IMG/VR virus record: IMGVR_UViG_3300037507_001179
Span: 1-34,594 of that record
Direction: 5' to 3' (one strand)
DNA from: a virus
Length of the DNA: 34,594 nt
Shown: piece by piece, positions 1 through 34,594 of the stretch
Layout: each line of letters opens with the position of its first letter
Numbering within the stretch: the stretch's first letter is position 1
Made by a program: the position numbers and the translations under genes
The notes under the pieces: generated by a model
The model's input: the letters and a program-made list of their open reading frames with translations, nothing else
The model's database searches: none
What the model was told of the DNA's origin: nothing

Positions 1-15
1 CGTCCTTGACCTCAC
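1..15. repeat. Left copy of 15-bp terminal direct repeat
   Basis: The first 15 bases, CGTCCTTGACCTCAC, are identical to the last 15 bases of the window. This is what a circular or circularly permuted assembly gives when the overlap is left in place. It is also what filled-in 15-nt cohesive ends would give. Fifteen bases is shorter than usual assembler k-mer overlaps, so the cohesive-end reading deserves attention. Confidence 0.85.
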
Positions 16-46
16 CCCGACGAAAACCCCCTGTAGGAGACTTCCT

Positions 47-58
47 CCCCCCGGGGGG
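47..58. other. GC-only 12-bp palindrome, candidate cos/packaging element
   Basis: A perfect CCCCCCGGGGGG palindrome lies in the short non-coding stretch between the stop of the small HTH gene (64) and, across the terminal repeat, the small terminase gene. It is about 154 bp upstream of the proposed terminase start, similar to the position of cosN relative to Nu1 in lambda. On the minus strand it is followed by a GGAG/CTCC mini-hairpin and a GGGGGTTTT tract, so it could instead be part of a terminator. The packaging role is an inference from position only. Confidence 0.35.
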
Positions 59-63
59 CCACC

Positions 64-402
64 CTACCCTAGGATCGCCTTCTTAGCCCTTTCCCCAGCG
101 TCTGCCACAGCCTGTCGACTCACCCCCAGCGCGTGCGCCGCGGCTGCCTGGTGCTCGTGCCCAGTGATGTGTCCCATGCCAACGCCAAATGCTAGGCCCA
201 CCAGCCTAAGGTGCAGATTGCTATCCTTGTGTCCCGTGAGCATGTAGGTCAGGAGGCGCACTATAGCCACACCCCCTGCTGTCTGTGCTTGCCGTCTGGC
301 AGTGATCCTGTGCCACCTCCACACGTCGTCTATCTGGTCCTCGGTTAGTCCGAGGTCGGCTAGGTCGTCACAGGCGGCTGAGTAGTCGGCGTCGTCAATC
401 AT
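64..402 (-). CDS. Small HTH protein downstream of tRNA-like element
   Basis: A 112-aa protein of unknown function. The last 30 residues contain a plausible helix-turn-helix (AAAAHALGVSRQAVADAGER, roughly residues 84-103), of the type seen in sigma-like regulators and terminase small subunits. The N-terminal half is acidic (MIDDADYSAACDDLADLG) and the middle is weakly hydrophobic. The gene stops 63 bp before the window end and lies just upstream of the terminase operon across the circular junction, so a regulator of late or packaging genes is possible. Its ATG is only 10 nt beyond the discriminator base of a tRNA-shaped element. The only SD-like bases (GGAG, about 10 nt upstream of the ATG) fall in that element's acceptor-stem 3' strand and discriminator base. 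Function is not recognised. Confidence 0.7.
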   Translation of the reverse strand: MIDDADYSAACDDLADLGLTEDQIDDVWRWHRITARRQAQTAGGVAIVRLLTYMLTGHKDSNLHLRLVGLAFGVGMGHITGHEHQAAAAHALGVSRQAVADAGERAKKAILG

Positions 403-412
403 TTGGAAAAGG

Positions 413-511
413 CTCCCAGGTACAGACTCGAACTGTACGGCCTGCGCTTTGTCCCAGCATTTTGGCCCTTAGCCTTGAGGGAGCGCTGCTCTACCAACTG
501 AGCTACTGGGA
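413..511 (-). tRNA. tRNA-shaped element with expanded anticodon loop
   Basis: Read on the minus strand, the element has an acceptor strand TCCCAG (from 510 or 511), canonical T8-A9, a D-arm GCTC-AGTTGGTA-GAGC with G18G19, A26, a 5-bp anticodon stem GCGCT/AGCGC (486-482 and 448-444), a 5-nt variable loop, and a T-arm GTACAG-TTCGAGT-CTGTAC with the conserved TTCGA. The acceptor closes with CTGGGA, then G73-CC. CCA is not fully encoded. The T-stem has 6 bp and the acceptor 6 bp, preserving a 12-bp stack. The anomaly is the anticodon loop: 33 nt (449-481) instead of 7, so no anticodon can be assigned. It could be an intron-bearing tRNA, a decayed tRNA, or a tRNA-like leader of the gene that starts at 402. 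Confidence 0.6.
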
Positions 512-515
512 TTGT

Positions 516-540
516 GTGCAGTCTCTCCTGCTGTCACGCC
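516..540. repeat. Hairpin repeat, copy 1
   Basis: This 25-bp unit begins GTGCAGTCTCTCCTGC. It forms a GCAG/CTGC hairpin with a TCTCTC loop (GAGAGA on the minus strand). It sits directly upstream of the tRNA-shaped element in the direction of transcription. Copies 2 and 3 are at 581 and 702. Confidence 0.7.
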
Positions 541-580
541 TTTTGACTCAGCGGCGTTCCTGTCTCGGCGTCCCGAAAGT

Positions 581-605
581 GTGCCGTCTCTCCGGCTGTC
601 ACGCC
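581..605. repeat. Hairpin repeat, copy 2, with compensatory change
   Basis: Same unit as at 516, but the stem is GCCG/CGGC rather than GCAG/CTGC around the identical TCTCTC loop. Both sides of one base pair changed together, keeping the pairing. The nine bases just before it on the plus strand (CCCGAAAGT, 572-580) recur before copy 3. Confidence 0.7.
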
Positions 606-653
606 CATTCAAGCTGACGTTGCTAGGCTTACGACGCCCACGGCCTTTATTGA

Positions 654-670
654 TTGAGTTGCACTCAATT
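654..670. promoter_or_regulatory. 17-bp perfect palindrome, possible operator
   Basis: ATTGAGTTGCACTCAAT is a perfect 7-bp inverted repeat with a TGC centre. It lies in the non-coding stretch 517-776, between hairpin repeat copies 2 and 3. The shape suits a dimeric repressor site. It could also fold as an RNA hairpin with a tight three-base loop. Confidence 0.45.
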
Positions 671-701
671 CTGTTTAGGTCGCACTGCGAGCCCGAAAGT
701 C

Positions 702-726
702 GTGCAGTCTCTCCTGCTGTCGCACC
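702..726. repeat. Hairpin repeat, copy 3
   Basis: Same unit as copy 1, with the GCAG/CTGC stem and TCTCTC loop, preceded by CCCGAAAGT at 692-700. The stretch 727-776 between this copy and the next gene shows nothing I can name. Confidence 0.65.
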
Positions 727-776
727 ACTTTTGGCCCCGAGGAGGTCGAAGCCACGCAGGTGTCGCGGAAGTGCAC

Positions 777-959
777 TCAGTGATGCACACTTGGCTGCAC
801 TTCGTCAAGGTCCTCCTGTGTCCACCCCTCCCTACGCATCTGTTCCTCCAGTGCTGCCGCCTTGGCTTGTGCCCGCAGCAGTCGATTTTTTGACTCCTGC
901 AACTGCATCTTGAGTGACTCAATCAAGAATTGATTTTCTAAGCGTTCGATAGGTGTCAT
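777..959 (-). CDS. Small coiled-coil protein
   Basis: A 60-aa hydrophilic protein, unrecognised. Residues 5-45 are a likely coiled coil rich in E, L, Q, K and R (for example LENQFLIESLKMQLQESK), followed by an acidic tail (WTQEDLDEVQ). Its ATG overlaps the upstream stop as ATGA (956-959), so it is translationally coupled as the last protein gene of the early unit before the non-coding region 403-776. Confidence 0.65.
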   Translation of the reverse strand: MTPIERLENQFLIESLKMQLQESKNRLLRAQAKAAALEEQMRREGWTQEDLDEVQPSVHH

Positions 960-1165
960 TTCAGTGCCTCCCTTGCTATTGCCCGCACCGCGTCCATGCG
1001 GTCAGGTAGTGTAATAACGAAATCGCAGTCGCGTATTTGTTTCAGTACTGCTTCTAATTTTTCAATCCGCGCTTCAGCGGCATCTAAATCAGCATTCAGC
1101 AGGCACATTCCACCGCATTCACATGGACATTCCTGAGTGTTTATCATTGGCACTTTATTATTCAT
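956..1165 (-). CDS. Small protein with Cys-rich N-terminus and coiled coil
   Basis: 69 aa from an ATG at 1165 that overlaps the upstream stop by 8 bp. Longer upstream starts would overlap most of the preceding gene and are unlikely. The N-terminal region has four closely spaced cysteines (QECPCECGGMC), a possible metal site. A short coiled coil follows (AEARIEKLEAVLKQIR). No family recognised. Confidence 0.6.
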   Translation of the reverse strand: MNNKVPMINTQECPCECGGMCLLNADLDAAEARIEKLEAVLKQIRDCDFVITLPDRMDAVRAIAREALK

Positions 1166-1373
1166 TCCGCGTTTTCTGCCATTCTTCAAATGCTGCCCAA
1201 ACGGCTTTATTTGGATTCTGGCAGCTTCGCTCACTCCCATCCTTTCTGAGCCATAACGGGCCAAAGTGCCTGTCATAATCAAACCGCCACACCTTGCCGT
1301 TCACAGTTACTTGCTGGTCGGCAAGGTCGCAAACCGTGATAATGGTGTTTTCGTCCCAACGGATTAATTTCAT
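1158..1373 (-). CDS. Hypothetical protein
   Basis: 71 aa, starting MKLIRWDENT at 1373 with a purine-rich GGAGGGGGA directly before the ATG. It overlaps the previous gene's 3' end by 4 bp. The sequence alternates hydrophobic and charged residues (VTVNGKVWRFDYDRHFG) and is probably a small beta-rich fold. It is one of a string of small early proteins with no recognisable function. Confidence 0.6.
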   Translation of the reverse strand: MKLIRWDENTIITVCDLADQQVTVNGKVWRFDYDRHFGPLWLRKDGSERSCQNPNKAVWAAFEEWQKTRNE

Positions 1374-1669
1374 TCCCCCTCCTCCCACTTACCCAGCGTC
1401 CTCAGAAAAGCCTCTGCACGGTATCTAGCTGGCAACCCGTAAGGGTTCCACCTGTATGTTAGGCTTTGAACCAAACACGCCATGTCGTAAAGCGCGTTTG
1501 TGTATTCGACCATGTTGGTGCTTTGACCCAAATGGTTCTCCGCCTCGTGCATCGCGTTGAGGTCAGTGCAGTAGTTTTTGTAGCAATCTTTGCAAATATC
1601 TTTGCAACATTCACAAATATAGTCACCGCACTCTTGCGCAATCGCAGCATTTATTTGCTTGTCAGTCAT
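1370..1669 (-). CDS. Phage ABA-sandwich-like protein, tandem paralogue 2
   Basis: 99 aa from MTDKQINAAIAQECG. It shares its start (MTDKQINAAIA), its middle (LNAMHEAE) and its end (RAEAFLRTLGKWEE) with the gene immediately upstream at 1666-1974, so the two arose by tandem duplication. The pattern resembles the small phage ABA sandwich proteins common in uncultured tailed phages, whose role is unknown. This copy has gained cysteines (YICECCKDICKDCYKNYC), a cluster of seven within about 18 residues that the paralogue lacks. That looks like a metal-binding insertion. It overlaps its neighbours at both ends by ATGA. Confidence 0.7.
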   Translation of the reverse strand: MTDKQINAAIAQECGDYICECCKDICKDCYKNYCTDLNAMHEAENHLGQSTNMVEYTNALYDMACLVQSLTYRWNPYGLPARYRAEAFLRTLGKWEEGE

Positions 1670-1974
1670 TTTGCAGCCTCCTCCCATTTGCCTATCGTCC
1701 TCAAAAAAGCTTCTGCGCGTTGGCGGGCTGTTGCGCATATCGGCCAGCGCGTTGATTGGGTGATGTCATAAAGTGCCAAGTAGTACCCCTTAAAGAGCTC
1801 GTCAGAATCCAGCACTTTCTCGGCTTCATGCATGGCGTTTAGGCATCCGCAGTAGTTTGGCAAAAACATTACCCTGTTGGCTGTTTCGCCAGGCGCCTTG
1901 CCAACAACATTGTTTCTAATCTCCGTCCACCCGCACTCTCGCGCAATCGCCGCGTTGATTTGTTTGTCAGTCAT
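1666..1974 (-). CDS. Phage ABA-sandwich-like protein, tandem paralogue 1
   Basis: 102 aa. It begins MTDKQINAAIARECGWTE and ends ARQRAEAFLRTIGKWEE, the typical frame of small phage ABA-sandwich-type proteins of unknown function. The central YCGCLNAMHEAEKVL is characteristic. It is the upstream member of a tandem pair with 1370-1669 and lacks that copy's cysteine cluster. It follows the 71-aa gene by 4 bp. Confidence 0.7.
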   Translation of the reverse strand: MTDKQINAAIARECGWTEIRNNVVGKAPGETANRVMFLPNYCGCLNAMHEAEKVLDSDELFKGYYLALYDITQSTRWPICATARQRAEAFLRTIGKWEEAAK

Positions 1975-1978
1975 AGTG

Positions 1979-2194
1979 CTACTCCCCCTTCAACGGCGCC
2001 AGCGTTGCCTCCATCATCACCGGATCTACCCCGAGCTGGTCGGCAATGATCCTCCGGGCCTCGTATTCGCCTTCCGCGGTGACGCTCCACCAGCGAAATG
2101 GCCGGAAATCGCATGAGACGATGTAGTGCAGTTTTCTTATTGTGTCCGCTGTGGTCATATTGGTTTGAATGGTTAGGGGGGTAGAATCAGGCAT
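1979..2194 (-). CDS. Hypothetical protein
   Basis: 71 aa if the ATG at 2194 is used, which overlaps the upstream stop by 8 bp (ATGCCTGA). An internal ATG (MTTADTIRKLHY) 12 codons later is an alternative. The core (WWSVTAEGEYEARRIIADQLG) resembles small phage proteins of alpha-beta type. No function assigned. Confidence 0.6.
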   Translation of the reverse strand: MPDSTPLTIQTNMTTADTIRKLHYIVSCDFRPFRWWSVTAEGEYEARRIIADQLGVDPVMMEATLAPLKGE

Positions 2195-2546
2195 TCTGTC
2201 GGTTTGTCAGCTTTTGAAACGTGTTGTTTAGCTCGGTCCTGTCGCGGACCCAGTCAGCAGTAGTGCCAACGTACAGATGCACCGTCTCCGGGTCCACTAG
2301 GTCGAGCATGCACAAGGCCCCTCGGAGTTCGGCCTCAAGCATGTCAGCGCGCTCGGTCAGCGCTTCGACCTGCGCCGGGTGCACCACCTCGCAAGCTAGG
2401 CAGGGTCGGCTTGCGAGTGCTGCGTTCTCGGCGCGGAGTGCCTGGTTGAGTTCGATCTGGCGCGCCAGCCGGTCGCCCAAGTCTTGGGCTGCAACGTAAT
2501 TTGCGAACACGTCGGCCTTGGTTACATTTGGTGGGTCAAGGGTCAT
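2187..2546 (-). CDS. Coiled-coil hypothetical protein
   Basis: 119 aa from MTLDPPNVTKADVF. Upstream starts would run into the repeat-rich non-coding stretch and look spurious. Residues 30-90 are a probable coiled coil (LARQIELNQALRAENAAL, VEALTERADMLEAELRGAL), interrupted by a CLAC motif. It is the first gene transcribed after the candidate origin at 2607-2794. Function unknown. Confidence 0.6.
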   Translation of the reverse strand: MTLDPPNVTKADVFANYVAAQDLGDRLARQIELNQALRAENAALASRPCLACEVVHPAQVEALTERADMLEAELRGALCMLDLVDPETVHLYVGTTADWVRDRTELNNTFQKLTNRQNA

Positions 2547-2606
2547 GAGTTTGTAGTCGGTTGGTTTTGGTCTGAAATTTAGGAAAATCCGCTTGGGTAG
2601 CTGAAA

Positions 2607-2794
2607 TGTTACCGATGTTACCGGTAACAAACGCAAACTTCTTTAGGCGCCCGCGCACTCACCCTCGCGCATCACGCCCTTATCCTATTTTATACTCTAT
2701 TTATAGGATTCTATCGGTAACACCGGTAACATCCTTGTGGTTTAGGCACTTACACCGGTAACATCGACGGTAACACTCGGTAACACCGGTAACA
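2607..2794. repeat. CGGTAACA iteron cluster, candidate replication origin
   Basis: The octamer CGGTAACA occurs as TGTTACCG at 2607-2614, as both halves of the perfect palindrome TGTTACCGGTAACA at 2616-2629, and directly at 2715, 2724, 2756, 2768, 2778 and 2787. That is nine copies in 188 bp, with spacings of 9-12 bp inside the right-hand cluster. The AT-rich gap between clusters contains an inverted repeat. Iterons plus an AT-rich region beside the replicative primase-helicase gene are the usual layout of a phage origin. The right-hand copies also encode the last residues of that protein. Confidence 0.6.
2682..2709. promoter_or_regulatory. AT-rich inverted repeat between iteron clusters
   Basis: ATCCTAT (2682-2688) and ATAGGAT (2703-2709) flank 14 bp of almost pure A/T. 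This could be the DNA unwinding element of the candidate origin. On the minus strand it also contains TATAAA boxes that could serve a promoter for the genes from 2546 downward. The stem is too AT-rich for a convincing intrinsic terminator. Confidence 0.4.
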
Positions 2795-4970
2795 TTCGCC
2801 AGCGCTTCACGGTTGAGCCTCCAGCGCGGGCAACGTAGCTGGTCCACCCAAGCCTGCGCAGTATCACCCCAACGCGTTTTGCGGCCGCGTTACTCTGGTC
2901 CTTGATGTCGATTTGAAGCGGTCCCCCCAAGATCTCCCGCGCGCTGTAGGTGCGGTGCGACTCCATAAAGCTGCCAATGATCTCCTCCCACGGATCCTCT
3001 GGGCGGCGTTCGTCGGCCTCGGTCGAGGCTTGGAGCACTGGCACGCCCCACCAGTCCTCGCCCGCCCGAAACCGTGCCACTGCCTCGGCGAATAACTGCT
3101 CTCGGTTTTCCCTCAACCAGTCCGGGTTAAGAAACCCGCACCGAACCGGCCAAAACCTACGCGCTCCTGTGTCGTCGGCCTGCCAGTCGTCTCGGTTTGT
3201 CGTGCCAGCAAACACGCTCTGCCGTGGGTGCTCCTCGGTCACCCGCCCGTAGGGTAGGCGCACCCGGTCAATGCGCGTGGACATGATGCCCTTCAGCCGG
3301 TCCACGTCAGCCCGGCGAAACGCGTGCATTTCCGCCACCTCGATTAGCCAGCGGCCCTTCAATGAGAGCACAAAATCTTTGCTGCCAAAGTCCTCGTGAC
3401 ACTCGCCAAACCAGTCGCCCCCGAGGATCGCCAGCGCGGACGATTTCCCAGCGCCTTGCGAACCCTCGAACACCGGCATGGTGTCCACCTTACAGCCTGG
3501 ACGGAGCGCACGAGCCACCATTGAGATCAGCCAACACTCGCCAACTCGGACGTGGTACGGGGTCAGCGGCGTGCCAAAGCCGCGCGGGAGCACGTCGTGC
3601 AGTCGGTGCGTGCCGTCCCATGTCAGCGATTCCAGCCACTCCTTCAGGCTGTTTTTGGGGTTGCCTCGGGCCACGGCGTCGGCGGCCTCATGGACGCGCT
3701 CGGTTCCAAGGGTCGGAAACTCAAAGACAGATTGAATCCACCGGGTTACTCGGACGGCGAGGTAGTCAGTCCAGTTTTCGGTTGGTCCAAACGCATCGGT
3801 CTGGATTTTCTCCAAAAACGTGTCGTACCAGATCCGCCCTTTCCATCGTGAGTGCTTTTCGAGCACTTGGCACACGCCGTTCAAACATGGCACATAACGT
3901 CCCTGCGCGCCACGCTGAAACCCAAAGTCCACCAGTTCCGGCTTGCTTTCAGCAATCTCCTCGCGCACCTCCACCCGCTGGATAAGTTCCGTTTCTCCCG
4001 TTCGAATGGCTTGGGTCGTAGTTGTCGTGCGTGCCACAATCAGTTCCTGCACCCCGACGCGTTCGGCCCGCGCTAAGAACGCAAGGCACTCCTCCCGCGT
4101 CCAACCCTCGGAAATGGCGTCGGCCACGTCCCAGCCCTTTTGATCGTAGGATTTGGGATGGGCGATTTTTACCTCGCAGCCGCGGACGATGAGCAACTCG
4201 GCAATTCGAGCCATGCACTTGCGCCCTGGTTCGTCTGCATCGGGCCAGAGCACCACTCGACGCCCTTCGAGCGGGCTCCAGTCCACATGCTCCACCGCAC
4301 CAGAACCACCGGGCCACGTCACCGTAGGCGTCGCAGGGTCCAGTGCTCTGTAGGCGTCTGCGCATTTCTCCCCCTCCACCAGCACCACCACGGCGTTAGG
4401 TAGGCTGGCAAGCTGGTCCAGCCCGTACAACGGACGGGGGCAGGCAAACGCCTTGGTCTGCCACACGATGTCGCCGCGCTCGTCGTACCAGGGCGTTCGC
4501 GGGATCAGCTTTTTACCGCTTTCGGTGTCGATGCGGCAGATGAACCCAAGCACGTTTCCTTCCGCGTTCCGGTATGTGTACCGTGCCGAGGACGCCGGTA
4601 GCTTCGGGTTTGGCATGTCCTCGGGCGGATCCAGCACTGGGTCCAGTTCGTCGGGGTCTGGTTCCTGCACCCGCTGCGCCGCCCGCGGTTGCGGTTGCGT
4701 GTCCCCGCCCAGTCGCTTGGCCGCCTCGCCTTGGCCGATGCCGTGAATGGCAGCGTATAGGCTCACCGGATCGCCTCCCTTCTCGCCGGTGGCAAAATCA
4801 GACCACGCGCCTTTGCGAGCATGGATTTTTAGAGATTCGCCCGGCTCACCCGCCAGCGATCCAACGCACCAGTTCGGCCCGATTTTCTTTCCATTTGGGA
4901 GCCACTGCTTAAGCGTGCCGAGGTAGTCAGCAAGCAACCGCGCGTTGATAGAGTCGAAGTCGATGCTCAT
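2742..4970 (-). CDS. Primase-helicase with Toprim and VapE domains
   Basis: 742 aa from MSIDFDSINARL, whose ATG overlaps the nuclease stop as ATGA. Residues 30-75 resemble the N-terminal region of phage primases without an obvious zinc site. A Toprim domain follows at about 195-265, with VEGEK (198-202) and the acidic motif in WPDADEPG (242-249). The C-terminal half is a VapE/D5-like ATPase: Walker A GSQGAGKS (503-510), Walker B in WLIEVAEM (541-548), sensor GTTNRDD, and a putative arginine finger in TGARRFWPV. It should make primers and unwind DNA at the replication fork. Its last codons lie in the iteron cluster. Confidence 0.92.
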   Translation of the reverse strand: MSIDFDSINARLLADYLGTLKQWLPNGKKIGPNWCVGSLAGEPGESLKIHARKGAWSDFATGEKGGDPVSLYAAIHGIGQGEAAKRLGGDTQPQPRAAQRVQEPDPDELDPVLDPPEDMPNPKLPASSARYTYRNAEGNVLGFICRIDTESGKKLIPRTPWYDERGDIVWQTKAFACPRPLYGLDQLASLPNAVVVLVEGEKCADAYRALDPATPTVTWPGGSGAVEHVDWSPLEGRRVVLWPDADEPGRKCMARIAELLIVRGCEVKIAHPKSYDQKGWDVADAISEGWTREECLAFLARAERVGVQELIVARTTTTTQAIRTGETELIQRVEVREEIAESKPELVDFGFQRGAQGRYVPCLNGVCQVLEKHSRWKGRIWYDTFLEKIQTDAFGPTENWTDYLAVRVTRWIQSVFEFPTLGTERVHEAADAVARGNPKNSLKEWLESLTWDGTHRLHDVLPRGFGTPLTPYHVRVGECWLISMVARALRPGCKVDTMPVFEGSQGAGKSSALAILGGDWFGECHEDFGSKDFVLSLKGRWLIEVAEMHAFRRADVDRLKGIMSTRIDRVRLPYGRVTEEHPRQSVFAGTTNRDDWQADDTGARRFWPVRCGFLNPDWLRENREQLFAEAVARFRAGEDWWGVPVLQASTEADERRPEDPWEEIIGSFMESHRTYSAREILGGPLQIDIKDQSNAAAKRVGVILRRLGWTSYVARAGGSTVKRWRMLPVLPSVTVDVTGVSA

Positions 4971-5305
4971 AGTCCTGCCTCCGCTTCCTCGGCCGAACGC
5001 GCAATCATCGCGATCCCGCCGTGTTGTTTCACGACCTTCTGCCACCGGAGCTGTTCAGCGCTTGGTTTGCCTTTGTTTGTTTTCACCTCGATAGACAGGA
5101 ACACCGCCACAGTCTTTCCAACGTGGTCTTGTGTGATGGTCAGCGCGCGCCAGCCGATAAGGTCAGCGGATCCAGGACACAGCCCAAACGTGTGCCACCG
5201 TGCGTGCTGATCCTGCACTCGGCCAACGTGGTTGCGAAATAGGCGGCAGTCAGGACGTGAGCCAATGGCGGAGAGGATTTGGTTTTGGATTTTAGCTTCG
5301 GACAT
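4967..5305 (-). CDS. VRR-NUC family nuclease
   Basis: 112 aa from MSEAKIQNQILSAIG; longer upstream readings are out-of-frame shadow of the helicase gene. It matches the small stand-alone VRR-NUC (PD-(D/E)XK) nucleases of phages: an N-terminal helix with a Q-x2-I pattern, RNHVGRVQD, the catalytic Asp in PGSADLIG, the E-x-K in LSIEVKTNKGKPSAEQ, and the closing QLRWQKVVKQHGGIAMIA. It sits between an SF2 helicase and the primase, overlapping both, and probably processes branched or flapped DNA during replication or recombination. Confidence 0.9.
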   Translation of the reverse strand: MSEAKIQNQILSAIGSRPDCRLFRNHVGRVQDQHARWHTFGLCPGSADLIGWRALTITQDHVGKTVAVFLSIEVKTNKGKPSAEQLRWQKVVKQHGGIAMIARSAEEAEAGL

Positions 5306-6917
5306 GGGAAAGTTTTTGTTGGTGGCGATGGTAAGCCCAGCCGGGCTTGTAGCCGTTGAGTTCGGCAATGGCTTGGAAATCGGAGAGGGACTCAGCCGCA
5401 GCGCAAAGCGCGCCGGTGATAAGTTTAAGAAAAGGAGTGAATCGCTCGTCAAAAGCCTCCCACGTTTCTTTGGTTTGCTGTTCGTGAATGAAAACTGCAA
5501 GTTTGCCAACGCACTGTTCACGAAGTTCTGTTCCCCATTTCCATGCAATGGAGTTTCGTGGCACTTGCGGCATGAGGTCATCCGCAAGTTCATCTTCGCG
5601 AATATCAAGTTTGCGGGAAATCACCTCAAGAATATGGCGTCGAATCCCAGTCTGTGGCGGCGGAAGCCACTGCGGCAGTTCCTCAAGATCACCACTAAGT
5701 TGCTCAAGTTCTCCACGCACGCCTTGTTCCCGTTCATGCCCACATTCCGGGCAAACTTCTGCCGCTGCTGGAATGATTGCAAAGCACGCCTCGCAACGTC
5801 GCACTGGTGATTCGCCTTTTTCTTTTTCTCTGCCGTCAAGGCTCCACACGCGGTGGTCTTCTGCTCGTCCGTGGTTGATTTGCCAATCTTCTTTCCTCAA
5901 GTGTGCCACGTTGCCGACGTGGTCGATCACGATAGCGCGCTCCTTGCCTGGTGCTGGCCTGAGCACCCGCCCGATTTGTTGCAGATGCAGCCCTAATGAT
6001 TGGGTTGGACGCAACAGGATCGCAGCAGTGACAACCGGCACGTCAAAACCCTCGCTGATAATGTCACAGGAGGATACCCCGTGCAGTTCGCCGTTGCCGA
6101 GCTTTTGGATGGCAGCTTGGTTGTCGGCGTAGCTCATTCGGGAGTGGAGCGCCTGCCAGCGGTAACCCGCAGCGCGGAAACCTTCAGCCACGTTTTCAGA
6201 ATGTGCAATGCTCGCGCAAAATGCAATTGCAGGCGCGTCGTTACACACCTTGCGATACCATTCAACCGCGTGTCCAGTGACTCCGCGCGTGTTCACTGCG
6301 CGCTCGGTTTCGGTTTTATCATACTCACCCATTCGAGTGCGCATTCCTTCGGTGCTAACGGTTTTTGGCGAGTAATACCGGACCTTAGAAAGGAACCCTT
6401 TGTCCATCAGGTCCTGCACGCGCGGCCCGAGCACCATGGCGTCAAACACGTCGCCCAGTCCCCTGCCATCAAGCCTCTGCGGTGTCGCCGTGACGCCCAC
6501 AACGCGCGCGGCAGGATAAGCGCCCATGATCGTGTTCCAACTGCCTGCGGTGGCGTGATGCGCCTCGTCGCAGATAATCCAGTCCGGTTGCCAGGCAATT
6601 TTCTGGATTCGGTTTTTTAGAGTGTGCACCCCGGCAACCTGCGTCAGGTGGCAGAGTTCCCGCTTCCGCTTGGCAGCGATAAACCCGTGTGGAATTTCAA
6701 AGCGGGCCAGCGTGCCCCCGATCTGATCGAGCAGGAAATCTCGGTGAGCCAGGAGCAGCACGCGGTTTCCTCGCTGAGTCAATTTTTGGGTGAGGTAGGA
6801 AAACATCACCGTCTTGCCTGCGCCAGTTGGCGCCACCAAAAGCACGCGCCGATGCTTTTTCGCAAACGCCGCTCGCAGGTCGTCAATGCACTGTTGTTGG
6901 TAGTCTCTTAGTTCCAT
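5292..6917 (-). CDS. DEAH-box SF2 helicase
   Basis: 541 aa. Motif I APTGAGKT (29-36), motif II DEAH (117-120), motif III VTATPQR, a second RecA domain, and motif VI QQIGRVLRP are all present, so it is a complete superfamily 2 enzyme of the RecG/UvsW/RAD25-like phage group. A zinc ribbon follows (CEAC then CPECG, near residues 378-396), and then a 150-residue helical tail. It overlaps the VRR-NUC gene by 14 bp, a common helicase-nuclease pairing in phages. Likely role: fork restart or D-loop remodelling. Confidence 0.92.
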   Translation of the reverse strand: MELRDYQQQCIDDLRAAFAKKHRRVLLVAPTGAGKTVMFSYLTQKLTQRGNRVLLLAHRDFLLDQIGGTLARFEIPHGFIAAKRKRELCHLTQVAGVHTLKNRIQKIAWQPDWIICDEAHHATAGSWNTIMGAYPAARVVGVTATPQRLDGRGLGDVFDAMVLGPRVQDLMDKGFLSKVRYYSPKTVSTEGMRTRMGEYDKTETERAVNTRGVTGHAVEWYRKVCNDAPAIAFCASIAHSENVAEGFRAAGYRWQALHSRMSYADNQAAIQKLGNGELHGVSSCDIISEGFDVPVVTAAILLRPTQSLGLHLQQIGRVLRPAPGKERAIVIDHVGNVAHLRKEDWQINHGRAEDHRVWSLDGREKEKGESPVRRCEACFAIIPAAAEVCPECGHEREQGVRGELEQLSGDLEELPQWLPPPQTGIRRHILEVISRKLDIREDELADDLMPQVPRNSIAWKWGTELREQCVGKLAVFIHEQQTKETWEAFDERFTPFLKLITGALCAAAESLSDFQAIAELNGYKPGWAYHRHQQKLSHVRS

Positions 6918-6958
6918 TTAGTCCCGCGTGGTCGGATGCGCGGCCCCCGTGTTGCGGA

Positions 6959-7414
6959 CTAAAACGGGACGTTGGCCGCAGGGTAATCCATCGGGATTTC
7001 GTCCTTCACTTGCGCGGAGTCCGGTCCAGTTGCAATGCTACCGCGCGGAAGCCAGCGCAGGATTTCAAGGAACTTTTTTCCTGTGTGTTTACCTTCGGTT
7101 TTCTCTTTGCCGTAGCCGACCTGCACAACGCCAGAGCAGTCCAGAAGATCGGCAGCCTCAAACGTGTTCTCTGCTCCCACCTCGTCCTCAAATCCAAGCG
7201 CGTGCCGCACCTGAGTAATCTTCCAGCCTGCGGCCTCGGTGTTGTAGAGCTTCTCAACAAACTTCATTTCAGCGTTTGGACCGACGGCAACTTCCATTTC
7301 CACCATCTGGTCGCCTTTCATGCTGTAAGCTTCTTGCGCCGATTTGACTCTGGCGACGTATACTCCAGGGGACAAGATCCCCCGGCTCTCTCTTGCGATG
7401 TACTTAATGCTCAT
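6959..7414 (-). CDS. DUF669-like ssDNA-binding protein
   Basis: 151 aa. The N-terminus (SRGILSPGVYVARVKSAQ) and the central KFVEKLYNTEAAGWKITQ follow the pattern of DUF669/recombination-associated phage proteins with an OB-like beta fold. These commonly sit next to RecT-type annealing proteins and are thought to bind ssDNA. Its ATG overlaps the RecT-like stop as ATGA. A 41-bp gap separates it from the helicase. Family-level identification only. Confidence 0.7.
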   Translation of the reverse strand: MSIKYIARESRGILSPGVYVARVKSAQEAYSMKGDQMVEMEVAVGPNAEMKFVEKLYNTEAAGWKITQVRHALGFEDEVGAENTFEAADLLDCSGVVQVGYGKEKTEGKHTGKKFLEILRWLPRGSIATGPDSAQVKDEIPMDYPAANVPF

Positions 7415-8082
7415 AGTGCTGCTTTACGGTTGGTTGCTGCGGTTTTGCAGAGTTGATAGAATGCGCTGGTCGGTGCGTGCCCTTGCACCGCGTCTTGGAA
7501 AGCCAGCACCAAGGACTCCATGGTTGGCGCCAGTGTGATGCTGTCGGGAGCTGTCTCCTGTACGGTCTCAATTTCCAACGTCCGGATCGGCTGCTCAAAT
7601 GTGCGGATCGGTTGCTCAAATGTGCTCACCTCCTCTGGTGTGTACATGCCGACAATGACGCCAGGGTAAACGGTGCGCACCCCTTCGGAGATGCACCGTG
7701 CCCGCAGCATGGCAGCAGGGAACTTGTCGAGGTTGCCGACGCCTGCTTTTTTAGCGCGGGCAATCGTCCAGGTAATTGCAACGCTCCCGCCCTGCGGATG
7801 CGAGAACGTGCCGGTGACGCCCTCGTCGGAGTAGGCATCCCAGTTAACGCGCCCTCCAGCGCCCTGAAACCGCGCCAGCATAGCGTCAGCCGTGAGCGAC
7901 GGCTTGCCGTTGATGATGTGATAATGGGTCGCAGCCTTAGCCGGATGCAGTCCGTCCGCTTGAGCCACGAGCATCAGCGCTGCGGCCTGTTCCATCGTCT
8001 TGAAACCAAAGCACCCAGCTTTAGCGACGACATTTGCCATCTGTTGGAGATCCCCAAAAGGGATAAGTTGCATGTCAGACAT
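7411..8082 (-). CDS. RecT-like recombinase
   Basis: 223 aa. The order of motifs (AAALMLVAQADGLHPAKA, HIINGKPSLTADAMLA, WTIARAKKAG, KFPAAMLRARCISEGVRTVYP, GMYTPEEV) matches a widespread phage family described as RecT-like single-strand annealing proteins. It should anneal complementary strands made by the exonuclease encoded at 9166-10155. A 7-residue tandem duplication (TFEQPIR twice) sits in the linker between the core and the helical tail. No strong ribosome binding site precedes the ATG at 8082; the ATG of residue 4 is an alternative. Confidence 0.8.
   Translation of the reverse strand: MSDMQLIPFGDLQQMANVVAKAGCFGFKTMEQAAALMLVAQADGLHPAKAATHYHIINGKPSLTADAMLARFQGAGGRVNWDAYSDEGVTGTFSHPQGGSVAITWTIARAKKAGVGNLDKFPAAMLRARCISEGVRTVYPGVIVGMYTPEEVSTFEQPIRTFEQPIRTLEIETVQETAPDSITLAPTMESLVLAFQDAVQGHAPTSAFYQLCKTAATNRKAAL
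7583..7624. repeat. 21-bp tandem duplication inside the recombinase gene
   Basis: Two copies of a 21-bp unit (7583-7603 and 7604-7624) differ at one base and add exactly seven codons, preserving the frame. The single mismatch suggests a recent duplication in a tolerant linker. Confidence 0.85.
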
Positions 8083-8132
8083 ATTAGTTATTTGGTTGTC
8101 TGCGTGTTGAGGATGCGCAGCCCCCTGTGTGA

Positions 8133-8510
8133 TTATTTGGCCGCTTCTATAAGTGCGTCTGCGTATTCAAGAGCCCAAATAGTCCCCCCGCCACAATCTC
8201 TATCAGGATGAGAACAACTTGATGCTAGGATCATTGCCGCAATCTCAAGGCGGGAGGGTTCTGGACGAACCTGTGCAGCCTTGGCTTCGTTCATGCCAGC
8301 CACAAGTTTAAGCATCTGCCCGCTAAGGTCGTCTGGATTTACCATCTCTGCCCTCATTTTTTCGATCAATTCCGCCTGTTCCTGCAACCGTGATGCTGCA
8401 TCCAAAAGGTCACGTTGCAAAATCGCGTCCATTTGAGTTGCCACTTTGCGGATGTTGTCAATGATTCTGAGTGTGCTTTGTTCCATGGTGATGTAGTTTT
8501 GAGTGCTCAT
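8133..8510 (-). CDS. Coiled-coil protein sharing a C-terminal module with 8707-9162
   Basis: 125 aa from MSTQNYITMEQ. A coiled-coil N-terminal two-thirds (DLLDAASRLQEQAELIEKMR) leads to a C-terminal motif RLEIAAMILAS...ADALIEAAK. The same motif (RIQIAATILAG...ADALIAAAKEG) ends the protein encoded two genes upstream. The shared module contains Cys and His residues before the final helix and is typical of small phage proteins of unknown function. Its ATG overlaps the upstream gene by ATGA. Confidence 0.65.
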   Translation of the reverse strand: MSTQNYITMEQSTLRIIDNIRKVATQMDAILQRDLLDAASRLQEQAELIEKMRAEMVNPDDLSGQMLKLVAGMNEAKAAQVRPEPSRLEIAAMILASSCSHPDRDCGGGTIWALEYADALIEAAK

Positions 8511-8710
8511 TTGGTCAGTCTTGCCCAGATACGAGCAAGCACGCTGTGATTTTCCAAGTGGTTGAGCGACTCTCGAAGCAGTCGCACGGACTCGCCTTGC
8601 CAAGCGATGATCTGCCTAGCGTCCGTCAGTTTTGCGGAGGTTGCACGGAACTTTGCGCGTTCGTCGCGGAGTTTGCGGCGTAGGTGCCAGATCTGTTTTT
8701 GCGCCCTCAT
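8507..8710 (-). CDS. Small basic helical protein
   Basis: 67 aa from MRAQKQIWHLRRKL; both ends overlap neighbouring genes by ATGA. Strongly basic at the N-terminus and helical throughout (RDERAKFRATSAKLTDARQI). It lies between two genes that share a C-terminal module. Unrecognised. Confidence 0.6.
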   Translation of the reverse strand: MRAQKQIWHLRRKLRDERAKFRATSAKLTDARQIIAWQGESVRLLRESLNHLENHSVLARIWARLTK

Positions 8711-9162
8711 TGCCCCTCCTTTGCTGCTGCGATCAGTGCGTCTGCTTGTTTTAACCCGATTTTTGCAAGATCGTTGTAATCCGAACAATTAGAATGCGAT
8801 CCAGCAAGAATGGTTGCCGCAATTTGAATCCGGTCATGTTTTGGTTTCTTCAATCGCTCCATTTTGCAAATGGCTTCGTCCCGTTCCTGAATTAGCCGCT
8901 TGACGCGCTCAAGAGGTTCAACCACTTCAGAAAATCCGGCGTCGCTTATAGTTTTGCGAATTGCGTCAATCTCGGCGTGGCATTCATCGCGTTCGTTGCG
9001 CGCCAAAATCAAACTTGATGTTGCGCCTTGAAGTGCTTTTTGCAATTCGTCCAGCCTTTTCGCCGCTTCAAAAATCACAGCATTTGCGACACCGTCAACA
9101 GAGTCAATTGACTCCGCCAATCGCTGCATAGCTTGAATAAGTGTTTTTGTGTCTGTTGTCAT
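8707..9162 (-). CDS. Coiled-coil protein, second copy of the ADALI-AAK module
   Basis: 151 aa. Residues 1-110 are a long predicted coiled coil (AKRLDELQKALQGATSSL, VVEPLERVKRLIQERDEA). The last 40 residues (RIQIAATILAG...LKQADALIAAAKEG) match the end of the protein at 8133-8510. The ATG follows the exonuclease stop by three bases. Function unknown; a structural or adaptor role in the recombination cluster is only a guess. Confidence 0.65.
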   Translation of the reverse strand: MTTDTKTLIQAMQRLAESIDSVDGVANAVIFEAAKRLDELQKALQGATSSLILARNERDECHAEIDAIRKTISDAGFSEVVEPLERVKRLIQERDEAICKMERLKKPKHDRIQIAATILAGSHSNCSDYNDLAKIGLKQADALIAAAKEGQ

Positions 9163-9165
9163 AAT

Positions 9166-10155
9166 TTATTTTGCCTGTACCAAAGGAGCCTGCCCAATCT
9201 TCCGCTCCACAATCTCATGCGGCAGTGATACCCCGGCAGAACTGAAGAGAGCCTCGGCCTTTTTTGCGCTCATTGCCCCCCCAGCGCGAATCGCGTCACC
9301 GGCTCCGATAAGGCCCACCTCCACCGCAGCGGCAATGTCTATGGCCAGAACGTACTCGCTTGCACGCGGCTTTTGCAACCTCCAGCCGTGCACCGGCTGC
9401 CCAGCTTCGAGCAACTCGCGAGCCTTGGCCTTGGCCGCGTCGCGGAAGTCTTCCAGCGTCGAGCACGCCGTCAGGAACTTACCGAGCTGCACTGGGTCGT
9501 TGAGCACCGCCAGAAACCCCTCGTCCTGCACCGTCGGAGCCAGTCCCGCCACTGTCACCAGCGCGGAGTCCTTACTGGCAACCCGAGCGGGACAGGTCAG
9601 TGATTTTGCGCACCAGCCGCAATAATCGTTTTCCCGCGGGCCAGTGCCCACGTTGGCAATGATGCCGCGCACCATGTCAGACGCGGACTTGTACGTCCAG
9701 TGATGCGTTACCAGTTTGCGCTGGTCACAGAACAACAGGTGCGTGGTCCATGTCTGCTCAAAACGCATTTGCATGAGCCCCAGCGCGTAGGCTGCCATCT
9801 GGCCCTGGTAGTCGTAGATCTGCCCGCTCTTGAGGTCCATGCTCCAGTTAGCCCGCTGTGCCACGCCATCCACGGTGCCGGTGTGATCCAGCCCCGCCGT
9901 CTGCACTCGACAGGCGTCGTCGGCTGTCACGAGCCCGTCTTCGCCTCCACCGAGAATGATGCATTGTTTCAGCGCCCAGTTAATGGCGGCGGCGTCCTCG
10001 TCGTTGAGGTCACGCGGGATCTCGCCGGTCGTCCAGGCGTCGCGGAAAACGCGGTCTAGCATTGTCCCGCGTTCGGCTGCCGGACTGGTGCCCGGTGCGC
10101 CTTCGTACTGGCCGCAGAGGGCCAACTTGGGAAGTGAGCTGTGTCGTATTTTCAT
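9166..10155 (-). CDS. Cas4/RecB-like PD-(D/E)XK exonuclease (DUF2800-like)
   Basis: 329 aa. Nuclease motifs are clear: GTVDGVAQ (Asp), SMDLKSGQ (D-x-K) and YQGQMAAYALGL (RecB motif III helix). A C-terminal CGWCAKSLTCPAR cluster plus an early Cys (LALCGQYEG) suggests the four-cysteine iron-sulphur site of Cas4/AddB-type nucleases. Such enzymes in phages supply the 5'-3' exonuclease that partners a RecT-like annealing protein, present here at 7411-8082. The ATG directly follows the stop of the HTH gene (TAAATG). Confidence 0.88.
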   Translation of the reverse strand: MKIRHSSLPKLALCGQYEGAPGTSPAAERGTMLDRVFRDAWTTGEIPRDLNDEDAAAINWALKQCIILGGGEDGLVTADDACRVQTAGLDHTGTVDGVAQRANWSMDLKSGQIYDYQGQMAAYALGLMQMRFEQTWTTHLLFCDQRKLVTHHWTYKSASDMVRGIIANVGTGPRENDYCGWCAKSLTCPARVASKDSALVTVAGLAPTVQDEGFLAVLNDPVQLGKFLTACSTLEDFRDAAKAKARELLEAGQPVHGWRLQKPRASEYVLAIDIAAAVEVGLIGAGDAIRAGGAMSAKKAEALFSSAGVSLPHEIVERKIGQAPLVQAK

Positions 10156-10383
10156 TTATTTTGCTCCGTCTATTGATGCGGCAAACAGCGCACGGATTGA
10201 CTGCACCGAATAAAATCGGCGTCCGCGTGACTTGCCTGGCTGACAAATGCACGTCGTTGCTATTTGACCCGCCTTGCTAAGTTTGTAAATAGTGCTAAGT
10301 CCCAAGCAAAACATAGCTACTGCATCTTTGCCGCTGATCCACTCAGGATTGTTTTGCTGTTCTGTTTTTTGTGTCGTTTTCAT
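10156..10383 (-). CDS. Excisionase-like HTH DNA-binding protein
   Basis: 75 aa from MKTTQKTEQQNNPEW. The core WISGKDAVAMFCLGLSTIYK, then RGRRFYSVQSIRALFAAS, is the winged MerR/HTH_17 pattern of excisionases and small phage regulators. No integrase is visible anywhere in the window, so an excision role has no partner here; transcriptional control of the early unit is more likely. It overlaps the zinc-ribbon gene by ATGA. Confidence 0.7.
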   Translation of the reverse strand: MKTTQKTEQQNNPEWISGKDAVAMFCLGLSTIYKLSKAGQIATTCICQPGKSRGRRFYSVQSIRALFAASIDGAK

Positions 10384-10958
10384 TTGGTTTGTCTCTCTGC
10401 GTTTTTGATTGCCCGGTATTCTTTCGAGCACTCCGGGCTGCATGCTTTGGCAACTCCACTGCCAGAAGGGCGAACAGGTTTGATTTGATGGCAAATAATG
10501 CACTCGGCCATCTTTGGCAGGCTTTTAGTGTAAACATGCTGTGCCTTGAAGCTGGCAACCTGCATCGCTTGACTGCAAATCCGCGAACAGCAAACTTTCT
10601 TGCGGTCTGCCGGTCGGAACTCCTTTTGGCAGTTCTTGCACGCCTTCATTGGGATCCGGCAGGTTTCGCACTTGGTCAACGTGCGCTTGTGCCGTTCAAA
10701 CGTCACGCCGCACTCGCAGCACTGCGTAGTCTGCCATGGCGCTAGAGGGCCGCGCTTTACGATTGGCACTGGCACCAGTCCAGCAGGATCGGGCCGCTTG
10801 ATGAGCCCCTGCCGGATCGCAGCGGCAACCAGCGCAGGCATCTCGGCCAGCTCTGGCTTAAGCACGCACTCGGCTAGGCTGCTGAGTCGGGCCATGTAAC
10901 ACTTCTGGTGCCGGTGCGGAGCCGAGTAATACGGCGCCCCGTTCATTAGTCCGCTCAT
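10380..10958 (-). CDS. Triple zinc-ribbon protein
   Basis: 192 aa with three cysteine-pair modules in the C-terminal two-thirds: CCECG...CETC, CKNC...CCSRIC and CIICH...CSPEC. The phrases EFRPADRKKVCCSRICSQ and ACSPECSKEYRAIKN are typical of phage zinc ribbons that bind nucleic acid. The N-terminal 70 residues lack a recognisable fold. It is coupled by ATGA to genes on both sides. A DNA-binding or accessory transcription role is inferred. Confidence 0.7.
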   Translation of the reverse strand: MSGLMNGAPYYSAPHRHQKCYMARLSSLAECVLKPELAEMPALVAAAIRQGLIKRPDPAGLVPVPIVKRGPLAPWQTTQCCECGVTFERHKRTLTKCETCRIPMKACKNCQKEFRPADRKKVCCSRICSQAMQVASFKAQHVYTKSLPKMAECIICHQIKPVRPSGSGVAKACSPECSKEYRAIKNAERQTK

Positions 10959-11167
10959 CGGGTGATATGGAGCAATACGGCCACGTTGATGAGCGTCAGC
11001 CCGGCAAAGGTCAGCGCCTCGATGATGTCAGTGGCGCCGGCCAGCGCTAGGATGTCCACTGCGGCCAGTGCCCAGAAGCCGCTGGCATACCAAAGGCTGT
11101 GGCGCTTTTTGTTGGGAGGAGTAGGAGTCGGCCCTTGGTACGGGCGGGAGTAGTGTGATGTGCTCAT
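10955..11167 (-). CDS. Small two-helix membrane protein
   Basis: 70 aa from MSTSHYSRPYQGP. A polar, proline-rich N-terminus is followed by two hydrophobic segments (WYASGFWALAAVDILALAG and ALTFAGLTLINVAVLLHI), separated by a short polar turn. An early-gene membrane protein of this size could be involved in superinfection exclusion or host takeover, but nothing in the sequence proves it. Confidence 0.6.
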   Translation of the reverse strand: MSTSHYSRPYQGPTPTPPNKKRHSLWYASGFWALAAVDILALAGATDIIEALTFAGLTLINVAVLLHITR

Positions 11168-11168
11168 G

Positions 11169-11396
11169 TTAGCGGGGAAGAGCGTTTGCCATTGCAGCGC
11201 GGCGGTCAGTTCCGAGAGCACCAAATGATGCTGGCTTGCGAGTGCCATCTGGCAAAATGAGACTGCACTCAAATCCAAGGTGCCAGCCGTAAGGGTGGCG
11301 CTCGTTGCGGTAGTAGCGGATGCTGCGCGGGTCAACGGTGCAGGTGCCGTAGGTATGGTCTTTGATGATCCAACGTGGTTTGATTGTCGTGTTCAT
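11169..11396 (-). CDS. Hypothetical protein
   Basis: 75 aa, one base away from the membrane-protein gene. Aromatic- and arginine-rich (RYYRNERHPYGWHLGFEC), then a beta-hairpin-like LILPDGTRKPASFG. Probably a small single-domain early protein; no family recognised. Confidence 0.6.
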   Translation of the reverse strand: MNTTIKPRWIIKDHTYGTCTVDPRSIRYYRNERHPYGWHLGFECSLILPDGTRKPASFGALGTDRRAAMANALPR

Positions 11397-11421
11397 TTGG
11401 GTTTTGGTTTGTTGTCACTCT

Positions 11422-11467
11422 GACGGCCTCGTCAGCACCCGCCTTACGGGTGGACCCCCGGAGGGGT
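11422..11467. other. Three consecutive short hairpins between early genes
   Basis: GACG/CGTC (11422-11433), CACCCG/CGGGTG (11436-11452) and ACCCC/GGGGT (11454-11467) follow each other in the 77-bp gap between 11396 and 11474. None is followed by a U-run on the minus strand, so these are not classical intrinsic terminators. They may be processing, attenuation or protein-binding structures in the early transcript. Confidence 0.45.
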
Positions 11468-11473
11468 TTCGGC

Positions 11474-11728
11474 CTAGGATGCCAGCGCCCGCTCCGCTGC
11501 CTGCTTGATGCAGGTGTCCACGACCATTTTTGCAAGCCCCAAGGTTGGCTCACTGTTGTCCCAATTCTCCTCACCGGGAGCGAAGATGTTCCACTCAATG
11601 CTGTTTGCCTCTGAGCACCCAAGGCTGCCGTAATCAAAACGCTTGATAGTCCAACCGCGATACAGGTAGTGACCTGCGGAGACTTTCTTTGCTGTGTGCG
11701 TAATGGCTTTTTTGGTTTTGCGTTTCAT
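11474..11728 (-). CDS. Hypothetical early protein
   Basis: 84 aa with a very basic N-terminus (MKRKTKKAITHTAKK), then a globular segment with several Trp and Gly residues (HYLYRGWTIKRFDYGSLG, FAPGEENWDNSEPTLG) and a C-terminal helix (MVVDTCIKQAAERAL). Similar to small phage proteins that follow YRGWTI-type patterns, function unknown. It is the first gene after the second copy of a 19-bp repeat at 11781-11799. Confidence 0.6.
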   Translation of the reverse strand: MKRKTKKAITHTAKKVSAGHYLYRGWTIKRFDYGSLGCSEANSIEWNIFAPGEENWDNSEPTLGLAKMVVDTCIKQAAERALAS

Positions 11729-11780
11729 TGTCGTTGGTTTGGTTTGTTGTTGTGGTTGCTGCTAACGACGACAACTCTAG

Positions 11781-11799
11781 CCACCCAAACACGCTTGGC
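11781..11799. promoter_or_regulatory. 19-bp repeated operator-like site, copy 2
   Basis: On the minus strand this reads GCCAAGCGTGTTTGGGTGG and matches 12193-12211 at 17 of 19 positions. The core CCAAGCGTGYTTGG is a near-palindrome. It lies 53 bp before the start at 11728, while copy 1 lies just before the start at 12183, so both precede early genes. A binding site for an early-gene regulator is the simplest reading. Confidence 0.5.
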
Positions 11800-11972
11800 T
11801 AGCTTTTTCTTTCACTTTTTTTTGCCCGCCTTAAATCGTTGCGTTCACGTGCTTTAGGACGCGGCTTGCTGGCATTCCTGCGCGCTGCCTCTGCTTTTTT
11901 TTCGGATTTTACTGCGCCGCCCCGTTTTCCCATTTCCCGGCAGTGTTCGCGGAGGGTTTTATCGGCTCCCAT
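11799..11972 (-). CDS. Small Lys/Arg-rich protein
   Basis: 57 aa starting MGADKTLREHCREMGKRGG at 11972 and ending at a TAG at 11799. Its start overlaps the DUF3310 stop by 14 bp. About a third of the residues are K or R, with alanine-rich helices between (KSEKKAEAARRNAS), as in small phage nucleic-acid-binding proteins. Two runs of eight A lie in the gene; the reading frame is intact across both. Function unknown. Confidence 0.6.
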   Translation of the reverse strand: MGADKTLREHCREMGKRGGAVKSEKKAEAARRNASKPRPKARERNDLRRAKKSERKS

Positions 11973-12183
11973 TTTGGTGTAAACGGTTGATTTCCCGCTC
12001 GATGTACCAGATCGCTTTGCGCAGATCCTGCACGGCGTCGCCCTTTTGCCCTGCGCGCCACAAGTACTTTATGGCGTTGCCGATGCAGAAATTGTGGTGC
12101 TCGCAGATGGTAATGCACTCTACCCCGGATTTATGTCCGGTGTAATGAGCGGGATGGTTAACTGGGTCTTCGGGCTGCTTCAT
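11959..12183 (-). CDS. DUF3310 family protein
   Basis: 74 aa and almost entirely the DUF3310 domain: DPVNHPAHYTGHKSGVECI at the N-terminus, then IGNAIKYLWRAGQKG and DLRKAIWYIEREI. These small phage proteins are frequently labelled nucleotide kinase-like, but the activity is unproven for most. This is the first gene of the early minus-strand unit; its ATG sits 10 bp after the 19-bp operator-like site. Confidence 0.88.
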   Translation of the reverse strand: MKQPEDPVNHPAHYTGHKSGVECITICEHHNFCIGNAIKYLWRAGQKGDAVQDLRKAIWYIEREINRLHQNGSR

Positions 12184-12346
12184 CCAAGCATCCTACCCAA
12201 GCACGCTTGGCTGTCTAGGTCCTCTTTTTCGCAATTAACAAAAGTGCCTTTGTTTCATGAGGTAACAACGCCCCGTTGCGGGATCTCCCCGCACACCATG
12301 CGGCAAACTGTTGCGTTTTTGCGAAAAAGTATATCTTGGCGGAGTT
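12184..12346. promoter_or_regulatory. Divergent early control region
   Basis: This 163-bp gap separates the minus-strand early unit from the only plus-strand gene. It holds the 19-bp site (12193-12211), an 11-bp inverted repeat CTTTTTCGCAA/TTGCGAAAAAG (12224-12234 and 12319-12329), and a hairpin TGCGGG-ATCTC-CCCGCA (12277-12293). TATATC at 12330-12335 could be a plus-strand -10, but I cannot find a well-spaced -35. The layout is that of a divergent promoter with several operator sites. Confidence 0.6.
12193..12211. promoter_or_regulatory. 19-bp repeated operator-like site, copy 1
   Basis: Minus strand GCCAAGCGTGCTTGGGTAG, with the perfect inverted repeat CCAAGC/GCTTGG around a 2-bp centre (12197-12210). 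A further half-site CCAAGC follows at 12184-12189, right at the start codon of the DUF3310 gene. Its position suits repression of that gene. Confidence 0.5.
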
Positions 12347-12610
12347 ATGGAAACACCTACACCAGTCAAAACTCGTAAACCCCGCACCGTCAAAGAAGCT
12401 GCGCCCCATGTCGCTGCGCTGAAAAAATCGGTAACAAAAGCCCTTAAGGCTGAGCACGCCTACAGCCTAGCAAGTGCAAAAGCTGGCAAGCAGATCGAGC
12501 GCATCAAAGAGAGCCTGAAGACTAAGCGTGGAGCAGTAAAAGCAGCCTGGTACGAGGTCCAGAATCAGGCTTCGGCCTGCGTTAGCGTGTACGACGGGCC
12601 AGAGCTTTAG
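12347..12610 (+). CDS. Lone plus-strand Lys-rich helical protein
   Basis: 87 aa from METPTPVKTRKPRTVK, preceded by GGCGGAG at a good SD distance, one of the few clear SD sequences in the window. The N-terminal 20 residues are basic and proline-rich, like a DNA-tethering arm. The rest is helical and Lys/Ala-rich (HVAALKKSVTKALKAEHAYS, KQIERIKESLKTKRGAVKA). It is the only gene facing this way, is divergent from the early unit, and converges on the endolysin with a 4-bp stop overlap. A regulator or nucleoid-like protein fits position and composition, but no family is recognised. Confidence 0.75.
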   Translation: METPTPVKTRKPRTVKEAAPHVAALKKSVTKALKAEHAYSLASAKAGKQIERIKESLKTKRGAVKAAWYEVQNQASACVSVYDGPEL

Positions 12611-13209
12611 TCGCCATCAGGGACGAGGCCGGACTCGAACAGTGCGGCCTCCTCCTCTCGGCGCTTTCTGAGCCCTTTGACTGTCGGCCACAGCCTAGTC
12701 ATGGCTCGCAGTTGCGCTGGAATCCCTGCAACGTCACCGGCGCGGAGTAGTTCCTGAATGCGCGCCATTTCGGTTCTACGCTCGCCGGTTAGTGACGCAC
12801 CACGGTTGAACACCAGGCTAACCAGCGCTGCGGCACAATCGCCCGGCAACCCTTCAGCCTGCGGGTAGATCCTGAGCGTCCTGAGATACCATGTAGGAAT
12901 TGTCACTTCCTGAAACACCTCAAGTGCCGCGGCCCATGGGATCCCAATGTGGCGCACATGTGGCAGTCGCTGCTGTGCCGCGGCGCCTTTGTGCGTGCTG
13001 ACGGACACGAGCAGCGCTAGGGCAGCGTCATTAACTCGGCCACGCCAGGCGCGTGTTGTTTCACCCGCGTGCGTGTGCCCGAGGTCCCAGCCCACTCCGA
13101 TGGTGATACCAGATTCGCCACCGGGCCATTCTGGGTTTGGATCGTAATACGACTCGCCGCCGGTTTCCCAGCGGATAATGGCTTCAATTCCGCGTGCGCT
13201 AAGATTCAT
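12607..13209 (-). CDS. GH24-like endolysin
   Basis: 200 aa. The N-terminus carries the lysozyme signature: Glu15 in RWETGGESYYDP, Asp23, then TIGVGWDLGHT, with Thr36 in the place of T4 lysozyme Thr26. Ten or so extra residues sit between Asp and Thr compared with T4. The helical body contains LVSLVFNRGASL, the usual GH24 substrate-cleft helix. It has no signal peptide or membrane anchor, so it should need a holin, for which 14615-14797 is a candidate. It is the last gene of the late unit. Confidence 0.85.
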   Translation of the reverse strand: MNLSARGIEAIIRWETGGESYYDPNPEWPGGESGITIGVGWDLGHTHAGETTRAWRGRVNDAALALLVSVSTHKGAAAQQRLPHVRHIGIPWAAALEVFQEVTIPTWYLRTLRIYPQAEGLPGDCAAALVSLVFNRGASLTGERRTEMARIQELLRAGDVAGIPAQLRAMTRLWPTVKGLRKRREEEAALFESGLVPDGD

Positions 13210-13420
13210 CGTCTTCGTCCTCGGTTAGTTCACATTCTGTCGGGTGCTCGGACCAGCGCATTGCCTGGTACATGCGAGCGTACAAGGATCCAGATCCAGC
13301 CTCGAAAGTCTGATAGGTGTCCGTGTCGCTGTCGTGTGCCAGCACCTGCACGCAGTCAAAATGCTCGCCCAAGCAAGCGGCTATGCGCTCAAGGTAAACT
13401 TGTTTTTCGTCGGTGGTCAT
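13199..13420 (-). CDS. Acidic hypothetical protein
   Basis: 73 aa, overlapping the endolysin start by 11 bp and the upstream gene by 4 bp. It is strongly acidic at the C-terminus (ECELTEDEDDES). The middle (DSDTDTYQTFEAGSGSLYAR) looks like a small phage alpha-beta protein. It is embedded in the lysis segment, but no lysis function can be claimed. Confidence 0.6.
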   Translation of the reverse strand: MTTDEKQVYLERIAACLGEHFDCVQVLAHDSDTDTYQTFEAGSGSLYARMYQAMRWSEHPTECELTEDEDDES

Positions 13421-13638
13421 AGTTTTCCAGTGTAATAGTGGTTTGCCAAAATCACCTTACCGTCCTTGGTGCAGGTCCGATACTTTTTGCAGTCGTATTT
13501 TTTACGCGCCACGAGCCCCTGTACAATCCCGCGTTTCACGCCCAGTTTTTCCATTAATTCGACCAGCGTATACCAGCCCACCGGCGGATGTTCGCCCACC
13601 AGTTCGGCTTTGAGTAGTTCCAGTAGCGTATTTTTCAT
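13417..13638 (-). CDS. Small winged-helix-like protein
   Basis: 73 aa. WYTLVELMEKLGVKRGIVQG looks like a helix-turn-helix, followed by a basic wing-like segment (ARKKYDCKKYRTC) and a beta-hairpin. DNA binding is therefore plausible. It is unusual in that it sits inside the lysis region between the endolysin cluster and the phosphoesterase, coupled on both sides by 4-bp overlaps. Confidence 0.6.
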   Translation of the reverse strand: MKNTLLELLKAELVGEHPPVGWYTLVELMEKLGVKRGIVQGLVARKKYDCKKYRTCTKDGKVILANHYYTGKL

Positions 13639-14381
13639 ATGGGCAATTTAAAGTCCCCGGCTTTGGTCTCTTTTGCCAGCCAGACAACAGTTTCGGAGTC
13701 GCAATACTCGCCCCAAGCAAATCCACGGCTCCAAGAGGTCGTCGCTCTCCGGTTGGCTGCGTATCCCATGGCATTCTTATCCCCCAGCCAGCCCACACAA
13801 TACCCCGTAGGGTGCGCCCTGTTGCGTCCCTCTGCCTGCTGTACCCTGTGTAAGTGAGCGATCACAACCTTGGTAGCACTGCCGCCGCACACGGCTTCTG
13901 CGTGATCCCTCACGGAATTCTCATTTATCATATACCCATGGCCAAGCAGGCAGTCCCCAATCTGCCTCCAGCCGTTCTGGAAATTGTAGTCAACCACCTC
14001 GCACCGCATCCGTTTAGCCTGGTCGGTGATCTGCCCCATCACACGGCCCGCCAGTGCGGCCACAATGGCACGCGGTGATTCCATCAGCGTATTAAGGCGG
14101 GCCTCGTGGTTGCCTAGGAAATAGAGTTGCGGTGCTAGTTGGTGCAAGAACGCAAGCCCGTCCTGCAGATCAGACTCGGGATCCACGGCGTCGTCTGCGG
14201 TTCCAGCCGCACCAGCCCGCAAGCACGCTAAGTCAATGGCGTCGCCCAGGTGAATCGTGGTGTGCGGCTTCCAGCGTGCCTTGAACGCGAGCACCTTTTT
14301 TAGGAGTGCCTGGTCCGCGTGGTGCCCGTGGCTACACCCGACGGCCAAGAATCGCTTCCAGCTTCGGGTGATGTTTGCCAT
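13635..14381 (-). CDS. Calcineurin-like metallophosphoesterase
   Basis: 248 aa. Metal-site motifs are in order: AVGCSHGHHAD (motif I region), HLGDAID (GD-x2-D), FLGNHEARL (GNHE), LLGHGYM and VVIAHLHRVQQ (GH-x-H-like). Motif I normally reads D-x-H; here the Asp is replaced (C-S-H), so metal binding may be altered. Phage members of this family may act on nucleotides or nucleic acid ends, but the substrate is unknown. Its location among lysis and tail genes rather than replication genes is notable. Confidence 0.8.
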   Translation of the reverse strand: MANITRSWKRFLAVGCSHGHHADQALLKKVLAFKARWKPHTTIHLGDAIDLACLRAGAAGTADDAVDPESDLQDGLAFLHQLAPQLYFLGNHEARLNTLMESPRAIVAALAGRVMGQITDQAKRMRCEVVDYNFQNGWRQIGDCLLGHGYMINENSVRDHAEAVCGGSATKVVIAHLHRVQQAEGRNRAHPTGYCVGWLGDKNAMGYAANRRATTSWSRGFAWGEYCDSETVVWLAKETKAGDFKLPI

Positions 14382-14384
14382 GCG

Positions 14385-14618
14385 TTACACGCGGGCCAGA
14401 AACGTAATGCCAGCACCTGGCACGCGAGGAAGGCGCCCTTGCGCGTCGTAAATTCCGCTGTACGGGTTGATTTTGTCAGGAGGTAGGCCAACGCCGTCCA
14501 TCCCCGCGGGCGGAAGCACACGCTTTACGGCCGCAAGGATTTGCAGCCCAGCGGGAGGAGTTGCGCCCAGATAGCGGGCTTGAAGGTCAGGAATTACAGG
14601 TACAGGGAGCACGGTCAT
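14385..14618 (-). CDS. Proline/glycine-rich hypothetical protein
   Basis: 77 aa, overlapping the upstream gene by ATGA. Rich in Pro, Gly and Ala (VPVIPDLQARYLGATPP, LPPAGMDGVGLPPDKINPYSG), probably an extended virion or lysis accessory protein. No family recognised. Confidence 0.55.
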   Translation of the reverse strand: MTVLPVPVIPDLQARYLGATPPAGLQILAAVKRVLPPAGMDGVGLPPDKINPYSGIYDAQGRLPRVPGAGITFLARV

Positions 14619-14797
14619 AGAAGAGGCTTCTGGCCGCGCTCGTTGCGGATGACATCAATCACGCCAAAAATACCAAGGATGGCGTCAACGGTCGTGTTGC
14701 CGACGCCGGTGGAGTAAAGCCCAAGCGCAGCCCCAAGCTTTGCAAGTCCCAGCCAAGTTGATGGCTGCCTAACGTAGTTTTTCAGTGTCTGTTTCAT
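14615..14797 (-). CDS. Holin-like small membrane protein
   Basis: 60 aa from MKQTLKNYVRQPSTWLGLAK at 14797; an in-frame start at 14860 would give 81 aa but overlaps the neighbouring gene far more. Features: a basic N-terminus, an RQPSTWLGL entry motif seen in small phage holin-like proteins, hydrophobic stretches (GLAKLGAALGLYSTGVG and AILGIFGVIDVI) and a charged tail (RNERGQK). The position just before the endolysin cluster supports a holin role. It overlaps the preceding membrane-protein gene by 29 bp in another frame. Confidence 0.6.
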   Translation of the reverse strand: MKQTLKNYVRQPSTWLGLAKLGAALGLYSTGVGNTTVDAILGIFGVIDVIRNERGQKPLL

Positions 14798-14948
14798 GTT
14801 CGTTGAGTAGTCGTTCCCAAAGCGCTTTTCGGTCAGCTTCGCATTCGCGGATTTTGCCATTGAGATACCAAACTGCGGCCAGCGTCAGAGCCATAGAAAG
14901 CCCCTGCGCGGCTGCCTGTTGAGCTATTAGGTCGAGCAGTTGGGTCAT
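14769..14948 (-). CDS. Small N-terminally anchored membrane protein (spanin- or holin-like)
   Basis: 59 aa, starting MTQLLDLIAQQAAAQGLSMA right after the tail-fibre stop (TAAATG) and ending with TAG at 14769. It has a hydrophobic segment (GLSMALTLAAVWYLNG) followed by a charged helix (KIRECEADRKALWERLLNEH), the architecture of i-spanin-like and type II/III holin-like proteins. Its 3' end overlaps the holin candidate in a different frame. Overlapping small membrane genes between tail fibres and endolysin are typical of lysis cassettes. Confidence 0.65.
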   Translation of the reverse strand: MTQLLDLIAQQAAAQGLSMALTLAAVWYLNGKIRECEADRKALWERLLNEHETDTEKLR

Positions 14949-16865
14949 TTAGAAGGTAGCAAGAGTTGCTTTGCGCCAAGTGTTGTTTGCCGTGCAAATG
15001 TACAGCCCAGTCGCGTCAAACGCCATCTGCCCCGGACGCCCCACCGATGTAGCAGTGGCAGGAACGGCACCAGTGCCACCGGCAGCGCCATTAATGAACG
15101 TGCCCACGATGCAGCGGGTCTGTCCAGTGATCGTCGTGGACGCTACGGTCTGCGCTGCCGAAACCGTGTATGTGCCCGTGCCGCCCGTGCCGGTGCCAAG
15201 TGCGGTGATCGTGGTGCCTGCGGTGACTCCTGTGCCCGTGATGAGCATGCCCACCTGAATCACGCCGCTTGAAACTGCGGTGACGTTAAGTGATGTCCCA
15301 CCGCCAGCAATTGCGCCGGTGAACACTGCGCCCGTAGTGACGTATTGATTAACGTTGTCCCACTCAACGGCATGCGCCTGCGGGATCGTCATCAATGCTG
15401 CTCCCGCTTGAAAGAAAAACGGAACTGAATTAACGCCAGCACCATTTGCCCGAAAGGTTTGGTACCCAGTAAACAAGTTTGTGCCAAGGCTCGCAGGCGA
15501 CGCCCTTAGATTAACGCGAACCATGGTAATGTTGGTGGTCCCAACAGTGATTTCAGTGTTTCCTGTTCCAGTCGGTCCTACAAATGTTTGAACAAATCCG
15601 TTTTGGGCTGACCCAAAACGGGTCATGTACATCGAATTTTTGACAACGCCCGTGTACCAGGATGGGCGAGTAAATACGGCAGAAACACCAACTGCTCCAA
15701 CAGTTGTGACTTGCCAAAACCCATTTTGTGTTGTTGTGGTCTGTAGCGCAAACGCAATGATGTCACCGAGCGCTGGAGTGTAACTATCTGTCGCAAACAC
15801 CCCTGTAGCCGTCACAGTAAACGTGTTTGGAGACACGCCAGTGTTCATGGTGCCCGTAATATTGGCAGTGGTCTGCGCCTCTACCATCCGCATCCCAATA
15901 CCCAGATTTGAAATGGCAGCTTGGGCATTGGCTGCATTAGTGCCACCGTCAGCAATCGCCAACTGCTCCGAGGCGGTTACTGCCCCGGTGCCGTTGCCTT
16001 TGAGCACGCCAGTAAGCGTGGTTGCACCAGTCCCGCCTTGAGCAACCTGCACAGTGGCAAGTTTACTCGATGCAATAGCCGCAGCCGCGTCAACGTCTGC
16101 ATCCACCAGCAGGCTCGCAGGCGATTGCAGCACGCCCGCTACGTTCTTCCAGAGCCCACTACCTGCCACAAGCCCGAGGGACGTGTGAACATGCGATGGC
16201 GTGTTGCCGCCAAACTGCCCCGTCACGCTGTGGTTGTTGCCAGTCGCAAAGGCTTCGAGCGTCACAAAGATGCGATCCGTCACCAGCATGGCAGTCTCTG
16301 GCACCAGCACCGTGAATCCAACTAGCGCGGCAGTCGTTCCAATCGTCACTGCGGCGGAGGTCGCGAGCAGCGTAGGCGCGGCACTGCCATCGTACTTGAA
16401 CACCTTGGCGCGCACGCTGTTGCTGTGGTTGTTGTCAGCCACCCCCAAGAGCCAGCAGTTTACGTCCCACAGGCCTGCCGGGATGTCAGTTGAGCCCGGA
16501 TCTTGCGGCGTGGACTCGGTGACAAATCCGGCAAACTGCGTCCACGTTTCCGGCGTCAGCGTGCCACTCGCTGCGGTCGATTGTGTCGCGTCTGCACTGC
16601 GCCCGAGCTGTTTGGGAGTGCCTGGCAGGTTGGTGGTCGGCGCGTCGGCGTTCGTGCCCTGGTTGAGGTAGTAAGTCAGCCCGTTGGCTCCACCGCCGCC
16701 GCCGCTACTCGGCGTTGCTGGCGTCCAAGCCGTGCCAGACCACACAAGCGTCTGCCCGCTGGTTGGTGCCGTTGCTGCGACGTTTTGGTTTTGGAGCCTT
16801 GTGACCGTCGTGTCATACACGCCGCCACTAACATCGCCCGCGAGATTTGGTGTATTGAGTGGCAT
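14949..16865 (-). CDS. Tail fibre / receptor-binding protein
   Basis: 638 aa, low-complexity Thr/Ala/Gly-rich. Near residues 30-60 is [13 protein letters not shown] followed by a Gly/Ser linker. Further on are a THxH-like [10 protein letters not shown], the common fibre phrase [20 protein letters not shown], and a C-terminal domain ending in a hydrophobic small repeat ([20 protein letters not shown]) that resembles trimeric-fibre tips. It is the last structural gene before lysis and most likely determines host range. Its N-terminus differs from the two MAFPIIP fibres. Confidence 0.8.
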
Positions 16866-16868
16866 GGT

Positions 16869-19181
16869 TTAAGAGTTTGGGAATTCCGCGGTTGCGGGCG
16901 TAAATGATGTGGTGTAACGAGCGAGCCCCTTTGTAACGCGGAACTCGTCAATTTTGCCGTTCAGCCCTTGAACAGCAATGGTGCCAGCGTTCCCGATGGC
17001 AAAGACTGACTCTGTCGAGTAGTTGGGAGTCAAAGTCCCGCTTGTCACGTCGAGCGTACCGTTTAGGAAGATCCTGAAAACATTCCCTGATCGTGTGATT
17101 GCGACGTGCGTCCAAGTTCCAGCGGTAATGGTGCCGGTCGTTGTTACCGAACTTGTTCCGTTTGCCGCTGAAAAATTAACGGCATTGCCAACAGTAACTG
17201 AGCAAATATAGCACGTTGCGATTGACGTGGTGGTGTTGCCAAAAATGTAGCAGCCGTTGTTGGTGCGGTTGATCCAAAACTCAATGGTAAAATCGCCAGT
17301 ACCGAACGCAAACGGCGCGCCAGTGTTGCACCGGATATAACTGCCAGTTGTGCCAGGAAAGGAGACTGACGACGTTCCAAATTTGTAATCAGTCGTCGTC
17401 AGAACTGGGTTGGCGTTGTTCGCAAAGAACGAAAGCGAGCTGGGTCCATTGTCAAAAAACGGCTGCGACGAATTGAAATTGTTGAAATGCAACAGCGCGG
17501 AAACCAGCGGGTAACTGGTATCCACAATCGTCGAGAAACCGCCGTCTGCGTGCCAAGTGTTCGTCGCCAGCTTTGTCAGGAGGTTGCTCGTGTACCGGCC
17601 CGAACTAGAAACTTGGTTGCCTGGCGTCAACAGCGTCACGCCAGAGGTTGGCGTAAACGTCGTGCGCCCAAGGCCGCGCTGGATCACGTTGATCTGCGTG
17701 CCCACCGGGAACGCCACAGCGCTATCCAGCGGAATCGTCAACGCCACGTCGGTTGCGACGTTGATGGGGCAAATGGTCTGCGCGTCAGTCAGTGCCAATG
17801 TGGCCGCGGCAACTTTGTCGGCGGAAACCGAGAAGCCAAGCTGCCCCGCTGGATGCACGTGATCTTGTCGTGCGTAAAGCAGCGAAGTCCCAATGGCTGC
17901 TGTGCCATTTGCCAGCGGCAATGTGTTGGCCGGACTCGGGCCAGATGAAACCTCAACGTAAGCGCTGCCACTCCAGCGATAGGTCAGATTCGTGTCGAGT
18001 GTGATGTAGATTTTGCCAGTCTCGCCGGGGTTCGGGAGTGCTGCAAAGTTTGCCACCTCGACGATGTCATCGACGTAACTCGGCAGGTAGGCGGATGCTA
18101 CCCTAGCGTCTGATCCAAGCGGGCAAATGCCGTTTGCGAGCCCGATTTGCGTGGTCGAGATTGCTCCAACCTGGGCGGGAGTCGGGAAGAGGTGCTGGTG
18201 GTCTGCACGCGCCGCAAAGCTGCTCACGCCAATCTGCGCGGAAACCGCTAGGTCAGCGGGCGCCGTGGTGGAGAGTCCCGCGATCTGCGAAGTCGTCAAC
18301 GCCGGACAAGCCACGGTGGTCAGCGAGGTGACGCGGCCTTTAGCGTCGGTGGAGATTACCGGGATCACGAGTTCCCCGCCCACGTTGCTCTGCGCCGTTG
18401 TAATCGCTGCCAGCGTGGGATTCGGATAGGTGCCTATAAGATCCCCGCCTGCACTGGCTGTTGCCCCCAATGCTCCCACGTCGGCAGCACTTGGGAAAAC
18501 GTGTTGATGATCCGCACGAGCAGCAGCGGACGAAAGCCCCACCACTGCGGTGGTTGCCAGTGCAGCCGGTGCGGTGGTTGCCAATGGCGCGCCGCCGCCG
18601 CTGATGGCTGCGGTGGTCAGTGAGGTGACCTGCCCTTTATCATTGATCGAAAGGACCGGCACGAGCGTGGAACTGCCAACGCCAGATTGTGCCGTCGTAA
18701 TGGCCGCAAGCGAGATCGTACCGCTTTCGGTAATGGTCCCACCAGCAAGCCCTTCACCTGCCGTGATGCTTGTGACTGTGCCGGTTCCGGTCCCTCCACC
18801 TTCGCCCGACTGAATTGCCCGAATGCTGATTGCAGCATTGAGCGCGGGAGCCGTTGCAAACACGATGGAACCACCGTTGGCCGTGGTGATGGTGTAGTCG
18901 ATGGTCGGACGCTGATCCAACCCGCCCACACTCACCAGGTATGCGCTCGCGTTCGTGCTGGTATACCCACTAATCGGCGCGAAAGTGGTCGCTGAGTTGT
19001 TGCCGTTAAAAATGGTCGGTATGGTGCCAGCAGCCACCGGCCCGTTAAGCAACGTCACGCCACCGTCGGCGCCCAGAAAAAGCTCTCCAGTGGCACAGTT
19101 AACGGCCAGCTCACCAAGCTGGAGGCTGGTCGGATTACCAGCACTCCCGCTTCGTTTTCTTGGGATAATCGGGAATGCCAT
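16869..19181 (-). CDS. Long tail fibre with LamG-like tip
   Basis: 770 aa. The N-terminal MAFPIIPRKRSGS... LQLGELAVNCATGELFLG is a virion-attachment module shared with the 315-aa protein next door. The shaft has repeated ARADHQHVFP, ARADHQHLFP and ARQDHVHP units; D-H-x-H repeats occur in trimeric fibres, where His-x-His can bind metal. The last 210 residues form a concanavalin/LamG-like domain (HFNNFNSS, GDFTIEFWIN, GTWTHVAITRSG, NGKIDEFRVTKGLARY), likely the sugar-binding tip. Three bases separate it from each neighbour. Confidence 0.85.
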   Translation of the reverse strand: MAFPIIPRKRSGSAGNPTSLQLGELAVNCATGELFLGADGGVTLLNGPVAAGTIPTIFNGNNSATTFAPISGYTSTNASAYLVSVGGLDQRPTIDYTITTANGGSIVFATAPALNAAISIRAIQSGEGGGTGTGTVTSITAGEGLAGGTITESGTISLAAITTAQSGVGSSTLVPVLSINDKGQVTSLTTAAISGGGAPLATTAPAALATTAVVGLSSAAARADHQHVFPSAADVGALGATASAGGDLIGTYPNPTLAAITTAQSNVGGELVIPVISTDAKGRVTSLTTVACPALTTSQIAGLSTTAPADLAVSAQIGVSSFAARADHQHLFPTPAQVGAISTTQIGLANGICPLGSDARVASAYLPSYVDDIVEVANFAALPNPGETGKIYITLDTNLTYRWSGSAYVEVSSGPSPANTLPLANGTAAIGTSLLYARQDHVHPAGQLGFSVSADKVAAATLALTDAQTICPINVATDVALTIPLDSAVAFPVGTQINVIQRGLGRTTFTPTSGVTLLTPGNQVSSSGRYTSNLLTKLATNTWHADGGFSTIVDTSYPLVSALLHFNNFNSSQPFFDNGPSSLSFFANNANPVLTTTDYKFGTSSVSFPGTTGSYIRCNTGAPFAFGTGDFTIEFWINRTNNGCYIFGNTTTSIATCYICSVTVGNAVNFSAANGTSSVTTTGTITAGTWTHVAITRSGNVFRIFLNGTLDVTSGTLTPNYSTESVFAIGNAGTIAVQGLNGKIDEFRVTKGLARYTTSFTPATAEFPNS

Positions 19182-19184
19182 GGC

Positions 19185-20132
19185 TTAGTAGGTGCCTGCG
19201 CTCGCTACGGTTGCGGTGCCGTCTTCTGCGATTTCGATAGAGGCGGATGACTTCACGCCGCCCACTACCGTCGAGGTGCCGGGAATGATCTTAGCGGCGC
19301 CAGCGGCAGAGATCGAAAGCCCGTTCGAGGACAGCGAGTCAATGCTCAGGATCCCGAGTTGCGCGGTCGTCGCAATTTGCAACTGCGTGGTCGAAAGCTG
19401 CCCCTGCGCGTTAAGTTGCGGGACCTTGCCAGCTTCGGCCAACTGAGTGATCTGCGTGGTGCTCAGTGCGCCGATGTCTGCCGGGGTCAGCACCACATTG
19501 CCCGCTGCCGTTGGTGCCACGGAATTTACGGACCGCACTTCAGACTTGGCCCCGTCAATAAAGTCGAAACTCGTGCCGTTGTAGGCGATCATATCGCCCG
19601 CTTGGACGTAGGTCTGCCCGTCAATGGCGGGGTCAAGAGCCGCGCTGTTGGCCGCAATGTAGTAATCGCCTGTGGCTGCTGTCCCGCTGCCAACAACTCC
19701 GCCCGATGCAATAACCGGCGAGGTATTGACGTTCCATGCTCCCCTGTACGTCAGCGCACCGGCAACGCCAGCGGGCAGCATCGTGGAGGGGATTTTGCCG
19801 TCAACGCCGAGCTGCGGAATGAGCCCAGCCACTGGCGCCGTGGTCAGCGCTGGCCCGAGTTCGCCCGTGGTCAAACTTGGAATCTGCCGCAGCGGAATCA
19901 GCCCATTTATTGTGAGTTGCGGAATCTTACCAGGATCATTGAGCTGAGTGATGTCGTTGGTCGTCAGCGCGTTAGGCGTCCCCGACACTTCGACCACGCC
20001 CGAGTTGGCCTTCATGTAAACTTTACCCGTCTGGGTGTTTACGGCCAATTCTGCAAGCTGCATGGAGCCAGCAAGAGGCGCAACCTGCGAGGTTGCGATT
20101 GCGTTACGGAGAGGGATGATCGGGAATGCCAT
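19185..20132 (-). CDS. Short tail fibre, MAFPIIP paralogue
   Basis: 315 aa beginning MAFPIIPLRNAIA... MQLAELAVNTQTGKVYMK, homologous to the start of the 770-aa fibre. Residues 125-205 hold a domain with the pattern WNVNTSPVIASGG ... GDYYIAANS ... GDMIAYNGTSFDF. This domain recurs twice in the protein at 20942-22264 and is known from many phage tip proteins. The C-terminus ends in TVASAGTY, echoing the YTAGTY end of the upstream 81-aa protein. Probable adhesin or fibre-base component. Confidence 0.8.
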   Translation of the reverse strand: MAFPIIPLRNAIATSQVAPLAGSMQLAELAVNTQTGKVYMKANSGVVEVSGTPNALTTNDITQLNDPGKIPQLTINGLIPLRQIPSLTTGELGPALTTAPVAGLIPQLGVDGKIPSTMLPAGVAGALTYRGAWNVNTSPVIASGGVVGSGTAATGDYYIAANSAALDPAIDGQTYVQAGDMIAYNGTSFDFIDGAKSEVRSVNSVAPTAAGNVVLTPADIGALSTTQITQLAEAGKVPQLNAQGQLSTTQLQIATTAQLGILSIDSLSSNGLSISAAGAAKIIPGTSTVVGGVKSSASIEIAEDGTATVASAGTY

Positions 20133-20141
20133 GGTCGTGTT

Positions 20142-20387
20142 TTAGTAAGTGCCTGCGGTGTATGTTGTTGGCACCCACTCGGTGCCGTTGAATTGGTAAA
20201 TTTGCTCTGCTGCTGGCGTTGCGTCTGCCACCTGTCTGCCGCGGATTCCAACGACGGTGGCAGTGTCAACGCCAGATGCGGAAACAATACGCACGTCGCC
20301 CACTACGGTGCCGAGACTGCCCGGCATGCCGGGGACGCCGGTGAGAAGTGTGACGACCAAAGGGCCGCAGGAAGATTCGCAGCTCAT
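20142..20387 (-). CDS. Small tail-tip/collagen-like protein
   Basis: 81 aa. A Gly/Pro stretch (GVPGMPGSLGTVVGD) is collagen-like, and the end (YQFNGTEWVPTTYTAGTY) resembles fibre caps with an FNGTEW motif. Placed between tip proteins and fibres, it is probably a small virion component. Exact role unknown. Confidence 0.6.
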   Translation of the reverse strand: MSCESSCGPLVVTLLTGVPGMPGSLGTVVGDVRIVSASGVDTATVVGIRGRQVADATPAAEQIYQFNGTEWVPTTYTAGTY

Positions 20388-20388
20388 G

Positions 20389-20709
20389 TCAGGAAATAGT
20401 TACGCGGGCCTCAATTAGCCGGATGTCCCAGCCATCGGGCCGCTGGACGTTTACAGTTAAAACCGCCCCAAATTGAGCGGACAGCAATGCGGTCTGCGTG
20501 TTGGTCAGCCGCATGGAAACTGTTTCAGGGGTCGCCCGGACGATGCTAGGCGTCGTCAATGCCACTCCCGCGGCCGTTTTGAGGGTAACGGCGACAAACC
20601 AGTTGGTCAGGTCTGAATACGGCGAGCAAGGGCCGTCCTCCTGCAACTGGAAAGAGAAATCCCAGTCGGTCCCGCGCTGGATGGTTGAGGAGGTTTGGAC
20701 GGCGACCAT
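20389..20709 (-). CDS. Putative tail-tip accessory protein
   Basis: 106 aa. The start (TIQRGTDWDFSFQLQEDGP) and body (NWFVAVTLKTAAGVALTTPS) are beta-rich and resemble phage baseplate/BppU-like N-terminal domains that begin with a range of imposed-strain beta strands. It overlaps the upstream stop by one base (TAATG). Identification is tentative. Confidence 0.6.
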   Translation of the reverse strand: MVAVQTSSTIQRGTDWDFSFQLQEDGPCSPYSDLTNWFVAVTLKTAAGVALTTPSIVRATPETVSMRLTNTQTALLSAQFGAVLTVNVQRPDGWDIRLIEARVTIS

Positions 20710-20945
20710 TACACAGTTGGGTATCGGGACAAGTAATTCTGCACACTGTCACAGCAGCCACTAACGGGAGCTGCGCCCGCAGGCCATGCCCTGGCTGCGA
20801 TCTCGTCGGCGGCTGTTGGGAGTGCGCCTAGGGGGCACGGCGGTGCCGGTGCGTAAATCTGCCACCGCCCAACGCAACCAGCCTGCTGCTGGCAGTTGAT
20901 GCAGGTCAAGACTCGCTTTTGGACGATCCATGTCGGCGTTGTCAT
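20709..20945 (-). CDS. Cys-rich small tail-region protein
   Basis: 78 aa with seven cysteines (CINCQQQAGC near the start, CCDS near the end) and a proline-rich centre (YAPAPPCPLGALP). Possibly zinc- or disulphide-stabilised. Similar small Cys proteins sit beside tip genes in other phages, with unknown function. Coupled to neighbours by ATGA and TAATG overlaps. Confidence 0.6.
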   Translation of the reverse strand: MTTPTWIVQKRVLTCINCQQQAGCVGRWQIYAPAPPCPLGALPTAADEIAARAWPAGAAPVSGCCDSVQNYLSRYPTV

Positions 20946-22264
20946 CCTTGGGAGGGAGTGAGGGTCGTTGTTATGGTAAACGTGTTTATGAGCTCGTTGC
21001 CGTCGGGGTCTGCGCCTTTTTCCGTGATGGTTGTGATGTTGCCATCCTCCAATGCGTCAATTGACAAAAACAAAACATCCTCCTCCTGCCCAGCTTGCGG
21101 CTTTGATTTGAGCACAAATCCTGCACCAATGAAACTGCCGCCAATTTTGGGTCGTGCTTTCAGCCATTCAAAGTTGGCAAGGTAGTACTTTGACCAAGCG
21201 TCGTTAAAATCGTAGCGGATGTTCGGCGGCAAAGCGTTGTCTGCAATCCCTAATTGCGGGCTCAACCAATAAAAGTAAAAGTCAATTGTGTACGGCGTCC
21301 CTGGTTCGCCCCCTGGCTCGGGCGGGGGCGGCGTCACCGTGAACGTAATTGGCGTTTCGTAATTGATTGGCTGGTAGCCTAGGACCTGTCCTTTATTTTG
21401 ATGGTCTTGCTCCAGTAAAAACTCATGGAGCTGTAGGCTTTGGTAGGCAACATTTAGATTCCGAAACTCATTTGACCCGTTTTCCTTTTCGTAAACCAGC
21501 GGGTCTGCAAGTTGTTTGCTCCAAACTTGACCGTCAAAAAGCACTCCCTGCCCTTCGTAAAAATACTGCATGCCGTCAAAGCCGTCGCTTTGTTTTGCAA
21601 TGTAGTAGTTTGAATCCGCGAGCATGATTGTGCCTGGCAACGCGCGTTTTCCGTCAACTAGCCCTCCAGATGCAAGCACCGGGTCTTCGTTTGGCGTCCA
21701 AAAGAACGTCCTGTCAGGCTTGGGAAAACGATACTGTGGACGCACGTTCCACTTTCCCCCGGCAACATAAACAATGTCGCCTTCGTAAACTCGCGTAAGG
21801 TTGTCAATTGGCGGGTCAATTGCAATCGGATCATCAACTTTAATTACTGAAACGGGGCGTTTTACAATGTAATACCCACCAGCGTCGTTGCCATCAACTT
21901 TGCCATCGGCACTTAGCACCGGCTTAGTGTTTACCAACCAAGTCCCCTGCAATGGCTTGGAGTCCAAAAACGCCGGGTTGCGAGGTGGCAGCGCTCCAAC
22001 GTCAATTGTGCCAGATGTGTTCCCTGTGCTGCCCTGTGCGCCAAAACTTAAAAAATATGCGGGTTCTGTTGGCACAATACCCTGTCCGCAGGTTTGTTGT
22101 TTGATGGTTTCTGTGGACTCCTTTGGGGTCTTAGTCATGGACCCGCTGATGGTCCAATCCATCATAGTGCCATACCCAGTTTGCAGCGGACTAAACTTCC
22201 CGCTTCCAGAAATCTGAATGCTGATGTCCAGCCTTGCGGTTTTGTTAAAGTCGTTTGTGGACAT
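20942..22264 (-). CDS. Tail tip protein with two repeated WN/YYI domains
   Basis: 440 aa from MSTNDFNKTARLDISIQISG. After a beta-rich N-terminal region come two copies of the domain seen in the 315-aa fibre: GTWLVNTKPVLSADGKVDG ... GGYYIVKRP ... GDIVYVAGGKWN, and FFWTPNEDPVLASGGLVDG ... SNYYIAKQS ... GVLFDGQVWS. A Pro/Glu linker (TPPPPEPGGEPG) leads to a C-terminal beta domain. It probably forms part of the tail tip that carries the fibres. It is less GC-rich than the packaging genes by eye. Confidence 0.7.
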   Translation of the reverse strand: MSTNDFNKTARLDISIQISGSGKFSPLQTGYGTMMDWTISGSMTKTPKESTETIKQQTCGQGIVPTEPAYFLSFGAQGSTGNTSGTIDVGALPPRNPAFLDSKPLQGTWLVNTKPVLSADGKVDGNDAGGYYIVKRPVSVIKVDDPIAIDPPIDNLTRVYEGDIVYVAGGKWNVRPQYRFPKPDRTFFWTPNEDPVLASGGLVDGKRALPGTIMLADSNYYIAKQSDGFDGMQYFYEGQGVLFDGQVWSKQLADPLVYEKENGSNEFRNLNVAYQSLQLHEFLLEQDHQNKGQVLGYQPINYETPITFTVTPPPPEPGGEPGTPYTIDFYFYWLSPQLGIADNALPPNIRYDFNDAWSKYYLANFEWLKARPKIGGSFIGAGFVLKSKPQAGQEEDVLFLSIDALEDGNITTITEKGADPDGNELINTFTITTTLTPSQG

Positions 22265-22266
22265 CT

Positions 22267-22818
22267 TTAAGATGCGGGCGCCAACGAGCACGGACTCGGG
22301 AAAGGCTGCTGGCAGATGTTACTGATGCTGCTGATGACCTTGGGTTCTTTTGTTTCATCAACAAAAACCCTTGCGATAAGGTTGTATTGAGTTGTCGAAG
22401 TGTTTTGCGTGATTCCAGTTTCCACAGAAAACGCAACTGCAGATGGGATTAGTGAATTGGTGTTGAACGTGATTTTACTGTAGATGTAGCACGTCTGAGT
22501 CACCGTCATTTTCAGCGGTGGCTTGTTATCTGGAAACATGCCAGTGGGCAGCATTTGCCAAATCAGCCCCCAAGCAATTTGGACCTTTAGCGTGTTGCCT
22601 TCGCTGGCGTCGGTCACTTCAAACGGACACGCAACGCCACCGGCTTCTGTGCTACCGCCGCGCACCTGTTGGTCAATGATGAGCGTTGTCCCGCCAGGAG
22701 TGCGCATGTAAGTGCCGCCGATCACGGAGGTCACCGCGGCAGATCTGATCCCGTCGCTGAGTTTGTTAAGCTCAGTTGAGGTCAATTCTACACCGCGGCG
22801 AAAGTTTGGGAGGTTCAT
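22267..22818 (-). CDS. Putative tail tip/hub protein
   Basis: 183 aa from MNLPNFRRGVELTSTELNKL; the start overlaps the upstream stop by one base. A helical N-terminus is followed by beta-rich sequence (GGTYMRTPGGTTLIIDQQV) and a Cys-containing tail. It lies between the tape measure and the fibres, where distal tail and hub proteins are found, but no signature proves which one. Confidence 0.6.
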   Translation of the reverse strand: MNLPNFRRGVELTSTELNKLSDGIRSAAVTSVIGGTYMRTPGGTTLIIDQQVRGGSTEAGGVACPFEVTDASEGNTLKVQIAWGLIWQMLPTGMFPDNKPPLKMTVTQTCYIYSKITFNTNSLIPSAVAFSVETGITQNTSTTQYNLIARVFVDETKEPKVISSISNICQQPFPSPCSLAPAS

Positions 22819-23426
22819 TAAGTATAAAGCACGGTTTCCCAATTACTGCCGCGAGCACTGCTCAAAAACTCACGGCTAACTCTCCATTTGGTGCCCTCTT
22901 GCTGCCCGCTTAGGCCAATGCATATAAAGTTCACTGGCCCAGTGTCGCCAGAATAACCTGGAGATGAAATGATGCCAACTTCAGTTGCGCTTGGCGCCTG
23001 GTCTTCCAAAGTTATCAGCTTGATAACGGTTCGCGGTGAAAAATAGTTGGTGATTCCTTTCGTCCACAACGCGTACAAAGTCGTGAGCTGCTCTGACGTA
23101 TCATCAGCAGGATTCCACCCATTCAGTTCTGGATTCGTTGGATTCTGCTTCCACATTGCCCAGTCACCCCTTTGCTTCTGCGTCAAAGGCTGAAAGTATG
23201 GATGCGACTCAACAGGCTCCTGAGTGGTGGAGATATCGATGGCGTAAACCGCTGGCATCACGTCGAAAAACTCCTCGACTATTGTCACTACCCCATCCGT
23301 TTTGGTAACTCGCGACGACCTGCAATCTGCTGCTGGATCCTCCCACGCAAACGCTTGCTTGGTAGTAGTGCGAGTAACAAGCCCCGTCGGGTCTTTGCTA
23401 ACTTCAATCTGAGTTTCAGTCGCCAT
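22818..23426 (-). CDS. Putative distal tail-region protein
   Basis: 202 aa. The N-terminal strands (QIEVSKDPTGLVTRTTTKQA) and later segments (PRTVIKLITLEDQAPSATEV, KWRVSREFLSSARGSNWETV) are beta-rich. It is directly downstream of the tape measure, the usual place for the distal tail protein, but longer family members are normal. The identity is by position only. Confidence 0.55.
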   Translation of the reverse strand: MATETQIEVSKDPTGLVTRTTTKQAFAWEDPAADCRSSRVTKTDGVVTIVEEFFDVMPAVYAIDISTTQEPVESHPYFQPLTQKQRGDWAMWKQNPTNPELNGWNPADDTSEQLTTLYALWTKGITNYFSPRTVIKLITLEDQAPSATEVGIISSPGYSGDTGPVNFICIGLSGQQEGTKWRVSREFLSSARGSNWETVLYT

Positions 23427-23429
23427 AAA

Positions 23430-24779
23430 TTAAGCAGTGAGCACCATTCCGCCAGATTGGCTTGGTGAAATTTGGTAGCTTTGTCCGCCAGCTTTGACTG
23501 CGTCAATCAGGTCCTTCATGTAGTCGCGGATGTCCTCCTGAATTCGCACGGACTGATATGCTGGCGAGTTGTCTTGGCCGCCAGAAAGTAGGCCAGACCC
23601 TCCCCCCACTTTTTGCAGGCTCGAAATGTCTGGCATGCCAAGCGGCCCGGTTGCTCCGGCTGTAGCTTTTTTGATGAAATCCATTCCAGTTGGAGCTGCT
23701 CCTGGTGTTGGATTCGCCGCCCTCGCGGCATCAGTAGTTGCCTCTTTTGACGCGTTTATTGCATCCATGGCGCCCTGAATCTTTGCCTCCGTTTCTGTCG
23801 TGTCAAAAACAGGCCCGCCCGCCCTTGCTTGAATCTCAGCCTCTTGTATTGCTGCTTTTTGAGCGGCCTCTCCCTTAAAAACATTTTTCACCGATGCCGC
23901 AGTGGCTGCCATTAGCACTTTAATTTCTTCCGCCAAGAAATTAACGGCGCTTTGAAAGGCCAGCTTCATGGTGTTGTAAATCAACTCACCAGTGGATCCA
24001 AAGTTGTTGAAATAGTTGATCCAGAAAGAAATTGCCCCGCCAAATGCCTGCCCAATTTTGGACAAGTCAATCTTTGCGGCGGCCTCGATAACCCCCATGA
24101 GCTGCGGCACAACTTCCGACGCAACTCCGACAAAAAACCCTTTGAGTTTATCTCCCACTACGGACAAGAGATCGCTTGCCTGGCCAAAAATCCCAGCGTT
24201 TTCAAGCATTAACGCAGCTTGATTTCCAAGCAGTTCGCGGACTTTGTCCATGCCCCCAGCAGCAAAAACTGCAAGCAGCTTGGCCCCCTGCTTCCCAAAG
24301 ATCTCCATCGCCATCGCGGAGCGTTGAGCCGGGTTCTCAATTTTGGAAATAGCCTGGCCCACTTTTGCCAACTGCTCATCGGCCGTGAGCCCTTGCAGCT
24401 CGCTGATATTTAGCCCCATTTGGGCAAACTTTGCGGCGGCATCCACGCTACCACTGGCCGCTTCAGAAATGGACTTCTGCAGCTTTGCCAAAACCGGCTG
24501 CACCTGTTCGGCCTTCATGCCGTTCAGGTCAAAAGCCAACTGAAGTTCCATCAGCTTGTCGATAGCAACGCCAGTCTGAGCGTTTAGGTCAACCAAATCA
24601 TCGCCTGCTTGGATGGCCCCATAAAAACCCCGTGCGGCTGCTGCCAGCGCGCTAAACACGGCGGCACCACCGACGACATTTTGGATCATCGACCCAAGCC
24701 CTGCCATGGCGGATTGCGCCCGGTTGATGCCACTAACAAAGCCACTGGTGTCTGCGCCGATCTGGATTGTGTTCGCCAT
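23430..24779 (-). CDS. Short tape measure protein
   Basis: 449 aa. The N-terminus (TIQIGADTSGFVSGINRAQS) and the Ala-rich helical body with hydrophobic patches (MIQNVVGGAAVFSALAAAAR, GFFVGVASEVVPQLMGVIEA) are typical of tape measures that follow the tail assembly chaperones. It is short for the family: at about 0.15 nm per residue it would set a tail near 67 nm. The C-terminal third is Gly/Pro/Ser-rich. It may span the host membrane during DNA entry. Confidence 0.85.
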   Translation of the reverse strand: MANTIQIGADTSGFVSGINRAQSAMAGLGSMIQNVVGGAAVFSALAAAARGFYGAIQAGDDLVDLNAQTGVAIDKLMELQLAFDLNGMKAEQVQPVLAKLQKSISEAASGSVDAAAKFAQMGLNISELQGLTADEQLAKVGQAISKIENPAQRSAMAMEIFGKQGAKLLAVFAAGGMDKVRELLGNQAALMLENAGIFGQASDLLSVVGDKLKGFFVGVASEVVPQLMGVIEAAAKIDLSKIGQAFGGAISFWINYFNNFGSTGELIYNTMKLAFQSAVNFLAEEIKVLMAATAASVKNVFKGEAAQKAAIQEAEIQARAGGPVFDTTETEAKIQGAMDAINASKEATTDAARAANPTPGAAPTGMDFIKKATAGATGPLGMPDISSLQKVGGGSGLLSGGQDNSPAYQSVRIQEDIRDYMKDLIDAVKAGGQSYQISPSQSGGMVLTA

Positions 24780-24784
24780 AAAAT

Positions 24785-25537
24785 TTAACGAGAGAAAACG
24801 TCACTGCGCCGAATTGCCCTGGCTGCGATGCCCGAGACTAACCGGCGCCGCATTGCCTCTGCTTGGATGTCGTAAGCCTGCTGAAGTGCCCTCTGGATGG
24901 TTGCCGAGTCGGTATGCTTGTTGGGATTTCTGGCGCGAAATGCCACGATATTCCCACTAACTCGAAGCGCTGCCGTTCCAGGGTTTTTGCTTTGCAACCT
25001 TCCCACCCATTCGGGAAATATCACCCTGAGTCGAGTTGCGGCCTTGCACCACCCGGCAGCAGTGACTCCAATCGTGCGCTCCAAAAGCGCTTCCACTTGT
25101 GCGCGTTTTGCTACCGTCGAAAAATGCTTGGGAGCACTGTCTGGGTAGCGTTTGTCTGGTTTTTGGTGCTGCTTTATAAACTGCACCAGTGCCGAGGGAG
25201 AAGCTTCCAACTCTCTGGAAACAATCTCCAATTGTTCGCGGCGTGCTGCTCTTCTGGCACGGTCCAACTGCCTTGCAACGGTTGCCTCATTCCGAATTAC
25301 AAGTGCTTTGCGAAGTGAGTTTCTGATTGCTTTTTTGGACGCACGATACCCCGCTGCAAAGGTTCGCCCAGCCATTGGTGGAGTGTACTTAAATGCGTTG
25401 CGCACCAATCCGCGGGCTTGCTCTTCCACCACTTCCTGTGTGGTCCTGCGCGTGATTGCAATTGAGCGTTGCAGGTAACGGTTGAACCGCGCCCCAAACT
25501 CGCCCGCATTGGTTGTGACTCGGATCGCGTCACTCAT
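24785..25537 (-). CDS. Basic minor tail/morphogenesis protein
   Basis: 250 aa and strikingly Arg-rich (RRAARREQLEIVSRELEA, AEAMRRRLVSGIAARAIRR). The opening MSDAIRVTTNAGEFGARFNR and the segment FKYTPPMAGRTFAAGYRASK resemble gp10/gpZ-like tail completion proteins, although those usually sit before the tail tube gene. Here it lies between the chaperones and the tape measure and overlaps the chaperone extension by 8 bp. Function is inferred from context. Confidence 0.6.
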   Translation of the reverse strand: MSDAIRVTTNAGEFGARFNRYLQRSIAITRRTTQEVVEEQARGLVRNAFKYTPPMAGRTFAAGYRASKKAIRNSLRKALVIRNEATVARQLDRARRAARREQLEIVSRELEASPSALVQFIKQHQKPDKRYPDSAPKHFSTVAKRAQVEALLERTIGVTAAGWCKAATRLRVIFPEWVGRLQSKNPGTAALRVSGNIVAFRARNPNKHTDSATIQRALQQAYDIQAEAMRRRLVSGIAARAIRRSDVFSR

Positions 25538-25751
25538 CGTCCTCGTCCTCCTCCTGCTGGCGGGTCACAAACAGGCTTTCCAGTGCCACTTCCTTGCGAC
25601 GCACTGTCCACGCACCGTTCCCCCATATCACGGCGTGGTAGATGCGCATCAACTGCGCCAAAGGCACCCGACGTTGCAAGTGGTCTTGTGTCCATCCAGT
25701 TTCTCGCGCCAGCACCAGAAGGAAGGATTCCTCCCAGCCTGGCGCCGTTAG
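25530..25751 (-). CDS. Tail assembly chaperone extension made by -1 frameshift
   Basis: 73 codons read in the -1 frame after slippage at the A AAA AAC heptamer, continuing LTAPGWEESFLLVLARETGW and ending at 25530. The fused product from 26095 would be 188 aa. The extension (ETGWTQDHLQRRVPLAQLMR...) resembles the second part of lambda GT-type chaperones, which recruit the tape measure and tube proteins. The frame is open back to the slip site. A GTG start at 25715 is possible but unnecessary. Confidence 0.8.
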   Translation of the reverse strand, partial: LTAPGWEESFLLVLARETGWTQDHLQRRVPLAQLMRIYHAVIWGNGAWTVRRKEVALESLFVTRQQEEDEDDE

Positions 25752-26095
25752 TTTTTTGGCGCGTCCTCCCGTGTCTTACCGGGCTGCGGCAGAACGTCCA
25801 CGCGGCCAGATTCTACGGCTTCGGCCTGTGCTCGGCACCATTCGGCCACCGGCTTTGCCAAAGCCAGCGGAAAGGCCCGTGTGAACGCCTTGATGGCAGC
25901 AAGCGCGGTGCCGTCGCTGATTGCCTGTTCTACGTCCTCCGGTTCGCGGCTTTGCAGCCATGCGCACGCAATGACCTGCTGCTGGTCGGACAGTTTTGCT
26001 AGTTCCAGTTCGGAGATCGCAAACTGCGTCGTCATGGTCCAAGGACGCAACTCAAGCGGTCCCACTTTGGTGTTTTTGAGGAAAAATGGGTTCAT
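25748..26095 (-). CDS. Tail assembly chaperone (lambda G-like)
   Basis: 115 aa from MNPFFLKNTKVGPLELRPWT. Helical body (LSDQQQVIACAWLQSREPED, TRAFPLALAKPVAEWCRAQA) with size and position of a lambda gpG-like chaperone, between tail tube and tape measure. It ends ...APKN-stop; the last codons CCA AAA AAC TAA contain the slippery heptamer, so a fraction of ribosomes should enter the next frame. It overlaps the upstream gene by ATGA. Confidence 0.8.
   Translation of the reverse strand: MNPFFLKNTKVGPLELRPWTMTTQFAISELELAKLSDQQQVIACAWLQSREPEDVEQAISDGTALAAIKAFTRAFPLALAKPVAEWCRAQAEAVESGRVDVLPQPGKTREDAPKN
25751..25757 (-). promoter_or_regulatory. Programmed -1 frameshift site A AAA AAC
   Basis: The minus strand reads CC-A-AAA-AAC-TAA, with A AAA AAC in exactly the phase needed for tandem -1 slippage and the zero-frame stop immediately after. 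The following GGCGCC self-complementary bases could add weak structure. Chaperone frameshifts are near-universal in long-tailed phages, usually at G/A-rich heptamers. Confidence 0.85.
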
Positions 26096-26517
26096 GCAAA
26101 GCGCGCTTGGAATTCGTTTTTGAGCCAGTCGGGAGAATCGGGATAAACGACGCCAAAACTGCGTGCGTCACCGCGGGAGATGCCAACCGCGGCCGATCTG
26201 GCAAAGCGCTTTAAGTCCCGAGCGTTATCCCTGTACCCGCGCATCCACGAAATATCGCTGTCAGGATTGGCCTTGCACCAGTCGATGCTTTCAAAGCGCT
26301 TGCGAAACTCGTCAAAGTCGATGTCGTCGCCGTCCACCTTGGCGAGCACGTCGCAATTCACGATCCACCGAACGTGCGTCTTTCCAGCTTCGTCAACAAA
26401 GTGCTGGAACCCGCCACGTTTGATGAGAGCACCGCCCGAGGTCAACCAGGCGGCAATGATGTCAGTGTTGAAGCTCTTCCCGGGAGCTTCGGAGTCCTCA
26501 AGTAATCGGAGGCGCAT
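26092..26517 (-). CDS. Hypothetical tail-region protein
   Basis: 141 aa beginning MRLRLLEDSEAPGKSFNTDI. Mixed alpha-beta, with many Asp/Trp residues (DGDDIDFDEFRKRFESIDWC). It lies between the tail tube candidates and the chaperone, where lambda-like phages carry accessory tail genes. Not recognised. Confidence 0.65.
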   Translation of the reverse strand: MRLRLLEDSEAPGKSFNTDIIAAWLTSGGALIKRGGFQHFVDEAGKTHVRWIVNCDVLAKVDGDDIDFDEFRKRFESIDWCKANPDSDISWMRGYRDNARDLKRFARSAAVGISRGDARSFGVVYPDSPDWLKNEFQARFA

Positions 26518-26527
26518 AAGTTAGTTA

Positions 26528-26842
26528 CTAGCTGGCGTTTTTGTAGACCGTCGCGGATGCGGACCATCCCCTGAAGTCGTCGTTTTTGGAGTCAAGAGTG
26601 ACGTTGGTCCAAATGCCTTTGCCACTTGTTACGCCAGGCATTCCGCTGGAGGATCCCGCAGCAAACGGACAAGTATCACCCTTGCCTTTGACGCTCACAG
26701 AAAAAGTCACGTCAAAGGTCTTGGCTTCAGAGAACGTACCAGCGCTGCTGATAAGCTGTTTGAACTCTGCCTTTTGCTCTACGTCTGCGGATTCAACAAT
26801 TGATCCCGACGCGCTGATGATGGAGATGCCGAAAGTAGCCAT
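26528..26842 (-). CDS. Tail tube/Ig-like protein candidate 2
   Basis: 104 aa from MATFGISIISASGSIVESAD. Predominantly beta (TFDVTFSVSVKGKGDTCPFA, GIWTNVTLDSKNDDFRGWSA). The final SKNDDFRGWSASATVYKN is similar to the end of the next gene upstream (SETNDDFATSETTYTLFA), so the two may be diverged copies. Size and position fit a small tail tube or tail-decorating protein. Confidence 0.6.
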   Translation of the reverse strand: MATFGISIISASGSIVESADVEQKAEFKQLISSAGTFSEAKTFDVTFSVSVKGKGDTCPFAAGSSSGMPGVTSGKGIWTNVTLDSKNDDFRGWSASATVYKNAS

Positions 26843-26843
26843 A

Positions 26844-27143
26844 TTAAGCGAAAAGCGTGTAGGTCGTTTCAGAAGTTGCGAAATCGTCGTTGGTTTCTGA
26901 AACCTTCGAGCTGGTGATTTTGGCGCCGCTAAAGCTGCCCTCTGGCACCGCGTCCAGATCTGCTTCGCCCTTGGTTTTGACCGTCGTGGTCGTTGTGCTG
27001 CGCGGCTTGGCCTGCACGATAACGGTTTGCCCGTCGGAATCGCGGATTGTTGCAAGTTCCACAACAGTCTCCTGTGTAGATTCTTGTAAGTAACCGCTTG
27101 GTGCGGAGACTCCAAATGTAACTGCGCCAAATGAAACAGGCAT
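26844..27143 (-). CDS. Tail tube/Ig-like protein candidate 1
   Basis: 99 aa beginning MPVSFGAVTFGVSAPSGYLQ. Nearly all beta, with a Thr-rich strand (PRSTTTTTVKTKGEADLDAV) and the shared NDDF motif near the end. It directly follows the tail-terminator candidate, the lambda V position, so it is the best tail tube candidate, though short for one. Confidence 0.6.
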   Translation of the reverse strand: MPVSFGAVTFGVSAPSGYLQESTQETVVELATIRDSDGQTVIVQAKPRSTTTTTVKTKGEADLDAVPEGSFSGAKITSSKVSETNDDFATSETTYTLFA

Positions 27144-27149
27144 AGGTAT

Positions 27150-27530
27150 TTAAGGTTTGGGGCCAAAGCCCACGGTGTAGGGTAACGAAGTGCGCCAGTG
27201 ACGCTCATCGCGAATATTGTCGGTCGATTGAGCCACAACCCCGTAGAGTTGCACGGCGTCAGAAACTAGAACCAAAGTGCGCATGGCAGCGTCCACCTCG
27301 GCAGCAAAGTCAGCCTGGTCGGCCCGCGTGAAATCGTCGGCCTGCAAACAAACGGACAACGTCAGGTTGCCACGTTGCAGCGGAGAGCCCACCACCACGT
27401 CGCTTTGAAGCTCCATCAGCACGGCTTTTGCTGGGATCGCTCGGTCGTCCTGAGCCTCCCCGACGTACACGCCTGGGAGCGCCAGCGAAAGAGCGGCCTG
27501 CACGGCTGCGGAGAAAACGCCGTCGATCAT
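27150..27530 (-). CDS. Tail terminator-like protein
   Basis: 126 aa. A helical start (VFSAAVQAALSLALPGVYVG) followed by alternating strands (LTLSVCLQADDFTRADQADF) and ending SLPYTVGFGPKP, the pattern of gpU/DUF3168-type tail terminators that cap the tube at the neck. It overlaps the joining-protein gene by ATGA. A GGAGG 10 bp before the ATG is one of few SD-like sequences in the late unit. Confidence 0.65.
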   Translation of the reverse strand: MIDGVFSAAVQAALSLALPGVYVGEAQDDRAIPAKAVLMELQSDVVVGSPLQRGNLTLSVCLQADDFTRADQADFAAEVDAAMRTLVLVSDAVQLYGVVAQSTDNIRDERHWRTSLPYTVGFGPKP

Positions 27531-27829
27531 CGCGTGATATCCTCCAGGTACAGCTTCCAGGATATCGGATCCTCGTCCCAGCTCGTGATGCGCCGCTCGG
27601 TGCCGTTCACGGTCAGCTTGGCGCCTTTGATTGGCTCAGGAAAGCCAGCTTTCAGGAGCCGGACTGAGCCCGCAAAATGCTGCTCAAACCCGCCCATGGC
27701 AAGCAGGTCAGAAGTCTTCTCACTTGCCACCGAAAACACTGTGACGCCGTTGTATGTGACGGAGTCGGCCTGCATGTAGTCCAATGCCTGGCTCATTGCG
27801 GATTCGGTGATGGCGGTCCACTCTGACAT
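27527..27829 (-). CDS. Head-tail joining protein
   Basis: 100 aa. A short helix, then strands and the sequence GAKLTVNGTERRITSWDEDP, close to the VNG-x-E-x-R-I pattern of phage head-closure/joining proteins with a beta-barrel fold. It sits between the capsid-side protein and the tail terminator, as expected for a stopper. Confidence 0.7.
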   Translation of the reverse strand: MSEWTAITESAMSQALDYMQADSVTYNGVTVFSVASEKTSDLLAMGGFEQHFAGSVRLLKAGFPEPIKGAKLTVNGTERRITSWDEDPISWKLYLEDITR

Positions 27830-28056
27830 TAGAGCAGCGGTTCCTTGGAGCGTCTGGCTAACTTTGGCGCCTCAACTTCTGCCACCGGCGTGCCGCGGAT
27901 AGTGCGGAAGTTATCGGGAGTCGGATTGCACACCAAAATCAGCTTGCCGGGGTTTGTGTGCGTTTTGAAAAACTGCCTAGCGTCAGCAGGTTCGGAGGAG
28001 GAAAAGATCACCTGCGGGCCTGCACCGGCGTCTTCAATTACGAGAGAGATTTTCAT
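27829..28056 (-). CDS. Connector-region small protein
   Basis: 75 aa beginning MKISLVIEDAGAGPQVIFSS. The first gene after the capsid terminator. It has a beta-rich first half and a basic C-terminal tail (VEAPKLARRSKEPLL). Possibly a head-tail adaptor or capsid accessory protein; not recognised. Confidence 0.6.
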   Translation of the reverse strand: MKISLVIEDAGAGPQVIFSSSEPADARQFFKTHTNPGKLILVCNPTPDNFRTIRGTPVAEVEAPKLARRSKEPLL

Positions 28057-28070
28057 TTTGGGATATTCGG

Positions 28071-28106
28071 AAAAAAGCCGGAGCCCCCACTAAAGGGGAC
28101 CCCGGC
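28071..28106 (-). terminator. Intrinsic terminator after major capsid gene
   Basis: Minus strand: a 12-bp stem (28106-28095 with 28088-28077, including two G-T pairs), a 6-nt TTTAGT loop, then six U (28076-28071). It ends 17 bp before the next gene's start at 28056 region and should give abundant capsid transcripts without equal tail expression. Confidence 0.9.
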
Positions 28107-28123
28107 CTTTGGAACTGTCAAAC

Positions 28124-29005
28124 TTAGGGAGTGACGATGCGGACGCCCATGTTGGTGCCCTTTGCAACGCCCCAGATGCAAGACACGTTGACGCAGGTCT
28201 TTCCGCTGGTGCGGTCGTAGAACTTACGGAACGTGAGCGGCAGCCCGAGGTCGGGCACGATCACTTCAGCGATCTCAATAGAGTCCTGCAACGCGGCTTC
28301 CGGGTTCACGCGGCGAGCTGCCATGATGAGCGCGGAGGAATGCAGTGCGAAACCTGCCAGTGCTTCGCTGTTGGCGTCGCAAAGGTCGCTCTCGTAAATA
28401 TCGAAACCCGAAACACGCGGCACAGTGCCTTCAGCCTTGAAAGGAGTGATGCCGGGGATTTCCGCGCTGATGAACGTCTTGGAGATCGCGCCGTAGTAAG
28501 CGGGATTCATGATCACCGAGCGGCCCATCTTGGGAGCCTTCAGGGTCTGCGTCAGCGTCACGCCGAGGTCGATTACGTCCTGGCGGTCGAAGTTTGCTGC
28601 GCTGGAGGACAAGGGAGTCTGCGCAAAGTTCGCAGCGGTCACCAGATTCCAGAGCTGCCCGAACATGTCAGCGCCCAAGGACTGCACCATCGGTGCCAGG
28701 AACAGGTTTTGGAAATTGATGGAGGACTGGAGCACTTCGATGTCGGTGAACCCGAGCGTCACGCCGCGATGCTGGTCAAGTGAGATCGTGCGAGCGGTCG
28801 TGTCACCAGCGACGGGAGCGTAGCCCGCAGAAGTGATGTCGACAACGGAGGGGACCGTTGCAAACCGGGTCGTCACCGAACTGCCAGCGGATGCAACATC
28901 CGTGGAGAAGTCAGTGGTGATGCCACGCAGGGGAGCGAAAGCATTAGTCAGGAACGGCAGCGACTGCTGCGCGATTTGTGCGAGGAAAACGCCATTGAGG
29001 GCCAT
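28124..29005 (-). CDS. Major capsid protein
   Basis: 293 aa. The N-terminus MALNGVFLAQIAQQSLPFLT, the central FTDIEVLQSSINFQNLF and the C-terminal VPDLGLPLTFRKFYDRTSGK match HK97-fold coat proteins of P22-like/uncultured phages. It is preceded by a scaffold-like gene and a protease, and followed by a strong terminator. No SD precedes the ATG (AAAATAATATG), yet it must be highly expressed. Confidence 0.85.
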   Translation of the reverse strand: MALNGVFLAQIAQQSLPFLTNAFAPLRGITTDFSTDVASAGSSVTTRFATVPSVVDITSAGYAPVAGDTTARTISLDQHRGVTLGFTDIEVLQSSINFQNLFLAPMVQSLGADMFGQLWNLVTAANFAQTPLSSSAANFDRQDVIDLGVTLTQTLKAPKMGRSVIMNPAYYGAISKTFISAEIPGITPFKAEGTVPRVSGFDIYESDLCDANSEALAGFALHSSALIMAARRVNPEAALQDSIEIAEVIVPDLGLPLTFRKFYDRTSGKTCVNVSCIWGVAKGTNMGVRIVTP

Positions 29006-29026
29006 ATTATTTTAGGTAGGTGAGGG

Positions 29027-29431
29027 TTAGAGCTGCATTGCTTTCTTGTTAGCGGCGTAAAACTCATTGCGCTCGCTGAATCCAAGAGTCATGTAATGCG
29101 CCCAAAGCTCTTGCTTGCCCTTGGGTGCGGAAAGTTGTTCGGACTGGATGGCGACGGGAGCCACGCCCAGGTTGGCGACAATGGCGTTGGCCTTTGCGGA
29201 AGCATCGGCCTCGGCAGCCTTTACGGCGTCGAGTGCTTTTGCCAGTTCCAGCTTTTCCAGTTGCGCAACGTCGAGCGCGGCGGAAAGTTCAACGGTCTTG
29301 GCCTTGAGCGCGTCAAAAGTTGCCACCAGTGCGGTGTGTTCGGCGCTTAGTGCGTTGAGAGCGCTCACGTCTGCCTGCGCGGCAGAGAGCGCGGCCAGCG
29401 CGTCGGTCAGGGTGTTCGGTAGGTGATCCAT
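29027..29431 (-). CDS. Scaffold-like coiled-coil protein
   Basis: 134 aa with an Ala/Leu/Glu-rich coiled coil (ALNALSAEHTALVATFDALK, LEKLELAKALDAVKAAEADA) from residue 8 to 95 and a short globular end (HYMTLGFSERNEFYAANKKA). Position between prohead protease and coat fits an internal scaffold, with the C-terminal part contacting coat. It starts right after a terminator, so it should have its own promoter. Confidence 0.7.
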   Translation of the reverse strand: MDHLPNTLTDALAALSAAQADVSALNALSAEHTALVATFDALKAKTVELSAALDVAQLEKLELAKALDAVKAAEADASAKANAIVANLGVAPVAIQSEQLSAPKGKQELWAHYMTLGFSERNEFYAANKKAMQL

Positions 29432-29455
29432 CTACCTACGCGAATTGGGACAAGT

Positions 29456-29491
29456 AAAAGCCCGCGCCGGGAAACCAAACCCGGCGCGGGC
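29456..29491 (-). terminator. Intrinsic terminator after prohead protease gene
   Basis: A perfect 12-bp stem (29480-29491 with 29460-29471), an 8-nt TTTGGTTT loop and a UUUU tract (29459-29456). The next bases ACTTGTCCC recur after the terminator near 32120 as CCTTGTCCC, suggesting a shared downstream promoter or processing element. Confidence 0.9.
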
Positions 29492-29513
29492 GAGACAACA
29501 AACCCAAATGAAA

Positions 29514-30329
29514 CTACGCGCCGATCATACCCAAAAGCTCACCGTAGGCAAGTTCCTGATTTCCTATGCCGTCGATCAGGTTGGCGGCCTTTGCCCGCGG
29601 TGCGAGGTACGCGGCCCCAGTCATGAACTCATCGGCCACGCGCCGGTTCCTAAGCACGTTGTCGCGGAACTGCGAGAAGCTGTCGTCCACGAGCTGTTGC
29701 AGGCTGGCGCGCTGTGCGGGACTTAAAGACGGCCCCATGCCTGCACCCTTAAGCGGGCCTGAAGTAATGGGATCCCATTTGAGCCCTTCCTCTTCGTACA
29801 TCGCGGACTGGTCCACCCAAGGAATGATTGTGCCGATGCTGCCCCAAGTTGAGCCAATGGATCCAAAAACTTTATCGCATGAAACGGCGATGTTGTACGC
29901 CGCGGAACACGCCGTGTCGTCGGAGTAGGCCACAATTGGCACTTTCAAAAACTGAATGAGGTCGGTGATTTCGGAGCACCCCGAGCAACTGCCCCCCGGA
30001 GAGTTGATCTCCAGCAACACGCCGCGCACGTTAGCTTCCATGGCCTCTTCTAGGTCATCGGCCACCCAGTCATAATCCCACGCACCGCAGCAGGCTTCGA
30101 TTGGCGAAATGCCCTTGGCAAGGGTGCCCTCAATGCAAATGTGAGCGATGCCCTGCCCGTCGATCTCCATGGGTTCACGCTTGGACATCATGCCGGACAT
30201 CCCCTCGTAGTCGTCGCCGTTGGCGCGCACCAGGCGGCCCTCCACGAGCTTGCGGACGGCTGCATAGCCTCCCGGCGTGATGAGCCACGGACGATAAAAA
30301 ACCTGCTCGATAATGCGTTGGAACTTCAT
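29514..30329 (-). CDS. S49 (SppA-like) prohead protease
   Basis: 271 aa. Core strands and loops of the SppA/lambda C family: GIAHICIEGTLAKG, VLLEINSPGGSCSG (oxyanion region), then DDTACSAAYNIAVSC, with the likely catalytic Ser, and IGSTWGSIGTII. It should mature the prohead by cleaving scaffold and portal-associated proteins. The start overlaps the portal stop by ATGA. No scaffold fusion is seen; the separate gene at 29027 may supply it. Confidence 0.88.
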   Translation of the reverse strand: MKFQRIIEQVFYRPWLITPGGYAAVRKLVEGRLVRANGDDYEGMSGMMSKREPMEIDGQGIAHICIEGTLAKGISPIEACCGAWDYDWVADDLEEAMEANVRGVLLEINSPGGSCSGCSEITDLIQFLKVPIVAYSDDTACSAAYNIAVSCDKVFGSIGSTWGSIGTIIPWVDQSAMYEEEGLKWDPITSGPLKGAGMGPSLSPAQRASLQQLVDDSFSQFRDNVLRNRRVADEFMTGAAYLAPRAKAANLIDGIGNQELAYGELLGMIGA

Positions 30330-31828
30330 TCTGTGGGGGCGGTTGTCGGCGGGTTGCCGTTGGGTGTAAGCAGCCCAAACACGTCGCGGCTGAGTCCTGA
30401 GCGTTCCACGCGCTTTTTGATCTCCAGTTCCTCGCGCTCCACCTCGTCGAGGTGCTCTTCCAAGGTTTTAGATCCCGACGCCAGAATGTCGGTCATGCTG
30501 CGCATGCCAGCACGGTAGGCTTCGATTGCGTCGCGGGAAGCGTAGCCGGAATCGGCCGTGAGCCTGGCTGGCTCGGTGAAACGAAACTGATACGCGCCGC
30601 CGCGGTCTTTGTCGGCGCCAGTGTACGGCGGGAGCATGCCCATCTCCACGAATTTGGCAATCGCGTAGGCGCACCGGCGTTTGCAAAATGCCGCTAGGTA
30701 GGCGTGACGCTCGGAGGTGATGCGGTTTACCTGTTCGAGCACAATGCGAGCAGAAGCCCCGCCTAACTTGGACATGTCCCACCCGAACTCAGGCGGCCAT
30801 TGAGCAGCCAGCAGCGCGTTGCGGATAAGCCGTTCCTGTAGCCGGTCCTGCGCTTCGGTGGGGATTTTTGCGTCGATTTGATTGATGCTTTCGCCAGCGT
30901 TGGCTGTCAGATACTCGATGCGCCCGCCCTGCATCGGCGTGTATCGCAACCCCGGCGAGCAGTTGCCTGGCATGGTTTCGGTCAGCGCGTTGTAAGCGTC
31001 GCTGGCGTCGGCCATGCCTTGCTGGTTGGTGACGAGCAACCCAATTTTGGCAGCCATCCGAGACGCGCTCTGGATGTCGTCGCCCAAGTCCTTGAGGGAA
31101 ATTAGATCGCGGATAGCAGGAGCAAACGCGGAAATCCCACGCACTTGGTCCACCTCGCGCGGATCCATCGTCAGCATACACGCCTGCGCGGGAATGTCTC
31201 GGTCATCGGAGCCGTCTTGGTTCTCCCCGAGGATTCGGTACGCGATTGGGCGGTTGGTCTTGGAAAGGATGACGCCGTTGTAAATCTTAAGCCCTGCGTA
31301 CCGGCCAGTGGTCAACGGACCCTCGTCACCGCGGGATCCGATCTGGTGCCACGGCACTTGTTGCAGTTGCGGGTAGCCACTTGCGGCCGTAGTCAGAATC
31401 GTAAGCAGATCCCCCTCACGGTCAATCGCGGTGGACTCCAGTCGGAGCCCTTCCCACCAAGATTTGCCGTCAAGGTACGCAATCTGAAACCAGTCCAAAA
31501 GGACGCCCTCGGCCACCTTGCCCCACGCTTTGTCGGCGCCCACAAAGATCGGCCGCATCGCCATCCCAACGGACAGCATGGATTTCTGGTCGATGGCGGC
31601 ATTGACCATGCCGTTGTTCCAGTACAGCTTCCTAGCCGCCGAATTGACCGTGCGCCATTCGCCAACGGTCAGTTCCTTGCTGATGCTCTGGGTGTGGTTT
31701 CTCCACCAGGGTTCTCCCCAAACGCCGCCCTCCACGAGTCGCTGGCGACGATAGGCGCCGCTGTTGTTGGCCTCCACCTTGGGTGTGCCAAACCCAGCCA
31801 GCTTTTTAATACGGTCAAAAAGGCTCAT
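30326..31828 (-). CDS. Portal protein (lambda gpB-like)
   Basis: 500 aa. Matches the lambda-type portal family: N-terminal FDRIKKLAGFG, then NNGMVNAAIDQKSMLSVGMA, LRLESTAIDREGDLLTILTT, the internal ARIVLEQVNRITSERHAYLA and a C-terminal acidic region. It forms the dodecameric DNA gate at one capsid vertex. It is coupled by ATGA to both the small connector gene and the protease. Confidence 0.92.
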   Translation of the reverse strand: MSLFDRIKKLAGFGTPKVEANNSGAYRRQRLVEGGVWGEPWWRNHTQSISKELTVGEWRTVNSAARKLYWNNGMVNAAIDQKSMLSVGMAMRPIFVGADKAWGKVAEGVLLDWFQIAYLDGKSWWEGLRLESTAIDREGDLLTILTTAASGYPQLQQVPWHQIGSRGDEGPLTTGRYAGLKIYNGVILSKTNRPIAYRILGENQDGSDDRDIPAQACMLTMDPREVDQVRGISAFAPAIRDLISLKDLGDDIQSASRMAAKIGLLVTNQQGMADASDAYNALTETMPGNCSPGLRYTPMQGGRIEYLTANAGESINQIDAKIPTEAQDRLQERLIRNALLAAQWPPEFGWDMSKLGGASARIVLEQVNRITSERHAYLAAFCKRRCAYAIAKFVEMGMLPPYTGADKDRGGAYQFRFTEPARLTADSGYASRDAIEAYRAGMRSMTDILASGSKTLEEHLDEVEREELEIKKRVERSGLSRDVFGLLTPNGNPPTTAPTE

Positions 31829-32091
31829 ATGAAATACGCCTGAGTCCTGCGCACCGGCGCGCTAATGCCCGCGGCTTTGTAGTTAAGAGCCTGCTGCGCC
31901 AGCATTACCACATCAAGTGGCGACAGTGTGCCGCCGACGTTGAACTGGAACGCGGCGCCGTCAATGGAGCTGGAAACCAGAGAGCTCTTGCCCGCCAGCA
32001 CTAGGTCGAACTTGCTTGCCACGATGGCGCGAAGTTCGGCCACGTCCCGCGTGAGGAAAACTTGCAGGAGTAACTTTTGGTCAGGAGCCAT
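31825..32091 (-). CDS. gpW-like head-tail connector
   Basis: 88 aa between terminase and portal, where lambda has gpW. Helix (QKLLLQVFLTRDVAELRAIV), then a beta-hairpin-like SSIDGAAFQFNVGG, then a helix (PLDVVMLAQQALNYKAAG) resembles the gpW fold. The C-terminal tail is longer than in lambda. Assignment rests on size, order and predicted fold. Confidence 0.6.
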   Translation of the reverse strand: MAPDQKLLLQVFLTRDVAELRAIVASKFDLVLAGKSSLVSSSIDGAAFQFNVGGTLSPLDVVMLAQQALNYKAAGISAPVRRTQAYFI

Positions 32092-32115
32092 CTAATTAAG
32101 CCTTTCGGGACAAGG

Positions 32116-32149
32116 AAAAGCCCGGACACTGCCACACGGCAGGCCGGGC
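32116..32149 (-). terminator. Intrinsic terminator after large terminase gene
   Basis: Minus strand: GCCCGG (32149-32144) pairs with CCGGGC (32125-32120), an inner CTGCC/GGCAG extends the stem, a GTGT loop closes it, and UUUU follows (32119-32116). It isolates the terminase genes from the portal unit, so a promoter must lie in 32092-32115 or readthrough must occur. Confidence 0.88.
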
Positions 32150-32207
32150 ACTAATTCCCTGTTGCTCACAACCAGTCGCACTTTGTGTTGATGGTTGAGC
32201 GGCCAAT

Positions 32208-33986
32208 CTACTCTGTGGGCGCGGGGTCGTCAACCTCTGGTGCGGTGCTCGCCATATCCGGCAGGATGCCAAGGATCTGCGCTGCTAGCACGTTCATGGC
32301 CTCTGCGTCCCACATATGGTTGGGCCTGCCGGTTGCCGTCCACCGCAGCCTAGTTTTCTTGGTGCGCTTGTCCACCGTCGCCCGTTTGCGCTCAGAGTTG
32401 AGGTGGCGCACGTACTCAGGCGGCGCGTCTTGCGGAAACTCCCATACGGGCGACCCAGTGTTGCGGAGGTTAGCCAAAATGTCCTTAATCGGATCGCTGG
32501 CCCAATAGAAAAACGTAACGAAAACACGCTTTCCGGCAGCGTCCCGTGTTGTCGGTGCTACCACTCGATCCGGTGCAGAGTAGTAACGGCGGATGGCTTT
32601 CCCATCTTGGCCCCTAACGGTGAAATGGTCCTCGGCGCGGCCCACCAGTGCGGTCCAGCCAAACTTGGCACAAGTGTCGTAGACGCGGCCATGGAAACTG
32701 TTGCCAGCGTCCAACAACGTGCGCTTGTCGGGCACCTTGAGCCTCGTCTGGATCTCGCGGAGCTGGTCCACCGTCAGAATCTTGCCCGCCCAGAGTAGGC
32801 GGCTGTGCCCGTTTTTGAGCCAGACTCGGCAGATCCCCCAGTAATGGTCTTGCTGGCAGTCCACAGTAAAAACCCGTGCGGCCTCGTCTGGCATTAGGCG
32901 CCCGTCCTGCCACTCGTTTACGAAATACTCCGACGCCTCCAACTCCAGCGCCGGAAGTTCCTCCTCTTGTTTCCACGGTTCTGCGAGTCGCTGCATCCTA
33001 AAATCTTTGGTCGGCTGCAATACCCCGAGGTGTCGAGCGTCACACGCCTGGCACCACTGAATCACCAGGTCGGCCCACCGGATCCAGTAAACCGACTGCG
33101 CGGAAACGCGCCGGGAGCGGTAGCCCTCAACGTGGTCATTTCCCTCTGTCCTCCACTCGCTGCGCTGGGTCAGCGCCCGCCGTGCTGCCGTGGTGTCAGG
33201 AGTGACGTGCCCACAGTGGGGGCACTCATGGCGCACCGTTTTGACCAGCGCGCCCCAGTTCCACTCGCCGTTTTCGTTTTTGCACTCGTCATATTTGATA
33301 TCCACCCACGCCGGTTTGACCCACTCGCTGCACCCGGGGCACCGATGGCACCACTGGAACTCCTCGCCCGACCTCCACTCCTCGGTTAGCTGGTGGGGTT
33401 CCTCGTAGCTCTGGCTGGTCAGCAGTGCGTAGCCGTTCCAGCGGTCATGGAGCCGTTTTTTGAACTGAGTAATGAGGTCCGAATATTGCCAGCATTCGTC
33501 AAGAAAAAGCACCTGCACGGACTTTTCCTGCGCGTTAGAACTGTTTGCACCGCCCAGCATCAGCGGCATGTGGGCAAAATAGATGCCGTCCTTCTTGGTG
33601 TGATGCCGGTTCGTCGGCATCAGGCCCCGTAGCGGTTCGCAAGCGTTGAGCACCGGCAGCAGCCTGGTTGCCATCCACTCGGCCGAGGTCGCGTCGGTCT
33701 GCGTGATGGACAGCATCGGCCCAGGCTGTTGAGCCACCGCCCAGCACACTAGCGCCTCCAGTGCGGTTGATTTTCCTGCGCCCGTGCACGCCTGCACAAA
33801 CGTCTGGCGACAAGATGGGTCGGCAAAATCAGCAAAGACTGCGTTCCACCAAGGCGCCGTGTGCCGATCAAAATGCGTTGAGCGGGAGCTGTGCGGAAAT
33901 CGTACATTCTGCTCCAGCCAGTCCAGCGGGTCGCCGGTGTAGGCGAGTCGGATTCCAGTGCATGAACCTTCAGTGATCGGGTTCAC
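32208..33986 (-). CDS. Terminase large subunit (lambda GpA-like)
   Basis: 592 aa. ATPase motifs: Walker A CTGAGKS (67-73) and Walker B VLFLDE (159-164). Two Cys pairs (CHRCPGC at about 213-219 and CPHC at 255-258) form the zinc-ribbon typical of GpA. The nuclease half carries FTVDCQQDHYWG and LLDAGNSFHGRVYD, with candidate metal-binding Asp residues. It translocates DNA into the prohead and cuts concatemers. The GpA type normally goes with cohesive ends, which fits the cos candidate near 47. Confidence 0.95.
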   Translation of the reverse strand: MNPITEGSCTGIRLAYTGDPLDWLEQNVRFPHSSRSTHFDRHTAPWWNAVFADFADPSCRQTFVQACTGAGKSTALEALVCWAVAQQPGPMLSITQTDATSAEWMATRLLPVLNACEPLRGLMPTNRHHTKKDGIYFAHMPLMLGGANSSNAQEKSVQVLFLDECWQYSDLITQFKKRLHDRWNGYALLTSQSYEEPHQLTEEWRSGEEFQWCHRCPGCSEWVKPAWVDIKYDECKNENGEWNWGALVKTVRHECPHCGHVTPDTTAARRALTQRSEWRTEGNDHVEGYRSRRVSAQSVYWIRWADLVIQWCQACDARHLGVLQPTKDFRMQRLAEPWKQEEELPALELEASEYFVNEWQDGRLMPDEAARVFTVDCQQDHYWGICRVWLKNGHSRLLWAGKILTVDQLREIQTRLKVPDKRTLLDAGNSFHGRVYDTCAKFGWTALVGRAEDHFTVRGQDGKAIRRYYSAPDRVVAPTTRDAAGKRVFVTFFYWASDPIKDILANLRNTGSPVWEFPQDAPPEYVRHLNSERKRATVDKRTKKTRLRWTATGRPNHMWDAEAMNVLAAQILGILPDMASTAPEVDDPAPTE

Positions 33987-34483
33987 AGGTTGGAAAAGCC
34001 CTCCCGTGCGTTTGCCTTCAGAAGCTCAATGCGGCTTCTGAGCTTTGGTTGGATCTCGGCTTCGGTCAACCCAGCGAGTTGCCCCGGCAGGTCGCCCACC
34101 AGTGCGTCCAGTTCCGAGCACCAGACTGACACCACCCGAGTCGCAGTCTCGCGCATGTCGGCAGCGGGCACCAGTTCGCCCTTCTCGCGCCCGATAATAA
34201 TTGAGAGCCGCTCGATTTCCTTCGCCAGTTTCTGCGTGCGGGCTTCTTTGTAGTCGAGGACCGGCTCGGCAGATGTTGCCGGTTTGGGACCGTCAGGTTT
34301 CGGCTTTGCCAGCGGCGGTTCTATAATTCTGTCGGCAGTGTAAGCCTTTCGCCATGCTTCCTGCTCTTCTGTAGACCAGTTTCGATCAAAGCCCTTTTTC
34401 TCCCAAAACTGCACCGCAGATGGGTTTACGCCAAAATGCTTGGCGACTTGGCTATATGACGCTCGTTTATTCTGATTTGCCAC
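33983..34483 (-). CDS. Terminase small subunit (Nu1-like)
   Basis: 166 aa from a GTG at 34483 (VANQNKRASYSQVAKHFGV); the frame stays open to the window edge but only the part from here looks protein-like. An N-terminal winged HTH (SYSQVAKHFGVNPSAVQFWE) is followed by a Pro-rich linker and a helical body (YKEARTQKLAKEIERLSIII) with ELVPAADMRETATRVVSVW, the standard Nu1/gp1-type layout. It recognises the packaging site and recruits the large subunit, with which it overlaps by ATGA. The start choice is uncertain. Confidence 0.85.
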   Translation of the reverse strand: MANQNKRASYSQVAKHFGVNPSAVQFWEKKGFDRNWSTEEQEAWRKAYTADRIIEPPLAKPKPDGPKPATSAEPVLDYKEARTQKLAKEIERLSIIIGREKGELVPAADMRETATRVVSVWCSELDALVGDLPGQLAGLTEAEIQPKLRSRIELLKANAREGFSNL

Positions 34484-34508
34484 ACCCCCGTTGTAGACTA
34501 GGCAATAT

Positions 34509-34531
34509 CTACCGGTCAATACCCTACCGGT
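34509..34531. promoter_or_regulatory. CTACCGGT direct repeat upstream of terminase
   Basis: CTACCGGT occurs at 34509-34516 and 34524-34531, a 15-bp period, just upstream of the proposed terminase start. Each contains the ACCGGT palindrome. TTGACC on the minus strand overlaps the left copy and could be a -35 box. Candidate small-terminase binding sites (cosB-like) or late-promoter operators. Confidence 0.45.
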
Positions 34532-34579
34532 TGAGTGTACAATGGCCGTTTTTTGCCGATTGCACAAAAAAAGGGCAAG

Positions 34580-34594
34580 CGTCCTTGACCTCAC
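34580..34594. repeat. Right copy of 15-bp terminal direct repeat
   Basis: Identical to bases 1-15. On the minus strand it reads GTGAGGTCAAGGACG; the small-terminase frame remains open through it, so it joins naturally to the left end. Confidence 0.85.

Follow-up and report, generated by a model that had tools for sequence, protein, structure and literature searches.

The segment at positions 2607 to 2794 of the window (the whole 34,594-nucleotide stretch of viral DNA analyzed here) is very probably the replication origin of a tailed phage, bound by the C-terminal winged helix of the phage's own VapE-type primase-helicase. We favor this reading because the initiator is homologous to those of PICIs (phage-inducible chromosomal islands) and the layout is identical to that of PICI origins. 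The organization itself is known; its carrier is not a PICI. The window encodes a terminase large subunit, a portal, and tail/baseplate proteins, and is therefore assigned to a tailed phage and not to a satellite; the same genes led us to reject a PICI, a satellite that relies on a helper phage to form its virion. Among cellular sequences, the two top matches are contigs of Spartobacteria (Verrucomicrobiota) and Planctomycetaceae. The window is a linear contig, beyond whose ends a further origin may exist.

Two facing iteron arms flank the most AT-rich segment of the window

An exact-match search found nine copies of CGGTAACA across 2607 to 2794, two on the minus strand (starting at 2607 and 2616) and seven on the plus strand, arranged as arms of three and six copies around an 85-bp gap. 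The distal arm consists of minus-strand copies at 2607 to 2614 and 2616 to 2623 and a plus-strand copy at 2622 to 2629; the last two overlap, forming the 14-bp palindrome TGTTACCGGTAACA (2616 to 2629). All six copies of the primase-side arm are on the plus strand. The primase stop codon lies at 2742 to 2744, so the copies at 2715 to 2722 and 2724 to 2731 are past the stop and noncoding, and the other four (2756 to 2794) are coding: those at 2756 to 2763, 2768 to 2775, 2778 to 2785, and 2787 to 2794 specify primase residues 761 to 764, 757 to 760, 754 to 756, and 751 to 753, respectively, spanning residues 751 to 764. Read from the gene, the array begins within the last 17 codons of the primase and ends ∼135 bp beyond its stop. 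The earlier note had described nine iterons around an AT-rich inverted repeat at the primase 3′ end, six to the right (four of them coding) and three to the left around a 14-bp palindrome; exact matching confirmed both the count and the positions.

The most AT-rich 35-mer of the 34.6-kb window (28/35) starts at 2680, between the two arms. This block (2680 to 2714), a putative unwinding element, contains an inverted repeat with 7-bp arms, ATCCTAT (2682 to 2688) and ATAGGAT (2703 to 2709), and adjoins a GC-rich block, CGCGCATCACGCC (2666 to 2678). In an alignment, both blocks are conserved in the related loci L004 and L015.

The top 8-mer in 2600 to 2800 occurs 9 times, against a maximum of 3 for any 8-mer in 2,000 dinucleotide-preserving shuffles. 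When the whole window was tiled, no 8-mer exceeded 3 copies in any tile outside the array region, and CGGTAACA itself recurs elsewhere in the window only as two isolated exact copies, at 12429 and 17142. GC skew, which the earlier note had proposed as a check, was uninformative, with no clear turn at the array. A DnaA-dependent iteron plasmid origin was rejected, as the whole window has no exact match to the consensus TTWTNCACA.

The adjacent gene encodes a PriRep1-like primase-helicase with a C-terminal winged helix

The primase gene (2742 to 5045, minus strand; probable ATG start at 4970) encodes a TOPRIM primase, a VapE (SF3/D5-like) helicase, and a winged helix, as judged by Pfam and PDB matches, and is likely an origin-binding initiator. 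Residues 471 to 671 match the VapE-like domain PF05272 with an E value of 5.7e-70 and 235.6 bits, above the Pfam gathering cutoff of 25, which places the protein in the VapE-like helicase family. In an AlphaFold2 model (mean pLDDT, 88), residues ∼140 to 330 match DnaG-type TOPRIM primase domains (Z score of about 15). The closest solved structure is that of PriRep1, a SaPI-type initiator, with double-stranded DNA (PDB 7pds; Z score of 32.4 over 384 residues, model residues 368 to 757), followed by the SaPI5 primase-helicase (7ola; Z score of 14). A profile match to PriRep1 has an E value of 5e-86.

The winged helix comprises residues ∼685 to 751 (2793 to 2993, minus strand), modeled as a helix at 719 to 731 followed by strands at 734 to 741 and 744 to 751. 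The helix, NAAAKRVGVILRR (2853 to 2891, minus strand), is the putative recognition helix and includes K723 (2877 to 2879), the residue preceding a near-invariant arginine. Searched alone with Foldseek, the domain gave weak matches, none below an E value of 0.001 and many of them to winged-helix proteins; its closest relative is therefore known only through the full-length match to 7pds.

Facing iteron arrays recur next to vapE with lineage-specific repeats

We examined 126 nonredundant vapE loci with a complete 3′ region and counted repeated 7-mers in the 700 bp spanning the vapE stop. In 54 loci, one 7-mer occurs there at least 6 times, a count reached by 34/2,667 control windows taken from other parts of these loci; in 50/54 cases, no other window of the locus scores as high as the 3′ window. 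The association is not universal, because this 7-mer finder detected no array in 72/126 loci. Four vapE loci (L041, L077, L045, and L035) lack an array at the stop but have a 7-mer repeated 12 to 18 times in another part of the locus. With hold-out loci added, two facing arms are present in 95 of 119 array-bearing loci, separated by 45 to 140 bp (median of 86 bp versus 85 bp in the window).

The repeat is specific to the lineage: TGTTACCG, TGTTTCCG, TGTTTCCTC, TGTAGCCGAT, TGTCACCA, TGTTCCGGCAA, TGTTACACGT, CGTCCAACCT, CTTCCATACCT, CTTCCTAACCT, AGACAACCT, and others. Clear arrays are found in two isolate phages, Yersinia phage YeP4 (AGACAACC) and Marinobacter phage PS3 (GGTCACCCC), and a smaller one is found at vapE of Caulobacter phage Jess A. 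No such array was found in the phages Mica, ep3, phiWae15, XapPhi2, VarioGold, Aval, and Haddon, which have VapE-like primases; those of Mica, ep3, and phiWae15 give the impression of a visibly different C-terminal sequence.

Counting against the origin reading, the close relative L015 has degenerate mixed iterons, with TGTTACC on the primase side and GTTTCC on the other. Over ∼6255 to 6410 of this locus, TGTTACC on the primase side faces GTTTCCGGAAAC/GGAAACA on the other side, and the AT-rich core is kept; L015 may have an origin that is passing from one iteron type to another.

Iterons covary with the winged helix of the initiator

Iteron similarity tracks winged-helix similarity after removal of helicase-core similarity (partial Mantel coefficient of 0.33; permutation standard deviation of 0.045; 0/2,000 permutations). 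The site of K723 stands out, having the highest bias-corrected mutual information among 420 columns. In the discovery set, the iteron contains ACCT in 28/30 loci with T or M at this site and in 1/24 loci with other residues, that one being V. As this pattern was first noticed in the data, the T/M rule, with V added, was fixed before new loci were scored. Among the hold-out loci, which are still members of related clades, ACCT is present in 42/48 loci with T, M, or V and in 3/17 others (Fisher P = 3e-7). Phylogenetically independent pairs drawn from the helicase-core tree were concordant in 12 cases and discordant in 1, with 5 ties (sign test P = 0.0017), and the ACCT association persists at 17/25 versus 3/40 when the largest iteron groups are removed. 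The relatedness of these clades limits the conclusion, and the residue at the 723 site is a candidate for reading the iteron bases.

Post hoc, K at this site also seemed to go with CG in the iteron. At L016 (∼6190 to 6400), the repeat is GAACCCC instead of TGTTACCG, although the recognition helix is nearly identical to that of the window; the wing differs, and comparison of these sequences suggests that the wing may also set specificity.

An operator or a recombination site is a less likely account of the array

The array could instead be an operator, bound by the primase-helicase or another regulator and controlling late primase transcription or the next downstream gene (2187 to 2546, minus strand), which has no assigned function and no match in Pfam or PHROG. 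The distal arm lies ∼60 to 85 bp upstream of the ATG of this gene, and the palindrome looks like a binding site for a repressor. Against this, a promoter/terminator scan found none, leaving 2450 to 2900 without a promoter-like site of the sigma-70 type that was sought; facing multicopy arms around an AT-rich gap recur beside vapE with a sequence that differs in each lineage; and the repeats covary with the initiator's own winged helix. We regard an operator as improbable. A recombination, packaging, or partition site is less probable still: inverted repeats are common at all three, but here the position and the partner gene are consistently those of a replication initiator, with whose winged helix the repeat covaries.

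Coding iterons are kept as DNA

The iteron-coded C-terminal tail of the initiator comprises residues 752 to 767 (2745 to 2792, minus strand). The earlier note had proposed that this tail and its target evolve together, and a functional tail, for instance, a DNA-contacting part coevolving with its own target, would fit the fact that L004, whose primase-helicase is 95% identical to that of the window, has an identical tail. The identity, however, extends to every synonymous site: the last 17 codons differ at 0/11 four-fold sites and 0/51 nucleotides, whereas 167/385 four-fold sites differ in the gene body (P of about 0.002 for the contrast with the coding iterons). Because it covers all synonymous sites, we attribute the identity to selection at the DNA level, and selection of this kind accounts for iterons that run on into the 3′ end of the gene.

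In the AlphaFold2 model, the tail that follows the folded winged helix is predicted to be disordered (pLDDT under 50 at residues 757 to 767), and the four coding iterons are read in two phases, first MLP.VLP and then VT.VTG. When C-terminal tails and iterons were compared among relatives, as the earlier note had suggested, repeats were kept while the frame changed or the stop moved. L007 and L017 (same contig as L008) share the repeat GTTTCCTCT in different frames, SSVSSV versus CFLCFL; in L018 and L020, the stop codon precedes the repeats. L016 (same contig as L006; 82% identity) has both a different repeat and a different tail. At least two coding iterons are present in only 10/119 array-bearing loci. 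A functional tail is thus most unlikely, and the part that covaries with the iterons is the winged helix. Of the earlier proposal, an origin with partly coding iterons stands, backed by the recurrent layout, the match to PICI/SaPI origins, and the four-fold-site contrast; coevolution of the tail does not. The iteron-coded peptide is an unstructured by-product, and the DNA is what is kept.

Comparison with known origins

In PICI origins, an AT-rich region invariably lies between two sets of iterons, and a plasmid carrying the rep-ori segment of the PICI EcCICFT073 replicates in Escherichia coli (PMC6092414). The Rep helicases of SaPIs use their C-terminal domain to bind iterons directly 3′ of their own gene, apparently as two hexamers (PMC7581432). 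The window shares with these systems (PMC6092414, PMC7581432; 7pds, 7ola) the location directly 3′ of the initiator helicase gene, two element-specific iteron sets flanking an AT-rich region, and a Rep/PriRep-homologous initiator that combines a helicase core with a C-terminal DNA-binding domain, which in the window is predicted from the 7pds match and AlphaFold2 models. It differs in its carrier, a tailed phage of full size that has genes for terminase, portal, and tail; in its TOPRIM/DnaG-like primase part; and in having 4/9 iterons inside the initiator gene.

The classic precedent for initiator-coding iterons is lambda ori, where iterons by an AT-rich region lie inside the coding sequence of the initiator O and extra iterons merely add residues to the protein (PMC7466680). 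The window likewise has iterons adjoining an AT-rich region within the coding sequence of its own initiator. Unlike the window initiator, O is not a helicase, and its iterons lie mid-gene, with no facing second arm described in PMC7466680. A lambda-type origin was therefore rejected, the window having a VapE helicase with iterons at the 3′ end of the gene. In the Cch2 operon of SCCmec, a different mobile element, a D5-like helicase also binds direct repeats just 3′ of its own gene, through its isolated C-terminal domain, but that origin has only three 5-nucleotide iterons in a single direct-repeat region (PMC7581432). Geminivirus iterons similarly differ among close relatives and are specific for the cognate initiator (PMC12548392), which is an unrelated rolling-circle Rep of eukaryotic single-stranded DNA viruses.

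A model for initiation and its implications

In the favored model, the primase-helicase would contact the CGGTAACA iterons with its C-terminal winged helix, assemble on the two facing arms, melt the AT-rich block between them, and load as a helicase hexamer, probably one on each arm, so that two forks would be initiated in vivo. Such an arrangement of the arms would suit two hexamers oriented in opposite directions.

More broadly, we give about even weight to the proposal that the self-loading VapE helicases of full-size phages across several bacterial phyla use one large class of facing-iteron origins, in which residue 723 of the recognition helix helps to set the iteron that is read (T/M, or V, with ACCT, and other residues not). 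If so, the facing-iteron design is not exclusive to PICIs, and iteron and winged helix diversify together, which could prevent phages and satellites in the same cell from activating one another's origins. The occurrence of the same organization outside satellites, in the window, at many vapE loci, and in the isolate phages YeP4 and PS3, bears on the origin of PICI replicons. Our literature search, with subscription journals thinly covered, found no paper on a facing-iteron origin in VapE-type phages. The covariation of iteron and winged helix yields a concrete, testable rule of specificity for a large family of initiators, and it provides a means of predicting phage origins from sequence.

Other features of the window

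Two adjacent small open reading frames, 1370 to 1738 and 1666 to 1974 (minus strand), have no match in Pfam and by eye resemble a tandem duplication. A 98-nucleotide stretch at 414 to 511 (minus strand) matches the Rfam tRNA family RF00005 (32.2 bits) and is not called by ARAGORN; by eye it has extra length around the anticodon arm, and it could therefore be a tRNA that is degenerate or unusual. Adjoining it is a 27-nucleotide direct repeat, GTGTGCAGTCTCTCCTGCTGTCACGCC, present in three copies at 514 to 540, 579 to 605, and 700 to 726.
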